64,000 nt of DNA from Phycisphaeraceae bacterium (GTDB lineage Bacteria; Planctomycetota; Phycisphaerae; Phycisphaerales; UBA1924). Numbering within the stretch: position 1 is the first letter of the stretch; each line of letters opens with the position of its first letter. The notes under the pieces were generated by a model. The model was given only the letters and a program-made list of their open reading frames with translations. It did not search any database and was not told the DNA's origin. Positions 1 to 64,000 of the stretch are shown piece after piece. The DNA is taken from NCBI GenBank assembly GCA_007693965.1, contig RECQ01000054.1, positions 62,001 through 126,000 of the forward strand. The letters run 5' to 3'. Made by a program: the position numbers and the translations under genes.

Positions 1-808
1 CATAGAGAACGCGGCCTGCGAGCCGGAAGTGCAGGACCTGGGTCGGATGCTGACGGCGATGGGGGCGCGCATCGAGGGGGCCGGCACGCCCCGGATCGTG
101 ATCGAGGGCGTGGAGGAGCTGGGCGGGGTCGACCATCGCGTGATGCCGGACCGCATCGAGGCCGGCACCTTCATGATGATCGGCGCCATCACCAACAGTC
201 AGATCACGATCGAGAACTGCCCGCTGGATGCGCTGATGGCGGTGACGGACCGGCTGGAGCGCATCGGCGTGAAAATCACGGTGCGCGAGCCCGGCTGGGT
301 CGATCCCATGCGCGTGCGCTGCGATGTGACGTGCGACCGCACGCTGAATCCGGTCGAGATGACGACGCAGCCCTATCCCGGTTTCCCCACCGATCTGCAG
401 GCGCAGCTCCTGGCCCTGCTCACGATTGCGGAGGGCAACAGCGTGGTGACGGAGAAGATTTTCCCGGAGCGCTTCCTGCACGTCGCCGAGCTGACGCGCA
501 TGGGCGCCAGCGCCTTCCGGCAGGGGCCGACGGTTGTCGTCAGCGGCGTGCGCCGCCTGGTGGGGGCGCCGGTGATGGCCAGCGACCTGCGGGCATCCGC
601 ATGCCTGGTCATGGCGGGGCTGGCGGCGGAGGGCGAGACGATCGTCCGGCGCGTCTACCACCTCGATCGTGGGTATGAGCGGATGGATCTGGCCCTGCGC
701 GACATGGGAGCTGAGATCGAACGCATCGATGATCGTGATCTGGAGCGGCGCGAGGAGGAGGCCGTCGCGGCGTCAACCGCGCGAATTCACAGCGCACTGG
801 CCGGATGA
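1..808 (+). CDS. murA: UDP-N-acetylglucosamine 1-carboxyvinyltransferase, 3' part
   Basis: Catalyses the first committed step of peptidoglycan synthesis, transferring enolpyruvate from PEP to UDP-GlcNAc in the cytoplasm. The reading frame is open from the window edge ([10 protein letters not shown] at bases 2-31), so only about the last 268 residues are present. Family landmarks seen are [23 protein letters not shown] and the C-terminal [13 protein letters not shown] and [10 protein letters not shown] blocks. The gene is intact at its 3' end and converges on ptsH across a 37-bp gap. The family assignment is clear; the upstream start lies outside the window. Confidence 0.96.
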
Positions 809-845
809 ACCGCGAGGTAGGATGCGCCGCGGGCGGGCGTTTTGA

Positions 846-1121
846 TCAGTCCTCGCCGAACTTGTTCTCGACCAGTTCGGTGAGCTTCGCGATGGCGCTG
901 TCGGCGTCCTTGCCTTCAGCGACGACCTCGAGCTCTGTGCCCTGTGTGGCGGCGAGCATGAGCATCTGCATGATCGACTTGCCGTCGACGGTCTGGTCGC
1001 CACGGGTGACGGTGATGCGCGACTGGAACTCACTGGCGAGATCGACGAACGTCATCGCCGGCCGGGCGTGGAGTCCCAGCCGGTTCCGGATTGTCACCTT
1101 GGCTGACGCGCGCTGCGACAC
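846..1121 (-). CDS. ptsH: HPr-family phosphocarrier protein
   Basis: Small phosphocarrier of the PTS, passing phosphate from enzyme I to IIA proteins. The active-site histidine lies in GLHARPAM, and the regulatory serine site is visible in GKSIMQMLM. The best start is GTG at 1119-1121, giving 91 residues; a second GTG sits 8 codons downstream, directly before TIRNRLGLH, and cannot be excluded. It is the last gene of a leftward group hpf-ptsN-ptsH, separated from ptsN by about 100 bp. No enzyme I or sugar permease is nearby, so a regulatory (PTS-Ntr-like) role is inferred. Confidence 0.9.
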   Translation of the reverse strand: MSQRASAKVTIRNRLGLHARPAMTFVDLASEFQSRITVTRGDQTVDGKSIMQMLMLAATQGTELEVVAEGKDADSAIAKLTELVENKFGED

Positions 1122-1221
1122 CGCTGAGTGCTTTCGTTGAGAAGGTGGAGACAAGAAATACAACTGCGGCGGACCCGCAAAGGCCGACGCCGCCTGAATC
1201 GGGGACCTTGGTTGACCAGAA

Positions 1222-1698
1222 TCAGCCGGCGAGTTGCTGGTTGTCGGCTTCATCAAGCAGGGAGACGACTTCGTCAACGGTGCTCGCTTGGCGGAGGAAC
1301 CGACGGAAGGTGTCCTGGCTGAGGTGCTTGAAGATGATCTCCATGGCCTGCAGGTGCTCCTCGGGGCTCTCTGCGGGGCTGACGAGAAGGAAGACGGAGT
1401 AGACGGGCTGCTTGTCGAGCGCGCTGAAATCCACGCCGCCGGGGCTGAGTCCGATGCCCGCTGAGATTCCGGACGCCTTCGGATGCTTGACGTGCGGGAC
1501 GGCGACGCCCCGACCGAAGCCGGTGGAGCCGCGCTTCTCGCGTTCGAGCACCATGCGCACAAGCTCATCGCGCATGCCGGCCTCCGCGGCGCCGGCGCCG
1601 ACAAGAGCATCTATCATCTCCGCGACGACGTCGTCGCGCTGGGTGGATTGAAGCTGAGGCACGATGGCCGGCTTCACCACGATGTCTCGCAATCTCAT
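1222..1698 (-). CDS. ptsN: PTS IIA component, fructose/nitrogen-regulatory type
   Basis: EIIA-type phosphoacceptor of about 158 residues. The phosphorylated histidine is H69 in GVAVPHVKH. The start chosen is ATG at 1696-1698, preceded by CCGGAGAA about 7 nt upstream. An upstream ATG at 1731 is in frame but has no good ribosome site and begins right at the hpf stop codon. It lies between hpf and ptsH, the order seen in rpoN-linked PTS-Ntr operons, although rpoN itself is absent here. Regulation of transport or nitrogen/carbon balance through HPr is inferred. Confidence 0.9.
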   Translation of the reverse strand: MRLRDIVVKPAIVPQLQSTQRDDVVAEMIDALVGAGAAEAGMRDELVRMVLEREKRGSTGFGRGVAVPHVKHPKASGISAGIGLSPGGVDFSALDKQPVYSVFLLVSPAESPEEHLQAMEIIFKHLSQDTFRRFLRQASTVDEVVSLLDEADNQQLAG

Positions 1699-1731
1699 GG
1701 AACGATTCTCCGGGTGCGTCGAACGCTTCAT

Positions 1732-2031
1732 TCAGCGCTTGACGTTCCTCAACTTCTCCTTGAAATCAGTCAGCTGCCGCGACATCTTGTCGACGCACTG
1801 GTCGATGCATCCATAGATGTTCGGCCCGCGCGCATGACACACGAATGGATCGTGCTTCACCGCGTCGACGACCAGCTCCGCGCTGAATTCGCCATGTTCC
1901 GCCGTGTCCAGCACGACATCGATCTCCATCACCCCGTCGAAGAATTTCAACAGCTTCTGGCACTTCGTCTCCGCGTGCTCCCGGATGGGGGCGGTGACGT
2001 CCAGTCGCTTGCCGGTCACTTCGATTCGCAT
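1732..2031 (-). CDS. hpf: Ribosome hibernation promoting factor / RaiA family
   Basis: Short-form HPF/RaiA protein of 99 residues that binds the 30S subunit and stabilises inactive ribosomes in slow growth. It opens with MRIEVTGKRLDVT and has the family pattern IREHAETKCQKLLKFF. The start at 2029-2031 follows GAGGAGTGAGGA. The lysine- and arginine-rich C-terminus (TDFKEKLRNVKR) fits a short HPF without the dimerisation tail. It is followed closely by ptsN and preceded by a DUF502 gene 55 bp away, which suggests one transcript. Confidence 0.9.
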   Translation of the reverse strand: MRIEVTGKRLDVTAPIREHAETKCQKLLKFFDGVMEIDVVLDTAEHGEFSAELVVDAVKHDPFVCHARGPNIYGCIDQCVDKMSRQLTDFKEKLRNVKR

Positions 2032-2086
2032 GGCGTCCTCACTCCTCGGGCGGCGCCCTATCGGGGGCCGCCGGCGTTCGCGTCGA

Positions 2087-3034
2087 TCACGACCGGTCAG
2101 GGTTCGATTCTGAGCCGCTTTTGTCATCTTCCGGGGGCTCAGGGGGCATCATCCCCTGCAGGGGCCCCGGGGACAAGTCGCCCGGCTGCTGCTGCAGAAT
2201 CGGCGGCTCATCCTCCTTGCGATCGACTTGCTGGTGCGAGGGGACCAGAACGCCGCCGGTCACCACGAATCGCAGGGCCTCGTCGATGGTGATGGGGATG
2301 TCGATCGCATCCTCTTTCTTGACGTTGATGGTGTAGCCGGTGAATGGCGTGGGGCTGGAGGGAATGAAAACGGTGACCATGTCCCCGCCCGCCTCTCCTT
2401 CGATGGATTTCATCGATGCGCCTGTCATCAGGCCGACGGTCCAGATCCCCTTGCGCGGATATTCGACCAGCACGACTCGGTTGAAGGCGAGCTTCTTGTC
2501 GCCGCCGATCAGGAAGTCGACCACTTGCTTCACATGCGGGTAGACGCTCTTGAAGATGGGCAGTCGGTTCAGGAAATCCTCGAACTTGTGGTAGAACTTG
2601 CGGCCCAGGAAGCCGCCGAGCAGCAGGCCGGCGAGGTAGATCAGAATGATCGCGACCACCAGCCCGATCAGGCGCAGGTACCAGTGGTCGTTCCAGTATT
2701 CCTTGAAGTTCCGGGCCCGTATCTGCGGGCGGAGGACTTCTTCCTGAATCGGCCGGCGCGCCTCCACCGTCCGCTGGTGCTTGGCGTGAAAGACCTGGTC
2801 TTCGGTGACGACGAACCATTCGGGCAGGCGGTCGGGCGAGAGCGTTCGGGGAGCGACGTTGATGATCACCTGCCGGATTCCGGCGTTGATGGGCTCGGCG
2901 ATGTTCGAGTCCACGAAGCGGTACGCCATGAACAGGATCCACAGCGTGAGCACCGAAGGCAGCAGAATTGCGAGCCCGCGCACGAAGAACTGCTTGAAAT
3001 CCTGCCAGAAGGTCTTCCGTTCGCTCTTGCTCAT
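2087..3034 (-). CDS. DUF502 family integral membrane protein
   Basis: Predicted inner-membrane protein of 315 residues. Two strong membrane segments are visible near residues 15-45 (GLAILLPSVLTLWILFMAY) and 120-145 (GLVVAIILIYLAGLLLGG), followed by a soluble region with the DUF502 blocks RLPIFKSVYPHVKQV and VFIPSSPTPFTGY. The C-terminal 50 residues are proline- and acid-rich and probably disordered. The start at 3032-3034 (MSKSERKT) follows GAAGGGAA; upstream in-frame codons look non-coding. Molecular function of the family is unknown. Co-orientation with hpf and ptsN suggests a shared transcript. Confidence 0.85.
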   Translation of the reverse strand: MSKSERKTFWQDFKQFFVRGLAILLPSVLTLWILFMAYRFVDSNIAEPINAGIRQVIINVAPRTLSPDRLPEWFVVTEDQVFHAKHQRTVEARRPIQEEVLRPQIRARNFKEYWNDHWYLRLIGLVVAIILIYLAGLLLGGFLGRKFYHKFEDFLNRLPIFKSVYPHVKQVVDFLIGGDKKLAFNRVVLVEYPRKGIWTVGLMTGASMKSIEGEAGGDMVTVFIPSSPTPFTGYTINVKKEDAIDIPITIDEALRFVVTGGVLVPSHQQVDRKEDEPPILQQQPGDLSPGPLQGMMPPEPPEDDKSGSESNPDRS

Positions 3035-3216
3035 CCGTGGGCGGGTTCCCTTCGTTCCTGCTCGCCGTCGATTCCAGAGTCCCACCGCCCGGCGCACCTG
3101 TGTTGGACACGCTCCGGTGGCGACCGGGTGTGCGGACTGTACGGCTTTGCTCAGATTGCGGCAATGCAGCACGGGGCGGCGGCGCCCGGCTCAGCCGCGA
3201 CCACGAGCCCAATGTT

Positions 3217-4698
3217 TCAGGGCGCCGGGACGAGGGTCACCTGCACCGTGTGATGCAGGCGGCCCCGCCGCACCGAGATTTCCACGGTCTCGCCGGGCTC
3301 GAACTCGCTGAGGATGCGCACCAGGTCTTCCATGGCGCGGGTTGAGCGCCCGTTGATGGCGGTGATGACATCGCGCATGCGCAGGCCCGCCCGGCGGGCG
3401 TCGGATCCGGGGGGGATCCTTTCGATCTCGGGCCCGTCGCCGCGTCCGGGGCCGATCTCCACGCCGATGCTGGCCATGCCGGGACGGATCTCCTCCGGCG
3501 CCTCGGGGAAGGCCCGGATCCAGGCCCGGTAGCGCCGCTCGACCTCGGCGAGGGACGTCTCGAAGACAGACTCCAGCGCCCGGATACCGGTGTCATCCTC
3601 GTCGTGCCCAGCGGTGTAGCGGCGGTACCACTCGGACAGCTTCCCCTCCTCGTGGAGAAACATCATGACGGCGCGGGCCTGGGCGTAGTGTGCGTTGGGG
3701 CGCCGGCCCACGAAGTGCTCGCGCGGCATCGTCATGAGTTCATTCAGGGGCAACATTCGGCCGGCCCGCTCCAGGCGCTTCACGATGTTCGTCCGCCACG
3801 ATGGCGCCGGGAGCAACTCGCCGTCCGGTCCCCAGTCGATGTCCTCGACCAGGCAGCCGAGGCCTTCGAGGATCCAGTCCGGGTGGCGCTGATCGAGGCG
3901 CGTCATGTCGCGCCAGTGGAGCACATGCAGAAACTCGTGGCGCAGGCTGGGGCCGATGTCCTGGCTGATGAGGCGTCGCTGGTTGTGGCTGTAGAAGCCG
4001 CCGACGTTGGCCGAGCGCACCATGCCGACGAAGTCCTCCGGAGTCGGGAGGATGACGCTCACCCAGGGATCGGGGCGCCGGTCGGTGGGCCGGTCCGGGC
4101 CGAGTCCGGTGAAGAGATTGGCGAAGGCCCACTCTGACAGCATTTCGATGTCGCGCCGCGCCTCCTGGAAGAGTCGCCGGTCGAAGGCGGAGATGTAGAG
4201 GAGTCGCAGGTCTTCATCCTGCTCGTAGTCATAGCCGGAGCCGAAGACGCGTTTCGCGGATTCGAGGTTGGCCTCCATGCGGGCGTCGAGCAGGTCGCGC
4301 CAGCCTTCGAGTATTGATTCGTAGGTGATGTGGCCGCGCATGGGGCCCAGGTTGCTGTCGCGCTTCATGTGGTGGAAGTCGACGAAGCCGATCGAGATGG
4401 CCTCGATGAGGCGGTCCGAGGCGCCCTCGAGATCGCCGAGTTGGGCCAGAGCGCAGGCGAGGTTGTAGCGGTGGATGGGGCTGGCGCCGTCCAGCTCGAT
4501 CAACTGCTTGAGCAGGTCGCGGGCCTCGCGGTGTTCGCCCTCGTCGAAGGCTCGCACCACGCGGCGCTCCAGCTCCGCGGCGTCGCCCTGCCCGTGGGCC
4601 GGGGCCGGGGCCGGGGTCAGCATGAGTAGAGCAAGCAACGCGACGGGGAGCGGCCGGAGGATCAGAAGGCGGAGCCGATGAATGCGTCGTGTCTTCAC
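3217..4698 (-). CDS. Secreted TPR / zinc metallopeptidase-like / PDZ protein
   Basis: A 493-residue exported protein. Residues 1-37 form a signal peptide ending near APAHGQG. Residues 40-110 look like TPR repeats (HRYNLACALAQLGDLEGA). The centre holds the zinc-peptidase motif HEFLH at 254-258, followed by E278 in WILEGLGCL, the spacing of gluzincin-type peptidases (peptidase MA / DUF1570-like). Residues about 405-493 form a PDZ domain. Activity is inferred from the conserved ligands; substrates are unknown. The ATG overlaps the purN stop by 4 bp (ATGA), so translation is probably coupled. Confidence 0.75.
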   Translation of the reverse strand: MKTRRIHRLRLLILRPLPVALLALLMLTPAPAPAHGQGDAAELERRVVRAFDEGEHREARDLLKQLIELDGASPIHRYNLACALAQLGDLEGASDRLIEAISIGFVDFHHMKRDSNLGPMRGHITYESILEGWRDLLDARMEANLESAKRVFGSGYDYEQDEDLRLLYISAFDRRLFQEARRDIEMLSEWAFANLFTGLGPDRPTDRRPDPWVSVILPTPEDFVGMVRSANVGGFYSHNQRRLISQDIGPSLRHEFLHVLHWRDMTRLDQRHPDWILEGLGCLVEDIDWGPDGELLPAPSWRTNIVKRLERAGRMLPLNELMTMPREHFVGRRPNAHYAQARAVMMFLHEEGKLSEWYRRYTAGHDEDDTGIRALESVFETSLAEVERRYRAWIRAFPEAPEEIRPGMASIGVEIGPGRGDGPEIERIPPGSDARRAGLRMRDVITAINGRSTRAMEDLVRILSEFEPGETVEISVRRGRLHHTVQVTLVPAP

Positions 4699-5297
4699 AC
4701 CTTCATTATTCGCACCCGGCGCCCCTCGATCGACACGTGTCCTTCCAGCAGCAGGCGGAGGGCCTCTGGATACGCCTCAATCTCCAGTTCGAAGACCCGG
4801 GCGGCCAGCGAGTCGGGCGTGTCGTCCTCCTCGACCGGGCAGCACCGCTGCAGGACGATCGGACCCGTGTCATACCCCGCATCGCAGAGGTGGACGGTGC
4901 AGCCCGAGACTTTGCACCCGGCGTCGATGACGGCGCGGTGGACGCGCCCACCGAACATGTCGACGCCCCCGAAGGATGGGAGCAGGGCGGGGTGGATGTT
5001 CACCACGCGGCCTTCAAGGGCCGGCGGGATCTTCAGCAGACGCAGGTAACCGGCGAGCACGATCCACGCGGCGTCGGACTCGGTCATCAGTCGCTTCAGC
5101 TCGCTCGGCTCGATGTCGCCGGGCATGATGCGCGTGTCGAACCCCCGCTCGCGGGCCCGCTCGGCGCCGAGGCATTCACGCGATGCGATCACCATGGCGA
5201 TGCGGGCCTTCAGCTCGCCTGACTCGATGCGGTCGGCGATGTTGAGGAGCGTCCGCCCGGAGCCGGAGAGAAGCACGACGATTCCCGGCGCGCTCAT
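4695..5297 (-). CDS. purN: Phosphoribosylglycinamide formyltransferase
   Basis: Folate-dependent GAR transformylase of de novo purine synthesis. The 200-residue protein starts MSAPGIVVLLSGSGRTLLN and carries the formyltransferase signature around NIHPALLPSFGG, with the catalytic-type HPALLP histidine and DAGYDTGPIV. Its start overlaps the preceding thioesterase stop (ATGA at 5294-5297) and its stop overlaps the next gene, so three genes form a tightly coupled unit. In-frame codons upstream of 5297 lie inside the thioesterase gene and are not used. Confidence 0.93.
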   Translation of the reverse strand: MSAPGIVVLLSGSGRTLLNIADRIESGELKARIAMVIASRECLGAERARERGFDTRIMPGDIEPSELKRLMTESDAAWIVLAGYLRLLKIPPALEGRVVNIHPALLPSFGGVDMFGGRVHRAVIDAGCKVSGCTVHLCDAGYDTGPIVLQRCCPVEEDDTPDSLAARVFELEIEAYPEALRLLLEGHVSIEGRRVRIMKV

Positions 5298-5722
5298 CGC
5301 GACGTCTCCGGCGTTGTGGCCGTCGGGGGCGACGAGAATGGAATCGCTTTGCCGTCGGGGCCGACGGCGACCATCGTCGTGGTCGCGGTGGTGACGCGCA
5401 CGCATTGGCCGGTGGCGTAGCGATCGACCTCGACATCCACCTCGACGGTGACGCTCTTCGTGCCCATGCGCACGGTGCGGGTGTAGAAGTTCACGATGTC
5501 GCCGAGGCCGACGGGGGCGACGAAGTCCACGCGGTCGAGGGCCGCGGTGACCCAGCGGTGGGCGCCGTGGCGACGCGCCTCGACGAAGCCAGCCTGGTCG
5601 ATCCAGCTCAGGATCACGCCGCCGAAGATGGTCCCGTACTGGTTCGTATCCCGCGGCATGGTGACGACGCGGAGGGCGAGACGGCGCTCTGCATCCGGGT
5701 TGTGCTGCTGCTTCTCTGTCAC
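5294..5722 (-). CDS. Acyl-CoA thioesterase, YciA/hotdog family
   Basis: Hotdog-fold thioesterase of 142 residues. Family landmarks are MPRDTNQYGTIFGGVILSWID (N, G and D of the active-site helix region), DRVDFVAPVGLGDIV and VEVDVEVDR. It would hydrolyse acyl-CoA esters in the cytoplasm; chain preference cannot be read from sequence. The C-terminus is threonine- and proline-rich. It is first in the thioesterase-purN-peptidase unit; 37 bp separate it from the upstream iron permease gene, so it may also be read from the iron promoter. Confidence 0.88.
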   Translation of the reverse strand: MTEKQQHNPDAERRLALRVVTMPRDTNQYGTIFGGVILSWIDQAGFVEARRHGAHRWVTAALDRVDFVAPVGLGDIVNFYTRTVRMGTKSVTVEVDVEVDRYATGQCVRVTTATTTMVAVGPDGKAIPFSSPPTATTPETSR

Positions 5723-5759
5723 GTGGATGATCCTACAGCGTGGGGCAGTTCGTCGCGCA

Positions 5760-7295
5760 TCACTCCTTGAACGCGCCCACGAGGACCCACACCACGGCGC
5801 TGCTGACGATGAGCATCATGAGCGCCATCGGCGCCGCGGCCATGTGGCGGGCTTCATTCAACAGGTCGAAGAGTTCGAAGGCGAGCGTGTCGAAGCCGGT
5901 GGGGCGGAGGATGAGGGTGATGGGCAGCTCCTTGACCACGGTGAGAAAGGCGAGCGCTGCGCCCGCCGCGACGCCGGGAGCGATGGCGGGCCAGCCGACA
6001 CGGACCCACGTTCTGGTGAAGGAGGCGCCGAGGCCGATGGCGGCGTCGAGGCGATCGGTGTGCAGTCGTCTGGCGGCGGCGGTGGCGGGTCCGAGGGCCT
6101 CGGCGACGCACTTGATGGCGTACGCCGCCAGGAGCAGAGGGAGCGTCTGGTAGAGGCCGAAGAGGCCCTGCGTCTCCAGCCCGATGCGCACCAGGGCGAA
6201 GCCGATGACGACACCGGGCAGTCCGTAGCCGATCAGGGCCAGGGCGCCGAAGCGCTCCATCCAGGAGCGACCGCGCACGTATTCGCCGCGGTGGATGATG
6301 AGCGTGATGGGCAGTGCCGCGATCGCGGCGATGACGGCGGTGATGAGGCTCACCTGCAGCGTGCGGGCGGCGGGCGTCAGGGCGGGGAGGATGGTCGAGC
6401 GGATCGTCTCCGACGAATGTTCCAGGCCGGTGGTCCACCAAGAGAGGGCCATGGCGAAGGGAAGGCCGACGGCGATGGCGACCGTGCCGGCGCAGAGCAG
6501 AGACGCAGGGAGCTTCCACACACGGAGCGGGATGCGGATGCTGATCGGCTCGGTCTGGGCGTCAGCCGTCCCGGCGCCGCGCGAGCCTCGCAGACGACCG
6601 ATGCCCAACAGGCACAGCAGGGCCAACAGACTGAGCACGCCGGACAGGGCCGCGGCGCCGGCGGGATCGAATGCGGCTCTGCGGCTCTCGATGGCGAAGG
6701 TGAGCACTTTCACTTCGAGAATCGCGACGCAGCCGTAGTCGCTCAGCGCGTAGAGGCCGATCAGCAGCCCGGTCCATTCGAGCGTGGGGAGAATCTGCGG
6801 CAGCGTGGCCGACCAGAAGCCGCGCCACGGTCCGAGGCCGAGCGAACGTGCGGCGAGCTCCAGGTCCTGGTTGATGCGGCGCAGGGCCGCGACAAGGGGC
6901 AGCAGCGCGTAGGGATAGGTGATGAGCGTCATGGCGAGCCAGGCGCCGAGAAAGCCGTCCACGCCGAGAGCGCCTCGGTAGGCCTCGGCGACGAGAAAAC
7001 TCGGCGCCGCCAGCGGCAGGGCGAGCGGGATCAGCCAATGCCGCCCGCCGGGGGTGTCGGTTCGGGCGATGAGCCACGCGAGCAGCGTCGCCAGCGCCAG
7101 CGCCGAGACCGTCACGCACGCAGCCAGCGTGATGGAGCGGGCGGTGAGCATCCACACATCGGCGCGTGCGGCGGCGCTCCAGGCAGCGCCGGGGTCACGG
7201 AAGATCGCGAATCCGATGTACGCGAGCGGCGAGACCACCAGCGCAAGCACGATCACGCTTGCTATCGCCAGTCCCACCCGCCACGACCTCGGCAT
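5760..7295 (-). CDS. Iron(III) ABC transporter permease, fused double-domain type
   Basis: A 511-residue inner-membrane permease with about 12 hydrophobic segments and two copies of the binding-protein-dependent transport fold, as in FbpB/ThiP. EAA-loop-like segments are visible near ELAARSLGLGPWRGFWSATLP and DRLDAAIGLGASFTRTW. It follows the periplasmic binding protein gene by 35 bp and is read in the same direction, so both come from the Fur-box promoter near 8430. No ATPase gene is adjacent; an ATPase encoded elsewhere must complete the transporter. Iron as substrate is inferred from the partner and promoter. Confidence 0.88.
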   Translation of the reverse strand: MPRSWRVGLAIASVIVLALVVSPLAYIGFAIFRDPGAAWSAAARADVWMLTARSITLAACVTVSALALATLLAWLIARTDTPGGRHWLIPLALPLAAPSFLVAEAYRGALGVDGFLGAWLAMTLITYPYALLPLVAALRRINQDLELAARSLGLGPWRGFWSATLPQILPTLEWTGLLIGLYALSDYGCVAILEVKVLTFAIESRRAAFDPAGAAALSGVLSLLALLCLLGIGRLRGSRGAGTADAQTEPISIRIPLRVWKLPASLLCAGTVAIAVGLPFAMALSWWTTGLEHSSETIRSTILPALTPAARTLQVSLITAVIAAIAALPITLIIHRGEYVRGRSWMERFGALALIGYGLPGVVIGFALVRIGLETQGLFGLYQTLPLLLAAYAIKCVAEALGPATAAARRLHTDRLDAAIGLGASFTRTWVRVGWPAIAPGVAAGAALAFLTVVKELPITLILRPTGFDTLAFELFDLLNEARHMAAAPMALMMLIVSSAVVWVLVGAFKE

Positions 7296-7330
7296 CGATC
7301 ACACCCTTCTGCACAAGGAAGTCGTGTGCA

Positions 7331-8386
7331 TTACGGGAGCACGCCCGTCTCCCGGAGCATGTCGAGGGTGGCGCGGAGATCGCTGAGTGAGCCGAGATCG
7401 ATGTCGAGTCGCTCCAGGGCGCGGATGTCGGGCGCGGCGGCGCCTTCGGGGGCGGGCGCTTCGGTGGTCAGCGGGAATTCACCCGTCTCCCGGGCGAACC
7501 ATCGCTGCGTTTGGTCGCTCAGCAGGAACTCGACAAAGCGGGCGGCGGAGGCGCGGCGTTTCGATTCGGTCAGCACTCCGACACCCGCCACGCTCATCAT
7601 GCCGCCGACATCGTCGGGCAGGAAGTGGTTGGCGACGGGGAAATCGGCGCCGCGTTCGCGCTGAAAGCCGGCGAGGTAGTAGTGATTGGTGAGGCCCAGA
7701 TCGATCTCACCATCTGCGATGGCCTGAATGATCGGGCGGTTGGAGGTGTAGTCGCGGACACCGGACCGCTTCATCGCCTGCAGCCAGCGACGTGTGGCAT
7801 CGTCACCATGGTGGTGGCGCATGGCGGTGATGAAGAGTTGGAAGGATGCGTTGGATGGCGCCCAACCCACCCGGCCGCGCCAGTGGGGCTCGGTCAGTTC
7901 GAGCACGCTTGCCGGCAGGGCATCCGCATCGCAGCGGATCGTGGAGTGGGCCAGCACGCGGGCCCGGCCGGAGACGCCGACCCACACGCCGTCGAGGGCC
8001 CGGTATGCGGCGGGGACGCGCTGCAGCGCGTCGGAATCGAGCGCGACGAGCAGGCCCCGGTCGCCGACGGCGCCGAGCGCGCCCGGGTCCTGTGACAGGA
8101 AGACATCGGCGGGGGTGCGCCGGCCTTCCTCGATGAGCAGGTTGGCCATGTCGGTCGAGCCGGCGTAGCGGACCTCGATCTGGATGCCGGTCTCGCTGGT
8201 GAAACGATCCATCAGCGGTCCGACAAGGGACTTGCTGCGGCCGGAGTAGATGACCAGCGGACCGCCCTTTTCGTCGCGCTCGGCGGTCTTTCCAGCCTGG
8301 TCGGCGCCAGTGGCGCTGGTGGAGAGGAGGGCCGGGACGGCCGCGCAGGCCGCAATGATGGCGAGGGCGATGATTCGGAAGAGCAT
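7331..8386 (-). CDS. Iron(III) ABC transporter substrate-binding protein
   Basis: A 351-residue exported binding protein of the FbpA/FutA type. Residues 1-28 form a signal peptide. Matching family blocks are VIYSGRSKSLVGPLMDRF, EVRYAGSTDMANLL, ADVFLSQDPGALGAV and the tyrosine pair in LGLTNHYYLAG that coordinates Fe(III) in this family. The start at 8384-8386 follows CTGGAGGT, 8 nt upstream. A Fur-like box overlapping the probable -10 element lies 34 nt upstream, so iron repression is expected. It is co-transcribed with the permease. Confidence 0.9.
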   Translation of the reverse strand: MLFRIIALAIIAACAAVPALLSTSATGADQAGKTAERDEKGGPLVIYSGRSKSLVGPLMDRFTSETGIQIEVRYAGSTDMANLLIEEGRRTPADVFLSQDPGALGAVGDRGLLVALDSDALQRVPAAYRALDGVWVGVSGRARVLAHSTIRCDADALPASVLELTEPHWRGRVGWAPSNASFQLFITAMRHHHGDDATRRWLQAMKRSGVRDYTSNRPIIQAIADGEIDLGLTNHYYLAGFQRERGADFPVANHFLPDDVGGMMSVAGVGVLTESKRRASAARFVEFLLSDQTQRWFARETGEFPLTTEAPAPEGAAAPDIRALERLDIDLGSLSDLRATLDMLRETGVLP

Positions 8387-8419
8387 TGGAAGACCTCCAG
8401 GTCCTGAATAGGCTGCGAT

Positions 8420-8434
8420 TGAGAATCAGTATCA
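8420..8434. promoter_or_regulatory. Fur box (candidate)
   Basis: TGAGAATCAGTATCA matches the 7-1-7 Fur consensus (TGATAAT-N-ATTATCA) at 12 of 14 defined positions and is near-palindromic. It sits between the divergent iron-binding-protein and nadB genes, 34 nt from the former, and overlaps the predicted -10 element of its promoter. This placement fits iron-dependent repression. Confidence 0.7.
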
Positions 8435-8456
8435 GCTACTCGGGTCTCGGAGGCAA
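8428..8456 (-). promoter_or_regulatory. Sigma-70-type promoter of the iron uptake genes
   Basis: On the minus strand TTGCCT (8456-8451) and GATACT (8433-8428) are separated by exactly 17 bp, each matching 4 of 6 consensus positions. The -10 lies inside the Fur-like box. The predicted transcript would start roughly 35 nt before the binding-protein start codon. Confidence 0.45.
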
Positions 8457-8567
8457 ATCGTACGGTTCCGCCCCGCTAAACTCGGCGGTCTCATCCTTTG
8501 CGATTGCCCCGCCTCCCGCGCCCCAGCTCGCCAGGCGTCCGAGGAACCCCGGAACCCTGCGGATTCC

Positions 8568-10253
8568 ATGCACGATCTCTTTGACACACGCCGGTACCTG
8601 ATTCCCTTCCGCGGCTCGCTGCTGCCGCAGATCTTCACCGACACATTAGTGATCGGCGGGGGCGTCGCGGGTCTGCGCGCTGCGGTGGAGGCGGCGACGC
8701 ATGGTGAGGTTGTCCTGCTGTGCAAGACCGAGACGCCGGAGAGCGCCACCGCATGGGCCCAGGGAGGCGTGGCGGGCGTGCTCGGCGCCGGGGACAGCGT
8801 CGAGGCGCACGTGCGCGACACGCTCACCGCGGGCGCTGGATTGTGCGATGAAGAAGTGGTGCGCTCCATCGTCGAACGCAGCGCTGACGCGATCGGGGAG
8901 CTGCTGCGGTGGGGGTTGCGGGCCGATCTCGATGAAATGGGGAAGGCGGCGCTGGCGCGCGAGGGGGGGCATACAGCGCCGCGCATCCTGCACGCCGGGG
9001 GCGACGCCACCGGGCGCGAGTTCGTGCGATGCCTGATGATGAAGGCCGCGGCGACTCCGGGCGTGCGTATCTTCGATCACTGCTTCGCGCTGGATCTGCT
9101 GACGCCGACTTCGAGCGACGGCGCTCCGTGCATGGGCGCGATCACGCACCACCCGCGTTACGGGCTGCAGCTCATCTGGGCGCGATCCACCATTCTGGCC
9201 TCGGGCGGCGCGGGGGCGATCTGGCGGGAGACGTCGAACCCGCCGATCTCGACCGGCGACGGGCTGGCCATGGCGCACCGCGCCGGCGCCAGCCTGGCGG
9301 ACATGGCATTCATGCAGTTTCACCCGACCACGCTCTACGTGCCCGGCGCCAGCCGCTCACTCATCAGCGAGGCGGTGCGGGGCGAGGGGGCGCACCTGGT
9401 GGATCGCAACGGTTACCGCTTCATGCAGGATGAGCATGAGTTGGCCGAGCTGGCGCCGCGGGATGTGGTCAGCCGAGGCATCCTTAAGCAGCTCTCCAGG
9501 ATCGGCGAGTCGCATGTCTATCTCGATGCGCGCCACATTGATGGTTTCGCAAAGCGGTTCCCCAGCATTCATGCACTGTTGCGGCAGTTTGCCCTCGATC
9601 CCGCTCGCCACCTGATTCCGGTCTATCCGGCGGCGCACTACATGGTCGGGGGTGTGCGCAGCGATGCGGCGGGGCGCACCGATGTCCCCGGTCTGTACGC
9701 GATCGGCGAGGCGTCGTGCTCGGGGCTGAATGGCGCCAACCGGCTGGCGAGCAATTCATTGCTCGAGGGCCTGGTGATGGGCGCTGAGGCGGGGCGTGTG
9801 TGCGAGGAGATGCGCGGCCCCGGCAACGGCTGGGGCGTCACGCCGCGGCCGGCGCCGGTGCAGGTGATCTCCGACATCCCCATTTCCGATCGGGGCGAGC
9901 TGGACCTGAGTGATGTGCGATCGAGCGTGCGATCGGTAATGTGGCGCAACGTGGGGGTTGAACGAACCGGGCCCAAGCTGCAGGACGTCGTCGAAATGCT
10001 GGATTTCTGGGGCAGATATTCACTCGACAAGATTTTCGACGAACCGCGGGGCTGGGAGACGCAGAATATGCTGATGACGGGCGCCCTCGTGGCTCGCTCG
10101 GCGCTGTGGCGGGCGGAATCGCGCGGCTGCCACACACGCACCGACCAGCCGCAGGCGCACGATGAATTCCGGGTCCATGACCTGTGGCGGCGCGGCGACG
10201 AGTCGCCGGCGACACAGGCGGTGGAGCGAGAGGCGGTGGGGGGCGAGATTTGA
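8568..10253 (+). CDS. nadB: L-aspartate oxidase
   Basis: FAD enzyme of the aspartate route to NAD, oxidising L-aspartate to iminoaspartate for NadA. The 561-residue protein has the dinucleotide-binding GGGVAGLRAAVEA, the flavin-linked TAWAQGGVAG segment, FMQFHPTTLY, SEAVRGEGAHL with its active-site arginine, and YMVGGVRSDAAGRT and NRLASNSLLEG at the C-terminal FAD site. Succinate dehydrogenase flavoproteins are similar, but no SDH partners are present and length and motifs fit NadB. It is divergent from the iron genes. No nadA or nadC is adjacent. Confidence 0.93.
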   Translation: MHDLFDTRRYLIPFRGSLLPQIFTDTLVIGGGVAGLRAAVEAATHGEVVLLCKTETPESATAWAQGGVAGVLGAGDSVEAHVRDTLTAGAGLCDEEVVRSIVERSADAIGELLRWGLRADLDEMGKAALAREGGHTAPRILHAGGDATGREFVRCLMMKAAATPGVRIFDHCFALDLLTPTSSDGAPCMGAITHHPRYGLQLIWARSTILASGGAGAIWRETSNPPISTGDGLAMAHRAGASLADMAFMQFHPTTLYVPGASRSLISEAVRGEGAHLVDRNGYRFMQDEHELAELAPRDVVSRGILKQLSRIGESHVYLDARHIDGFAKRFPSIHALLRQFALDPARHLIPVYPAAHYMVGGVRSDAAGRTDVPGLYAIGEASCSGLNGANRLASNSLLEGLVMGAEAGRVCEEMRGPGNGWGVTPRPAPVQVISDIPISDRGELDLSDVRSSVRSVMWRNVGVERTGPKLQDVVEMLDFWGRYSLDKIFDEPRGWETQNMLMTGALVARSALWRAESRGCHTRTDQPQAHDEFRVHDLWRRGDESPATQAVEREAVGGEI

Positions 10254-10270
10254 AGTGGAATGTGGAATTT

Positions 10271-10326
10271 GAGATTTGAGATTTGAGATTTGAGATTTGA
10301 GATTTGAGATTTGAGATTTGAGATTT
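10271..10326 (+). repeat. Perfect GAGATTT heptamer array, 8 copies
   Basis: Eight uninterrupted copies of GAGATTT follow the nadB stop by 17 bp, in AT-rich contrast to the surrounding DNA. An imperfect unit (GGAATTT) precedes them. The rest of the 187-bp gap to the next gene holds no recognisable gene. Confidence 0.97.
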
Positions 10327-10440
10327 AAAAATCTGCTTAAACTGTTCTGTTCCATCGACAACAGCGTTCGCGCGCAACGCGTCGGTCTGAACTCGCGAAT
10401 CCAGGGTGTGACGATTCACGCAATCAATCACTCATCACGC

Positions 10441-11130
10441 ATGGGATGGTTCTCCGGGAAGGTTGTCGCCTCCGGCTCATCGCCGCTGGGCAGGGTGATC
10501 GTGTCGGTGGGCTGCGCGATGTTGCTCTCGCTGTCTGTCGTCGCTCTGGCGGGGTGTCAGGAGGAGAGCCGGATCGTGGGGATGCGAGGGATTTTGCACA
10601 ACACGCCAGGCGCGGAATCCGGGCTGCGGGATGATGGCGTCGGTGATATTCGCAGTGAACGGCTGGATCATGGGTCGAGGTCCGGCGGGGGCGGCGACGT
10701 CGCGGCGCGGCCCGCGTACGACGAAAAGGGGCGCCCCATCAACCCACTGCGCAAGGAGCTGGAGGACGGGTCGATCCGGCTGATCTGCGATTCGCCGCGG
10801 CATCTGGTGACGCATTTGCGTCAGACGCTGATGGCCGAGGAGCGGGAGCTGATCGCGGAGCAACTCATCAGCCTCGCCACGCGTGAGGAGTACATCCGCC
10901 AGGGGCGCGACCCGGATGAGGCGGTGGAGTTTCTCTTCCAGCATCGGCGCGAAGTTCTGCGGCTGCTGGCGCGCATGCCCATGGGCGAGCTGACGCCGGG
11001 GATGTGGATGAAGCCGGTGGGCGGCGGTGCGTACCGGCTCGAAGTGCAGACGGGCGCCTCGGAATTGCGGTTCCGTAGTTTGGATGTCATCTGGGAGCGA
11101 GGCCAGTGTCGGCTGGCGATGATCCGGTGA
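10441..11130 (+). CDS. Hypothetical lipoprotein
   Basis: A 229-residue protein with a type II signal: a charged N-terminus, hydrophobic stretch VIVSVGCAMLLSLSVVAL and lipobox LAGC at about residues 37-40, so probably lipid-anchored. The mature part is polar and charged, with a conserved-looking segment SIRLICDSPRHLVTHLRQTL and a C-terminal beta-like region. No family was recognised. The start is uncertain: ATG 10441 gives a good signal peptide but has no clear ribosome site, and an in-frame ATG at 10318 would place codons inside the heptamer repeat, which seems unlikely. Confidence 0.6.
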   Translation: MGWFSGKVVASGSSPLGRVIVSVGCAMLLSLSVVALAGCQEESRIVGMRGILHNTPGAESGLRDDGVGDIRSERLDHGSRSGGGGDVAARPAYDEKGRPINPLRKELEDGSIRLICDSPRHLVTHLRQTLMAEERELIAEQLISLATREEYIRQGRDPDEAVEFLFQHRREVLRLLARMPMGELTPGMWMKPVGGGAYRLEVQTGASELRFRSLDVIWERGQCRLAMIR

Positions 11131-11210
11131 ACGCTGAGCGCAGAAAATCGGGGATCGGCGGAGGTGGGACGTGATCTGCAGCGAGCTGATCCGGGCGCCC
11201 GGGACGATTC

Positions 11211-11645
11211 GTGGCTGACGACCGGTCTCCAGCGCAACGATCGGAGACGATGCGACGCGTGCGCTCTCGCGACACATCGTGCGAATTTCTGCTTCGAAGC
11301 GCCCTGCACACGCGCGGCCTGCGCTACAGCCTGCGTCGGAAGCTGCCGGGCTCGCCGGACATCGTCTTCTCCCGGGCGCGCGTGGCGGTCTTCGTGGATG
11401 GCTGCTTCTGGCACGGCTGCCCGCAGCATTGCAGGCGTCCTTCCAGCAACACGAAATACTGGCACGCCAAGATTGATCGAAATATGGCGCGGGATGCTCG
11501 TGTGAATGGTGAGCTGGAGGCGCTGGAGTGGCGCGTGGTGCGGCTGTGGGAGCACGAGGTGCGCCGCAGCCCGGCCCGGTGCGCCGCCCGCATCGAGCGG
11601 ATGGTGCGGATGCGCATCAGATCGCTCGATGCTGCTCGCGGATGA
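11211..11645 (+). CDS. vsr: Very short patch repair endonuclease (orphan)
   Basis: Vsr-family nuclease of 144 residues that nicks T:G mismatches arising from 5-methylcytosine deamination. The core GSPDIVFSRARVAVFVDG includes the metal-binding D50, and CFWHGCPQH matches the zinc-binding region of the fold; NTKYWHAKI follows. The GTG start at 11211 gives an N-terminus (MADDRSPAQRSETMRRVRSR) resembling E. coli Vsr. Vsr is usually next to a cytosine-C5 methyltransferase, but none is in the window. The 3' end overlaps the convergent ldh gene by 29 bp. Confidence 0.88.
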   Translation: MADDRSPAQRSETMRRVRSRDTSCEFLLRSALHTRGLRYSLRRKLPGSPDIVFSRARVAVFVDGCFWHGCPQHCRRPSSNTKYWHAKIDRNMARDARVNGELEALEWRVVRLWEHEVRRSPARCAARIERMVRMRIRSLDAARG

Positions 11646-12564
11646 CGCCGGCGGAGTGGGCAAGGCCCCGCCTTTCAAAATCGCTCAGCGGCGTCTCCTC
11701 GGCGACATGCACCACGCCCGTGCGCCCGACGACGGTGGGCACGCTGTAGCTCGCCGGCTCTTCCACCGCGTCGGCGAAGCGGTCGTGCCAGCTCGAGACG
11801 GTGAGCACGGCGTTCACATCCCGCAGGATCGCCCGGCAGATGCGCGCGGTGGCCAGCCCGATGGCGTAGTTCGTCGCCCCCTTGCCCTCGATGATCTCGT
11901 ACGCGGAGCGCCGGACGCTCTCGAACATGGCGTCGCGCTCGGCTTCATCGACCGGCGCACCGTCCCGGGGGCGGTATCGGAGCAGGGGACACCCCTCGAC
12001 CACGGCTGTGGACCAGAGGGGCAGGGCGCTGTCGCCGTGTTCACCCACGATAAGGGCGTGCGCGCTGGCGACGGCGACATCGAGTCGGTTCGCCAGCAGC
12101 GTGCGAAGGCGCGATGTATCGAGGACGGTCCCGGAGCCGATGACGCGCTGGAGGGGGAATCCCTCGGCGCGGGCGACCTCGCACGCCGCCATGGTGACGA
12201 CGTCCACCGGGTTGGTGACAATGAGCAGGACGCACTGCGGCGCCACGCGGAAGATGTCCGGCGCCAGGGCGCGCATCATGCGGCAGTTGTCGGAGGCGAG
12301 ATCCATGCGGGTCTGCCCCGGATCCTGCTTGGCGCCGGCGGTGACGATGACGATGTCGGCGCCCCGGCAGGCTTCCATGTCCCCCTCCAGGACATCGCAA
12401 TCCGGGATGAACATGCCGCCCTGGCGAAGGTCGAGGGCCTGAGCGTGTCGCTTGCGCTCGTCGAGATCGACCAGAATGTAGCGCGAGGCCATTCCTTGGA
12501 TCATCATGGCGTAGGCGATGGAGGAGCCGACGCTGCCGACTCCGACAATGGCGACTGTGGACAT
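11617..12564 (-). CDS. ldh: L-lactate dehydrogenase
   Basis: NAD-dependent 2-hydroxyacid dehydrogenase of 315 residues interconverting pyruvate and lactate. The N-terminal GVGSVGSSIAYAMM binds NAD. The specificity loop reads GAKQDPGQTR: Q80 is the LDH-type residue at the position where malate dehydrogenases carry arginine, and R86 closes the loop. The catalytic pair is D149/R152 (LDTSRLR) with H176 in GEHGDS. Substrate choice is therefore lactate by motif, although LDH/MDH assignment without assay keeps some doubt. The gene is divergent from panB and its tail overlaps vsr. Confidence 0.88.
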   Translation of the reverse strand: MSTVAIVGVGSVGSSIAYAMMIQGMASRYILVDLDERKRHAQALDLRQGGMFIPDCDVLEGDMEACRGADIVIVTAGAKQDPGQTRMDLASDNCRMMRALAPDIFRVAPQCVLLIVTNPVDVVTMAACEVARAEGFPLQRVIGSGTVLDTSRLRTLLANRLDVAVASAHALIVGEHGDSALPLWSTAVVEGCPLLRYRPRDGAPVDEAERDAMFESVRRSAYEIIEGKGATNYAIGLATARICRAILRDVNAVLTVSSWHDRFADAVEEPASYSVPTVVGRTGVVHVAEETPLSDFERRGLAHSAGVIREQHRAI

Positions 12565-12656
12565 GCAATGAGGGTAGGGAGCGGCGACGGGACGTGGCGC
12601 TGAGCCGCCTCAACCCGCACCACTCCGGGGACGTTCCGGGGGCGTAGAATGGGGGC

Positions 12657-13508
12657 GTGTCGGGATCCCACACAGAATCAGCACGCGACCCGGTGACGCT
12701 CCGCACACTCCGGCGGATGGCCCGGGACGGGACCCCCTTCGCCTGCCTGACCTGCTACGACGCCACCATGGCCCGCTGGCTCGATCGGGCGGGTGTTCAT
12801 GTGCTGCTGGTGGGGGACACCGCGGCCGAGGTGGTGCTCGGGCACAGGAACACGCTGCACATGCCCATGGATGTGGCGGTCGCGCTCACCGCGGGGGTCA
12901 AACGCGGGGCGCCGGGGGCGGTGGTGATGGCGGACATGCCCTTCATGAGCTACCACGCCGAGGAGGCGGAGGCGATGCGCAATGCAGGCCGGTTCATGAC
13001 CGAGGGGCTGGCGGACGCAGTGAAAATTGAGGCCGATGCATCCTTCGCCCCGCTGGTGCGAAAACTGACCCGAGCCGGCGTGCCGATCTGCGGCCACGTG
13101 GGCACGAAGCCGCAGCAGGCCTCTCTGCACGGCGGATACATCTCGTCCGGAAAGACAGCGCGTGAGGCGTCCGAGATCGTGGACGATGCGAAGGCCCTGG
13201 AGGACGCCGGATGCGTACTCCTGCTCATCGAGGCGACGCCTGCGGAGGTCACAGAGCGCGTGTTGGAGGCGACGAAGGTTCCACTGATCGGCATCGGGGC
13301 CGGCCCAGCATGTCACGGGCAGATTCTGGTGCTTCAGGACCTGCTCGGTCTGACCGATTGGCAACCGGGCTTCGCGCCGCCGGTTGTACGCCTAGGAGAC
13401 TCGATCCGCGACGCATGCGCAGCGTGGGTGGAGCGGGTCGGCAAACGTGAAGCGAACGAGCATCGATACGAGATGAAGCCCGGCGAGTCGGGCAAAGTGG
13501 TCGTGTAA
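12657..13508 (+). CDS. panB: 3-methyl-2-oxobutanoate hydroxymethyltransferase
   Basis: First enzyme of pantothenate synthesis, adding a hydroxymethyl group from methylenetetrahydrofolate to ketoisovalerate. The 283-residue protein carries FACLTCYDATMA, LLVGDTAAEVVLG, VMADMPFMSY, AVKIEAD and GHVGTKPQQ, which line the metal and substrate site of the family, and GIGAGPACHGQILVLQDLLG. The start is GTG at 12657. The C-terminal 20 residues extend slightly beyond the common core. No panC is adjacent. Confidence 0.93.
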   Translation: MSGSHTESARDPVTLRTLRRMARDGTPFACLTCYDATMARWLDRAGVHVLLVGDTAAEVVLGHRNTLHMPMDVAVALTAGVKRGAPGAVVMADMPFMSYHAEEAEAMRNAGRFMTEGLADAVKIEADASFAPLVRKLTRAGVPICGHVGTKPQQASLHGGYISSGKTAREASEIVDDAKALEDAGCVLLLIEATPAEVTERVLEATKVPLIGIGAGPACHGQILVLQDLLGLTDWQPGFAPPVVRLGDSIRDACAAWVERVGKREANEHRYEMKPGESGKVVV

Positions 13509-13544
13509 GGCGGGCGACGCCGGCAGCGGCATGGAGAATTTTTC

Positions 13545-15041
13545 ATGCGACGATTTTTAGTCTACGGCCCGGCGCTCCTGGTTCTGATCACCGCGGCGAT
13601 GACGCTCATCGCCGGTCCCGCGGCAATCCGCCAGATCGAGGCGGCGCGGACCAGCGCCAAGGTCACGCTGGCGCAGCAGCGCCTGGACGAGGATGACATT
13701 CTCCAGCGCATCAACGAGCGTGTGCGCGATGTGGCAGACGCCATCGAGCCCTCGGTGGTCTTCATCCGCGCCTCGGGCGGCGGCGCCCGCGCCGGTCGGG
13801 GGCGGGCCACGGGTTCGGGCTGGGTGTATGACGAGTCCGGGCACATCGTCACCAACGCGCATGTGGTGCAGGCGGCCACCTCCATCGATGTGAATTTCTA
13901 CGACGGGCGCGTGCGCCGCGCCACGTTCATCGGTGCGGATGAATCAACGGACGTCGCGATCATCAAGGTCGATCCGGACCCGACGCTGCTCTTCCCGGCC
14001 CGCAGGGCCACTGGTGAGCCGTTGCATCAGGGCGAGGCGGTCTTCGCCTTCGGCTCGCCCTTCGGCTTCAAGTTCTCGATGAGCAAGGGCATCATCTCCG
14101 GGCTGGGGCGCGAGGCGCGGGCGATGGCCTCTTCGGCGCGGTATTCGAACTTCATCCAGACCGACGCCGCCATCAATCCTGGCAATTCCGGCGGGCCGCT
14201 GGTGGATGTACGCGGGCGCGTGATCGGCATGAACACCGCCATCATCACCGACGACTCTCGCACCGATTCCGGCGCCATCTACGGCGTCTCGGGCGGCATC
14301 GGCTTCGCCATTCCGCTCGAGACCGTCGAGGTCGTGGTGAATCAGCTCATCGAGCGCGGCGTGGTGGTGCGCGGGTACCTGGGCGTCGGCCTCGGCGATC
14401 TTGAGATGCTCCCGCCGCAGGCGCTTGCGGAGCTGGGTCTGCCCGCTGCGGTGGGCGTGCTGGTGACCCACATCGAGCGCGGCCTCGCGGCTGACCGGGC
14501 GGGCATACAGGTGAACGATGTGATCATGGGCGTCGATGGCGTCGCCACGCCCTCGACGGCTGTCCTGCGATCGCTGATCGGTCATAAGCCAGCGGGCGAT
14601 CTGATCGAGCTCGACATACTGCGCGATGGTGAGCGGGTCACGATTCCCGTGACGCTCGGCGCCGCCATCATCAACGCCGCGGGCCAGCTTGAGCCGATCG
14701 CCGATGCGCGGCTGCGCGCCATCGAGGACGGCATGATGCGCCCCGCGGAGGTCGAGCAGGCGCTGGAGCGATTCGGCGTGCTCTCGCTCGAAACCGCGCG
14801 GCGCAGCGCCGCGATCGGCGCGGTGCGAAATGGCTCGCAGGCCGACGAGGCCGGCTTCCGCGCCGGGCAGCGCATCGTGGGCATCTCCCGGCAGCGGGCG
14901 TCGATCCGGACTTCACAGGCCCTGCTGGACGCGCTGGCGCTCGAATGGGCCGCTCGCGGCGAGCGACCGATCCCGGTGCGCGTCATCGACCCCGATGGTG
15001 AGGAAAGTGTGCTGGAAATCCAGCTTCGCCGTTCAAACTGA
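13545..15041 (+). CDS. HtrA/Deg-type serine protease with two PDZ domains
   Basis: Periplasmic or membrane-anchored quality-control protease of 498 residues. Residues 1-30 form an uncleaved or cleaved signal segment. The trypsin-like triad is H106 (TNAHVV), D136 (STDVAIIKV) and S215 (NPGNSGGPL). Two PDZ domains follow, about residues 275-375 and 390-495; the second (AIGAVRNGSQADEAGFRAGQ) is more diverged. GGAGA lies just upstream of ATG 13545. It stands alone downstream of panB. Confidence 0.92.
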   Translation: MRRFLVYGPALLVLITAAMTLIAGPAAIRQIEAARTSAKVTLAQQRLDEDDILQRINERVRDVADAIEPSVVFIRASGGGARAGRGRATGSGWVYDESGHIVTNAHVVQAATSIDVNFYDGRVRRATFIGADESTDVAIIKVDPDPTLLFPARRATGEPLHQGEAVFAFGSPFGFKFSMSKGIISGLGREARAMASSARYSNFIQTDAAINPGNSGGPLVDVRGRVIGMNTAIITDDSRTDSGAIYGVSGGIGFAIPLETVEVVVNQLIERGVVVRGYLGVGLGDLEMLPPQALAELGLPAAVGVLVTHIERGLAADRAGIQVNDVIMGVDGVATPSTAVLRSLIGHKPAGDLIELDILRDGERVTIPVTLGAAIINAAGQLEPIADARLRAIEDGMMRPAEVEQALERFGVLSLETARRSAAIGAVRNGSQADEAGFRAGQRIVGISRQRASIRTSQALLDALALEWAARGERPIPVRVIDPDGEESVLEIQLRRSN

Positions 15042-15059
15042 GACTGGCGCCGATTGCGC

Positions 15060-15824
15060 TCAGTCGCGCCCGCCCGGCGTGAGCCGGATGGTGACGGGCG
15101 TGTCGAGCGCCGGCGTCTTCTCCGGGTCGGCGATCCACACCGGCTCTTCGATGGCCGCCTCATGGCTGATCATCTCGGGCCAGGCGATCGTCTCGGAGCC
15201 GAAGGTGGTGAGCCCGATGAGCGTGCCGGTTCCGTCGGCGTCGTAGAACTCGCGCCCCATATGCTCGACGATCCGTGACCCGGCGAAGACCCAGTCGCCG
15301 GCGGGGAACGTTTCGCCTGTCTCCAGGTTGCTCACCCAGGACCATGCCGGCTCGACGCGCTCGCGGCCTCGGGCGTCGGTGTACACCAGCTCGACGCGGA
15401 CCGGATCGCCGGTGGGCGGGTGTGCGATGAGCTCGCCATTGCGCCATTCCCACGCACCCGGGGCGCCGGGCTCAAGATCGATCATGAGCAGGGCCGCATG
15501 GACGTGCGAGGGAAGGGCCTGCGTCATCACCAGGACCTCATGCTCCTTGGTGTCGGGGATGCAGGCGATGAGCTCGAGATAGACGACTGGACCGGCGTCG
15601 GGATCGTCGACGAGGATGGGGACGACGCCTTCAAGCTCGACCACACGATTCGCAATGTCGACGAAGACGTGGGGGAAGGCCTCCTGCATTCCCCGGGCGG
15701 GGTTTGCCCCGAGGTCAGGGTTGCCTATGGCGCCCCCTGAGGCGCAGGCCGCCGTGAGAAGGGCGCAGACCGCTGCGGCGCACAGTGAGGCGCGGGCGCA
15801 GCCCGGATGCGGTCGGGTGCTCAT
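15060..15824 (-). CDS. YdjY-domain lipoprotein
   Basis: A 254-residue secreted protein. The signal region LCAAAVCALLTAACASGG includes a possible lipobox (TAAC), so lipid anchoring is likely. The body has the YdjY-domain pattern VVELEGVVPILVDDPDA, YLELIACIPDTKEHEVLVMT and QALPSHVHAALLMIDLEPG. The role of this domain is not known. The start at 15822-15824 (MSTRPHPG) was chosen over an in-frame ATG 6 codons upstream. It converges on the htrA gene with an 18-bp gap. Confidence 0.75.
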   Translation of the reverse strand: MSTRPHPGCARASLCAAAVCALLTAACASGGAIGNPDLGANPARGMQEAFPHVFVDIANRVVELEGVVPILVDDPDAGPVVYLELIACIPDTKEHEVLVMTQALPSHVHAALLMIDLEPGAPGAWEWRNGELIAHPPTGDPVRVELVYTDARGRERVEPAWSWVSNLETGETFPAGDWVFAGSRIVEHMGREFYDADGTGTLIGLTTFGSETIAWPEMISHEAAIEEPVWIADPEKTPALDTPVTIRLTPGGRD

Positions 15825-15866
15825 GCAGGCATGGTATCGCAACGGGCCCGGGCGGGGCGCGGCGGC

Positions 15867-16256
15867 TCAGCGCTTGGCGCGGGCGCCTTCGAGGTGCTTG
15901 AGGCCGCGGCGGCGATCGCGGAGGCGGCGCGACTTGCCCACGCGGTCGCGCAGGAAGTAGAGCTTGGCCCGGCGGGCGTCGCCGTTGCGCACGATCTCGA
16001 ACTTCGCGATGCGGGGCGAGTTGAGCGGGAAGACGCGCTCGACGCCCTGACCATCGACGATGCGGCGGACGGTGATCATCTCGTTGATCCCACGGCCGCG
16101 ACGGCTGATGAGTACACCCTGGTAGACCTGGATGCGCTCCTTGTCGCCCTCGATGATGCGCGTGTGGACGTTGATGGTGTCGCCGACGTCCATGCGGGGA
16201 AGATCGGTCTTGATCTGGTCCTGGACGACGCTCTCGATGATCTGCTGGGCGTTCAT
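15867..16256 (-). CDS. rplS: 50S ribosomal protein L19
   Basis: Ribosomal protein L19, 129 residues, located at the 30S-50S interface. It has the family core DVGDTINVHTRIIEGDKERI, QVYQGVLISRRGRG and RIAKFEIVRNGDARRAKLYF. It is the last gene of the leftward rpsP-trmD-rplS operon. Its start codon is preceded by only four bases of plain sequence and then a six-unit heptamer array, so the usual ribosome-binding site position is occupied by repeat DNA (GGAACTC units). Confidence 0.97.
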   Translation of the reverse strand: MNAQQIIESVVQDQIKTDLPRMDVGDTINVHTRIIEGDKERIQVYQGVLISRRGRGINEMITVRRIVDGQGVERVFPLNSPRIAKFEIVRNGDARRAKLYFLRDRVGKSRRLRDRRRGLKHLEGARAKR

Positions 16257-16260
16257 GGGG

Positions 16261-16302
16261 GAGTTCCGAGTTCTGAGTACCGAGTTCTGAGTTCTGAGTT
16301 CT
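16261..16302 (-). repeat. GAGTNNN heptamer array, 6 units
   Basis: Six contiguous 7-bp units of the form GAGTTCC, GAGTTCT or GAGTACC (plus-strand reading) lie between trmD and rplS. The first four bases of each unit are invariant. The array is immediately upstream of the rplS ATG on the minus strand. The same unit family recurs at 23700-23846 and 23946-23987. Confidence 0.95.
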
Positions 16303-16343
16303 GGGGGGCGTGTTCTTTGTGTCGGGTGGGGCGTGTCGCCTGC

Positions 16344-17060
16344 TCACCCGTTTTCTTCTTCGAGCAGGTCCGGCCGACGTTCCTTCGTGCGGCGGAGTCG
16401 TTCTTCCATTCTCCAGCGGGCGACCTTTTCGTGGTCGCCGCTGATCAGGACCTCGGGGACCTCCATGCCCTCCCAGACGCGGGGTCTGGTGTAGTTGGGG
16501 CAGTCGAGCAGGGCCCGGCCCGCGTCATCCCTGACGGAGAAGCTGTCTTCTCCCGCGGCGTCCTGGTGGCCGAGGGCTCCGGGGAGGAGTCGGACGACCG
16601 AATCGATCAGGACCATGGCCGGCAGTTCGCCGCCGGTCAGCACATAGTCGCCGATGCTCAGTTCTCTGGGTGCGAGCCTGCTGATGACCCGCTCGTCAAT
16701 GCCTTCGTAGTGCCCGGCGATGATGAGCAGCCGGGGGTGTTGTTTCAACTCATCGACGATGGGCTGGGTGAGCTTCTCGCCCTGCGGGGTCATGAGGATC
16801 CGCGTCGCGGGGCGGGGGTCTTCAGCCTCGACGGCGTTGACTGCGTCCCAGAGTGGCTGGCACATCATGACCATCCCGGGGCCGCCGCCGAAGGGGCGAT
16901 CATCGACGTTGCGTTGTGAGTTGGTTGCGTAACTCCTGATGTTCGTGATGTGCCACTCGATGAGCCCGGCCGCCCGGGCCCGGCCCGTGATGCTGTCTCC
17001 CAGTACCGGCTCGAACATGCCGGGGAAGATGGTCAGGACGTCGATCCGCAGGGGCGCCAT
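16344..17060 (-). CDS. trmD: tRNA (guanine-N1)-methyltransferase
   Basis: TrmD methylates G37 of tRNAs read by CNN codons, preventing +1 frameshifting. The 238-residue protein shows the SPOUT-type knot motifs LLIIAGHYEGIDERVI and ELSIGDYVLTGGELPAM and the downstream PNYTRPRVWEG. ATG 17060 is chosen; an in-frame GTG two codons upstream is also possible. It follows rpsP by 21 bp. rimM, usually between rpsP and trmD, is missing here. Confidence 0.95.
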   Translation of the reverse strand: MAPLRIDVLTIFPGMFEPVLGDSITGRARAAGLIEWHITNIRSYATNSQRNVDDRPFGGGPGMVMMCQPLWDAVNAVEAEDPRPATRILMTPQGEKLTQPIVDELKQHPRLLIIAGHYEGIDERVISRLAPRELSIGDYVLTGGELPAMVLIDSVVRLLPGALGHQDAAGEDSFSVRDDAGRALLDCPNYTRPRVWEGMEVPEVLISGDHEKVARWRMEERLRRTKERRPDLLEEENG

Positions 17061-17081
17061 GTTCACGGCGTCACACGGATG

Positions 17082-17465
17082 TCATTCGCTCTTTTCATCC
17101 GCAGCGCCATCGGCCTGCTCCGTCGCCGCGGCCGCCGCTGCTGTCGCCGCGGCTGCCTTCTCCTGGGCGGCGACCTTGCGCACGATGCGCGACTTGCGCT
17201 TCGCCTTCCACGCCTCGGCGTCGACAAGGCCGTTCTTGGCGAGGATGTCCATCATCGTGTCGGAGGGCTGGGCGCCGACGCTCAGCCAGTACTTGATGCG
17301 CTCCGGCTTCAATTCGATGGCCTTCGACTCGTCCTTCTCGAGCGGGTCGTACCAGCCGAGTTGTTCGATGATTTTTCCGTCACGCTGCGTCTTCTTCTCG
17401 ACCGCGTTGATGCGGTAGAAGGGACGGTGGCGGCGGCCCATGCGCTTGAGTCTGATGCGAACCAT
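17082..17465 (-). CDS. rpsP: 30S ribosomal protein S16
   Basis: Ribosomal protein S16 (127 residues) beginning MVRIRLKRMGRRHRPFYRIN, with GWYDPL and RIKYWLSVGAQPSDT. It is longer than the usual 80-90 residues because of a C-terminal extension (from about residue 88) that is lysine-rich and then an alanine tract followed by an acidic end (EQADGAADEKSE); such tails occur in several phyla. First gene of the rpsP-trmD-rplS operon; the start is ATG 17463-17465. Confidence 0.96.
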   Translation of the reverse strand: MVRIRLKRMGRRHRPFYRINAVEKKTQRDGKIIEQLGWYDPLEKDESKAIELKPERIKYWLSVGAQPSDTMMDILAKNGLVDAEAWKAKRKSRIVRKVAAQEKAAAATAAAAAATEQADGAADEKSE

Positions 17466-17543
17466 GTGAATTCGGGCTCCAAAATCGCGTTCTGAGGCGA
17501 GCCGGGCAGTGTAGCAAGGTCCGCCGCACAGGCAAGGGGAGGG

Positions 17544-17574
17544 GTGAGCAGTGAGGGGTGAGGGGGTGAGGTGA
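17544..17574 (+). repeat. Degenerate GTGAGNN heptamer stretch
   Basis: GTGAG recurs at 17544, 17551, 17558, 17566 and (as GTGA) 17571, a decayed 7-8 bp period in the 146-bp gap between rpsP and the site-2 protease gene. It resembles the other short-unit arrays of this window, but is not perfect. Confidence 0.6.
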
Positions 17575-17611
17575 TACTGGGGGCGGAACCGGTGTTTTCC
17601 CCCCGACCCGG

Positions 17612-18280
17612 TCAGGGGCCGCCGGGGAGGATTGTTTGGACGAGGTTGATTCCCGCATCGGCCACCGTGGACGCCACGGCGAAGAACTGGCCGAATCCGC
17701 CGGTGATGAAGAGCAGCATCAGCAGCGCCAGCGTGGCGAACTGGGCTTGGGGGTTCGCGAAGAGCTGCCGGAGCGTCCAGGAGAAGCTGGCGAGGATCCG
17801 CGAGCCGTCCAGCGGCGGGACGGGGAGCAGGTTCAGGGCCATCAGGACCAGGTTCAGCATCGCCCCGACCCAGAAGAACTGGAAGACGTTCCCGTGGAAC
17901 GGGTCTCCCCCGACGCCGGCGAAGAGGGTGCTCCAGACCCCCGCCAGGATGATCGCCAGCAGGGCCAGCCCCAAGTTCATCGCCGGGCCCGCCGCGGCCA
18001 CGATGGCCTCGTCGTGGCGCCCTTTGAAGCGGGAGGGGTTCACCGGCATGGCCCCCCAGGCGATCCCGATGACGAAGAAGATGATCAGGCTCATGCCGCC
18101 CATGTGGACGACGGGGTTCCACGTCATGTGGCCGAGTTCGATGGGTGTGCGATCGCCGCAGCGGATGGCGGCCCAGCCGTGGGCCAGCTCGTGCAGGACG
18201 ATCGAGCCGATCACCCAGACCGCCCAGGAAACGAGCAGCGCGGGATTCGACTCCAGAAGATCTGCGACCCACCAGCCCAT
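17612..18280 (-). CDS. Site-2 protease family (M50) membrane metalloprotease
   Basis: Polytopic zinc protease of 222 residues. The HELAH motif in SIVLHELAHGW lies in the first membrane helix region, and the second conserved motif NLLPVPPLDGSRIL supplies the aspartate ligand, as in the small FtsH-independent rhomboid-neighbour S2P proteins of the M50 family. Four or five hydrophobic segments are visible. ATG 18280 has an excellent ribosome site (AAGGAG, 7 nt). No substrate or PDZ domain is evident. Confidence 0.87.
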   Translation of the reverse strand: MGWWVADLLESNPALLVSWAVWVIGSIVLHELAHGWAAIRCGDRTPIELGHMTWNPVVHMGGMSLIIFFVIGIAWGAMPVNPSRFKGRHDEAIVAAAGPAMNLGLALLAIILAGVWSTLFAGVGGDPFHGNVFQFFWVGAMLNLVLMALNLLPVPPLDGSRILASFSWTLRQLFANPQAQFATLALLMLLFITGGFGQFFAVASTVADAGINLVQTILPGGP

Positions 18281-18384
18281 TGTCTGCTCCTTTCCGTAGT
18301 CGACAGTGCGCCGGCACAGGATAGAGCAGCGGCCCCGTGGCGTCGCGCATCGACCCAATCCCGCGGCGCGGTACGCTTGTCGGC

Positions 18385-18690
18385 ATGTCGAGCCGCATCT
18401 TCTACGCCGTCACCGCCACGCTCCCCGACGAGGCGACCTTATGTGAGTACATCGCGTGGCTGGAGGGCGGTCACGTCGAGGCCGTGATTAAGGGTGGCGC
18501 CCACTCGGTGATGATCGTGCGTCTTGAGGGTGAACCCGTCCGCATCGAGACACAGTACATCTTCTCGACGCGCGAGCGCTTCGAGCAATACGAGCAGAAG
18601 CATGCGCCGGCGCTGCGGGCGGACGGGATGCAGCGATTCGGATCAGGCCGCGGCGTTTCCTTTGAGCGCCGCGTCGGTGAGATCGTGTGA
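18385..18690 (+). CDS. DUF4286 family protein
   Basis: A 101-residue soluble protein, MSSRIFYAVTATLPDEATLCEY through RIETQYIFSTRERFEQYEQKHAPALR, matching the small DUF4286 alpha/beta fold. Function is unknown. The gene is divergent from the site-2 protease and its 3' end faces the glycosyltransferase gene with a 22-bp gap. Confidence 0.75.
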   Translation: MSSRIFYAVTATLPDEATLCEYIAWLEGGHVEAVIKGGAHSVMIVRLEGEPVRIETQYIFSTRERFEQYEQKHAPALRADGMQRFGSGRGVSFERRVGEIV

Positions 18691-18712
18691 GCGGGGGCTG
18701 CTGTGTGCAGCG

Positions 18713-19954
18713 TCACTGGCGCTCGCGCACGTAGGTGCGCCCCGCCCATACGACGCCCCGGCCGGCGTCAAGATCGGCGGCGGCGCTGCGTAGAATGCGC
18801 GCTGTCAGCCAGGCGCCCGTGGGGTGGAGCAGCGCGGACCACCATGGTGCACGCTGCGCCCTGTGAATCACGCTGATTGCGACCAGCCATGACGCTATCG
18901 CTGCGGCGCCGAGCAGGACGCCGGCCCATCCGACGGCGGAACTGTCGGAGCGAATCTCCACGACGCCGAGGATGAGGCAGAGCGCCGAGGCGGCGGGCAG
19001 GACGACATCGGTGACGACCAGGCGGAGCGCCCAGGCGCGAAGGCGTGCGGGGCGTCGCTTGGCGCACTCAATGAAGATGCGCTTCCAGCCGCGCCGGTGC
19101 GCATCCCAGGACCCGTACATGCGGCAGTGAAGCATGCCGTCGGCAAGCATGAGTCCGTTTCGCATGCCGGCGGTGCGGAGCGCCTTGGCGAAGGCCATAT
19201 CTTCCAGCAGTTCATCCTTCACGTGTTCGTGCCCGCCGATTTGTCGATATGCGTCCGAGCGGAAGAGCATGAACTGGCCGTTGGCGAAGGCCGGGCGGCT
19301 CCGAGATTCGATGTTGACGCGGTGGATGGGGAAATGACGCATCAGCTCAAAGGCCGCGGCGGGCTGGGCCACCAATTCCCACCATTGGCGCGAAGACAGG
19401 GTGCTGAGCAGACTGAGCATGTCCAGACGCCGTGTGTGCAGGAGGGCGACGGCGGCGCGGACGCAGGCGGGGTCGAAGGTTGTGTCGGCGTCCGTGAAGA
19501 GGAGCAGATCCGCCTCGTTCGCGCCGTGTGAATCATGCACACCGCGCCAGACCGCATGGGTCTTGCCCGCCCAGTCGTCGGGGCAGCATTCGATGTGAAT
19601 GATTTCAAATCGATCGTCATCGCCGATGGCGGCGCGGAGTGACGCCTCGGTGCCGTCGTCGCAGCGGTCGAGGGCGAAGACGATGCGCAGGTGGGGGTAG
19701 TCCTGGTTTCTCAGGGACTCGGCCAGGGCGCCGATGACGCGCTCCTCGTTGTGGGCCGGGACGACGATGCATACCGACGGCCAGCCGTCAGCCGGCGCCG
19801 GGAGCGAGATGCCCGAGCGCGCGGTGGGAACACGGCTCAGAGACGTGCGCACTCGTATGATCAGCATGACGCAATAGATGATCGTCGCCGCGGCGAGGGC
19901 GGTGAGGGCGATCAGAAGGATGTCGACGAGAAGCGGCACAGCGCGCGGCAGCAT
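18713..19954 (-). CDS. Membrane glycosyltransferase, family 2
   Basis: A 413-residue GT2 enzyme. An N-terminal membrane helix (residues 8-35) precedes the GT-A domain with VCIVVPAHNEERVIG, the donor/metal site LLLFTDADTTFD, and the acceptor-side LLEDMAFAKAL. Two or three C-terminal membrane helices follow (about 290-360). The layout resembles hopene- or carotenoid-associated glycosyltransferases, but the acceptor cannot be read from sequence. No pathway partners are adjacent; the amidohydrolase upstream is separated by 82 bp. Confidence 0.8.
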   Translation of the reverse strand: MLPRAVPLLVDILLIALTALAAATIIYCVMLIIRVRTSLSRVPTARSGISLPAPADGWPSVCIVVPAHNEERVIGALAESLRNQDYPHLRIVFALDRCDDGTEASLRAAIGDDDRFEIIHIECCPDDWAGKTHAVWRGVHDSHGANEADLLLFTDADTTFDPACVRAAVALLHTRRLDMLSLLSTLSSRQWWELVAQPAAAFELMRHFPIHRVNIESRSRPAFANGQFMLFRSDAYRQIGGHEHVKDELLEDMAFAKALRTAGMRNGLMLADGMLHCRMYGSWDAHRRGWKRIFIECAKRRPARLRAWALRLVVTDVVLPAASALCLILGVVEIRSDSSAVGWAGVLLGAAAIASWLVAISVIHRAQRAPWWSALLHPTGAWLTARILRSAAADLDAGRGVVWAGRTYVRERQ

Positions 19955-20036
19955 AGGGCGCCGGAGAACGATGCGCGCGGGTGGTGGGATCGGTCTGGCC
20001 AGTCTTGACGCTCTGCAGATTCAATGCGGTGTATCG

Positions 20037-21161
20037 CTACGGATGCGCTTCCCGCCATCCATCGAGCAGCGTCACGGCGTTGTCGCGGTAGATGTCGCGC
20101 AGCAGCTCAGCGGGGAGGGATTTGCCGCGCAGCGGCGGCGCCGCCATGGCGTCGTGGCGGTCCGGATCGATCATGTTGAGATCGGGATCTGCGATGGGCG
20201 ACTCACCGTCGTAGTCGGTCTCGAAGAGCGTGCGCAGGGCCCAGTAGCGACTGGCGTAGAGGTCGAACGCTTCGGCCTCGCTGGCGGCCTGCATCCCCAT
20301 GCCGCGGGGGCCATCGTCGGGAGAGAGGTGGGCGTCGAGCGTGACGATGTCGGAGCCGAAGAGGATGCGATCTCGCCACTTCTCGAAGAACTCGCAGAAG
20401 CGATCACGTGGGTGTTTGCTCAGTTCGCGCACCATCCACTTGGTGGCGGAGGTGTCGAGGTGGAGGTTGTCATGGCGCGAGAGCAGGCCGTCGAGGAAGT
20501 CGAGATCCTCGGGCCAGCCGCCCATGTGGGCTCCGATCCACGGGACGGAGAAGCGGTCCAGCATTCGTTCGAAGGGGAGGTACTGCTCGGACTTGGTCCC
20601 GTAGAGGGAGGCCTCGGCGTAGCGGGTCTGGAACCATGTGTCCGGGTCGCCGATGTGAGCCATGAACATCATGCCGAGCGATTCGCCCAGCTCCATGGCG
20701 CGGAGGCGCCACGCGCCGTCGAGGCGTCCCTCATCAGGATCACCGATCTCTCGGGCCATGTCGCGGCTGCGCGGCGCGGCCCAGAACTTCACGATACGGC
20801 TGCCCAGATCGTGGAAGGCCTGGATGTTCTCGAGGAACCCCTCGCGCATGGCGCGGGCCCGGTCATCGCTCAGGTAATCGGGCACTGCGATGAAATGAAC
20901 CGTGCCGTCGAGCGCATCGCGGACCGCTTCGGCCTCGCGGAGCTGGGTCATGGAGTAGGTGGTGGTGACGCCGTAGAGATCGCGGGCCTCGCGATAGATC
21001 CGGGCCGCGGCGACGCCGTTGATGTGGGTGTGTACATCGATGATCGGCGCCGGCGCCGGGCCGAGGCGGGACGCTTCGGCCCGGTAATCGAGGCCGAGTC
21101 GATTGGCGGGCGTGGGGCGGGTCTGATGCGCGGTGGTGGTGGACGTATCGCGGTCATTCAT
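20037..21161 (-). CDS. Amidohydrolase-2 family metal-dependent hydrolase
   Basis: TIM-barrel hydrolase of 374 residues. Metal-site motifs include IIDVHTHING near residue 40, GAHMGG (central histidine), LHLDTSATKWM and the catalytic-type RILFGSDIV aspartate. This is the ACMSD/2-amidohydrolase type, covering hydrolases and decarboxylases; substrate is unknown. The start at 21161 (MNDRDTST) was chosen because the preceding in-frame residues look non-coding. Transcribed alone. Confidence 0.8.
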   Translation of the reverse strand: MNDRDTSTTTAHQTRPTPANRLGLDYRAEASRLGPAPAPIIDVHTHINGVAAARIYREARDLYGVTTTYSMTQLREAEAVRDALDGTVHFIAVPDYLSDDRARAMREGFLENIQAFHDLGSRIVKFWAAPRSRDMAREIGDPDEGRLDGAWRLRAMELGESLGMMFMAHIGDPDTWFQTRYAEASLYGTKSEQYLPFERMLDRFSVPWIGAHMGGWPEDLDFLDGLLSRHDNLHLDTSATKWMVRELSKHPRDRFCEFFEKWRDRILFGSDIVTLDAHLSPDDGPRGMGMQAASEAEAFDLYASRYWALRTLFETDYDGESPIADPDLNMIDPDRHDAMAAPPLRGKSLPAELLRDIYRDNAVTLLDGWREAHP

Positions 21162-21229
21162 GGGCGCGGATGATAGCGCGCCGCTTGCGCGTGGGCCTTG
21201 ACACGGCCCTGTCAAATGTTCAGATCCGG

Positions 21230-21700
21230 TCAGGGATTGTCGCCGCAATCCGGCGACGGATCGTGGACGCGGCCGTCCACGACTTCACCGATGTACAGCT
21301 CGTGTCCGTTGTCCAGGTCGATGTGACGCGCCACCTCGCAGTCGAGGGTGGCGATGGCGCGGCGCAGGCAGGGGGAGCCGGTTCGCAGCGTGTCGCAGGG
21401 AATGGCGTCGAGCGTGAGCGATGCGCCCGCGTTTGAGTCATTCAGCAGGCGCATCACGAAGCGGTCGTCGGGCCGGATCAGGGAGAGCGCAAAGGCATGG
21501 CTGTCGCGGATGATGGGTTCGATCGCCTGCCCCTTGCGAAGCGAGACGCCGATCATGGGAGGCTCGTCGCCGCAACGCTGCACCCATTCGACAAGCATGC
21601 CGCGGCGTGCGCCGTCAAAGCTGGCGGTCATGACATAGATCGCCGAGGGAATGCGCTGCAGCGCTTCGCGGACGCCCTGACCTGATTCGACTTGATCCAT
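21230..21700 (-). CDS. Flavin reductase-like (FMN-binding) protein
   Basis: A 156-residue split-barrel flavin-binding protein. It opens MDQVESGQGVREALQRIPS and shows the family elements YVMTASFDGARRGMLVEWVQ, PPMIGVSLRKGQA and a C-terminal HELYIGEVVDGRV. Proteins of this type reduce flavin or bind FMN for a partner oxygenase; no partner is adjacent. ATG 21700 follows GAGAGGTG. A 221-bp divergent region to mraZ carries an inverted repeat and operator-like decamers. Confidence 0.8.
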   Translation of the reverse strand: MDQVESGQGVREALQRIPSAIYVMTASFDGARRGMLVEWVQRCGDEPPMIGVSLRKGQAIEPIIRDSHAFALSLIRPDDRFVMRLLNDSNAGASLTLDAIPCDTLRTGSPCLRRAIATLDCEVARHIDLDNGHELYIGEVVDGRVHDPSPDCGDNP

Positions 21701-21797
21701 CACCCACCTCTCTCGGCGTGGTCTGCCCCGATTGCGGCGTCCGAAGCGCCGGACGCAGGGCGTATCACGCAGAGTGCAAGATACCCGCATCGTGGGA

Positions 21798-21820
21798 GTT
21801 GCGCGTTGGGGACACGCAAC
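21798..21820. promoter_or_regulatory. Inverted repeat upstream of mraZ
   Basis: Arms GTTGCGCGT (21798-21806) and ACACGCAAC (21812-21820) are complementary at 8 of 9 positions around a 5-bp centre. It lies just upstream of a good -10-like GATAAT (21824-21829) in the divergent flavin reductase/mraZ gap, so it could be a regulator site for either gene. Confidence 0.4.
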
Positions 21821-21842
21821 GGGGATAATCTTGGCCCAAATT

Positions 21843-21877
21843 GTGAGGCAGAGTGTTGCAGTGTGGGGGCAGGTGGG
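21843..21877 (+). promoter_or_regulatory. MraZ-type operator: four GTG boxes at 10-bp spacing
   Basis: GTG boxes begin at 21843, 21853, 21863 and 21873 (GTGAG, GTGTT, GTGGG, GTGGG), an exact 10-bp period, ending 44 bp before the mraZ start. MraZ of E. coli is known to bind TGGG repeats with 5-bp spacing (10-bp period) in its own promoter. Position just downstream of GATAAT (21824-21829) fits autorepression. Confidence 0.65.
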
Positions 21878-21921
21878 GTATCTTCCCACGGCCCGAGCCG
21901 GGCGCCGAAGGAACACGATGC

Positions 21922-22389
21922 GTGCTATTCACCGGCCACTACGAACATGCGATCGACGCCAAGCATCGACTGGCGATACCGGCGGAGATTCGCGCCCGGT
22001 GGCGTCCGGAGGATGGCTCGGCGTGGCAGGCGCTGCCGTGGGTGGATGGGGCCATCCGGCTGTACACAGAATCGGACTTTCACGCCCGGGCCGCGGAATA
22101 TCGGACCGGCCTGACGCCGGACCAGGACGAGGCGACGCTGCGTCTGACGCTCTTCGGCATGTCGCGGCGACTGGAGATGGATTCGGCGGGACGCATCCGC
22201 ATCCCCGAGGAGATGCTGGAACTGACCGGGCTGGGGACGGAAGTGGCGCTCGTGGGCGCGGGCGAGTGGCTGGAAATCAAGGACAGGGCCGGCTGGAGGG
22301 CCGGCATGCAGGATCGTCTGGCGCAGTTGCCCGAACTGATGGCCCGGATCGAGGCCAAGCGGAGGGCGAAGGCGAATGGCGAGGCCTGA
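21922..22389 (+). CDS. mraZ: Transcriptional regulator / division protein MraZ
   Basis: MraZ, 155 residues, a DNA-binding protein with two AbrB-like swapped-hairpin repeats. The first repeat is VLFTGHYEHAIDAKHRLAIP (residues 1-20), the second near FGMSRRLEMDSAGRIRIP. The start is GTG 21922 with AAGGAA 9 nt upstream. It normally opens the dcw division cluster followed by rsmH, but here the next 566 bp contain no gene, so it is solitary. Autoregulation is suggested by the GTG-box array upstream. Confidence 0.93.
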   Translation: MLFTGHYEHAIDAKHRLAIPAEIRARWRPEDGSAWQALPWVDGAIRLYTESDFHARAAEYRTGLTPDQDEATLRLTLFGMSRRLEMDSAGRIRIPEEMLELTGLGTEVALVGAGEWLEIKDRAGWRAGMQDRLAQLPELMARIEAKRRAKANGEA

Positions 22390-22553
22390 CAACGAATCGA
22401 TTTGTTCGGAGGCGGGAGAGATCCCGTTCGTGAGAGTGGAAGCGCCCGACGCGGCTGGAAACGGTCGCAATCGGGTTTGACGGACTGTGCGTTCTTTCAT
22501 GAGTCGAGCCGCTCGCGATGAGTGCGGGCGGGATGCGGATTGGTGAGTCGGTC

Positions 22554-22816
22554 GCGGGTTCAAGGACGAACCCGCACCCGGCCGGGCGGTCGAGGTGCGC
22601 GCCCGAACGAGAGGAGCCCTGCACGGACAACACGGACCAGTTACGCCCCACGATCGAAAGGACTCGATCACCCTGATTCCGGCCCCAAGGATGGAGCCCG
22701 ATTCGGGCCTGCTGACGGAGAGATCCGCCGGCAGGTGAGTGCAAGGGTGCGGGCGATTCCTGGCACGGCTCAAGAGCCCGGTGGATCGAGAGTTCCCCCG
22801 GGCTTTTTCTTCTCTT
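22554..22816 (+). ncRNA. Candidate structured small RNA with ANGGAN loops (CsrB/RsmY-like)
   Basis: This non-coding stretch of the 566-bp gap after mraZ has several stem-loops and ends in an intrinsic terminator. Hairpin A (22554-22575): 8-bp perfect stem, loop AAGGAC. Hairpin B (22652-22669): 6-bp perfect stem, loop AAGGAC. Hairpin C (22681-22698): 5 pairs plus one mismatch, loop AAGGAT. Further ANGGAN motifs are ACGGAC at 22623 and 22632 and ACGGAG at 22715, beside a 10-pair hairpin (22708-22735). Hexaloops of ANGGAN are the known CsrA/RsmA target. No open frame of coding character is seen. The 5' end is unknown; TTGACG at 22477 could be a -35, but no good -10 follows. It may also be a processed mraZ 3' UTR. 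The bases between mraZ and 22554 hold nothing else recognised. Confidence 0.5.
22772..22816 (+). terminator. Intrinsic terminator of the candidate small RNA
   Basis: Stem AGCCCGG (22775-22781) pairs with CCGGGCT (22798-22804), with inner GGA/TCC pairing, followed by TTTTTCTTCTCTT (22804-22816). The T-rich tail is on the plus strand, marking the end of a rightward transcript from the mraZ side. Confidence 0.8.
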
Positions 22817-22955
22817 GGTTCAACCCCCTCTTGGCGGCGGGCCCGCCCACCTGGCCCGTCGCCTTTGCGACAAACGCCGAAGTTGAGAGTCGGCTCGCGT
22901 GGTCGCGTCCGGCACGGACCTGTCTCCCGGGCCGCGGATGTCGTATTCTCTCCCC

Positions 22956-23690
22956 ATGGCCATCATCGTCTTTCAGCACAGCGACATCGGGCGCCCGGGA
23001 CGGCTCGGGACGACCCTTCGTGACCACGGTTTTCGCATCGATGTGAGACGGCCCGACTGGGGAGGGGCCATTCCTGCCGATCTCGACGACGTCGAAGCGG
23101 TGATCTCCCTTGGCGGGCCGCAGAGCGCTGCGGAGTCGGCCGACCGTCCGGACTGGATGCAGGCGGAACTGGACTGCCTGCGTGCAGCGCACGAGGCGGA
23201 GTTGCCGGTGATCGGTGTGTGTCTCGGCGCCCAGTTGCTGGCGGCGGCGCTTGGCGGCGAAGTGGCGCGGATGGACAAGCCGGAGCTGGGGTTCCACCCG
23301 ATCGACATCAATCCCAGCGGCCATACCGATACGGCTCTGACGGGCGTCTCCTGGAGCGCCCAGCACTTCTGCCATCACCACGACCACGTCGCCCGGCTGC
23401 CCGATGGGGCGATGGCGCTGGCCTCGAGCAAGAAGTGCCCGGTGCAGATCTTCCGGGCGGGCATCCGGTCGTACGGATTTCAGCAGCACTTCGAGGCGGA
23501 TCAGGCGATCATCGGCGACCTGCTGCGGAACACGAAACCGGACGACCTCGCCGCGGCGGGACTGAGCGAATCGGAGCAGCAGGTGCAGATGGACGCCCAC
23601 TACGCCAACTTCGCGCGGCTCTCGAACCGGCTGTGCGTTAACCTTGCCTCATTCATCATTCCCGCCGGGCGGCAGGTGATACGGTGGTGA
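22956..23690 (+). CDS. Class I glutamine amidotransferase (GMP synthase-like)
   Basis: A 244-residue class I glutaminase-domain protein. The nucleophile elbow is GVCLGAQLLAAALGG with the catalytic cysteine, and the paired His/Glu is in GFQQHFEADQ. Such stand-alone proteins are annotated GMP synthase-like; the ammonia acceptor is unknown, and no synthetase domain or partner gene is adjacent. ATG 22956 is chosen because the residues before it lie in the post-terminator spacer. Followed by a large heptamer array 9 bp after the stop. Confidence 0.85.
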   Translation: MAIIVFQHSDIGRPGRLGTTLRDHGFRIDVRRPDWGGAIPADLDDVEAVISLGGPQSAAESADRPDWMQAELDCLRAAHEAELPVIGVCLGAQLLAAALGGEVARMDKPELGFHPIDINPSGHTDTALTGVSWSAQHFCHHHDHVARLPDGAMALASSKKCPVQIFRAGIRSYGFQQHFEADQAIIGDLLRNTKPDDLAAAGLSESEQQVQMDAHYANFARLSNRLCVNLASFIIPAGRQVIRW

Positions 23691-23699
23691 GGGAGGCGG

Positions 23700-23846
23700 G
23701 AGTTCCGAGTTCCGAGTTGGGAGTACCGAGTACCGAGTACCGAGTACTGAGTACTGAGTGCTGAGTGCTGAGTTCTGAGTGCTGAGTTCTGAGTGCTGAG
23801 TTCCGAGTACCGAGTACCGAGTACCGAGTTCTGAGTACCGAGTGTG
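23700..23846 (+). repeat. GAGTNNN heptamer array, 21 units
   Basis: Twenty-one head-to-tail 7-bp units, each beginning GAGT; position 5 varies (T, A, G), position 6 is almost always C, and position 7 is C or T. Runs of identical neighbours (for example three GAGTACC at 23721) suggest local duplication. On the minus strand the units encode peptides of the LGTQNSVL style, but no gene is supported. Confidence 0.98.
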
Positions 23847-23945
23847 TTGACGACGTACATGCCGGCGGGATTGGGGGGACAGGCGTTCGCTTCGGTCAAC
23901 CAGAAGCGCCGATCTCAGTGAAAATCCAGTACAAACAATCCCCAT

Positions 23946-23987
23946 ACTCGGAACTCGGTACTCCCCACTCAGAACTCAGAACTCAGA
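23946..23987 (-). repeat. Inverted GAGTNNN heptamer array, 6 units
   Basis: Six units of ACTCNNN (reverse complement of the GAGTNNN family) face the array at 23700-23846 across a 99-bp centre (23847-23945) that holds no recognisable gene. The array ends 15 bp before the glycosylase start codon. Confidence 0.93.
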
Positions 23988-24002
23988 ACTTCCCCCTCCC
24001 CC

Positions 24003-24932
24003 ATGGGCACTCGGCTCACGATCAGGCCGCCATCTGATTTCGTGCTTCGGCGCGATGTCTGTTCGTATGGCTATTTCCTGCTGGCGCCGAATTTCTGGGA
24101 TCCGGACCGGCAGTCGCTGACGCGCATTTTCGATCTCGATGTCGGCGCCGCGGCGGTGACGCTGACGCAGGCGCCCGTGAAGCGGGGCGGGCCGATTGCG
24201 GCTCGGGCCGACCGGGCGCTGTCGCGGGCCGAGCAGGGCGAGCTGCGCCGGCAGGTCGGGCGGATGCTGCGTCTGGACGAGGACCCGGCGGCCTTTCATC
24301 GCGTCGATCCGAGGTGGAAGCGTTCGGGGCGGGGGCGGCTCTTTCGCAGTCCGACCTTCTTTGAGGATGTCGTCAAGACGGTCACGAGCTGCAACGTCAC
24401 CTGGCCGGGCACGATGCGCATGAACCGGCGCCTGTGCGAGATGATTAACCCGGCGTTCCCGAGCCCGGAGCAGCTTGCGCGGAAGCGGCCGGCGTGGCTT
24501 CGCTCACGCTGCGGCGTGGGCTATCGCGATGTGCGGCTGGTCGAACTGGGGCGGCTCTTCGCGAGCGGAGAGGTTGAAGCGGCGTGGTTCGAGGATCCTG
24601 ACCGCTCCGACGAGGAGGTCGACACCGCGCTGCGGGCCCTGCCGGGCGTCGGGCCCTACGCCTCGGCGAACATCATGCAGCTCCTCGGGCGCTGCTCACG
24701 GATCGCGATGGACACCGAGGCTGTGCGGCACGGACGGGAGGCGCTGGGAATGACGGGATCGACCAGAGCCGTGGAGCGGGCGCTGCAGGCGCACTACGAG
24801 CCATTCGGTGAGCACAAATTCAGGAGCTACTGGTTCGAGATGTGGACGCGGTACGAGGAAGGCCGCGGCCCGGCGTGGACGTGGGAGCCGGAGACGACGG
24901 GCGCCACGCTGACTCTTCCCGACAAAGCGTGA
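24003..24932 (+). CDS. HhH-GPD DNA glycosylase (AlkA/OGG-like)
   Basis: Base-excision DNA glycosylase-family protein of 309 residues. Residues about 1-90 resemble the N-terminal AlkA/OGG fold; the helix-hairpin-helix is ALPGVGPYASANIMQLLG, followed by the catalytic aspartate in RIAMDTEAV. The segment TVTSCNVTWPGTMRMNRRL is typical of 3-methyladenine/8-oxoguanine glycosylases of this type. No OGG-type catalytic lysine could be assigned with certainty, so the damaged base recognised is open. No Shine-Dalgarno precedes ATG 24003; a heptamer array lies there instead. Confidence 0.82.
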   Translation: MGTRLTIRPPSDFVLRRDVCSYGYFLLAPNFWDPDRQSLTRIFDLDVGAAAVTLTQAPVKRGGPIAARADRALSRAEQGELRRQVGRMLRLDEDPAAFHRVDPRWKRSGRGRLFRSPTFFEDVVKTVTSCNVTWPGTMRMNRRLCEMINPAFPSPEQLARKRPAWLRSRCGVGYRDVRLVELGRLFASGEVEAAWFEDPDRSDEEVDTALRALPGVGPYASANIMQLLGRCSRIAMDTEAVRHGREALGMTGSTRAVERALQAHYEPFGEHKFRSYWFEMWTRYEEGRGPAWTWEPETTGATLTLPDKA

Positions 24933-24947
24933 GCCGCGTTGACCGGA

Positions 24948-25313
24948 TCAGCGACCGGACTGCTCCCGGCGGTTCAAGTCTTGCTGGTCTTTGATGCGGA
25001 GCCGGTAGGCGATCAGGACCGGGAGGGCGCCGGCGGCGATGAGGACGGCGCCCACGACAGCGCCGGCGAGGAAGGATTCCCATCGGTTGGCGACGAGGGC
25101 AGCGCTCAAGACGGCGGCGAGGGCGGCGGTGAGAGCGATGACGAAGATGGCCGAGCTGATGCGGGTGACCCGCTGGGTGGGCTGGGCGCCTTCGGGCAGG
25201 ACGGACTCGCTGGGGTCGAGCTGGTCCGGCGGGACGGTGTGATCGCGCTCAGGATCGCCGGGGTGGGCCTTGTGGTCTTCGGATCGGGTGGGGGATTTCG
25301 TCTGGTCGGACAC
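24948..25313 (-). CDS. Small two-helix membrane protein
   Basis: A 121-residue protein from GTG 25311-25313 (AGGGAG upstream). The first 55 residues are hydrophilic and charged (SDQTKSPTRSEDHK), followed by two membrane segments, ISSAIFVIALTAALAAVLS and FLAGAVVGAVLIAAGALPVL, and a basic tail (RLRIKDQQDLNRREQSGR). The positional shape suggests an inner-membrane protein with both ends in the cytoplasm. No family recognised. It faces the glycosylase gene (15-bp gap) and is divergent from speA. Confidence 0.6.
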   Translation of the reverse strand: MSDQTKSPTRSEDHKAHPGDPERDHTVPPDQLDPSESVLPEGAQPTQRVTRISSAIFVIALTAALAAVLSAALVANRWESFLAGAVVGAVLIAAGALPVLIAYRLRIKDQQDLNRREQSGR

Positions 25314-25577
25314 CTTGGGCGCTCCCTGGAAGAGGAGGAAGCGGGACAGTCGCGAGTCCGGACCAGCAAAACGGCCGCGACCGGGCTCTTGTCCCGCGCT
25401 GCGTTGGGTGTATTGTACCCTCCCCACCCCGGTCACACGTTTTCGCGGCGATTCGATGCGCCGCGGCTTCCCGAGTCCAGCACTTTTCAGTCGACATATC
25501 GCTTCCAGTCGCACCACCGCCGGGCTTCGGCGTGGGTGGAGGAAGCTCGCTGCCCGACACGAGATCCAGACGCCGCC

Positions 25578-27551
25578 ATGACGACGATTCCCAGACAGAC
25601 AAGATCGAAGAACGCCTTCCTGCACGGCCGCTGGACCGTGGAGGACTCCGCGACGTTGTACGGCCTGGTCGACTGGGGCAAGGGGTATTTCGGCGTGAAC
25701 GGCGCGGGTCATGTCACGGTGATGCCCGACCGCGACCCCGAGCGGAGCATCGACCTGCACGAGCTGATCGAGGGACTGCACGAGCGCGACCTGCGGACGC
25801 CAGTGCTGCTGCGCTTCACCGACATCCTGGCGAACCGACTGGGAGAGATTCACGACGCCTTTAAGAAGGCGATCGCGGATCACGAGTACGGCGGGGCCTA
25901 TCGGTGTGTATACCCGATCAAGGTGAACCAGCAGAAGCACGTGGTGGAGGAGATCCGCGATTTCGGCGAGCCGCGGGGCTTTGGCTTCGAGGCGGGCTCG
26001 AAGCCCGAACTGCTGGCGGTGCTGGGGGTGACGGCGTCTCGACCGAACATGCCGATCGTGTGCAACGGCTTCAAGGACGATGAATACATCGAGACGGTGG
26101 TGCTGGCGGCGAAGCTGGGGCGGAACATCATCCCGGTGGTGGAGAAGTTCAGCGAGCTGGAGCTGATCGTGAAGCACGCCGAGCGGTACGGCGTGCGGCC
26201 TCAGATCGGCGTGCGGGTGAAGCTGTCCGCCAAGGGCGCCGGCCGATGGGAGATGAGCGCGGGGGCGCGGTCGAAGTTCGGGCTGTTCATCTCCGAGACG
26301 CTGGATGCGCTGGAATATCTCAAAGCCCGCGGCATGGCGGACTGCCTGAAGATGGTGCATTGCCACATTGGCAGCCAGGTGTGCGACATCCGCAACCTGA
26401 AGAACGCCGTAAGCGAGCTGGCCCATATCTATACAGAGCTGCGCCGGCTGGGCGCCGACATGACGATGATCGACGTCGGCGGCGGGCTGGCGGTGGATTA
26501 TGACGGCTCGCAGTCTGCGTTCGAGAGCTCGATGAATTACACGGTGAACGAGTACGCCGCGGACATCGTGCACAGGATCAAGGCGGTGTGCGACGACGTC
26601 GGGGCGCCTCACCCGGACATCATCACCGAGAGCGGCAGGGCGATGGTGGCGTATTCGAGCGTGCTGGTTTTCGACGTGCTGGGCGTCTCGCGATTCGACA
26701 GCGCCACCGCGCCGGATGAGCTGAAGACGGCGATGACGGCGGACGAGGAGATTCCGCAGCCGCTGATCGACCTGCATGAGACGCACGGGAACATCTCGGA
26801 TCGCAACTTGCTGGAGGCGTACCACGACGCCATGCAGGCGCGCGATGAGCTGATGAGCCTCTTTACGCTCGGTTATGTCAGCCTGCCCATGCGGGCGATG
26901 GGGGAGCGGCTCTTCTGGTCGATCGGGCGCCAGGTGCTGGAGCGGTCGGAGAAACTGAAGGCCAAGGGCATGCACCAGCCGGAGGAGTTTGAAGAGCTTC
27001 CCGAGATACTGAGCGATATCTACTTCTGCAATTTCTCACTCTTCCAGTCGATGCCGGACTCGTGGGCGATCGACCAGCTCTTTCCCATCGTGCCGATTCA
27101 CCGGCTGGAGGAGGAGCCGACCCGCCGGGGCGTGCTGGCGGACATCACCTGCGATTCGGACGGGCGCGTCGACCACTTCGTCGACAAGCGCGATGTGAAG
27201 AAGACGCTGGAGCTGCACGAGTTCAAGGCCGGCGAGCCCTATTACCTTGCGGTGTTTCTCGTCGGCGCGTACCAGGAGATCCTCGGCGATCTGCACAACC
27301 TGCTCGGCGACACCCACGCGGTGCACGTCTGGCTCGATGACGACGGCGAGGTTGTGATCGGCGAGGTGATCCGCGGCGACACGGTGGCGGATGTGCTGAA
27401 GTATGTGCAGATCGACCACCAGGAGCTCCGCCGGGCGATGCGGAAGGAAATCGAACTCGCGGTGCGGTCCCGGCGGCTGTCACTGCCGGAGAGCCAGTCG
27501 TTGATGCGGTTCTATAATGAAGGGTTGGACGGGTACACGTATTTGGAATGA
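25578..27551 (+). CDS. speA: Biosynthetic arginine decarboxylase
   Basis: PLP enzyme (fold III) decarboxylating arginine to agmatine, 657 residues. K115 in CVYPIKVNQQ is the PLP lysine; GFGFEAGSKPEL, IDVGGGLAVDYDG and the C-terminal CNFSLFQSMPDSWAI are family blocks. ATG 25578 is chosen; upstream in-frame codons run across the divergent promoter gap. It is followed, after a 122-bp palindromic gap, by a deoxyhypusine-synthase-like gene, suggesting a polyamine route through agmatine. No agmatinase or agmatine deiminase is in the window. Confidence 0.95.
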   Translation: MTTIPRQTRSKNAFLHGRWTVEDSATLYGLVDWGKGYFGVNGAGHVTVMPDRDPERSIDLHELIEGLHERDLRTPVLLRFTDILANRLGEIHDAFKKAIADHEYGGAYRCVYPIKVNQQKHVVEEIRDFGEPRGFGFEAGSKPELLAVLGVTASRPNMPIVCNGFKDDEYIETVVLAAKLGRNIIPVVEKFSELELIVKHAERYGVRPQIGVRVKLSAKGAGRWEMSAGARSKFGLFISETLDALEYLKARGMADCLKMVHCHIGSQVCDIRNLKNAVSELAHIYTELRRLGADMTMIDVGGGLAVDYDGSQSAFESSMNYTVNEYAADIVHRIKAVCDDVGAPHPDIITESGRAMVAYSSVLVFDVLGVSRFDSATAPDELKTAMTADEEIPQPLIDLHETHGNISDRNLLEAYHDAMQARDELMSLFTLGYVSLPMRAMGERLFWSIGRQVLERSEKLKAKGMHQPEEFEELPEILSDIYFCNFSLFQSMPDSWAIDQLFPIVPIHRLEEEPTRRGVLADITCDSDGRVDHFVDKRDVKKTLELHEFKAGEPYYLAVFLVGAYQEILGDLHNLLGDTHAVHVWLDDDGEVVIGEVIRGDTVADVLKYVQIDHQELRRAMRKEIELAVRSRRLSLPESQSLMRFYNEGLDGYTYLE

Positions 27552-27556
27552 GCATT

Positions 27557-27621
27557 CCACGGGTTGCGTCCGCCTGCGGCGGACTCCACCCGTGGCTACA
27601 TTCCGAGGCCCCTTCGGGGCC
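27557..27621. repeat. Palindromic pair between speA and the DHS-like gene
   Basis: First hairpin 27557-27595: 8-bp outer stem CCACGGGT/ACCCGTGG, 3x3 internal loop, 7-bp inner stem GTCCGCC/GGCGGAC. Second hairpin 27607-27621: GGCCCC/GGGGCC with loop TTC. No T-tract follows, so it looks like a REP-type element or an RNA processing/attenuation structure, not a standard terminator. Confidence 0.8.
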
Positions 27622-27673
27622 GATTCGACAGGTTGAGCACTCCGGCGAAGCGCCAGTGATGGAGAGATTTCCG

Positions 27674-28738
27674 ATGACGACGAGCAAACCCACCAAGGCC
27701 GAACTTCTCTCCAACCCCGTCGAACACATCGACATCGCCGCGTTCGATGCGCGCCCGGTCATCGACGCCTATTCCAAGACGGCCTTCCAGGCCCGCAACC
27801 TCGCCTCGGCGTCGGACATCATGAACCGGATGCTCGCCGACACCGACTGCGCCGTCATCCTCACGCTGGCGGGATCGATGATCTCGGCGGGGCTGAAGAA
27901 GGCGATCGTCACGATGATCGAGCGCAACATGATCGATGCAATCGTGGCCACCGGCGCCAACATCGTGGATCAGGACTTCTTCGAGGGCCTCGGCTTCCGC
28001 CACTACATGGCGCCGGGCAGCCCCGAGGCGCCCGTCGTGGACGATCCCACGCTGCGCGACCTGGGCATCGACCGCATCTACGACACCTATATCGACGAGG
28101 ACCAGCTCCGCATCTGCGACGACACGATCGGGCGCATCGCCGACGCCCTGGAGCCGCGGCCGTACTCCTCGCGCGAGTTCATCGACGAGATGGGCGCCTA
28201 CCTCGCCGAGCGCCACGCGGACATCGAGGGCATCGTGCTGTCGTGCCATCGCAAGCGCGTGCCCATCTTTGTGCCTGCGTTCAGTGACTGCTCGGCGGGC
28301 TTCGGGCTGGTGATGCACCAGCACAAGAAGACGGACCGGATGCTGTCGATCGACTCCGCCGCGGATTTCCGGGAGCTGACGCAGATCAAGCTGGAGAACC
28401 CGCAGACGGGCCTGCTGATGCTCGGCGGCGGCGTTCCCAAGAACTTCGCGCAGGACATCGTGGTGTGCGCCGAACTGCTGGGCCACGATGCGCCGATGCA
28501 TCGCTACGCCATCCAGCTCACCGTCGCCGACTCGCGCGACGGCGCCCTCTCCGGCTCGACGCTGCGCGAGGCGTGCAGTTGGGGCAAGGTGGATGTTGTG
28601 GACGAGCAGATGGTCTTCGGCGAGGCGACGACGACGTTCCCGCTGCTGGCCAGCGACGCGTACCACCGCGGCTCGTGGAAGAAGCGTCCGGAGCGGAAGC
28701 TTGCGGACCTGTTCGCCAAGGCGCCGACGCCGGCTTGA
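27674..28738 (+). CDS. Deoxyhypusine synthase-like (homospermidine synthase-type) protein
   Basis: A 354-residue member of the deoxyhypusine synthase fold. The catalytic lysine motif is kept: K256 in LLMLGGGVPKNFAQD, equivalent to the DHS GGGVxKH region. Other blocks are LTLAGSMISAGLKKAIV, VATGANIVDQDFFE and IFVPAFSDCSAGFG. Bacteria lack the eukaryotic target protein eIF5A; bacterial DHS-like enzymes are known to act in polyamine transfer such as homospermidine synthesis. Pairing with speA supports a polyamine role, possibly using agmatine or putrescine. ATG 27674 has GGAGAG 8 nt upstream; an in-frame ATG 15 bp earlier is less likely. Confidence 0.85.
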   Translation: MTTSKPTKAELLSNPVEHIDIAAFDARPVIDAYSKTAFQARNLASASDIMNRMLADTDCAVILTLAGSMISAGLKKAIVTMIERNMIDAIVATGANIVDQDFFEGLGFRHYMAPGSPEAPVVDDPTLRDLGIDRIYDTYIDEDQLRICDDTIGRIADALEPRPYSSREFIDEMGAYLAERHADIEGIVLSCHRKRVPIFVPAFSDCSAGFGLVMHQHKKTDRMLSIDSAADFRELTQIKLENPQTGLLMLGGGVPKNFAQDIVVCAELLGHDAPMHRYAIQLTVADSRDGALSGSTLREACSWGKVDVVDEQMVFGEATTTFPLLASDAYHRGSWKKRPERKLADLFAKAPTPA

Positions 28739-28744
28739 GAATTG

Positions 28745-28776
28745 GCAAAGCAGCAAAGCGGGAAAGCAGTAAAGGT
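28745..28776 (+). repeat. Degenerate GCAAAGCA octamer, 4 units
   Basis: GCAAAGCA, GCAAAGCG, GGAAAGCA and GTAAAGGT follow each other just after the DHS-like gene stop, a decayed 8-bp tandem repeat in the 68-bp convergent gap. Confidence 0.7.
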
Positions 28777-28806
28777 GCGTGTGTCGGGGCGTCCTGCGCT
28801 GGTGTT

Positions 28807-29913
28807 CTATTGCTGTTGCGTTGAGGCCTGCTCAGTTTCTGAGCGCTGCGGGAACAGGTGTTCGTTGATGAATCGGTCCGCGTCCCAGACGTAGCGGCGG
28901 AGGGCTGTTTCGCGGGCGCTGGCGCCCATGCGGCGCCGCTTGTCCGGATTGCGGGCGAGGTCCGTCATTGCCTCGGCGAGCGACGCCGCGTCGGGGCAGA
29001 TCACGCCGCCGCCTTCATCGACTTTCTCCGACAGGACGGCGATGTCGGAGACGAGGATGGGCAGGGCGGTGAGCATGGCCTGCACGGAGACTTGTGAAAA
29101 ACTCTCCCACGTCGAGGGAATGAGCATGATGTCCAGGCCGCGCAGCGTCTCCGGGATTTCGGCGCCGGGAACCCAGCGGCGCATGTGCACATCGGGGGCG
29201 GGGGGCGCCGGCGGCTCGTCGTAGCCGATGATGTGAAGCTCGGAGCCGGCGCGCACATCGTCCGGGAGCATGTCGAACGCGGCCAGCGCGGTTTCGACGC
29301 CCTTCGATGGCGAAGGGAGCTTGCCCATCAGGCCGAAACGAATGGGCTCGCCTTCCGGCCTGGGCTCAGCGCGGGGTGTGAAACGTTCGGCGTCGGGCAG
29401 GCCGTACATGATGCTCAGGCGTCCTCGGGACCAGGGTCGGAATCGGTCTGCGACGAGGCGGCTGTTGGCGAGGATGTCGAAGCGGCGTCTGCGGACCACC
29501 CGCGCCAGCAGCCGGCGCTTGAGTTCGCCGTGGGAGAGCATCAGCGTCCGCGGCGCCACGGGTCCGATGTGTAGCAGCTCGATCGCGGGCACGATGCCGT
29601 TGTCCGGATCGCCGAGCAGCAGAACGTCGTATCGCGAGCGCATCACTGTGAAGGCGCCGGCGAGTGCGGTGAGCGAGCGGCGGCGCATGTAGGGGATCTC
29701 GATGATGCGAGGCATGTCGTCGCCGAGGCGCTCTTCGAGAATCGGGCGCCAGGAGCGCTCGAGGGGGACGGTGAGTTCGACGCCGCGGGAGACGAGGGCG
29801 CGGATGGCGAGCAGGCGATGCAGCTCGACGCCATGCACGGGCCGGCCGCGTCGGGGGCGCATGAAGCCTCGCTCGAGCAGGAGGACGCGTCTTTGATCGT
29901 GCGGCGTGGTCAT
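28807..29913 (-). CDS. Glycosyltransferase, GT4-like (second of tandem pair)
   Basis: A 368-residue GT-B protein. The C-terminal donor domain shows IRFGLMGKLPSPSKGVETAL, HIIGYDE, a DIMLIPSTWESFSQVSVQAM segment with the EX7E-like E, and an adaptable C-terminal helix. The N-terminal domain begins MTTPHDQRRVLLLERGFMRPR. The start overlaps the upstream gene's stop (ATGA at 29910-29913), so the pair is co-translated. Acceptor and sugar are unknown. Confidence 0.8.
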   Translation of the reverse strand: MTTPHDQRRVLLLERGFMRPRRGRPVHGVELHRLLAIRALVSRGVELTVPLERSWRPILEERLGDDMPRIIEIPYMRRRSLTALAGAFTVMRSRYDVLLLGDPDNGIVPAIELLHIGPVAPRTLMLSHGELKRRLLARVVRRRRFDILANSRLVADRFRPWSRGRLSIMYGLPDAERFTPRAEPRPEGEPIRFGLMGKLPSPSKGVETALAAFDMLPDDVRAGSELHIIGYDEPPAPPAPDVHMRRWVPGAEIPETLRGLDIMLIPSTWESFSQVSVQAMLTALPILVSDIAVLSEKVDEGGGVICPDAASLAEAMTDLARNPDKRRRMGASARETALRRYVWDADRFINEHLFPQRSETEQASTQQQ

Positions 29914-31013
29914 GCTCGGGGGTGAGGGTCGGGGACGGGGGCCGGCTCGGCGGGAAACAGGAATCGTTCGACAAACCGCTGCGTGCTCCAGATGTAGCGA
30001 TCCCGGGCCGTGCGCCGGGCCTGGTCGCCGAGGCGTCGGCGCAGGTCGACGTCGACGGCGAGGGTGCGCATGTGCTCGCCAAGCTCCGCCGTGCTCCTGA
30101 AGATCAGTCCGCCCCCCGCGTCGAGCTTCTCCGTCAGCACGAGCAGATCGCTCGAAATAATTGGCAGCCCCGTCAGCATCCCCTGCACGATCGCCTGCGA
30201 AAACGTCTCGAACTCTCCCCGCGACGGCACGATCAGCACGTCCATCGACCGCAGCAGCTCGGGGATGCGCGACGGCGATGTCCACGAGTGCGCGATGATC
30301 CGCTCATCCCCCGTCTCCGGAGGATGCTCATACGCGATCAGTTGCAGCCGGCAGCGCGAGCGGACCTCCTCCGGCATCGCCCGGAACGCCTCGATCGCCA
30401 GGTCCGCGCCCTTCCACTCCGGATCCAGCTTCCCCAGCACGCAGAACTCGACCGGCGCATCCGCCGGCTTCGGCGCCGCGGGAGGATGAAAGTCATCCGC
30501 GTTGGCGATCCCGTAGTATGTGTCCACGATCCCGTTCACGCGCCCCTCGAAGCCCGCCGCGATCTCGCGGTTCACCGTGACCACGTTCATCGGCATGCCA
30601 CGCATCGTGCGGAGAAAGCCCTCCCGCGCCGTCCGGTTCGCGATCACCACCGCCCGCGGCGCCGCGCCGCGTCTGTGCAGCCGGCGCACCGCGGGCGCGA
30701 TCCCGCGCCCCACGTTCCCCAGGATCATCGCATCGAAACGCGCTCGCCGCAGCCGGTGCGCCGCAAGGCGCCCCCCGAAGTACGAGCCGAGGTTCGGCAG
30801 GTCCATCAGCTCTGGCATCGCGGCGGGGATCGCCTCCTCGAAGCGGGCCCTCCACGTGCGCTCCGCCGGAACCACCACCCGGTGCCCCAGCCGCACCAGG
30901 TCGCCGATCAGTATGAAGTTGTGGAGCTGCACCCCGCGGAACGGTCGCTCACGATGCTCCATGAGCGTCTTTTCGAGGAAGAGGATCTGCTTTGGCTCGG
31001 CGTGGGCGGGCAT
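29910..31013 (-). CDS. Glycosyltransferase, GT4-like (first of tandem pair)
   Basis: A 367-residue GT-B protein similar in layout to the following gene: ILFLEKTLMEHRERPFRGVQL at the N-terminus parallels VLLLERGFMRPRRGRP of its neighbour, and both share the spaced motifs FCVLGKLDPEWKGADLAIEA, MDVLIVPSRGEFETFSQAIV and GMLTGLPIISSD. This suggests tandem duplication followed by divergence. ATG 31013 has AGGAGC just upstream. The pair may act in sequence on one glycan; there are no other polysaccharide genes nearby. Confidence 0.8.
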   Translation of the reverse strand: MPAHAEPKQILFLEKTLMEHRERPFRGVQLHNFILIGDLVRLGHRVVVPAERTWRARFEEAIPAAMPELMDLPNLGSYFGGRLAAHRLRRARFDAMILGNVGRGIAPAVRRLHRRGAAPRAVVIANRTAREGFLRTMRGMPMNVVTVNREIAAGFEGRVNGIVDTYYGIANADDFHPPAAPKPADAPVEFCVLGKLDPEWKGADLAIEAFRAMPEEVRSRCRLQLIAYEHPPETGDERIIAHSWTSPSRIPELLRSMDVLIVPSRGEFETFSQAIVQGMLTGLPIISSDLLVLTEKLDAGGGLIFRSTAELGEHMRTLAVDVDLRRRLGDQARRTARDRYIWSTQRFVERFLFPAEPAPVPDPHPRA

Positions 31014-31173
31014 GGTTGCTCCTGCGGGGTCCGGGCGGCGGAGAAGGGCGCGTGCAGGGGCCCGGGAGCGTACCCTGTACGCGAGGGCGCCGCCACGCCG
31101 CACGCCCGCCGGTGCGTTGAGACGCCGCGCCCGCTACCATCCTCGCCCCGACTCCAGGGACAGGAGCCAATGT

Positions 31174-32076
31174 ATGAACAGCGTTCGCACGCTGATGAAC
31201 GGAATCGTCGACTACGCAGGATTCTTCCCGCCCGCCAAGCTGGGTATGGGGCCGGTGGTGCGCAACTACGGGTCGTACATCGAGTCGGAGCACTCGTGGA
31301 TGCTGGGCCGGCTCATCGTGCCTGTGTCGGGGCTGGGCGACTTCGAGGCGCACGCCAGCTCGATGCTGTCGAAGAACGAGGAAGGGATGCCCTGGCTGAT
31401 CAGCGTGGTCACAGGTAAGGATCTCGGCGCCGACATCGAGCGGATCGCCGCGTTCAACGACACGCACCAGAATCCGGAGCGTGGCCTGGCCACCATCGAC
31501 GCCATCGAGCTGAAGACGAAGGACTCGAAGGCGATCGATGCGGCCCTGGACCTGATCCCTGAATGGCTGACGCCCTTCTTCGAGATCCCGATCACCGGGG
31601 ATGTGCGCGGGCTGGTGGCGGCGATCGCGGGCACGGAGGGCGCTGCCAAGGTTCGTCTCGGCGGGGTCGAGGTAGGGGCCTTCCCAGTTGCTGAAGATGT
31701 GGCGAAGTTCATCAGCGCCTGCGCCAAGGCGGGAACGCCCTTCAAGGCGACGGCGGGGCTGCATCATCCGCTCAGAGGCTCACACCAGATGACATACGAG
31801 CCGGACAGTCCATCGTGCACGATGCACGGGTTCCTGAATGTCTTCCTCGCCGCGGCGATGGCGCACGGCGCCAAGGCGAGCGAGGAGGAGGTGCTCAAGG
31901 CGTTGCACGAGACCTCGCTCGAAAACTTCGAGTTTCATGATGATGTGATCGTGTGGGGCAAGCGGCGGCTGCCTGTGGAGAAGATCGCCCAGGCGCGCGA
32001 GCGGTTCGCGCTGTCGTTCGGGTCGTGCTCCTTCGAAGAGCCGATCCAGGACCTGAAGACGTTGCAGTTACTTTGA
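31174..32076 (+). CDS. Conserved protein of unknown function beside fumarylacetoacetase
   Basis: A 300-residue soluble protein, MNSVRTLMNGIVDYAGFFPPAKLGM at the start. Notable segments are PFKATAGLHHPLRGSH and PSCTMHGFLNVFLAAAMAHG, the first resembling a TIM-barrel style active-site loop (KATAGLHH). No family could be named. ATG 31174 follows CAGGAG. Its stop is 21 bp before fumarylacetoacetase, so they are almost certainly one operon, and a role in aromatic amino acid breakdown is possible but only inferred from context. Confidence 0.75.
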   Translation: MNSVRTLMNGIVDYAGFFPPAKLGMGPVVRNYGSYIESEHSWMLGRLIVPVSGLGDFEAHASSMLSKNEEGMPWLISVVTGKDLGADIERIAAFNDTHQNPERGLATIDAIELKTKDSKAIDAALDLIPEWLTPFFEIPITGDVRGLVAAIAGTEGAAKVRLGGVEVGAFPVAEDVAKFISACAKAGTPFKATAGLHHPLRGSHQMTYEPDSPSCTMHGFLNVFLAAAMAHGAKASEEEVLKALHETSLENFEFHDDVIVWGKRRLPVEKIAQARERFALSFGSCSFEEPIQDLKTLQLL

Positions 32077-32097
32077 GATCAGACTGACAGGGGATCC

Positions 32098-33420
32098 ATG
32101 TCGAAGAACGGCTATCCGACCAACGACCCCGAGCTGCGGAGCTGGATCGAGTCCGCCAACAACCCGGCCGGCGACTTCCCGATTCAGAACCTGCCGATGG
32201 GTGTTTTTTCAAAAACGGGCTCGGAGGATCCGCCCCGAGTGTGCGTCGCCATCGGCGATCAGGCGCTGGACCTGTCCGAGTGCTGGAGCGCCGGGCTGTT
32301 CGCAGGCACGCCGGTGGAGTCGGAGAACGTCTTCGAGACGTCGGCGCTGAACGAATTTCTGGCGATGGGCCATTCGGCGTGGTCTTCGGTGCGCCAGCGC
32401 GTCAGCACGCTGCTGCGCCACGACACGCCAACGCTGCGCGACGATGCCGAGCTGCGGGCCACCGCGCTGAACCCCATCGCGGACATCACGCTCCACATGC
32501 CCGTCCGCATCGGCGATTACACCGACTTCTACGCTTCGATCCACCACGCGACGAATGTGGGGTCGATGTTCCGGCCCGACAATCCGCTGCTGCCGAACTA
32601 CAAGCGGCTGCCGGTGGGGTACCACGGCCGGGCGAGTTCGGTGATCGTGAGCGGCGAGCCGGTGCGCCGGCCGCACGGGCAGTTGCGTCCGGACGAGAGC
32701 GCCGAGCCGGTCTTCGGGCCCAGCCGCCTGCTCGACTATGAGTTCGAGATGGGTTTCTTCACGGGGCCGGGGAACGAGATCGGTGAGCGCATCTCGATGG
32801 ACGAGGCGATGTCGCGGATCTTCGGGATGGTGATCGTCAACGACTGGTCGGCGCGGGATGTGCAGAAGTGGGAGTACCAGCCGCTGGGGCCCTTCAACGC
32901 GAAGAACTTCGCGACGTCGATCAGTCCGTGGGTGGTATCGCTGGATGCGCTCTCGCCCTTCATGGAGGCGCCGAAGCCGCGCGGTCCTGAAGACCCGCCG
33001 GTGCTGGACTACCTGAAGCCGGTGGGCGAGAGCGCGATCGCGATCCGGCTGGAGACGCTGATTCAGTCGAAGCAGATGCGCGAACGCGGCATGGACCCGA
33101 TGATCCTGAGCCGGGGCGATTTCCGCGACATGTACTGGACGATCGACCAGATGCTGACGCATCACACATCGACGGGCTGCAACATGAGGCCGGGCGACAT
33201 GCTGGCGAGCGGGACAGTCTCCGGCGCCGCCGAGGATTCGCGCGGCTGCATGCTCGAGCTGACCTGGCGCGGCTCACGTCCGATACGACTGCCGACCGGC
33301 GAGGAGCGCAAGTTCCTTGAAGACGGCGACGTTGTTGTCATGCGGGCGTACTGTGAGCGCGATGGCGCTGCGCGAATCGGCTTCGGCGAATGCCGGGGTG
33401 AGATTGTTCCGGCGAAGTGA
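32098..33420 (+). CDS. fahA: Fumarylacetoacetase
   Basis: Hydrolyses fumarylacetoacetate to fumarate and acetoacetate, the last step of tyrosine breakdown. The 440-residue protein has the N-terminal SH3-like part and the FAH catalytic domain: DYTDFYASIHHATNVGSMFR, YKRLPVGYHGRASSV, the metal-site LDYEFEMGFF and VNDWSARDVQKWEYQPLGPF, and GDMLASGTVSGA. Length matches the full eukaryote-like family, not the short FAH-domain proteins. Second gene of a two-gene operon. Confidence 0.94.
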   Translation: MSKNGYPTNDPELRSWIESANNPAGDFPIQNLPMGVFSKTGSEDPPRVCVAIGDQALDLSECWSAGLFAGTPVESENVFETSALNEFLAMGHSAWSSVRQRVSTLLRHDTPTLRDDAELRATALNPIADITLHMPVRIGDYTDFYASIHHATNVGSMFRPDNPLLPNYKRLPVGYHGRASSVIVSGEPVRRPHGQLRPDESAEPVFGPSRLLDYEFEMGFFTGPGNEIGERISMDEAMSRIFGMVIVNDWSARDVQKWEYQPLGPFNAKNFATSISPWVVSLDALSPFMEAPKPRGPEDPPVLDYLKPVGESAIAIRLETLIQSKQMRERGMDPMILSRGDFRDMYWTIDQMLTHHTSTGCNMRPGDMLASGTVSGAAEDSRGCMLELTWRGSRPIRLPTGEERKFLEDGDVVVMRAYCERDGAARIGFGECRGEIVPAK

Positions 33421-33452
33421 TGTCCATCTTTTTGTTATTCGCTTCGCTGGTA

Positions 33453-33481
33453 TTGTAAACGCGCAGCTCTTTCGATATACA
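33453..33481 (+). promoter_or_regulatory. Promoter of the PEP-CTERM-like gene
   Basis: TTGTAA (33453-33458) and TATACA (33476-33481) are separated by 17 bp, each 4 of 6 matches to consensus, in an AT-rich island 74 bp before the ATG. Confidence 0.45.
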
Positions 33482-33554
33482 TTCTGGTGGAGAGAGCTGT
33501 TTCGGGAGGCGCGGTCGCCGATCCTGCATGCTCCCACACCAGGAGCCACCAGAA

Positions 33555-34184
33555 ATGACGAATGTGTTCGCAAGACTGTCCGCTGTCGCCGCCGCCGGTT
33601 TGTTCGTTCTGAGCGCCGGCGCTCATGCCGCGACCTATAACTTCTCCGCGGTCAGCGCGAACAGCCCCGTGAGCGTGCAGATCGGAGAAGACCAGATCTC
33701 GATGAGCGTGAGCGACCCCGGCGCGGGCCTCGTTCGCTTCACGATCATGAACGCCGGGCCGCTGGCGTCATCCATCGCGAATATCTACTGGGAGGACTCC
33801 TACTCCCTGCTGGCCTCGATCGACGACATCATCGATTCTCCGAACGATGTGGTGTTCAACGAGGGCGGCAGTCCGCCCTCGATGCCCGGCAGTGCGAATT
33901 TCGACGTCGATTATCGCGTCAGCGCCGGCCCGCCCCCCGCGCACCGCGGCGTCGGGCCCGGCGAAGAGCTCAGCGTCGACTTCAACCTGATGCAGGGCGT
34001 GATGTTCGCCGATGTGGTCGCCATGCTGGATGGCGGTGGGATGCGCGTGGGCATGCACGTCATCGCCTTCGCCAATGGCGAGAGCGAGTGGTTTGTCAAT
34101 GTGATCCCCGCGCCCCCGGCCGTCGGCCTCGCCGGCGCCGGGCTGCTCGGTCTGGGCGCGATGCGTCGGCGCCGCGGCGTCTGA
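33555..34184 (+). CDS. Secreted protein with PEP-CTERM-like sorting tail
   Basis: A 209-residue exported protein. The signal peptide is ARLSAVAAAGLFVLSAGAHA. The C-terminus has the sorting layout VIPAPPA, hydrophobic GLAGAGLLGLGA, then MRRRRG, a PEP-CTERM variant (PAPPA) common in planctomycetes. The mature middle is predicted beta-rich (YNFSAVSANSPVSVQIG) with no recognised domain. Under the model, an exosortase elsewhere would cleave it. ATG 33555 follows CAGGAG. It is monocistronic, bounded by a promoter and a terminator. Confidence 0.8.
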   Translation: MTNVFARLSAVAAAGLFVLSAGAHAATYNFSAVSANSPVSVQIGEDQISMSVSDPGAGLVRFTIMNAGPLASSIANIYWEDSYSLLASIDDIIDSPNDVVFNEGGSPPSMPGSANFDVDYRVSAGPPPAHRGVGPGEELSVDFNLMQGVMFADVVAMLDGGGMRVGMHVIAFANGESEWFVNVIPAPPAVGLAGAGLLGLGAMRRRRGV

Positions 34185-34213
34185 GCCGATTCTGTACGCA
34201 TGACAACCGCGTA

Positions 34214-34254
34214 GCCGGGCGATGACGCGATCATCGCCTGGCCGCTTTGTTTTT
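34214..34254 (+). terminator. Intrinsic terminator
   Basis: A 12-bp stem (34214-34225 with 34231-34242, one G-T pair) and 5-nt loop, followed by TTTGTTTTT (34246-34254). It terminates the PEP-CTERM-like transcript just ahead of the convergent ald gene. Confidence 0.85.
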
Positions 34255-34271
34255 GCCCCGTGTCTGAATGA

Positions 34272-35384
34272 TCAGTTCTCGGTCCACTCCAGCTCGTGGG
34301 CCTCGGCGACGGGTCTGTTGAGCAGGCGACCCTTGTCCATGTTGATGGCGGGTTTGAACCAGCGGTCCTTCGAGGCCAGTTCATGGGCGCCGTGGCGGGC
34401 GATCTTGATCACCCAGGGAAGCGTGGCGTTGGTGAGGGCCTGGGTGCTGGTGCGCCCGACGGCGCCGGGCATGTTGGCCACGCAGTAGTGGACGACGCTG
34501 TCGATGATGTAGGTGGGGTTGCGGTGTGTGGTGGCTTTGGCCGTCTCGACGCAGCCGCCCTGGTCGATGGCCACATCCACGATCACGGCGCCATTCTTCA
34601 TCCGCTTCAGGTCGTCGCGCAGAACGAGCTTGGGCGCCTTGGCGGCGTGGATGAGCACGGCGCCCACAACCAGATCCGCGATTTCGAGGTAGTGCCGGAT
34701 GGCGTGGATTTCTGAATAGATGGTGGTGACATTGGCGGGCATGACTTCCGAGAGGTAGCGCAGGCGGTCCAGATCCACATCGAGGATGGTGACGTTGGCG
34801 CCGAGGCCGGCGGCCATGCGTGCGGCGTTGGAGCCGACCACGCCGCCGCCGAGGATCAGCACCTCGCCCGGCTCAACGCCGGGCACGCCTCCGAGCAGAA
34901 TGCCCCGCCCCTCCTGCGGGCGCTCCAGATACTTGGCGCCCTGCTGGATGCTCATCTTCCCCGCCACTTCGCTCATGGGCGTGAGCAGGGGCAGCACCGG
35001 ACGCCCGAAGGGACCCGGCGCCTCGACGCACTCATAGGCGATGCAGCAGGCGCCGGATTCGAGGCATCCGACGGTGAGATCCTTGTCCGCGGCGAAGTGG
35101 AAGTAGGTGAAGACCTGCTGCCCCGTGCGCATGTGGGGGATTTCCGAGGTCTGCGGCTCTTTCACCTTCACGATCATGTCGGCCTTCGCCCACACGTCAG
35201 CGGCGGTCGGAGCGATCTCGGCGCCCGCGGCGGTGTATTGCTCATCATCGAAGCCGGATCCATCGCCGGCGCCCGTCTCGACGAGGACGGTGTGCCCCTC
35301 GCGTTTGAGCAATTCAGCGCCGACGGGAAGAAGGCCGACGCGGTACTCATCCGACTTCACTTCGCGCGGGACGCCGACGATCAT
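34272..35384 (-). CDS. ald: Alanine dehydrogenase
   Basis: NAD-dependent interconversion of L-alanine with pyruvate and ammonia. The 370-residue protein begins [18 protein letters not shown], has the substrate lysine in IVKVKEPQ, the catalytic histidine in FTYFHFAAD, the NAD motif [20 protein letters not shown] and the [12 protein letters not shown] segment. ATG 35384 has GGAGGAG upstream. It converges on the PEP-CTERM gene and is divergent from the next gene. Confidence 0.95.
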
Positions 35385-35613
35385 TGGGGGACTCCTCCGG
35401 ACGCATCGGGTTCGCCGCGCGTCGGTAGCTGAAAAGGGGCGGTCTGAGAGGGAGGCGACGCCGCGGGCGGGTGGCGTCGTCGCCGGAATCAGGGGCACGA
35501 GTGTACGTCCTGCGTCGGGCGTCCGCCAAAGGGCGCCGGTTCAGGCCGGTTCGGTCTGCTAGGATTGTCAGGCTGGACGGTCAGGAATTCGCAGTTTTCT
35601 GGAGGCGTCGTTG

Positions 35614-37641
35614 ATGAGAATGCTTCGATTGGTTGAGTCTCTCACCCGCCGCACGGCAGCGTGGGGACGTTCGTTCGCCGGCGCCGCCGCTGTTGCGGTT
35701 GCGGCGATCCTGGGGCCCGTGGCGACGTCAGGGGCCCAGGACCTGCTGACCCCGCCGGAGGATCCCGCGGAGTTGGTCGATCGTCTGAACAGGCTGCTGC
35801 CCCGGGTGTCGCAGTCGGAGCGGGCTGAGACTGTGTTGCTACCGGCGCTGGCGCAGATGCAGAGCCCGCCGGGTGCGGTTCGTTCATCTGAAGCGGCGAT
35901 CATGATGTCGCCAGAGCATCCGGGCTGGCGCAGGGCGTCGGAATGGGCGGCGGCGAGCGAGCAGCAGACAGCGCTCGACGCGCTGCGCAGCGTCGCCGAG
36001 CCTCGGACGCGCTTCGTGTTCACGCTGCCCTACGGCGAGACGGCGCCGCGGGAGTTCCGCACGGCCGGGCTGTACACGAGCTTTGGTGATTCGAACACCA
36101 TCGCGCAGGCAAAGCACGGGCACCTGGATGCGTTCGATCGGCTGCGCCGGCTCGTCCATGTCGAGGCGACGCGGCTGGCCTCGGCAGGCGAGGGCGGCGC
36201 CGCCCTGGAGCTGCTTGCTTCCATGTCGCGCTTCGGACGCATGATCGCAGATCGCCTCTTCCTCGACGAGAAGGAGTGGGGGATGCAGGTGATGCGCGAG
36301 TCCTTCGAGCGAATGCGGGATGTTGTGTACACGCATCGCGACACCTTCGATGAAGCGACGCTGATGCAGATCATCGACGAGCTTGATGTGCGTGAGTATC
36401 GGATCGAGCGCATCCGCCTGCCACAGGGCGACATCCTGGGCGGGCTGCAGATAATCGTGAGAGTCATCGAATATCGGGGCGGTCCGATCCCAGATCGCTT
36501 CGGCCCGATGATGGCGGGCATGGCGTCCGCCGAGCGCCCGCTGCGCATGTTCGGCGAGGCGGCGGGATGGCAGCGCCTGTCCGAAACGCACGCGAACTGG
36601 TTCGACTCGCTGGACAAGCTTCGCGGCGTCTACAACGACTGGGAGCTCCGCTGGCCGCTGGATCCCTTCGACCGGCTGATGCGCACCAGCAGCGACTACC
36701 GGCGGATGGATCCGTCGCGCTACGCGGTGATCATGGAGTCCGTGCCGGATCTGGGCTCGCTGTTCAATGAGCGCATGCTGGCGCGAACCGAGCTGGCCGG
36801 ATCGCGATTGGCGCTCGCGGTGGTGGCGCACCGGGCCCGCACCAACGTGTGGCCGAGGCCGCTGTTCGCGGTGCGCGGCCGGTACCTGCGCGAGATCGAT
36901 GTCGATCCGTTTCATCCGTCCGGAGACACCGCGATTGAGTATTTCGTGCCCATTCTCGATTCGCCTCGGGATGAGCGCCGCGATCCTGAGCCGCACCGGA
37001 TGACGGTGGTGCTCGGCGAGGCGGGCGCCTCGATCAGCCCCGGCGACGAGATGGACCTTGAGACGGATGACAGCATGGTGGACATGCTGGAAGATATGCC
37101 GCCTGAATTCATCGAGATGGTCGTGAACGGTGTGCTCCAGCAGTTCATTGACCAGGGCGTCGCCGCGGACACCATCGAGCAGGCGGTGGATGGATGGCTG
37201 GAGAACCTGCGCCAGATGATGCAGCCACCTCCCGGGGCGCCGCGTCCGCCGGCCGGCTTCATGGACGATATCCCCTCGCGCGATGAAGCGGTCGCGATGC
37301 TGAGGGCGCTCTTTGAGAACCGACGGTTCGTCAATGCCCTGGAGCGTCGACGACAGGGCCGGTCGCTGACGCCGGATGAGCAGCGGAGCGTGCTGGAGGC
37401 GATGGATGAAGCCGCCGCCGTGGCGGAGAGCGCTGGCGCCGCGGATGGTGATTCTGAATTTCCAGGACGGGAAAGCTTCGCGCTCACCTTCGATGATTCG
37501 GAATTCATTCTCTATTCAGTTGGCCGGGACGGCGTGCCCAACTGGGCGCGGAACGTGGGGCCAGCTGGAAATGATTATCTGCTCTGGCCGCCGACGATGA
37601 GCCTGGTGCGTGAGCATCGCCTGCGTGAAGCGGGACGTTGA
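35614..37641 (+). CDS. Large secreted protein of unknown function
   Basis: A 675-residue exported protein with signal peptide through SFAGAAAVAVAAILGPVATSGA. The mature part is largely alpha-helical (DPAELVDRLNRLLPRVSQSE; VDRLNR and LDALRS helices). A C-terminal region (from about residue 590) has RESFALTFDDSEFILYSVGRDG, an arrangement with a beta-propeller-like end. Region 480-520 is acidic. No family was recognised and nothing catalytic is evident. ATG 35614 has GGAGG 8 nt upstream; a TTG one codon earlier is in frame. It is followed by a 122-bp gap to trxB. Confidence 0.75.
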   Translation: MRMLRLVESLTRRTAAWGRSFAGAAAVAVAAILGPVATSGAQDLLTPPEDPAELVDRLNRLLPRVSQSERAETVLLPALAQMQSPPGAVRSSEAAIMMSPEHPGWRRASEWAAASEQQTALDALRSVAEPRTRFVFTLPYGETAPREFRTAGLYTSFGDSNTIAQAKHGHLDAFDRLRRLVHVEATRLASAGEGGAALELLASMSRFGRMIADRLFLDEKEWGMQVMRESFERMRDVVYTHRDTFDEATLMQIIDELDVREYRIERIRLPQGDILGGLQIIVRVIEYRGGPIPDRFGPMMAGMASAERPLRMFGEAAGWQRLSETHANWFDSLDKLRGVYNDWELRWPLDPFDRLMRTSSDYRRMDPSRYAVIMESVPDLGSLFNERMLARTELAGSRLALAVVAHRARTNVWPRPLFAVRGRYLREIDVDPFHPSGDTAIEYFVPILDSPRDERRDPEPHRMTVVLGEAGASISPGDEMDLETDDSMVDMLEDMPPEFIEMVVNGVLQQFIDQGVAADTIEQAVDGWLENLRQMMQPPPGAPRPPAGFMDDIPSRDEAVAMLRALFENRRFVNALERRRQGRSLTPDEQRSVLEAMDEAAAVAESAGAADGDSEFPGRESFALTFDDSEFILYSVGRDGVPNWARNVGPAGNDYLLWPPTMSLVREHRLREAGR

Positions 37642-37685
37642 CCCGCGGCGAGCCGACGAGCTTCAACCGATGGGAATAGTGAAAT

Positions 37686-37714
37686 GCGTCGCATGATTGT
37701 GAAAGATGCGACGC
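37686..37714. promoter_or_regulatory. Perfect inverted repeat before trxB
   Basis: Arms GCGTCGCAT (37686-37694) and ATGCGACGC (37706-37714) are perfectly complementary around 11 bp. No T-tract follows, so a regulator site or RNA hairpin ahead of trxB is more likely than a terminator. Confidence 0.5.
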
Positions 37715-37763
37715 TGCCCAGGCGATCGACTCTCTCCCACGCCTCTCTCTACGCGGAGCATTC

Positions 37764-38759
37764 ATGAGCGACAACGGACGATCTGGTGAAGCGCACAAGC
37801 TGGTGATCATCGGCTCCGGCCCTGCGGGCTGGACCGCGGCGATCTACGCCGCACGGGCCCGGCTCGATCCGGTGTGCGTTATCGGCACGCCCAGGCAGGA
37901 TCCCTCGCTGGTGCTCCCCGGCGGCCAGCTCATGCTCACCACCGACGTCGAGAACTATCCCGGCTTTCCCGAGGGCGTCACGGGCCCAGAGATGATGGAC
38001 CTGTTCCGCAAGCAGGCGGAGCGATTCGGCACGAAGGTCGTCGAGGACGACATCGTCTCCTGCGATTTCTCGAAACGGCCCTTCACGCTTAAGCGGGGCT
38101 CGGGCGAGGAGATCCGGGCCCACGCCGTCATCATCGCAACCGGCGCCACCGCCAACTGGCTCAACCTGGAGAACGAGCAGCGGCTGGCCCAGAGCGGCGG
38201 CGGCGTCTCCGCGTGCGCGGTCTGCGACGGCGCCCTGCCCATGTTCCGCGATCAGCCCCTCGCCGTCGTCGGCGGCGGCGACACCGCCATGGAGGAGGCG
38301 ACCTACCTCACCAAGTTCGCGAGCACGGTCTATGTCATCCACCGGCGCGACGAGCTGCGGGCCAGCAAGATCATGCAGGACCGCTTCCTCGGCCAGCCCA
38401 ACGCGAAGATGGTGTGGAACAGCGTCGTGGTCGATGTGCTGGGCGATGAGAAGGTGCGCGCGGTCGTCGTCGAGAACACGAAGACCGGTGAGCGCTCCGA
38501 GCTGGAGGTGAAGGGGCTCTTCGTCGCCATCGGGCACACCCCGGCGACGAAGTTTCTCAAGGGCGCCGGCCTCGACATGGACGACAAGGGGTACCTCGAT
38601 CTCAAGGGGCGCGACTCGCGCACGAACATCGAGGGGGTCTTCGCTGCGGGGGATGTGGCGGACGCGATTTATCGCCAGGCCGTCACCGCCGCGGGCATGG
38701 GCTGCCAGGCGGCCCTTGACGCCGAGCGCTGGCTCGCCGCAGAGGGCGTGCACGCCTGA
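37764..38759 (+). CDS. trxB: Thioredoxin reductase
   Basis: FAD/NADPH oxidoreductase reducing thioredoxin, 331 residues. The protein has IIGSGPAGWTAAIYAARA, GGQLMLTTDVENYPGF, the redox pair CAVC in VSACAVCDGA, GGGDTAMEEATYLTKFA for NADPH, and GVFAAGDVADAIY. Length is typical (about 320). No thioredoxin gene is adjacent. The inverted repeat at 37686-37714 may regulate it. Confidence 0.94.
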   Translation: MSDNGRSGEAHKLVIIGSGPAGWTAAIYAARARLDPVCVIGTPRQDPSLVLPGGQLMLTTDVENYPGFPEGVTGPEMMDLFRKQAERFGTKVVEDDIVSCDFSKRPFTLKRGSGEEIRAHAVIIATGATANWLNLENEQRLAQSGGGVSACAVCDGALPMFRDQPLAVVGGGDTAMEEATYLTKFASTVYVIHRRDELRASKIMQDRFLGQPNAKMVWNSVVVDVLGDEKVRAVVVENTKTGERSELEVKGLFVAIGHTPATKFLKGAGLDMDDKGYLDLKGRDSRTNIEGVFAAGDVADAIYRQAVTAAGMGCQAALDAERWLAAEGVHA

Positions 38760-38866
38760 GCGGGCGGCGCTGCGGCGTGTCCGCCGCGCGAATGGGGCGC
38801 TTGAACCGCTGCAGCCAGAAAATATCGGACTTGGTGTTTATTCGGGATGAGGTGGTCTTTATTGCG

Positions 38867-38875
38867 TGGTATACT
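38867..38875 (+). promoter_or_regulatory. Extended -10 promoter element
   Basis: TGGTATACT combines the TGN extension with TATACT, 5 of 6 to the -10 consensus, in an AT-rich stretch 53 bp before the CBM48-type gene. No good -35 is seen, which fits extended -10 promoters. Confidence 0.45.
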
Positions 38876-38927
38876 GCGCGTGTGGAGGGTGAGGCAGGAG
38901 GCTTTGGTTCTCCGGGAGCGATAAGCC

Positions 38928-39284
38928 ATGGTGACAAGCGGCAAAGACGGATCGGCCCAGTTCGCGGTGTATCTGCCGAACGCGAGCAAGGTGGAGCTCA
39001 TAGGCGACTTCACGGAGTGGTGCGAGCGGCCACGGACCCTTCGTCGTGATGAGAACGGGTGGTGGCGCGGCAGCGAGTCATTGCCGACCGGCGACTATCA
39101 GTTCTGCTACCTCGTGGACGGTGTGGCCCGCATTCCCGATTTCGCCGCCAGCGGCATCTGCCGCAATCAGGAAGGCGGCTGGGTGAGCCAGCTCCGCATC
39201 GACGCCGCCGATACGAAAGAGGCGGCGCCGAAGAAGGTCAAGCGCGTTCGCACCACCACGCGCACGCGCCGCGTTTCGGCCTGA
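38928..39284 (+). CDS. Small CBM48 / isoamylase-N-like glycogen-binding protein
   Basis: A 118-residue protein consisting of one early-set immunoglobulin-like domain as in AMPK-beta or isoamylase N-terminal parts: FAVYLPNASKVELIGDFTEW, DENGWWRGSESLPTGDYQFCYLVDG and DFAASGICRNQEGGWVSQL. The conserved aromatics (W, W, Y) match carbohydrate-binding positions. The C-terminus is basic (KKVKRVRTTTRTRR), so nucleic-acid or anionic partner binding is possible. No catalytic domain is fused or adjacent. ATG 38928 follows GGGAG. Confidence 0.75.
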   Translation: MVTSGKDGSAQFAVYLPNASKVELIGDFTEWCERPRTLRRDENGWWRGSESLPTGDYQFCYLVDGVARIPDFAASGICRNQEGGWVSQLRIDAADTKEAAPKKVKRVRTTTRTRRVSA

Positions 39285-39319
39285 TTCCGCACGTTTGAAA
39301 ATCGAGATCCCGGTGTTTT

Positions 39320-41032
39320 TCAGGCGGACGGTTCGTCGGATGCGCCTTCCTCGTTCGTCTGCGCTTCGGACGATGGCGTTGATCCCGACTGCTCGGTGAT
39401 GACTTCAACCGCGCGCGACGCCGCATCGACGAATGGCATCAGGACAAGATCGGCGCCCAGGCGGCGGAGTGTGTCGGCGTCGCGCTGGTTGTGCGCTGTG
39501 ACTGCGATGCTGCAATTGAATCCTTGTTCGCGGACATTGCGCATGAGCGTGATGTTGATGTCGCGCTCCGGCATGGCGCTGATGATCCAGCGCGTGCGCT
39601 CAAGGGGGAGCGATGCGGGGAACTCGGGGTCCTCGGCGTCGCCGTACTGGGCGGGCAGGTCCTGGCGGCGCCAGCTCGAGATCGCCTGCGGATCGAAATC
39701 GACGCCGAGGATGCGCATGTCGCGCTCGCGCAGGCCGCGTCCGATGTTGTCGCCGTAGCGGCCGAGTCCGAAGATGATGGCGTCGTACTGATCGTCGCTG
39801 TTATCGTCCTCGCCCAGCTCGCGATGGGGGATCTTGCGCTCGAAGACGCTCAGCAGCGGCGCGATGCGATGGTAGAGCGGGTGCGAGTAGAGGATCATGT
39901 AGGTGGAGAGGCCGATGGTGATGAGACCGACGAGGGTGACGAGGCCAAGAGCATCGTCGTCGATGTGGCCCACGCTCACGCCGAGGGCGGCGAGGATGAG
40001 CGAGAACTCGCTGATCTGGGCCACGGTCAGGCCCGCGAGGAAGCCGGTGCGCTTCCGGTAGCCCATCAAGCCCATGATGATCATCACGATGATCGGGTTC
40101 CCGATCAGCACGAAGAGCGACAGGATGACGGCCGGGCCGATCTGGGCGCCGACGCGGCTGAGATCGAGGGCGGCGCCGAGGTTCAAGAAGAAAAAGAGCA
40201 GCAGGAAGTCGCGCAGGCTGACCAGTCGCCCGCCGATCGAATCGCGGTAGGGGGTCGAGGCGAGAGAGAAGCCCGCGAGGAAGGCGCCGACCTCCTTGCT
40301 GAAGCCGAGGGAGTCGCCGATCGCCGCCAGCGCCACCGCCCACGCGGTGGCGAAGAGGATCAGCAGCTCCTGCGAGCGGGCGATCACGTGCAGCACGCGC
40401 GGGATCACGAAGCGCATCAGCAGACCCACCACGACCAGCATCGCAAGGCCCTTCAGCACGATGAGGCCGACGTCCAGGAGCAGGCCCCGCTCCGCCTCGC
40501 CGTTCGTTCCTGCAGCGCCCGCGGCGGAGATGGCGATCATCGCGATGATCACCGCCAGGTCCTGCACGATCAGAAAGCCGATGGCGATGCGCCCGTGCAG
40601 CGAGTCGATCTCGCGCTTGTCCGAGAGCAGCTTCACGATGATGATCGTGCTGGAGAAGGTGAGCGCCACGGCGATGTAGATCGATGGCGTGACGCCGAAT
40701 CCCAGCGCCATGCAGATCAGGAAGCCGAAGATCGAGGTGAAGGCCACCTGCCCGAGCCCTGTGGCGAGCGCCACCGGACCCATGGTGCGCACGATGTGCA
40801 GATCGAGCTTGAGGCCGACGAGAAAGAGCAGGATCGAGATGCCGATGGTGGCGAGCAGCTCCATCGGTCCCTCCGCCTCGATCCACCCGAGGCCCGCAGG
40901 ACCGACGATGACGCCCACGGCGATGAAGGCCACGATCAGCGGCTGACGCAGGCGCGTCGCCATGGCGCCGACGCACGCGGCGACCAGCAGTGTGGCGGCG
41001 ATGGTGTAGAAGGGATTGCCGAATCCGGTCAT
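39320..41032 (-). CDS. CPA2 cation/proton antiporter with TrkA-N domain
   Basis: Membrane antiporter of the KefB/CPA2 type, 570 residues. The N-terminal part (about 1-390) has about 12 hydrophobic helices with FSSTIIIVKLLSDKREIDSLHG and the KEF loop-like GFLAGFSLASTPYR. The C-terminal part (about 415-545) is a TrkA-N/RCK dinucleotide domain: AIIFGLGRYGDNIGRGL. It probably moves K+ or Na+ against H+, gated by nucleotide. No regulatory subunit gene (kefF-like) is adjacent. It is 82 bp downstream of a second antiporter gene on the same strand. Confidence 0.85.
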   Translation of the reverse strand: MTGFGNPFYTIAATLLVAACVGAMATRLRQPLIVAFIAVGVIVGPAGLGWIEAEGPMELLATIGISILLFLVGLKLDLHIVRTMGPVALATGLGQVAFTSIFGFLICMALGFGVTPSIYIAVALTFSSTIIIVKLLSDKREIDSLHGRIAIGFLIVQDLAVIIAMIAISAAGAAGTNGEAERGLLLDVGLIVLKGLAMLVVVGLLMRFVIPRVLHVIARSQELLILFATAWAVALAAIGDSLGFSKEVGAFLAGFSLASTPYRDSIGGRLVSLRDFLLLFFFLNLGAALDLSRVGAQIGPAVILSLFVLIGNPIIVMIIMGLMGYRKRTGFLAGLTVAQISEFSLILAALGVSVGHIDDDALGLVTLVGLITIGLSTYMILYSHPLYHRIAPLLSVFERKIPHRELGEDDNSDDQYDAIIFGLGRYGDNIGRGLRERDMRILGVDFDPQAISSWRRQDLPAQYGDAEDPEFPASLPLERTRWIISAMPERDINITLMRNVREQGFNCSIAVTAHNQRDADTLRRLGADLVLMPFVDAASRAVEVITEQSGSTPSSEAQTNEEGASDEPSA

Positions 41033-41052
41033 CGCTGGCCTCTCAGGGAGAG

Positions 41053-41161
41053 AACCACAGTGTCACAGTGGCACAGAGAAGAGTCGGGATTTATCGGATT
41101 CATGTTCACCAGGCTCAATGTGCTTCTCCTTCTCCCTCTGTGCCTTCGCGCCCCTGTGGTT
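41053..41161. repeat. Miniature inverted-repeat element (109 bp)
   Basis: Left arm 41053-41078 and right arm 41136-41161 are complementary 26-bp imperfect termini (17 of 26 matches), with 8-bp perfect ends AACCACAG/CTGTGGTT and inner CACAGAG/CTCTGTG. The 57-bp centre has no gene. The element overlaps the end of the following antiporter gene. Confidence 0.7.
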
Positions 41162-42926
41162 CATCCTTCTTCGCCTCCTCGCGTGCGGCGCGGCGGCGGT
41201 CGGCGAGGCGGTGCATGACCTCCTTCTGCATCGACTCGGCCGTCGCCAGCTCTTCGATGGTCACATGGTCGGCGCCCATGCGCGAGGCGAGCATGCCCTT
41301 GCTCAGGAAGTTGGTGCGGGCGGCGATGAAGATGTCGGGGCGGATCCGCCGCGCTGCCTCGCACGCCCGAAGCACGGCTTCTTCATCCGGCACGGTGAGA
41401 ATGAGGGCGTCGGCGCGGCGGATGCCCGCGGACTCCAGCGCCTCCACGCTCGATGTGTCGCCGTAGATGATCTCCTTGCCGAGTTTCGTCTGCGTGCGCA
41501 CCGTTTCGGGGTTGAGCTCGATGATGGTGTAGTGCACGCCGGCCTCACCCAGCTTCTCCGACATGATGCGCCCCACCGGGCCGAAGCCGCCGATGATGAC
41601 GTGGCCCACCTCGCCGCTCTTGAGCGGCTCGGGGTCGATCTCGGTGCGCAGGGCGGACGTCTTCAGCCACGGCGCGGGCCCGATCCAGCCGGAGCGGGTC
41701 GCCAGCCAGCGCCCGAGCGACATCAGCGACGGCGCCGCGATCAGTGAGATCACCACGATCGCAATGGCGTTGCCCGCGACCGTCGGGGTCAGGACGCCCT
41801 GGGTCTTGGCGGCGAGGATGAGGACCAGGCTGATCTCGCCCGACTGCGCCAGGGCCACGCCCACAAGCACCGCGATCGAGCCGGTGGCGCCCACCGCCCA
41901 GCAGGAAAACCCGATCACCACGGCCTTGATCGTGGCCGACACCGCCGCGCCCAGCAGGATCAGCCACCACCAGCGGATCAGAATCGCCGGGTCCAGCACC
42001 ATGCCCAGCGTCACGAAGAAGACCGCGATGAACAGGTCTCGCAGCGGATTGATCTGCGCGCTCAGGTGGTGGCGGAAGGGCGTGGCGCCGAGGACCAGCC
42101 CCGCCGAGGCGGCGCCGAGCTCGGCGCTGAAGCCCAGCGCCTGGGCCGCGACGGCGGCGCCGATGGCGAAGGCGGTCGAGAGAACGATGATGACTTCATT
42201 GGACCTTGTCTTTGCGGCCTCGTGCATCAACCGAGGGATCGCGATGCGGGCGAGGACGATCAGCAGCGTCAGCCCCGCGACATTGATCAGCGTGCCGCGG
42301 ATGAAGGCAAGGGGCTCGGGCGGCGCGGCGTCTCCGGGGGTTGTTCCCTGCCACGCCGCCAGAGCCGGCAGGCTGGCGAGCATCACGAGGACAAGCAGGT
42401 CCTGACAGGCGGAGACGACGAAGCACATGCGCCCGTGCGTCCGCCCAAGCTCGCGCCGCTCCGCGAGGATGCGCATGATGACGGCGGTCGAGGAGGTGCT
42501 CAGCCCCATGCACACCGCCATCGCCGCGGGGGCGGAGAGGCCGAAGAGCATCGCCACCGGCCAGCCGAGAATGATCGAGACGATGCAGGAGCCGAAGCCC
42601 GCGATGAGCATCGGCCCGAGGCCGTGACGCAGCGAGGAGAGCGGGAGCTGCATCCCAATGCCGAACATGAGCAGGATGATCGCGAGCCGTGTGATCGACT
42701 CCAGGCTCTCGGGAGAGGCGACGAAGCCCAGCGCGTTGGGGCCGACGATGGCCCCGGTGATGATGTAGGCGGGGATGAAGGCCAGCTTCATCCGGTGCAT
42801 CACCAGCGAGACGACGCCCGCGGTGGCGAGGATGATCAGCAGAGAGACGACGATAGTTTCGGCGCCCCCGGCGCCCCCGGCAGGTGCGGTCTGTCCAAGA
42901 CTGATGGCGCCCCACATGGTCGACAT
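41115..42926 (-). CDS. CPA2 cation/proton antiporter with TrkA-N domain (second)
   Basis: A 603-residue KefB-type antiporter. Membrane part (about 1-390): SLVMHRMKLAFIPAYIITGA, STSSTAVIMRILAERRELGRTHG, LGFSAELGAASAGLVLGATPF. The TrkA-N domain (about 440-560) has HVIIGGFGPVGRIMSEKLGEAG. The last roughly 15 residues (PQGREGTEGEGEAH) are encoded inside the inverted-repeat element. ATG 42926 begins MSTMWGAI; in-frame upstream codons look non-coding. Not a close copy of its neighbour, so probably two separate transport specificities. Confidence 0.85.
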   Translation of the reverse strand: MSTMWGAISLGQTAPAGGAGGAETIVVSLLIILATAGVVSLVMHRMKLAFIPAYIITGAIVGPNALGFVASPESLESITRLAIILLMFGIGMQLPLSSLRHGLGPMLIAGFGSCIVSIILGWPVAMLFGLSAPAAMAVCMGLSTSSTAVIMRILAERRELGRTHGRMCFVVSACQDLLVLVMLASLPALAAWQGTTPGDAAPPEPLAFIRGTLINVAGLTLLIVLARIAIPRLMHEAAKTRSNEVIIVLSTAFAIGAAVAAQALGFSAELGAASAGLVLGATPFRHHLSAQINPLRDLFIAVFFVTLGMVLDPAILIRWWWLILLGAAVSATIKAVVIGFSCWAVGATGSIAVLVGVALAQSGEISLVLILAAKTQGVLTPTVAGNAIAIVVISLIAAPSLMSLGRWLATRSGWIGPAPWLKTSALRTEIDPEPLKSGEVGHVIIGGFGPVGRIMSEKLGEAGVHYTIIELNPETVRTQTKLGKEIIYGDTSSVEALESAGIRRADALILTVPDEEAVLRACEAARRIRPDIFIAARTNFLSKGMLASRMGADHVTIEELATAESMQKEVMHRLADRRRAAREEAKKDEPQGREGTEGEGEAH

Positions 42927-43059
42927 GCGTCGATCGTAGCAGACGCTGCGCCAAGGGCGATCTGAGCGTGGCACGTGGCGCGAGCATGGCCCACGCCCCC
43001 TCGCCCGTTGCCCGCCTCTGCATGGCTGGTACACTCCCCGCCATTCAGGAGGCGACGGC

Positions 43060-44052
43060 TTGAACAGCGATACAGGCGGTGTCGAATCGGAGCGGCTGAC
43101 GATCGCGGTCACTGGCGCGACCGGGTTCGTTGGACGCGCGGTGGTGCGCGCTCTCGCGGAGCGCGGCCACAGCGTCCGAACGCTGGTCCGCGACATGGAC
43201 AAGGCCCGCGATGCGCTCGGCGACCTGGACTACACGCCCGTCAAGGGCGACATCTTCAACGCCGACGCCGTCGGCCGCCTCTGCGACGGGTGCAACGGTG
43301 TGATTCACCTGATCGGCATCCGGCGCGAGGGGCCGGCCCGCAAGGGCGTCACCTTCCGCCGGATGCATGTCGAGGCGACGGGGCGAATTCTTGAAGCCGC
43401 GAAACAGGCGGGCGCGAGACGATACATCCACATGTCCGCCCTCGGCGCCCGGCCGCTGACGCGGAGCCGCTACCACCAGACCAAGTACGAGGCCGAGCAG
43501 CTCGTCCGCTCCAGCGGGCTGGGCTGGACGATTTTCCAGCCCTCGATCATCCACGGCCCCGATGGCGAATTCATGCAGATGGCGGCGGGCTGGGTGCGCG
43601 GCGAGGAGCAGCCCAAGTATTTCCTGCCCTATTTCTTCACTGTGGATCCCGACACCGGCGAGACGCGTGCGGGGAGAGTGCAGATCGTGTCGGTCGAGGA
43701 TGTGGCCGGCGTCTTCGTCGATGCGCTCAGCGTCGACGAGGCCATCGGAGAGGTGTATCCCATCGGCGGCCCCGAGGCGATGGACTGGCCGTCGCTGCTC
43801 ACCACCATCCGCGACCATGTGCCGGGCGCCAATCCGAAGCTGAAGCCGCGGGGCATCTCGGGGGACTTTGCGTCGTACATGGCGCAGGCCGCGGGAATCG
43901 TCGGGCTGGGGCAGCTCCTGCCCTTCGGCCCGGATGAACCGTTGATGGCGATGGAGGACAGCACCTGCTCGCTGGCGCGGGCGGAGGCCCATCTGGGCTA
44001 TCGACCGCGAGAATTCGTCGAGGAGCTGTCCGGCTACGCCCGCAGAATCTGA
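43060..44052 (+). CDS. NAD(P)-binding protein, NDUFA9/complex I accessory-like
   Basis: An atypical SDR-fold protein of 330 residues. Dinucleotide motif TIAVTGATGFVGRAVVRAL; GVIHLIGI and YIHMSALGARP follow, and YHQTKYEAEQLVRSSGL contains the YxxxK pair. This subgroup resembles NDUFA9, an assembly/stability subunit of respiratory complex I in eukaryotes; the bacterial relatives have unclear roles. The start is TTG 43060 with AGGAGG at 43047. It is upstream of the symporter gene by 36 bp. Confidence 0.8.
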   Translation: MNSDTGGVESERLTIAVTGATGFVGRAVVRALAERGHSVRTLVRDMDKARDALGDLDYTPVKGDIFNADAVGRLCDGCNGVIHLIGIRREGPARKGVTFRRMHVEATGRILEAAKQAGARRYIHMSALGARPLTRSRYHQTKYEAEQLVRSSGLGWTIFQPSIIHGPDGEFMQMAAGWVRGEEQPKYFLPYFFTVDPDTGETRAGRVQIVSVEDVAGVFVDALSVDEAIGEVYPIGGPEAMDWPSLLTTIRDHVPGANPKLKPRGISGDFASYMAQAAGIVGLGQLLPFGPDEPLMAMEDSTCSLARAEAHLGYRPREFVEELSGYARRI

Positions 44053-44088
44053 CCGCGTCATCCACGGAGGCGCGACCGAGAGGAGCTC

Positions 44089-45459
44089 ATGCAGCGCAAA
44101 GCCAACATTCTCACGGTCCTGATCCTGGCGGGCGTCGTGCTCGGCGTCCTGATCGGTCACTTCATCCTGTGGGACCCCGGGCTGATGCTTCTGGATCCTG
44201 CGGAGCGCAGCGAGCGGATCCAGCAGAACACCGGCTGGTGGCACGCCGCGGGCGATTTCATTCTCATGCGCCCCCTCAAGCTCATCGCCATGCCGCTGAT
44301 CTTCACCAGCGTGCTCATCGGCGTGACCGGCGTGGGCGACCCGAAGCGGCTCGGCGTGCTCGGCGGCGCCACCCTCGTCTTCTACCTCGCCACCATGATC
44401 TTCGCGGTCACGCTGGGCGTGACGCTCGGCGCCACCCTCAAGCCCGGCGACGGCGTGTCGGAGGATCTGCGGGCCGCCGCGGCGACCGTGGGCGAACAGC
44501 ATCTGGGCCAGCGCGGCCTCGACGACCCAGGCCAGCAGGATCTGGGCTCGGCGTGGCGCCAGATTCTCGAATTGATGATCCCCGACAACTTCGTCGGCGC
44601 GATCGTGAACGAGCATTTCCTCTCGATCATCACGGTGACCATCGTGATGGGGATCGGACTGCTGATCGCGGGGCCGAGGGGGCGCCCCTTCATCGCCGTT
44701 GTCGAGTCATTGCACGAGGCGCTGATGATCCTGGTGCGCGCGCTCCTGTGGATCATGCCGCTGGGCGTGATGTTCCTGGTGGCGTGGTCGGTGGGCTCGA
44801 TGGGGCTTGCGAACCTGGCGGGGGCACTGGGCAAGTACGCCGGCATCGTGGCCTTGGGGCTTGGGATTCACATGTTCGTGACGCTGCCGCTGGTGCTGTG
44901 GCTGGTGGGGCGTGTGAACCCGTACAAGTACATGTGGCAGATGCGCCCGGCCCTCTTCACGGCGTTCGGCACGGCTTCGAGCATGGCGACGCTGCCGGTG
45001 ACGATCGAGAGCGCGACCAACCTCGGCGGCTGCTCGAAGCGCTCGGCCGGCATCGTGCTGCCGCTGGGCGCCACGGTCAACATGGACGGCACCGCGCTCT
45101 ACCAGGGCATCGCGGTCATCTTCATGTTCCAGGCCTTCGGGTATGACCTGCACTTTGCCCAGTACCTCGCCATCGTGCTGACGGCGACGCTGGCGGCGGT
45201 CGGCGCTGCGGGCATTCCCGCGGGCGGGCTGGTGACGACCATCATCATCATCTCCGCGGTGAACTCAACGCTGGCGGCGGGCGACCCGACCATCCCGGCC
45301 CTGCCGCTGGCCGCGGCGATCGGCCTGATCCTGCCGGTGGACCGCATCCTCGACATGTGCCGCACCAGTGTGAACATCTGGGGCGACGCGACGGGCGCCC
45401 GGATCATCACGCGGCTGGCGCCGGATGATGTGGAGGAGAAGGAGAAGGCGTTTTCGTGA
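44089..45459 (+). CDS. Dicarboxylate/amino acid:cation symporter (DAACS)
   Basis: Polytopic transporter of 456 residues in the GltP/DctA family, importing glutamate, aspartate or C4-dicarboxylates with H+ or Na+. The conserved SSxATLPVTIE block (TASSMATLPVTIESA), LPLGATVNMDGTALYQG and the C-terminal LPVDRILDMCRTSVNIWGD are clear. A 60-residue insert near residue 115-155 (GEQHLGQRGLDDPGQQDLG) is unusual in length. It shares direction with the SDR gene and ends just before a palindromic convergent gap. Confidence 0.9.
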   Translation: MQRKANILTVLILAGVVLGVLIGHFILWDPGLMLLDPAERSERIQQNTGWWHAAGDFILMRPLKLIAMPLIFTSVLIGVTGVGDPKRLGVLGGATLVFYLATMIFAVTLGVTLGATLKPGDGVSEDLRAAAATVGEQHLGQRGLDDPGQQDLGSAWRQILELMIPDNFVGAIVNEHFLSIITVTIVMGIGLLIAGPRGRPFIAVVESLHEALMILVRALLWIMPLGVMFLVAWSVGSMGLANLAGALGKYAGIVALGLGIHMFVTLPLVLWLVGRVNPYKYMWQMRPALFTAFGTASSMATLPVTIESATNLGGCSKRSAGIVLPLGATVNMDGTALYQGIAVIFMFQAFGYDLHFAQYLAIVLTATLAAVGAAGIPAGGLVTTIIIISAVNSTLAAGDPTIPALPLAAAIGLILPVDRILDMCRTSVNIWGDATGARIITRLAPDDVEEKEKAFS

Positions 45460-45461
45460 GT

Positions 45462-45566
45462 GTGCCACCGACCGCTGCCCTGAGCGGTCGGTGCTGCGCG
45501 CGGTCAGTCTGTGCAGGTGTACACAGTTGGGAAGCACCGACCATCGAAGACGATGGTCGGTGGCAC
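45462..45566. repeat. Double hairpin with shared GTGCCACCGACC arms
   Basis: Two perfect hairpins, 45466-45493 (10-11 bp stem, 6-nt loop) and 45535-45562 (12-bp stem, loop AAGA), lie within an outer perfect 12-bp inverted repeat: GTGCCACCGACC at 45462 and its complement ending at 45566. They fill the convergent gap between the symporter and aspS; no T-tract is present. Confidence 0.85.
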
Positions 45567-45582
45567 GACAGTTCGAAATCGA

Positions 45583-47388
45583 TCACCCCGGCTGCTTCTC
45601 GCCCGTCCACGTCGACTTGATGAACAGCTCATCAAGCTGCTTCGCATCCGCTTCACTCGGCGCCCCCGCCATCGCATCCATGCCGGACTGCGTCTTGGGA
45701 AACGCGATGACATCGCGGATGTTGTCCGTGTCGCACAGGTGCATGATGATGCGGTCGAGGCCGAGGGCGATGCCGCCGTGGGGCGGGGCGCCGTGGCGGA
45801 GGCAGTCGAGGAAGAAGCCGAACTTCATGCGCGCCTCCTCCTCGCCGAGGCCCAGCAGTCGGAAGACGCGCTTCTGCACGTCGCTGGAGTGGATACGCAC
45901 GCTCCCGCCGCCGAGCTCCGAGCCGTTGAGGACGATGTCGTAGGCGTTGGCGAGCACGGATCCGGGGTCGGTCTCCAGCTTCTCGAGGTCTTCAGCGGTG
46001 GGGGCGGTGAAGGGGTGGTGCATCGAATCCCAGCGCTTCTCGTCCTCGTTCCACGCGACCAGCGGGAAATCGACGACCCACAGAAACTTCCACTGCTCGC
46101 CGTGCGCGGGGACCATCTCCATATCGCGCGCGATCCTGATGCGCAGCTCGCCCAGTGAACGGCAGGCGACGGCGCGGGTGTCGGCGCCGAAGGCGATCAG
46201 GTCGCCCTCTTCGCAGTCGAGGCGCTCCATCAGCTCTTTCTGCACGGGCTCGACGAAGCGGGCCACGCCGGTGGCGAAAGCGCCGTTCTCGATCTTCGTC
46301 ACCGGCAGGCCGCCGGCGCCGAACTGCTTGACGAACTCGGCGTAGCCGTCGGTGATCTTGCGCGTCAGCTTCGCGCCGCCGGGGACGCGGATGGCCTTCA
46401 CCACGCCGCCTTTCTCCAGCGCGCCGGTGAAGACTTTGAAGTCGGTCTTCTGCGCAATGTCGGAGATGTCGACGAGTTCGAGGCCGTATCGAAGGTCGGG
46501 CCTGTCAGAGCCGAATCGCTCCATCGCCTCGTGGTAGGTCATGCGCGGAATATCACCGACCTCGACGCCGAGGATTTCGCGCCACATCTCGCGGAACAGC
46601 TCGGACATCAGCTCGATCACATCCTCCTGCTCGATGAACGACATCTCGATATCAAGCTGGGTGAACTCGGGCTGGCGGTCGGCGCGCAGATCTTCATCGC
46701 GGAAGCATTTGACGATCTGGAAATAGCGGTCCATCCCCGAGATCATCAGGATCTGCTTGAGAATCTGCGGGCTCTGCGGCAGGGCGTAGAACATTCCGGG
46801 ATGGTGGCGCGAGGGAACGAGAAAGTCGCGGGCGCCTTCGGGTGTGGTCTTGAAGAGAATCGGCGTTTCGATCTCGCTGAAGCCGCGGTTGTCGAGGAAG
46901 GCGCGCATGATCTGGCCGACGCGGTGGCGCGTCCGCAGGATCTGCTGCATGCGCGGGCGGCGAAGATCGATGTGCCGGTGGCGCAGGCGCGTCTCTTCGC
47001 CGGGCAGGCCCTCCTTGTCGGTGGGGCGCATGGGGAGCGACTCGGCCTTGTTCAGGATGGTGAGCTTCTGCACCACCACCTCGATGTCGCCGGTCTCCAG
47101 GCGCGGGTTCTTGCCGCCCAGTCGCTCGCGCACCACGCCCTCGACCGCGATGACGTCCTCGCCGCGCAGCTTGCGGGCCGGGTCGACCATCTCGCTCGTC
47201 GTCGATTCCAGCTCGAAGACGAGCTGCGTCAGGCCGGCGCGGTCGCGCAGGTCGATGAAGACGAGCCCTTCGCCGTGCTCGCGATTGGAGTCCACCCAGC
47301 CGGCGAGGCGGACGGCGGCGCCGACGTCGGAAGTTCGGAGGACGCCGCAGGAGTGCGTGCGAAGGGCGGTTGTGGTCTGGGTGGTCAT
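45583..47388 (-). CDS. aspS: Aspartyl-tRNA synthetase
   Basis: Class IIb synthetase of 601 residues, charging tRNA-Asp (or Asp/Asn in organisms without AsnRS). N-terminal OB fold (LAGWVDSNREHGEGLVFIDL), motif 2 FRDEDLRADRQPEFTQLDIE, the bacterial GAD insertion (about 290-420), and motif 3 GGIALGLDRIIMHL are visible. It is divergent from lpxB. Its length is typical for bacterial AspRS. No gatCAB genes are nearby, so discriminating or non-discriminating type cannot be told. Confidence 0.96.
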   Translation of the reverse strand: MTTQTTTALRTHSCGVLRTSDVGAAVRLAGWVDSNREHGEGLVFIDLRDRAGLTQLVFELESTTSEMVDPARKLRGEDVIAVEGVVRERLGGKNPRLETGDIEVVVQKLTILNKAESLPMRPTDKEGLPGEETRLRHRHIDLRRPRMQQILRTRHRVGQIMRAFLDNRGFSEIETPILFKTTPEGARDFLVPSRHHPGMFYALPQSPQILKQILMISGMDRYFQIVKCFRDEDLRADRQPEFTQLDIEMSFIEQEDVIELMSELFREMWREILGVEVGDIPRMTYHEAMERFGSDRPDLRYGLELVDISDIAQKTDFKVFTGALEKGGVVKAIRVPGGAKLTRKITDGYAEFVKQFGAGGLPVTKIENGAFATGVARFVEPVQKELMERLDCEEGDLIAFGADTRAVACRSLGELRIRIARDMEMVPAHGEQWKFLWVVDFPLVAWNEDEKRWDSMHHPFTAPTAEDLEKLETDPGSVLANAYDIVLNGSELGGGSVRIHSSDVQKRVFRLLGLGEEEARMKFGFFLDCLRHGAPPHGGIALGLDRIIMHLCDTDNIRDVIAFPKTQSGMDAMAGAPSEADAKQLDELFIKSTWTGEKQPG

Positions 47389-47522
47389 GTGGAGGGATCT
47401 GCCTTTGTTCTGGTCGGAAAGGGCGGAGTATAGCCCCCGGGAAGAACGCCACTGGCGCGGCGGGGAGAGGCGTGCTGGAAACGGTGTTTGACTTTCCCCC
47501 GTGGTTGGGTTTCAGTGGACTT

Positions 47523-48776
47523 GTGCCGAACGCTCCCGAAAGCCCGGTCCTCTTCTTCACGGCCTTCGAGCCCAGCGGCGATGACCACGCCTCCGCCGTG
47601 ATTCGGGAGTTGCGGACACGTCATCCTGATCTGGCCATCCACGCCTGGGGCGGTCCGAAAATGGCCGCGGCGGGGGCTGAGATCATCCGTGACACCGGCG
47701 ACGACGCCGTCATGGGCCTGCCCGGACCCGGGAAGATCAATCGCCACCTCAGCTACAACCGCAAGATCGGGCGCTGGCTGGATGCGAACAAGGTCACCGT
47801 GCACATCCCCGTCGATTCGCCCGCGGCGAACTTCCCCATCTGCAAGCTGACCCGGAAGCACGGGATCAAGATCGTGCACTTGGTGGCGCCGCAGATCTGG
47901 GCCTGGGCCGGCTGGCGCATCCGCAAGCTGCGTCGCCTGACCGACCATGTGCTCTGCCTGCTCCCCTTCGAAGAGAAGTGGTTCGAGAGCCGGGGTGTGA
48001 AGGCGACATTCATCGGCCACCCGGTCTTCGATGAGCCGCTGCAGCTCGACGACGCCGCCGGGCAGAAGGATTCCCTGCCCGAGGGCGAGCCGCGCGTGGC
48101 CCTGATGCCGGGATCCCGGCCGTCCGAGGTGAAGCGGAACTTCCCGCTGCTGCTGGAGGCCTTTCGCCAGCTCAAGCTTCGCAGCCCCGGTCTGGCGGGT
48201 GTGGTGGCGGCGACCAACGACCACGTGGCCGACAACCTGCAGGCCATCGCCAACCGGCAGGGCGGCTGGCCCGCTGATCTGGGCATGATCGTGGGCGGGG
48301 TGGACATCGCCACCCGCTGGTGCGATGTGGCCCTGGCCGTCTCCGGCACGGTGACGCTGCACATCACCAAGCAGCATCGCCCGATGGTGGTCGTCTACCG
48401 CCTCAACCCGTTCACCTACAACCTCGTCGCCCGCTGGGTGATCAACACCGAGCATTTCGCACTGCCGAACCTCATCGCCAACCGGCGCATCGTGCCCGAG
48501 TTCGTGCCCTACTTCGGCGGCCCGGACCGGTTGGTGCGCGAGGCAGCCCGACTCATTGAGAGCCCCGAAGCGCGGCGCGGGCAGGAGATGTCGCTCCGCG
48601 AGGTGGCGCGCTGCTTCGAGGGGAAGACGGCCGCAATCGCCGCCGCGGATGCGATCGAGAAAGAAGCGGGGCTGACCAGCGACACTGGCGGCGCAGCCCC
48701 GTCCCTGGCGTCACCGGGCGCGAGCGTGGAGATACGATCGCGTCCGATGAACTCCGGCGCCTCACTGAAACACTGA
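47523..48776 (+). CDS. lpxB: Lipid-A-disaccharide synthase
   Basis: GT-B (family 19) enzyme joining UDP-diacylglucosamine and lipid X in lipid A synthesis on the cytoplasmic membrane. Blocks: LFFTAFEPSGDDHASAVIRE, the IVHLVAPQIWAWAGWRIRKL region, RVALMPGSRPSEVKRNFPLL, and ALAVSGTVTLHITKQHRPM. GTG 47523 (417 residues) is chosen just before the first domain block; a GTG at 47472 has a better purine-rich site and could be used. The last 40 residues are low-complexity. No other lpx gene is adjacent. Confidence 0.87.
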   Translation: MPNAPESPVLFFTAFEPSGDDHASAVIRELRTRHPDLAIHAWGGPKMAAAGAEIIRDTGDDAVMGLPGPGKINRHLSYNRKIGRWLDANKVTVHIPVDSPAANFPICKLTRKHGIKIVHLVAPQIWAWAGWRIRKLRRLTDHVLCLLPFEEKWFESRGVKATFIGHPVFDEPLQLDDAAGQKDSLPEGEPRVALMPGSRPSEVKRNFPLLLEAFRQLKLRSPGLAGVVAATNDHVADNLQAIANRQGGWPADLGMIVGGVDIATRWCDVALAVSGTVTLHITKQHRPMVVVYRLNPFTYNLVARWVINTEHFALPNLIANRRIVPEFVPYFGGPDRLVREAARLIESPEARRGQEMSLREVARCFEGKTAAIAAADAIEKEAGLTSDTGGAAPSLASPGASVEIRSRPMNSGASLKH

Positions 48777-48781
48777 CTGAA

Positions 48782-48868
48782 TGGGCCCGGTGGGAGTCGA
48801 ACCCACACGCCGGGTTGACCGGCTGCGGATTTTAAGTCCGCTGCGTCTGCCAATTCCGCCACGGGCCC
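48782..48868 (-). tRNA. tRNA-Leu (UAA anticodon)
   Basis: On the minus strand the acceptor 5' strand GGGCCCG (48868-48862) pairs with CGGGCCC, discriminator A at 48782. D-arm GGCGGAATTGGCAGACGC, anticodon loop CTTAAAA with anticodon TAA, long variable arm, and TTCGA in the T-loop fit class II tRNA-Leu. The 3' CCA is not encoded. It lies 5 bp after the lpxB stop, on the opposite strand. Confidence 0.96.
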
Positions 48869-49078
48869 GGATGTCGGCGGCCGGGGATGAAAAGCTCGGC
48901 GCCGCCCACCCAGCATACCCACGGCTCATCGGCGGGATGTCGCACCCCGGGGGCGTTCGGCCGGTCTGACGCCGGAAGGTGCGCGCCGGAGCGGCAGGAC
49001 GCCGATGGATGCTGGCAGGCGTCGGCGATCGCTCGGCGGCTAGACTCTCGCAGGACGAGGACAGGAGTTCTGATCGAT

Positions 49079-50011
49079 ATGAGCGCCAGCAGCAACCCCA
49101 TCGCCTCTACAATCGGCCGGCTCTGTCAGTGTGTCGTTCTGGCGATCGGTCTGGCGGGGCCGGCGGTCGCCGAAAGTCAGGACGTACAGGACGAGGGAGT
49201 CGACCGTCTCCAGGAGACGCGCCACGATCCCGTGCCGCCCACCGGCGTGCCGGCCCATGCGTTGCCCGCACCGGAGCTGCTCCGGGAGGGCGCGTTTCTC
49301 TCCAGCGTTCGCGGCGAGATGCGCCGCTTCGGCGCCGATCGCTGGGCCTTCATCTTCAACCCCGGCGTAGATGGCGAAACACTGCCGCCAATGGCGATGC
49401 TTCCCTGCATGACCCTCTCGGCGATGGAGCAGATCGTGGCTTCACGTGACGGTTCGGTGTCATTCATGGTCAGCGGGCAGGTCTTCGTGTACCGGGGCAG
49501 GAATTACCTGCTGCCGACGATGCACACGCTCGCCACTGATCGACGGGAGGACCTGGAAGCGCCCGCGTATGGCGAAGCGAATGGCGAAGCGCCGCTCGGT
49601 CCGGACCAGTCGCCCAAGAAGGATCCGAGCGTGGACGACCTGATCCTGGCGCTGGAGGATGCGACGCCGCGTCGAGGCGAGGCGCCGGCGCGGCTGGACA
49701 GCCCGACCCCGGGACTGTTGCGTGAAGGGACGTACCTGGTGATGCGGCGCGGCCGCATCGTGCGCGAAGGATCGGAATGGCGTTTCCTGATCGACAACGA
49801 TGTCGACGACCCGATCGGTGTCGATCCGCCCATGACGCTGATGCCGTGCCAGACGCTGGCGATGATTGAGCAGGCGGCGGGGCAGCGGCGCGAAGGGCTC
49901 TCATTCGTGCTGAGCGGGCGGGTCTTCGTCTACAACGGGCGGAATTACCTGCTGCCGGCGATGTTCGTCGCCGACCATCGGCGCGATGGCGATCTGTCCT
50001 CGGCGCTGTGA
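49079..50011 (+). CDS. Secreted protein with tandem duplicated domain
   Basis: A 310-residue exported protein: signal peptide through IGLAGPAVAES. Two copies of an about 80-residue domain follow, near residues 60-145 (LLREGAFLSSVRGEMRRFG) and 213-300 (LLREGTYLVMRRGRIVREG), each with PPM, MLPC or LMPC and ending VFVYRGRNYLLPTM or VFVYNGRNYLLPAM. This clear internal duplication links two beta-rich modules by an acidic linker. The domain is not one I can name. ATG 49079 follows AGGAG. The 211-bp gap to the tRNA holds no recognisable gene. Confidence 0.75.
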   Translation: MSASSNPIASTIGRLCQCVVLAIGLAGPAVAESQDVQDEGVDRLQETRHDPVPPTGVPAHALPAPELLREGAFLSSVRGEMRRFGADRWAFIFNPGVDGETLPPMAMLPCMTLSAMEQIVASRDGSVSFMVSGQVFVYRGRNYLLPTMHTLATDRREDLEAPAYGEANGEAPLGPDQSPKKDPSVDDLILALEDATPRRGEAPARLDSPTPGLLREGTYLVMRRGRIVREGSEWRFLIDNDVDDPIGVDPPMTLMPCQTLAMIEQAAGQRREGLSFVLSGRVFVYNGRNYLLPAMFVADHRRDGDLSSAL

Positions 50012-50281
50012 GCTCAACTTGATGTTATTGGACGTGGCGAACGCGCAGCAATTGCGCCTACGCTGTTTTGTCTCACTTGATCGGGGGAAAATCGAGGCCT
50101 GGCCACGCGAATGGAGGCGTCGCAGTCGTTCGATGCGGCGCGAGAGCGTAAGCCGGCGTCAAGTAGGTCTCCCGGGGGGCCGATGGTGGGGCGGTGAAGC
50201 AGGGCGATCTGGGTGAAGTTCACCGTCTGAGCGGTCGCTCAGCAGCCCGATCGACTGCGTCCGAAGCGCAGAGGCGCCGCC

Positions 50282-50935
50282 ATGGCCGCGAACGGAAACA
50301 ACACAACAGACTGGTCGGGCAAGCAGGTCTTCACCACGGGTGAAGCCGCGGAGATCTGCAAGGTCAGCCAGCAGACGATCATTCGCTGTTTCGACAGCGG
50401 GCGTCTGCAGGGTTTCCGCGTGCCCGGCTCGCGTTTCCGCCGCATTCCCCGCGTCGAGCTGATGCGCTTCATGAGGGACAACGACATCCCGCTGGATGTC
50501 CTCGAGTCCGGCAAGAAGCGCATTCTGATCGTGGACGACGATCCTGACATCATTGAACTGTTTCAGGATGCGCTGGGCCGCGACGGGCGTTTCGAGATCA
50601 AGTCCGCCAGCACGGGCTACGACGCGGGCATGTTCACCGAATCATTCAAGCCGCACCTGATCGTGTTGGACTACATGCTGCCCGATATCAACGGCGACCT
50701 GGTGTGCAAGCGTCTCCGCGAAAACCCCGACTCCTCCGACACGAAGGTGATCTTCGTCTCCGGCGTGGTGGGTAGTGAAGAGGCGGACAAACTGCTGAGC
50801 GCCGGCGCCGATGACTTCATGAAGAAGCCGATCGACGTGGAGCGTCTCTCCAACCGCATCGCAGAGCTGCTCGAGATCGAGCCGGCCGGCGCCGGCGGCA
50901 ACCATCGCGGCGGCGGCATGCCCGACCGGGGCTGA
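50282..50935 (+). CDS. HTH (excisionase-like)-receiver response regulator
   Basis: A 217-residue regulator with reversed domain order. The N-terminal HTH_17/MerR-like DNA-binding domain (residues 16-68: FTTGEAAEICKVSQQTIIR and GFRVPGSRFRRI) is followed by a CheY-like receiver (80-200) with acidic D85-D87, phospho-acceptor D130 in IVLDYMLPD, and K182 in MKKPIDV. The C-terminal tail is glycine-rich. It precedes the HDOD-kinase gene by 37 bp, forming a likely partner pair. The 270 bp before it hold no recognisable gene. Confidence 0.88.
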   Translation: MAANGNNTTDWSGKQVFTTGEAAEICKVSQQTIIRCFDSGRLQGFRVPGSRFRRIPRVELMRFMRDNDIPLDVLESGKKRILIVDDDPDIIELFQDALGRDGRFEIKSASTGYDAGMFTESFKPHLIVLDYMLPDINGDLVCKRLRENPDSSDTKVIFVSGVVGSEEADKLLSAGADDFMKKPIDVERLSNRIAELLEIEPAGAGGNHRGGGMPDRG

Positions 50936-50972
50936 AGCGGGCCTCACCCGGCGACATTTCCGGAGCGAGGCG

Positions 50973-53348
50973 ATGCGCGTGACACAGCCCGAAACCAGGC
51001 AGGACGGACAACAAGGCGACGCCGCGATCAGCAAGATCGCGAGTCGGCCTGATCCCGTGCGCCTGCAGCGCGTCGAACTCATTCTCCAGCAGATCGAATC
51101 GCTGCCGACGCTCTCGCCCATCGCGCAGCGGCTCCTGCGGCTTTCCTCCTCCGAGAACGCGGACATTCGCGAAATCGTCGCCCTGGTCGAAGCGGACGCC
51201 GCCCTCACCGGCCGGCTGCTGGCCATGTGCCGGCGCGTGTCGACGGGGCTTGGTGACTCCATCACCACCGTCGAGCGCGCTGTGGTGATGCTTGGCTTCG
51301 AGGCGGTTCGCTCGGCGCTGCTCAGCGTGCACCTGCACGACCTGCTCTCCGGCAAGGGGATCGATGAGGTCGACGGCGCCGAGAGCGCCGGCGCCGGATC
51401 GGCGTCGACGATCGACCGGCGCGGCCTGTGGAGACACTCCCTCGCCGTCGCCTGCGCCGCCGAACTCATCGCGGAACACGCGCGGCCGAAGCTGGCGACC
51501 GTCAAACCGGACGAGGCGTTCGTCTGTGGCCTGCTGCATGATCTGGGCAAGCACGCGCTCGACGCCGTGATTCCCAAGACATACGCCTGCGTGGCCCAGA
51601 TCGCCGATCATCGCCAGGTCGGCATCGCCGAAGTGGAGCGATCGGTGATCGGCGTCGATCACCACGGCGCGGGCAAGCGCCTGGGCGAGCACTGGGGCCT
51701 GCCCCACGCTCTCTTGGATGTGATCTGGCTGCACGGCCAGTCCCGCGAGCTGCTTCCGGAGCTGCAGCACTGGCGCCTGATCGGGGTGGTGAGCATCGCC
51801 GACGCAATGGCCCGCCAACTGCACCTCGGGTGGTCGGGCAACTGCGCCCCGCTTCCGGATGTTGAGAAGCTCTGCGCCGAATGGGAGATCGACCCCGGCG
51901 CCATCGAGAGGATTCAGCAGCAGCTTCATGAGCGCGTCGCGGCCCGGACGCGCGACCTCGGCCTCGACGAGTTGCAGGACGCCGACCTCGCCATCGAGTC
52001 GGTGTTGGAGGCCAACCGTCGTCTGGGCTCGCTCAATACGGCGCTGCAGGAGCGCTCCCGGCTCGCGGCCCAGCAGGCCCGGGCGCTGGAGGCGGTGGTC
52101 GCGTTTCACACCGGCAAGTCGGAGGCTCGCACGCTGGTGCGCGCTTTCATGGATGTCACACGCTCGGCGGCGGGGCTCTTCGGCGACGGCTTCTACGCCA
52201 TCGCCTACCAGCAGCGACCCGGCGCCGCGTGGCACCTGTGCAACTGCGAGGCGAGCGGGCGCGTGCTCCGGCACGTGATGGCCGATCCGGTCCCCGGCGC
52301 CGAGGATCTGGCGATCCTCGCGGAGAATCCGCAGCTCGGGGCGGCCAACGTGGATCTCTTCAACTGGCTGGCCGAGCAGCTCGGTGATCTGAACGATGTG
52401 CGCCGACTGCGGCTGATGCCCCTGATCGCCGGGGCGGACCGGCCCGCCTTTCTGATCCACGATCGCGAGATCGATTCTGCGCTGGTGCGGGGCCCGGCGC
52501 TGGAGGCGGTGCGGGCGACGTGGGCGTCGGCAATCGCCGCGGCGGCGCAGCATGATGGCGCCCGGCGCCTGGGCGAGCAGCTCGCCGACGCCAACCGCCG
52601 GCTGGTCGATGCGCAGGGCAAGCTCACCGAGGCGCGTTCGATGGCGCGGCTGGGCGAACTGGCCTCCGGCGCCGCCCATGAAATGAACAATCCTCTGACT
52701 GTGATTCGCGGACGCAGCCAGCTCCTTGCAGGGCGGTTGAGCGACGCTGATCTGAAGCGGGCGGCGAGTTCAATCTCGGACGCCGCCGAGAAGTTGAGCG
52801 ATCTGATCAGCAGCCTGCACCTGTTCGCATCGCCCCCGAAGCCGGTGTATCGGAGCACGGACATTCCGGACCTGCTCTCCCGTGTGATTCGGGACATGAA
52901 ACTGAGCCTGGCCGAGCGCACTGGCGCGGCGCCGCCGGTGCGGCTTGTGGTGCAGGGCCCCATCCCGCCTGTGTGGGTGGATCCTGATCAACTTGGCGCC
53001 GTTCTGACAGAGCTTCTCAAGAACGCCTGTGAGGCGCGACCGCACGGGTTGATCGAACTTCGCGCTCACATTGAGGACGAGGATGGCCGACTTGTGATCG
53101 TGGTGAAGGACGACGGCTGCGGGATGTCGCAGCACGCGCTCCAGCACGCCTTCGATCCGTTCTTCTCAGAGAAGCCGGCGGGAAGGCAGACGGGGCTCGG
53201 ACTGGCGCGGGCCAGACGACTGGTGGATCTCCACGGAGGACGCATCGAACTCGAGAGTGAACGAGGACGAGGCACGACGGCGAGGATCCTGATCGATCAA
53301 TGGCGTGAGCCGCAGCCTGTGGAGCACACAGAAAAGCAGGCGGCGTGA
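50973..53348 (+). CDS. HDOD-GAF-type sensor histidine kinase
   Basis: A 791-residue hybrid sensor kinase. Residues 30-260 form an HDOD domain, with an HD-type motif LLHDLGKH (H189/D190). Residues about 375-525 resemble a GAF-like sensor. A coiled linker (530-560) leads to the dimerisation helix with H569 in GAAHEMNNPLTVI, then the ATPase core with ELLKNACEA (N box), VVKDDGCGM (G1), FDPFFSEK (F) and TGLGLARARR (G2). No membrane segment, so cytoplasmic. It overlaps the next gene (GTGA at 53345-53348). The likely target is the preceding HTH-receiver protein. Confidence 0.87.
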   Translation: MRVTQPETRQDGQQGDAAISKIASRPDPVRLQRVELILQQIESLPTLSPIAQRLLRLSSSENADIREIVALVEADAALTGRLLAMCRRVSTGLGDSITTVERAVVMLGFEAVRSALLSVHLHDLLSGKGIDEVDGAESAGAGSASTIDRRGLWRHSLAVACAAELIAEHARPKLATVKPDEAFVCGLLHDLGKHALDAVIPKTYACVAQIADHRQVGIAEVERSVIGVDHHGAGKRLGEHWGLPHALLDVIWLHGQSRELLPELQHWRLIGVVSIADAMARQLHLGWSGNCAPLPDVEKLCAEWEIDPGAIERIQQQLHERVAARTRDLGLDELQDADLAIESVLEANRRLGSLNTALQERSRLAAQQARALEAVVAFHTGKSEARTLVRAFMDVTRSAAGLFGDGFYAIAYQQRPGAAWHLCNCEASGRVLRHVMADPVPGAEDLAILAENPQLGAANVDLFNWLAEQLGDLNDVRRLRLMPLIAGADRPAFLIHDREIDSALVRGPALEAVRATWASAIAAAAQHDGARRLGEQLADANRRLVDAQGKLTEARSMARLGELASGAAHEMNNPLTVIRGRSQLLAGRLSDADLKRAASSISDAAEKLSDLISSLHLFASPPKPVYRSTDIPDLLSRVIRDMKLSLAERTGAAPPVRLVVQGPIPPVWVDPDQLGAVLTELLKNACEARPHGLIELRAHIEDEDGRLVIVVKDDGCGMSQHALQHAFDPFFSEKPAGRQTGLGLARARRLVDLHGGRIELESERGRGTTARILIDQWREPQPVEHTEKQAA

Positions 53349-54535
53349 AGCACGGGAGCGGGAGCGAGCAAGTCATGGGGCGAGAGAAGAGAACAACAAC
53401 ACGAAAGCCCGCGACCGAGGCGATCGAAACGCCCCGCGATGGCGACGCCCGAACGTGTGTCGATGCGGGACGCGTGCTGATCGCCACGGCCGACGCTTCC
53501 GAGCGGGAGATTCTCGCCGGCATGCTGCGTCGCCGGTCGATCCAGTGCGATGCGGTGGGAACGCTCACCGACGCCGTCGGCGCCCTCAGCGGCGCCGAAT
53601 ACGAGGCGGTGGTCGCGTCGCTGCGGCTGCCGGACGGCTCCGGCGTCGACCTGGCCCGACGCCTCCAGCTTGAAGGCAAGCACACTCGGACAATCCTGTG
53701 CGACAGCGCCCCAACGCTTGATGACGCGGTTGCGACCATGCGGGCCGGCGCGGTGGACCTGATCCGCACGCCCTTCGGCGAAGAAGAAGCCGCGGCGAGC
53801 GTGGTCGGGGCGATCCGAAGCGCTCGGAGCACGCGCGAACAGTCACGGCGCGTCGATCGCCTGAAGCGCATCTGCCGGCGGCTCAACACCGCACGCCAGC
53901 AGGTGACCAGCCAGGTGGACGTGCTGTGCAACGATCTTGTCGGCGCCTACGCGGCTCTGGCCGAGCAGGTGAGCCATGTGACGCTGGCGAGCGAGTTCGG
54001 ATCGATCCTGCAGCAGGAGCTGGATATCGAGTCCTTGCTCCGAACCTCGCTCGAGTACATGCTGACCAAGACCGGCCCCACCAATGCGGCCGTCTTCCTG
54101 CCCAGCAACCACTGCGATTTCAGCCTCGGCGCCTATGTGAACTACGACTGCCCGCGCGACACAGCGGACGTCCTGCTCGATCACCTGGCCGATGTCATCG
54201 CGCCGCGGTTCCAGGACGAGACCGAGATCGTGCAGTTCGAGAACGAGACCGAGCTGGCCGAGTGGATCGGCGAGGACGCCAACTGGCTGGCCGACAGCAA
54301 GGTGATCGTCTTCTCATGCCGCCACGAGGGCGAGTGCCTCGCGGTCATCACACTCTTCCGCGACCGGAGCACGCCCTTCTCGGACGAGCTGATTCCGCAG
54401 CTCAAGGTGATGAGCGACCTGTTCGCCCGCCAGCTCGAGCGGATCATCCGGATTCACAACCGCCACCATCCCGATAAGGAATGGAGCGGCTGGGATTCAT
54501 GGGACGAGGACGACGAGGGCGACATCATCGCCTGA
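53345..54535 (+). CDS. Degenerate receiver-GAF protein
   Basis: A 396-residue protein with receiver-like fold at about 42-160. The acidic pair is reduced (VLIATADASE), the phospho-acceptor aspartate is replaced by S92 in ASLRLPDGSG, and the conserved lysine by T142 (LIRTPF), so it cannot be phosphorylated in the usual way. A coiled linker follows, then a GAF-like domain (about 215-370: ESLLRTSLEYMLTKTGPTNA). The end is acidic (WDEDDEGDIIA). Translation is probably coupled to the kinase through GTG 53345; ATG 53375 is an alternative. A scaffold or allosteric partner is possible. Confidence 0.82.
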   Translation: MKHGSGSEQVMGREKRTTTRKPATEAIETPRDGDARTCVDAGRVLIATADASEREILAGMLRRRSIQCDAVGTLTDAVGALSGAEYEAVVASLRLPDGSGVDLARRLQLEGKHTRTILCDSAPTLDDAVATMRAGAVDLIRTPFGEEEAAASVVGAIRSARSTREQSRRVDRLKRICRRLNTARQQVTSQVDVLCNDLVGAYAALAEQVSHVTLASEFGSILQQELDIESLLRTSLEYMLTKTGPTNAAVFLPSNHCDFSLGAYVNYDCPRDTADVLLDHLADVIAPRFQDETEIVQFENETELAEWIGEDANWLADSKVIVFSCRHEGECLAVITLFRDRSTPFSDELIPQLKVMSDLFARQLERIIRIHNRHHPDKEWSGWDSWDEDDEGDIIA

Positions 54536-54549
54536 GCCGCGCCGCAGGT

Positions 54550-56166
54550 TCAGCGACCATCTTTGAATGATCGCAGCCGGCGCAGCGCTTCAGGGTCCGT
54601 CTCTTCTTCGGGAATATCATCGGCCAGTCCGTGCACGACACGCGGCATCCGCGGCTTCGGGGGCGGGGCGTTGTCGGCGAGCTTGTGATCGCCGGCGAGC
54701 AGATCCTCCAGCCGGGCCCGCTTGCGATCGCGAATGATGAGGCGGATGGGGACTTCCTCGAAGGGCGTCATCTCGGCAAGGCGGTTGAGCAGGTAGCGGA
54801 TGTAGCCGGGGGCGAAGAGCGGCTCGTGGTTGACGACCAGCACGATGGTGGGAGGCTGCGTGGAGACCTGCGTGGTGTAGAGAATCTTGGCCTGCGTGCC
54901 CAGCTTGGATGTGGGGCCGCGGGCTTCGAGGATGGCGCGCATGACCCGGTTGATGCGCCCGGTGCTGAGGCGGGTGCAGGCCTGCTCGAAGAGCTCGATC
55001 GCGATTGAGATGGCGTCGCGCACGCCCTGGCCTTCGAGAGCGCTGGTGAAGACGATCGGCGAGCGCGACAATCCCTTCAGCTCCTTCTCGATGTATTCCT
55101 GGAAGTCGGCGGTCGTGACTGGTCTGCCCTTGCGCCCCGGACGACCCCGGGCCAGGTCCCACTTGTTCACCACGACCACGCAGGGCTTGAAGTGGTCCTG
55201 GATCTCCTTGCTGAGCTGTTTCTCAACCTGGGAGATGGTCTGGGTGGCGTCGATGATGAAGAGCACCACATCCGCGCGGCGGACGCTGCGCAGGGCTCGG
55301 TGGGCTGCGTACCACTCGACCTGGTCCTCGTAGCTCTTGCGCTTGCGGAATCCCGCGGTGTCGATGGCGATGAAGGAGCGGCCGTCGATCTCGAAGCGCA
55401 CGTCCACCGAGTCGCGCGTGGTGCCGGCGATCTCGCTGACGATCATGCGCTCCTCGCCCGCCAGCGCGTTGACGAAGGTCGATTTGCCGGCGTTGCGTTT
55501 GCCGACGAGGGCGATCTTCATCTCCTTGGGCGCTTCAGGGTCGATCACGGCGTCGGCGTCGGGCTCGTCGGCCTGACGTTCGGGCAGCTCTTTGCAGAGA
55601 GTTTCGATGAAATCGCGCCGGCGGAACTTGTTGAGGGCGGAGACCAGGGCCGGCTCGCCGAAGCCCAGGGCCGCGGCTTCGAGGCCGTGGGCCTCCCAGT
55701 TGTCGCCGTCCACCTTGTTGGCGACCATCAGGATCTTCGCCGGGGCGGCGCCTTCCTTGCGAGCCTTGGGCGATTCCTGGCGCAGCAGTTGAGCGAAGGT
55801 TTCGTCCAGCGAGGTGAGTCCGGCCTGGGCGTCGATGACGAAGAGGATGAGATCCGCGGTGCGCACCGCCTCGGCGATCTGGGCCTCGATGGGGCCTTTG
55901 AGGCGGGTAAGGTCTTCCCCTACATCGTTGGTGGAGCGACCCTCTGCCGTGTAGATGCCGTAGCCGCCGGTGTCGATGATCTCGACCAGGCGGGGGATGT
56001 CCTCCTCGCCCTCCATCGCGGGCAGCTCGATGACCGAGCTGACCCGGTCGCGGGTGACGCCGGGCGTGGGATCAACGATCGACACGTTGGCGCGGGCCAG
56101 CATGTTCAGCAGGGAGGATTTGCCCACATTGGGGCGACCCACGATGGCGATGCGGGGAAGGGGCAT
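54550..56166 (-). CDS. der: Ribosome-associated GTPase Der (EngA)
   Basis: Double-GTPase ribosome assembly factor for the 50S subunit, 538 residues. The first G1 motif is GRPNVGKSSLL, the second GKRNAGKSTFV, each followed by switch and NKxD motifs (VANKVDG, VVNKWDLA), and a C-terminal KH-like domain. It is longer than typical Der (about 440-490), with extra residues between the domains and at the basic C-terminus. It faces the pseudo-receiver gene with a 14-bp gap. Confidence 0.95.
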   Translation of the reverse strand: MPLPRIAIVGRPNVGKSSLLNMLARANVSIVDPTPGVTRDRVSSVIELPAMEGEEDIPRLVEIIDTGGYGIYTAEGRSTNDVGEDLTRLKGPIEAQIAEAVRTADLILFVIDAQAGLTSLDETFAQLLRQESPKARKEGAAPAKILMVANKVDGDNWEAHGLEAAALGFGEPALVSALNKFRRRDFIETLCKELPERQADEPDADAVIDPEAPKEMKIALVGKRNAGKSTFVNALAGEERMIVSEIAGTTRDSVDVRFEIDGRSFIAIDTAGFRKRKSYEDQVEWYAAHRALRSVRRADVVLFIIDATQTISQVEKQLSKEIQDHFKPCVVVVNKWDLARGRPGRKGRPVTTADFQEYIEKELKGLSRSPIVFTSALEGQGVRDAISIAIELFEQACTRLSTGRINRVMRAILEARGPTSKLGTQAKILYTTQVSTQPPTIVLVVNHEPLFAPGYIRYLLNRLAEMTPFEEVPIRLIIRDRKRARLEDLLAGDHKLADNAPPPKPRMPRVVHGLADDIPEEETDPEALRRLRSFKDGR

Positions 56167-56205
56167 GGCCGTGATCCTAGGCGGGATCGGCGGGGCAGGC
56201 GTGAA

Positions 56206-58047
56206 TCAGGCGCCGGCGCCGGTGGGGACAAGCTGGGTGCGGGCGATGAGGCTGTAGATCTCGCACCGCTCCAGCAGCGCCTCGTGGCGTCCGACATCCA
56301 CGATCCGGCCTACATCCAGCACCACGATGCGATCCGCCTGCAGCACCGTGCTGAGGCGGTGGGCCACGAAAAGACAGGTGCGGCCGGTGCGAAAGCGGGC
56401 CAGCGCTTCGCCGATGCGGCGCTCGCTCTCGGCGTCGATCATGCTGGTGGCTTCATCCAGGATAAGTATGGCCGGGTTTCGCAGCAGAGCGCGGGCGATG
56501 GCGATGCGCTGGCGCTGCCCCCCGGACAGGCTCAGACCCTGCTCTCCCACGACGCCGTCATACGCGCCGGGTTTGGCGCGGATGAACTCGTCGGCGCCGG
56601 CGTTGCGGGCCGCTTCCTCGATCTGTGCGCGCGAGACGCCGGAGGCGCCGTAGGCGATATTTTCCGCAATGGTCGCGTGGAACAGAATCACCTCCTGCGT
56701 CACCACGCCGATCTGGCGGCGCAGGCTCTTCAGATCGACCGAGGCGATGTCCGCACCATCGACCAGCACACGCCCTGCATCCGGGTCGAAGAGGCGCGGC
56801 ACGAGGGAGAGGAGCGTGGTCTTGCCGGAGCCGTTGGGGCCGACGAAGGCGACCGTCTCGCCGTGGGGGATCTCGAGGCTCACGCCGTCGACGGCCGGGG
56901 TGTCGGCGTCGGGGTAGGTGAAGCTGACGTTGTCAAAGGTGATGGATCGCTGGTGGCGCTCCAGGCGCGGGTGACGCGCCTTGCCTTTGTTGAAGATGTG
57001 CAGTGGTTCAGGGTCCGTCTCCATCAGCTCCGCCAGCCGCACCGCCGCGGCGGAGGAGGCCTGGATGTCCTGCACCACGTTCGTCAGCGGCTTGAGGGCG
57101 GCGCCGGCGATGCCGAGGGCGCCGAGCGCCACGACAAACTCGGACATGCCGATGCGCCCATCGATGATCGCCTTGGAGGCGAGGATGGCGAGTCCGCCGA
57201 CGACGATGATCATCACCGTCTCGTTGAGTGGCGCCGCCAGGGCGCGAGCGGTGCGGGCACGGAGCTGTTCGCGCACCACGCGCCGGTTGTGGCGCGAGAA
57301 ACGGCCCAGCTCGTAGCGCTCGCTTGAGTGCACCTTGACGACGCGCAAGCCTTGCAGCGCTTCGGTGGCGGCGCCGAGCAGTTTCGCCTGCGCCTGCATG
57401 GCGCCGCGGGCGGCGCGCCGGACACGCTTGCCCAGCTTGCGCACGATGATGTAGAGCAACGGCGCCACCAGCAGCCCGACGAGCGTGAGGCGCCACTCGA
57501 CGATGAGGGCGGCGCCGAGGGCCGCCAGCGCCTTGGTCACCTGCGCCACCGTCTTGCTCGTCAGGGAGTTGAAGCCGTTGAGAAGCATGTTGGTGTCGCT
57601 GATGATGCGGCTCAGCGTGTCGCTGGTGCGCCCCACCAGGCTTCGCAGCGGCAGGTGCAGCACATGGCGGAAGGCGTCGCGTCGGATGTCCGCGACCGTG
57701 CGCGTGGAGACGGTGAAGGAGAGGTACGAGTGCAGAAAGTTGGCCGTCGCCCCAAAGATCGTCAGCGCGATCAGACCGAGGATGATCCAGATCACCGCGT
57801 CAATGCGATCGGAGGGAAGCCCCGCGATCCACTCGGCGGGTAGGGTGATCGGGAGTCGGTCGGAGACGTCGGACGCCATCTCCGGGAGCGTCGCGCCCTC
57901 TTCGCCCAGGATGGCCCGCAGCATGGGCACGATGGCCAGCAGGCCGCCGCCCATGCTGAGGGCGGAGACGAACGCCATCAGCAGCGCCAGCACGAGTGTG
58001 CGGCGGCGACGGAGCATGCGTGCGGCGAATCGCCAGAAGTGTGACAT
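56206..58047 (-). CDS. ABC exporter, MsbA-like
   Basis: A 613-residue half transporter: about six membrane helices (residues 15-330) fused to an ATPase (360-600) with Walker A VGPNGSGKTTLLSL, Q-loop VVTQEVILF, signature LSLSGGQRQRIAIARALL and Walker B ILILDEAT. Layout fits MsbA-type lipid flippases, consistent with lpxB in the window, but lipid or drug substrate cannot be told. ATG 58047 (MSHFWRFA) is used. Next to der; 57 bp separate it from aroA. Confidence 0.87.
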   Translation of the reverse strand: MSHFWRFAARMLRRRRTLVLALLMAFVSALSMGGGLLAIVPMLRAILGEEGATLPEMASDVSDRLPITLPAEWIAGLPSDRIDAVIWIILGLIALTIFGATANFLHSYLSFTVSTRTVADIRRDAFRHVLHLPLRSLVGRTSDTLSRIISDTNMLLNGFNSLTSKTVAQVTKALAALGAALIVEWRLTLVGLLVAPLLYIIVRKLGKRVRRAARGAMQAQAKLLGAATEALQGLRVVKVHSSERYELGRFSRHNRRVVREQLRARTARALAAPLNETVMIIVVGGLAILASKAIIDGRIGMSEFVVALGALGIAGAALKPLTNVVQDIQASSAAAVRLAELMETDPEPLHIFNKGKARHPRLERHQRSITFDNVSFTYPDADTPAVDGVSLEIPHGETVAFVGPNGSGKTTLLSLVPRLFDPDAGRVLVDGADIASVDLKSLRRQIGVVTQEVILFHATIAENIAYGASGVSRAQIEEAARNAGADEFIRAKPGAYDGVVGEQGLSLSGGQRQRIAIARALLRNPAILILDEATSMIDAESERRIGEALARFRTGRTCLFVAHRLSTVLQADRIVVLDVGRIVDVGRHEALLERCEIYSLIARTQLVPTGAGA

Positions 58048-58104
58048 GGGCACGGACAGTATCGAGGGCGGAGCGGGGGGGGACAAGCGGGGGACGCTTG
58101 CGCC

Positions 58105-59544
58105 TCAGCCAGCGTCCCCGTAGAGCGTGGACAGGTGGGCCCAGAACTCGGGATAGGTCTTGGCCACGCATCCCGGATCACGGATGAAGACGTTCGGCCG
58201 GCGCAGGCCGATCAGGGCCAGCGACATGGCCATGCGATGGTCGTCGTAGGTGTCGAACTCGATGCGCGGGCAGTCGGGTGAGCAGTCCACGCCCTGCGAC
58301 GGCGGCGTGATGCGAATTCCCTCATCGTCATCCTTCTCGAAGATCTCCACGCCGACGCCGATCTTCTCCAGCTCCGACTTCATGGCGCCGATGCGATCCG
58401 TCTCCTTGATGCGGAGCGTGCGCAAGCCGGAGATTTCCGACGGGCCGCTGGCGAAACAGCAGACGGAGGCGAGCGTCATCGCGGTGTCGGGCATGGCGCC
58501 GAGATCGATGCGCACGCCGTGCAGCGCGGGCGCAGACCGATCTGCGGAGCCCGTTGAACGCGGCGCCGCCACGCCGATGGCGTTGTCGCGGAATCCGGCG
58601 GTTGCGCCCATCGCGGTCAGCGCGGCGGGAAAGCGCGCATCGCCCTGGATGCTCTTCGATGACAGATCGCGGATGCGGCATGTGGCGCCGGGCGTCATGG
58701 CCGCGGCGGCCCAGAAGTAGGTGGCGCCGCTGGCGTCCGGCTCGATGTCGATGGTGAAGCCGTCGAGCGGGCCGTGTCCGACGTGGATCTTTGAAAAGTC
58801 GCTCGACGCCGCAACATTCTGGGCGCCGAGCCGGCGCAGGAGCTCGAGCGTCATCACGATGTAAGGCTTGCTGGTGATGTGACCGCGCAATTCGAGCGTC
58901 ACGCCCCCCGGCAGCCATGGCGCAAGCATGAGCAGCGCCGAAATGAACTGGCTGGAGGCGGCGCTGGGCAGCACCATGTGTCCCCGGTGGCGCAGCTCCT
59001 GCGGCGGTGTGATTTTCAATGGCGGGAAGCCCGACTCACCGGAGAACTCGACGCCCGCGCCCAATCCGCGCAGCACCGTCGCGAGCTGGCCGATGGGTCG
59101 CTGTCGCATGCGGGCCGAGCCGTCGAGAAGAACCTGCCCATCCGCGAGAACGGACATGGCGGTGATGAATCGCATGGCGGTGCCGGCGTTGCCGAGGTAG
59201 AGAGCGGTGTCGCCGCGAAGGCGCCCGCCGACGCCGCGGACGCGCAGATCGCGCGTGACGCCATCATCGCGCATGTGGTGTTCGATGTGTGCGCCCAGTC
59301 GCTCCAGGGCACTGAGCATGCGCTCTGAATCATCGGCGTCGATGAGGGGGCGCCGGAGCAGCGAATGGCCGGAGGCGACGCCCGCGAGCAGCAGGGCGCG
59401 ATTGGTGATGCTTTTGGAGCCTGGAGGCGTGATGTCCACGTTGAACGGCGCTGCGAGCGGCGGGATGGGCAGCGGGTCCGGCAGATCTTCCAGATCGGAG
59501 GCGAGCACGCGGCGCATCTGGTTGGCGTTCGAGGCGGAACCCAT
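58105..59544 (-). CDS. aroA: 3-phosphoshikimate 1-carboxyvinyltransferase (EPSP synthase)
   Basis: Sixth step of the shikimate pathway, transferring enolpyruvate from PEP to shikimate-3-phosphate. The 479-residue protein has the N-terminal PGSKSITNRALLLAG, LYLGNAGTAMRFITA, ASSQFISALLMLAP and the C-terminal DTYDDHRMAMSLALIGLR and DPGCVAKTYPEFW. ATG 59544 is chosen; an in-frame GTG at 59559 would overlap groES by four bases. It is co-directional with groES, immediately downstream. Confidence 0.93.
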   Translation of the reverse strand: MGSASNANQMRRVLASDLEDLPDPLPIPPLAAPFNVDITPPGSKSITNRALLLAGVASGHSLLRRPLIDADDSERMLSALERLGAHIEHHMRDDGVTRDLRVRGVGGRLRGDTALYLGNAGTAMRFITAMSVLADGQVLLDGSARMRQRPIGQLATVLRGLGAGVEFSGESGFPPLKITPPQELRHRGHMVLPSAASSQFISALLMLAPWLPGGVTLELRGHITSKPYIVMTLELLRRLGAQNVAASSDFSKIHVGHGPLDGFTIDIEPDASGATYFWAAAAMTPGATCRIRDLSSKSIQGDARFPAALTAMGATAGFRDNAIGVAAPRSTGSADRSAPALHGVRIDLGAMPDTAMTLASVCCFASGPSEISGLRTLRIKETDRIGAMKSELEKIGVGVEIFEKDDDEGIRITPPSQGVDCSPDCPRIEFDTYDDHRMAMSLALIGLRRPNVFIRDPGCVAKTYPEFWAHLSTLYGDAG

Positions 59545-59555
59545 CACTCCCTGTC

Positions 59556-59900
59556 TCACTCCCCGTCGTCACTCTCAGACGCCTTGCGAAAGACGGCGAC
59601 GATGTCTTCGACCGGAATCACAAAGAGACGGTTGTCGCCCTCGAAATCAACCGGCACGCCCTGGCGCGGGTTGAACAGAACTCGGTCGTAGCGCCGGATC
59701 GGATACTTGTCGTCCAGCTTCACCTCGGCGGAGACGCTGACCACACGCCCGGTGAGCGTGGGGATCTCGATCTTGTCAGGCAGGTGAATGCCGGACTTGG
59801 TCTGCTTCTTGTCCTCGTCCTTGCGGATGAGAACACGGGCGCCGATGGGCTCGATGACTTCGAGCGTGGTCTTCGATTTCTTCTCGTTCGCGTCCGGCAT
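59556..59900 (-). CDS. groES: GroES-type co-chaperonin
   Basis: Co-chaperonin of 114 residues capping GroEL. PIGARVLIRKDEDKKQTKSGI matches the beta-barrel opening, with the mobile loop including HLPDKIE, and LFNPRQGVPVDFEGDNRLFV. It is longer than typical (95-97) with an N-terminal basic extension and a charged tail. No groEL is in the window and no CIRCE operator was seen upstream, so it may be a second copy or separately regulated. Divergent from apt. Confidence 0.85.
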   Translation of the reverse strand: MPDANEKKSKTTLEVIEPIGARVLIRKDEDKKQTKSGIHLPDKIEIPTLTGRVVSVSAEVKLDDKYPIRRYDRVLFNPRQGVPVDFEGDNRLFVIPVEDIVAVFRKASESDDGE

Positions 59901-60029
59901 GGCTTTGCTACTGTATCGGCCCGCGGCGTGGACCGCCGGGCGGCGGCCCGCTTTCTGATTGTTCGCACGCAGCCGACGTGCGGTTGCGGGGCGCCTGCGA
60001 TTGACGCCGCATTTCGAGGAGCGCGACCG

Positions 60030-60551
60030 GTGGTCGAAAAGTTGAGAAGCCTGATCCGTGATGTTCCGGACTTTCCCAAGCCGGGCGTGATTTTCCGAGA
60101 CATCACGCCGCTGCTGGCCGACCCCTCCGGCCTCGGCATGGCGATCGAGCTGATGGCGAACCCCTTCCGCGGCCACAGCGTGGACCTGGTGGTCGGCGCC
60201 GAGTCGCGCGGCTTCATCTTCGGCATCGCCGTGGCCCAGACGTTGGCGGTCGGCTTCGCCCCCATCCGCAAGCCCGGCAAGCTTCCGCACGACACCGTCG
60301 GCGCCGAATACCAGCTTGAATACGGCAGCGACCGTCTGGAGATTCATCGCGACGCGGTGAAGAAAAACCAGCGCGTGCTGATCGTGGACGACCTGATCGC
60401 CACCGGAGGCACGCTCAAGGCGTCCCTCGACCTGGTGGAGGAACTGGGGGCGGATGTGGTGGGAGCGAGCGTGCTCATTGAGCTGGTGGCTCTGCGCGGG
60501 CGCGATCGCATCGGCGAGGGCAGGCGGCTGCACTCGCTGATTCAGTATTGA
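60030..60551 (+). CDS. apt: Adenine phosphoribosyltransferase
   Basis: Purine salvage enzyme making AMP from adenine and PRPP, 173 residues. Motifs: SLIRDVPDFPKPGVIFRDIT, the PRPP-binding VLIVDDLIATGGTLKA, and ESRGFIFGIAVA. GTG 60030 follows GAGGAG; upstream frame lies across the divergent groES gap and is not coding. It is followed by a 447-bp repeat-rich stretch. Confidence 0.93.
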   Translation: MVEKLRSLIRDVPDFPKPGVIFRDITPLLADPSGLGMAIELMANPFRGHSVDLVVGAESRGFIFGIAVAQTLAVGFAPIRKPGKLPHDTVGAEYQLEYGSDRLEIHRDAVKKNQRVLIVDDLIATGGTLKASLDLVEELGADVVGASVLIELVALRGRDRIGEGRRLHSLIQY

Positions 60552-60615
60552 GTCGGAAGATGGGGATACGGAAGGTGGGGAGCGGGGTAAGTCGAGACAC
60601 CGACAGACGCCTGGC

Positions 60616-60870
60616 GCTCGAAGGACGTGTCCGAGACGCCGAGGCTGAGGAGTCCTCGACGAAGCCTCGGGAGTGTGGTGTGCAAGTTCGCTCCGTTTCG
60701 AGCTCGAAGGATGTGCATGAGACGCCGAGGCTGAGGAGTCTTCGACGAAGCCTCGGGAGCGGGAAGCGGTCTCTCGACCGACTTCGGTCGCACGCGTTTC
60801 GTTTGTGCGCACGATGTCGTTGCAGCGGGCGTCGCTTCCGAGGCTTCGAGGACTCAGCCTCGGCGTCTCT
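60616..60870. repeat. Three copies of a palindromic repeat (REP-like cluster)
   Basis: Two 58-bp direct copies, 60616-60673 and 60702-60759, are about 90 percent identical; a shortened inverted copy is 60835-60870. Each contains CCGAGGCT and AGCCTCGG as hairpin arms, and the third copy keeps the arms while losing part of the loop side. They fill the 447-bp gap between apt and the ThiF-like gene, with no gene recognised there. Confidence 0.88.
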
Positions 60871-60889
60871 ACGCAGGTTCAAGGGCAAT

Positions 60890-60945
60890 CACCCGCTCAC
60901 CCGCTCACCCGCTCACCCGCTCACCCACTCACCCACTCACCCACT
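60890..60945 (+). repeat. CACCCGCT/CACCCACT octamer array, 7 units
   Basis: Four perfect CACCCGCT units are followed by three CACCCACT units and a partial CACAT, a tandem 8-bp array whose sequence changes once along its length, consistent with stepwise duplication. Confidence 0.97.
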
Positions 60946-60998
60946 CACATACGTTTACTCCCTGGCGCCCGAATCTTCCACGCGATTCCATCAACTCG

Positions 60999-62138
60999 CT
61001 ACACACCCACATACTTCGCATAGATCGCCCGCGCCGCCTCGATGCTGTCCGTATTTTTGATAATCGCGCGTCCGTCGGTGAAGAGGGCGAGCTCGATCGG
61101 GGCGCCGGCGGCGCTTTGTTCGTTGGAGAAGGCGCCTCGGAGCATGTGCTCGTTGGAGGTGAATTCGCCGTGGGCGCGGAGGCGTTCGGCGAGCGCGCGA
61201 AGGTCCATCCGGGCGGGGGCGTTGTCGCTTCCGCCGGGCAGGATCTGCACGCTGTTGCGTCCGCACAGCGATGTGGTGCGCGATGCCGAGCGGCCCTCGA
61301 GGTGCTCGAAGACGCGTCCAGAGCAGCAGGGGCAGTCGGCAGCGCCGGTCGCGTCGTCGAGGGCGAGCTGATGCGTCTGGCCGGTCCACGCGTCGATCGA
61401 CAGCAGCGAGCGGCGGACGGCGCCCCACGCGCCCATGAGCGTCTTGATCGTCTCGGTCGCCTCGGTCGCAGCCACGATGGCGACGGCGGGGCCGAGCACG
61501 CCGGCGGTGTCGCAGGTGGGGGTCGAGCCGGCGGGGGGCGCCTCGGGGAAGAGGCAGCGCAGGCAGGGAGTTTCATGGCCGCTCCACGCCTGCGCCGGCG
61601 CGCCGCCAGCTGCGCGGGGCAGGATCGTCATCTGCATGCCCGACACGCCCACCACGCCCGCGTAGATGTAGGGAACGCCCCGCTTCACCGCCAGGTCGTT
61701 GAGCAGGTAGCGCGTCTCGAAATTGTCCGTGCCGTCGACGATGACGCCGACGGGGGGGAGATCGGCGCCGTGCGCATCGAGCGAGCGCTCGGCGTTCGTG
61801 TGATTGAAGTCATCCACGATGGCGCGCACGCGCACGGCGCTGTCGATGGCTTCGAGCCGGCGCCGGGCCGCCTCGGCTTTCGGGAGCCCTTCGCGGGCGT
61901 CGGCCTCGGTGAAGAGCACCTGGCGCTGGAGGTTGGTGATTTCGACGAAGTCGCGGTCGACCAGCGTGATCGCGCCCACGCCCGCGCGGCACAGCAGGTC
62001 CGCGGCGACGCAGCCGAGGGCGCCGACGCCGACGATCAGCGCGTGCGATTCGCGCAGACGGCGTTGCCCCTCCTCGCCGACCTGCGGCAGGATGAGCTGG
62101 CGATGGTGGCGGGGAGTCGAAGGCGCGTCACGTTGCAC
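60999..62138 (-). CDS. MoeB/ThiF-type E1-like adenylyltransferase
   Basis: A 379-residue E1-like enzyme that adenylates a C-terminal glycine of a sulfur-carrier protein (MoaD- or ThiS-like). ALIVGVGALGCVAADLLCRAG is the ATP site, NLQRQVLFTEADAREG and DGTDNFETRYLLNDLA are family blocks, and CLRCLFP and CPCC form two zinc-binding CxxC pairs. CDTAGVLGP contains the possible catalytic cysteine. A C-terminal extension of about 100 residues has no named domain. No MoaD or ThiS gene is adjacent, so cofactor or thiamine role is open. Confidence 0.85.
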   Translation of the reverse strand: MQRDAPSTPRHHRQLILPQVGEEGQRRLRESHALIVGVGALGCVAADLLCRAGVGAITLVDRDFVEITNLQRQVLFTEADAREGLPKAEAARRRLEAIDSAVRVRAIVDDFNHTNAERSLDAHGADLPPVGVIVDGTDNFETRYLLNDLAVKRGVPYIYAGVVGVSGMQMTILPRAAGGAPAQAWSGHETPCLRCLFPEAPPAGSTPTCDTAGVLGPAVAIVAATEATETIKTLMGAWGAVRRSLLSIDAWTGQTHQLALDDATGAADCPCCSGRVFEHLEGRSASRTTSLCGRNSVQILPGGSDNAPARMDLRALAERLRAHGEFTSNEHMLRGAFSNEQSAAGAPIELALFTDGRAIIKNTDSIEAARAIYAKYVGV

Positions 62139-62166
62139 GGTGAAGATGATAGATCAGACGCACCAC

Positions 62167-62236
62167 GCGAGCCGGGGCGTCTCGCCCCGAGAGATGGCGC
62201 CGGCGCCCTGACTCGGGGCGGGACGCCCCGGCTCGC
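62167..62236. repeat. 70-bp near-perfect palindrome
   Basis: Arms of 25 bp at 62167-62191 and 62212-62236 pair throughout, with one G-T pair. The 20-nt centre contains a second palindrome, GGCGCCGGCGCC. Each arm also folds on itself (GGGGCG/CGCCCC), so it can form alternative cruciforms. It lies between the ThiF-like gene start and the asparaginase-family stop. Confidence 0.9.
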
Positions 62237-62257
62237 TGGGATTAGTGCTTGCTGAGA

Positions 62258-63349
62258 TCAGTCCCTCGCATACAAAAACGCGCAGTCTTCCAGCCGGTCG
62301 CCGCGTTCGTCGCTGATCGCGAACTGCCTGCCCTCGTGCATACACGCTGAGCCGTAGACGCCGTCCTTGCGAACGGCGTACATCACAACGTTGAAGCGCG
62401 GGCGTCCCTTGTCGTCCTGAAGCCTGCGGGCCCGCGTGCGCTCCGAGATCATCTTCAGGACGGCGATGCAGGCGTCGGTCGGGTGGTCGCCGGCGCCCAT
62501 GCGCGCGACGGCCGCGTTGGCGCCGCAGACTTGGATGACCGCCTCGCCGCGCCCTGTGGCGCCGGCGCTGCCGATGGCGTTGTCTGTGTAGAGTCCGGCG
62601 CCAATGATGGGGGAGTCGCCCACGCGTCCGGGGAGTTTCCACGGCAGGCCGCTGGTGGTGGTGGTTCCGGCGAGGTCGCCTCCGGCGGTGACGGCGGAGC
62701 AGTGGATGGTGCCGGTGAGGATGCGATCGTCGATGGCCGCGTCCGCAGCGCCGCGGCGGTTGTCGGGCGTCATGGGCAGGTCGAACTGGTCGGGTTCGAG
62801 CCAGTTGTCATCGCGGTTGAGGCCGGCTTTCCAGCGCAGCCAGGCGCGGCGGGCCTCTTCGGTGAGGAGATTCTCTTCCTGGAAGCCCATGCGCTTCGCG
62901 AAGCGGAGGGCGCCATCGCTGACGAGCAGCACGTGGTCGGTGCGGCGCGCCACCTCGCGCGCGACGGCGGATGGGTAACGGATGTTGCGCAGCGACGCGA
63001 CGGCGCCCGCGCGGTGGGTGGGGCCGTGCATGACGGAGGCGTCGAGCTCGACGATGCCTTCCTCGTTGGGGAGGCCTCCGAGGCCGACTGTCATGTCGTT
63101 CGGATCATCTTCCAGGATGCGCACGCCCGCGACCACCGCGTCGAGCGGATCGGCGCCGTCGCGGATGAGCTCGACGGCCTTTGTGGTCGCAGGAACGCCG
63201 TTGCCGGAGGCGATGGAGACGGGCCGGCGCCCGGCGCCGCCGCCGGCGCGCTGCTGGTTGCGGGCGAAGACGCGGGGCGCTCCGGCGAACGCGAGGGCGG
63301 ATGCGCCCGCCGCGGCGAGAAACGAACGACGAGGAAGGTTGCTGCTCAT
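62258..63349 (-). CDS. Tat-exported N(4)-glycosylasparaginase/asparaginase family hydrolase
   Basis: Ntn hydrolase of the glycosylasparaginase type, 363 residues. An N-terminal RRSFLAAAGASALAF sequence is a twin-arginine signal, so it is probably exported folded. The nucleophile is T214 in LTGTIHCSAV, at which the precursor self-cleaves into alpha and beta subunits. DNRRGAADAAIDDRILTGT precedes it, and GDSPIIGAGLYTDN is the substrate pocket block. Substrate may be a glycan-linked asparagine or a plain beta-aspartyl compound. Confidence 0.87.
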   Translation of the reverse strand: MSSNLPRRSFLAAAGASALAFAGAPRVFARNQQRAGGGAGRRPVSIASGNGVPATTKAVELIRDGADPLDAVVAGVRILEDDPNDMTVGLGGLPNEEGIVELDASVMHGPTHRAGAVASLRNIRYPSAVAREVARRTDHVLLVSDGALRFAKRMGFQEENLLTEEARRAWLRWKAGLNRDDNWLEPDQFDLPMTPDNRRGAADAAIDDRILTGTIHCSAVTAGGDLAGTTTTSGLPWKLPGRVGDSPIIGAGLYTDNAIGSAGATGRGEAVIQVCGANAAVARMGAGDHPTDACIAVLKMISERTRARRLQDDKGRPRFNVVMYAVRKDGVYGSACMHEGRQFAISDERGDRLEDCAFLYARD

Positions 63350-63463
63350 GTGGGGCTCCGTGGGTTCAGAGCTGGGTTGGTGATACGTTCACTATTCCGC
63401 GTGCGTCATGGGACGGATGGGACTCATGGGTACTATGAGTCCTCTTCGGCCTATTCTTCTGAT

Positions 63464-64000
63464 TCACAGCCTTCCCATCACCGGCAGCGTCCCGACCAGC
63501 GGGCGCAGGTATTCGAGGAAGCTCTGCGACACGTCGTGCCGGCCGTCGATGTACTCAGCGGGCATGCGCCGCGTCTTGCCCGCGATTTTCTCGAGTTCGA
63601 CCAGCGGCATCTCGATCTTGTAGGGGATGGTGCTGACGCGCTGGATCGCGACGGATCCCTCGCGTCGGCCCTGGAGGGCGTACATCGCCGCCATCGCGCC
63701 CGCCTTGCGGGCCTCCAGCTGGTCGACGGGGCTGGCGTCGGGCCAGCAGCGCTGCAGATAGCCGAACGTGTCGGCGCGGATGCGCGGCGGCTTGCCGCCT
63801 GCGGGCGTCAGGCGCGAGCGCAGCATGTGGGCCAGCCAGTCGCCGAGCGCGCCGGTGCCGGAGAGCTGCACGTTGCCGTGCTGGTCGGTCTCGTCGAAGC
63901 CGGACATCATGGCGCTGATGAAGTTGCCCGCCTTGTCGTTGATGCCCTCGCTGACGGCGATCTGGCATCGCCCCAGACGCGAGTAGACGTGCTCGACATC
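63464..64000 (-). CDS. Phosphofructokinase family (PPi-dependent-like), C-terminal part
   Basis: A frame open to the window edge, giving the last 178 residues. Segments DVEHVYSRLGRCQIAVSEGI, HGNVQLSGTGALGDWLAHML, DTFGYLQRCWPDASPVDQLE and ARKAGAMAAMYALQG match the C-terminal half of 6-phosphofructokinase / pyrophosphate-fructose-6-phosphate phosphotransferase. The LQR and DQLEA blocks are those of PPi-type and long ATP-type enzymes; the phosphate-donor site lies outside the window, so donor is undetermined. Confidence 0.85.
   Translation of the reverse strand, partial: DVEHVYSRLGRCQIAVSEGINDKAGNFISAMMSGFDETDQHGNVQLSGTGALGDWLAHMLRSRLTPAGGKPPRIRADTFGYLQRCWPDASPVDQLEARKAGAMAAMYALQGRREGSVAIQRVSTIPYKIEMPLVELEKIAGKTRRMPAEYIDGRHDVSQSFLEYLRPLVGTLPVMGRL

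Follow-up and report, generated by a model that had tools for sequence, protein, structure and literature searches.

The window analysed here, a stretch of 64,000 nucleotides, belongs to a genome of 3.48 Mb in 74 contigs and contains the gene mraZ, followed by approximately 420 nt without recognisable coding content. In this region the first-pass annotation had described two hairpins with perfect stems and an identical loop, a third exposed site and an intrinsic terminator at the segment end, and had read them as a candidate RNA for sequestering CsrA. All four features were found again (Table 1), but the helix presenting the third site is weaker and interrupted. The terminator-like stem, AGAGCCCGG/CCGGGCTTT, which is followed by TTTTTCTT and closes the segment, was read from the sequence; a simple scanner passed over it because its loop measures 16 nt. 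Upstream of mraZ, both here and in relatives, MraZ-box-like repeats are present, and in the window the stretch that carries them is the probable promoter of a unit consisting of mraZ and the RNA. Further along the window, degenerate short tandem repeats (GAGTACCGAGTACTGAGTGCTGAGTTCT) occupy positions 23700-23790, behind a glutamine amidotransferase gene.

Table 1. Features of the mraZ locus and of the proposed RNA, in window coordinates
Feature	Position	Strand	Basis or remark
MraZ-box-like repeats GTGTTGCA / GTGTGGGG / GGTGGGG abutting a possible -10, before mraZ	21850-21884	+	sequence
mraZ coding sequence, GTG start	21922-22389	+	Pfam MraZ, E 2e-11
Proposed CsrA-binding RNA: mraZ 3' UTR or piece cut from it	22390-22811	+	hairpin anatomy, conserved position after mraZ; ends predicted
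GAAA tetraloop hairpin GCGGCTG-GAAA-CGGTCGC, possible 5' domain	22451-22468	+	by eye
Hairpin 1, 8 bp: GCGGGTTC-AAGGAC-GAACCCGC	22554-22575	+	loop from 22562
ACGGAC twice, between hairpins 1 and 2; second copy fairly open	22623-22637	+	
Hairpin 2, 6 bp: GATCGA-AAGGAC-TCGATC	22652-22669	+	loop from 22658
Hairpin 3, with AAGGAT exposed (22687-22692); helix interrupted and weaker	22672-22707	+	predicted fold
Intrinsic-terminator-like hairpin and T run	22773-22811	+	sequence

Whether 22390-22816 or 22530-22816 was folded, GGA was predicted to be unpaired at each of the three AAGGAC/AAGGAT sites with a probability of about 1.0, and this probability was at least 0.82 when 22554-22780 was folded alone. 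Four other ANGGAN motifs, rather than the three claimed previously, were counted in the segment (22623, 22632, 22691 and 22715), of which only the one at 22632 is fairly open. The earlier figure of about 11 GGA triplets in about 280 nt holds for 22530-22816, but just nine fall within 22554-22816. Hairpins 1 and 2 are the sole ANGGAN hexaloops closed by at least five Watson-Crick pairs on either strand of the 64 kb (162 hexaloops with such stems per strand). Among 20,000 dinucleotide shuffles of 22390-22816, none contained two such hexaloops and 22 contained one; the hairpin array is far above chance expectation. Since hairpins in related loci start just past the mraZ stop codon, the element as judged from its relatives probably exceeds 22554-22816. 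GNRA hairpins resembling the GAAA tetraloop hairpin were seen by eye in several relatives.

A search of 60 relatives with the segment itself retrieved no alignable DNA copy, the only matches being 22-38 nt long and typical of GC-rich DNA, whereas the design was recovered when mraZ served as an anchor. MraZ was present in 113 of the 120 family genomes sampled and in 114 of 121 across the order. The relatives found through it are Phycisphaerales metagenome assemblies, which places the genome analysed here in that order of the Planctomycetota. Downstream of mraZ, 68 family loci contained 147 strict hexaloops; 57 of these were ANGGAN, while shuffled sequences yielded 0.24 +/- 0.43 ANGGAN hexaloops in total. 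As stems were too divergent for an alignment spanning the families, we counted motifs loop-first and compared them with control loops: motifs were chosen by the loop alone and complementarity of their flanks was asked for afterwards, so that the test is not circular. At 112 loci from six families, 141 of 490 ANGGAN motifs had a closing stem of 5 bp or more, compared with 3/344 for CNGGAN, 4/245 for GNGGAN and 3/179 for TNGGAN, related genomes being taken as separate observations and the loci being divergent and drawn from many genera. The closing pair was C-G in 108 of these 141 hairpins, and loop position 2 was free. Near relatives keep individual hairpins in place, with a different N in ANGGAN or with altered stems whose pairing is preserved. 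Retention of the ANGGAN loops in relatives, with stems diverging but still paired, is an outcome in favour of the first-pass annotation. The design was clear or fairly clear in families f1, f2, f3, f5 and f6. It was weak in f4, and 12 of 73 f1 loci contained no hexaloop hairpin of at least four pairs, which counts against a decoy function.

These patterns also bear on the idea that the segment is a small-protein gene or a DNA operator (e.g. a set of MraZ sites) and the hairpins mere by-products, which we consider very improbable. An open frame of 174 codons does span the segment, but it has no Pfam match, and the failure to align DNA from any of the 60 relatives likewise argues against this idea. 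In its favour, f5 has, as the only family, a small conserved ORF of ~60-70 codons (...WHPAxISDRxLLEL...LGGAFA...) at the matching place, where it overlaps with the hairpins (L118-L120, L123-L125). As for an operator, stem sequences differ between loci with pairing kept, and the MraZ-box-like repeats lie upstream of mraZ instead.

The position of the hairpins was followed in a second collection of 52 named-genome loci, whose organisms overlap with those of the first. On the mraZ strand, 70 ANGGAN hairpins were found in the first 250 nt past the mraZ stop and six in the next 250, while the flanking kilobases and the opposite strand contained next to none. At least two hairpins per locus were present in 24 of the 52 genomes; in some relatives there was a single strong hairpin. 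Terminator-like ends were detected in the sense orientation at 32 and in the antisense orientation at nine of 71 f1 loci. About half of the f1 loci have no terminator of the form searched for, a point against the decoy. Runs of CCACCACC occur near the 3' end of the RNA at 34 of 71 f1 loci (e.g. L025, L031, L034, L043); they are present neither in sampled f2-f5 loci nor in the window.

We then turned to the presumed ligand. A search for csrA in this genome, suggested by the first-pass annotation, revealed two genes (contigs 59 and 12), one of them adjoining fliW, and both CsrA proteins can be aligned along their length with structurally characterised CsrA/RsmE chains. Within the family, csrA was detected in 119 and fliW in 118 of 120 genomes, the single csrA-negative genome being 64% complete. 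The second CsrA-like protein is shorter and carries a 4-residue insertion near position 20 (L002, contig 12:153640-153804); such a shorter protein is present in nearly all family genomes. One genome (G021) has no fliW and a weak csrA match, and nevertheless keeps the hairpins.

The same type of hairpin was found ahead of csrA. An ANGGAN hairpin of at least four pairs occupies the fliW-csrA gap in 12 of 21 genomes (at least five pairs in 8 of 21), and in csrA leaders 15 of 51 ANGGAN motifs were paired in this manner, compared with 1 of 62 control motifs. The leader of the genome's own csrA contains CCGCGTC-ACGGAC-GACGCGG about 80 nt ahead of the start codon (L001:1425-1430, G000 contig 59), and csrA leaders with an ANGGAN hairpin occur in relatives at L234, L240-L243, L247 and L249-L251. 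CsrA regulates its own mRNA in other bacteria, and this together with the leader hairpins links this type of hairpin with CsrA on grounds separate from mraZ; it also suggests that CsrA is autoregulated in Phycisphaerales.

The recognition element of RsmE/CsrA is an ANGGAN hexaloop in which A and GGA are invariant, and in the SELEX consensus RUACARGGAUGU the hexamer is flanked by C and G (PMC7652899). Given the loop-specific closure, the C-G closing pair, the position and strand of the hairpins, the presence of csrA and fliW, and the hairpins in csrA leaders, recognition of these hairpins by CsrA is very likely. One could also imagine that the loops bind another reader of GGA, such as the anti-Shine-Dalgarno end of 16S rRNA or a different RNA-binding protein, as AGGA resembles the Shine-Dalgarno core. 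We hold this to be improbable: the invariant A two bases ahead of GGA, the free position 2, the hexaloop and the C-G closure match CsrA/RsmE (PMC7652899) and would be unexpected for ribosome binding, and the hairpins in csrA leaders are of the identical type.

Whether CsrA would act on the mraZ transcript itself or be titrated by it is the point on which the remaining readings differ. In other orders of the class, rsmH mostly comes next after mraZ, and ANGGAN hairpins follow mraZ there as well, often in the mraZ-rsmH gap (L155, L165, L168, L171, L175). In the first 500 nt past mraZ at 29 such loci, 22 of 138 ANGGAN motifs were paired, as against 4 of 229 control motifs, and further downstream 5 of 133 ANGGAN motifs were paired. 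This suggests an older link between CsrA and the division gene cluster. In view of this weaker excess of hairpins after mraZ in other orders, the element may originally have been an intercistronic mraZ-rsmH site. In the genome analysed here, rsmH sits on a contig other than that of mraZ, so that no division gene lies 3' of the mraZ-RNA unit, and an ANGGAN hairpin of this kind is absent ahead of rsmH (contig 35).

The main rival of titration is one in which CsrA sites within the mraZ 3' UTR (or the mraZ-rsmH junction) act in cis, setting the stability or termination of mraZ mRNA and leaving free CsrA unchanged. Such a cis role would fit the mraZ-rsmH gap hairpins of other orders, which to that extent speak against a decoy. 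A further point for the cis reading is that hairpins can begin within about 10-50 nt of the mraZ stop. Moreover, a search for a sigma-70-like promoter belonging to the RNA itself was negative, although planctomycete promoters may differ from that consensus, and for this reason the RNA may simply be a 3' UTR. Strong hairpins are also fewer than in CsrB, with two here and a single one in some relatives, the latter again in favour of a cis role. On the other hand, multiple hairpins per locus are common, a terminator-like hairpin follows the array, and the array has been kept despite the departure of mraZ from the division gene cluster. The location of rsmH on another contig and the terminator-like end favour a separate function for the RNA, and on balance we regard the cis-acting reading as rather unlikely.

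We therefore favour, with moderate confidence, a non-coding RNA linked to mraZ whose CsrA-binding loops titrate CsrA; titration in trans is the best, if unproven, reading. According to this model, the segment ~22390-22811 would be co-transcribed with mraZ and perhaps released from the 3' end of that mRNA by cleavage. The RNA would present two or three stable ANGGAN stem-loops and further GGA sites and would end at the intrinsic terminator. Several CsrA dimers could then bind the loops and would thus be withdrawn from mRNA leaders, including that of csrA itself, so that free CsrA would fall. The RNA would work like CsrB or RsmZ but alongside FliW, with its synthesis tied to mraZ; the MraZ-box-like repeats upstream of mraZ suggest that this synthesis might be under MraZ. 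A discrete transcript, its binding by CsrA, titration and control by MraZ are what we infer here, and the decoy interpretation put forward by the first-pass annotation is supported, its functional part being a well-supported inference.

Several known RNAs resemble the element in part. Like RsmX/RsmY/RsmZ of Pseudomonas and CsrB/CsrC of enterobacteria, it has several ANGGAN/GGA stem-loops and an intrinsic-terminator-like end, and csrA is present in the genome. Those RNAs, however, are encoded by free-standing genes, while the element is linked to mraZ and occurs in a phylum with FliW; it also has fewer sites than CsrB and, with two or three strong hairpins in this genome, is nearer to RsmY/RsmZ. 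The Rfam models of CsrB, CsrC, RsmX/Y/Z (PrrB) and TwoAYGGAY gave no match at gathering score, nor any with E up to 10 on the segment, and no relevant Rfam family matched the element. The upstream UvrY-type palindrome through which a GacA/UvrY-type regulator activates RNAs of that class, sought in its E. coli/Pseudomonas form only, occurred at chance level and nowhere near the RNA. CsrA sponges inside mRNAs exist, for example in the fimA leader of Salmonella; both these and the element would be borne by mRNA, but theirs lie in a leader and the element lies 3' of a coding sequence and is found order-wide. The TwoAYGGAY RNA motif (Rfam RF01731), of unknown function and known from human gut, gammaproteobacteria and Clostridiales, likewise has paired hairpins with a GGA loop, AYGGAY (PMC2864571), whereas in the element loop position 2 can be any base, the number of hairpins is variable and the model finds no match.

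A search of the genome with a hairpin model, in which 150 of 749 candidates were scored, placed the mraZ locus first among those scored. Its other hits were inspected and set aside: C12 falls among densely packed ORFs, C2 consists of two imperfect repeats, C67 offers just one hairpin and C59 is a leader, that of a universal stress protein (Usp) gene. A universal stress protein gene leader with AAGGAC and AGGGAG beside the start codon (L232:790-829, contig 59, ~88,890) is a candidate CsrA target.

In Bacillus and Campylobacter, CsrA is antagonised by a protein through FliW-CsrA partner switching. As fliW stands next to csrA in the genomes that carry the element, Phycisphaerales probably have FliW antagonism too, and the element would be a second CsrA antagonist beside it. 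A survey from 2015 proposed that BarA-UvrY-type systems drive CsrA-antagonist sRNAs across gammaproteobacteria and rarely or never elsewhere; BarA-UvrY and FliW were almost mutually exclusive, with Planctomycetes among the groups possibly using FliW (PMC4682653). Whether FliW and sRNAs act jointly on CsrA in any species was still to be determined according to a 2020 review (PMC7652899). In the open-access papers searched, we found no report of such an RNA. To our knowledge there is no earlier candidate for joint action of FliW and an RNA decoy, and the element would be the first.

A conserved decoy-like RNA in an order with csrA and fliW makes the question of joint action directly testable. 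More tentatively, Phycisphaerales may have two CsrA antagonists, FliW and a sponge at the mraZ 3' end, a division signal linked to MraZ might directly set free CsrA, and a class-ancestral mraZ-rsmH element might have become a separate decoy once mraZ left the division cluster. Because loop and pairing rather than sequence are conserved, CsrA-binding RNAs have perhaps been missed so far. The element would connect CsrA with mraZ, the gene of a cell-division regulator.
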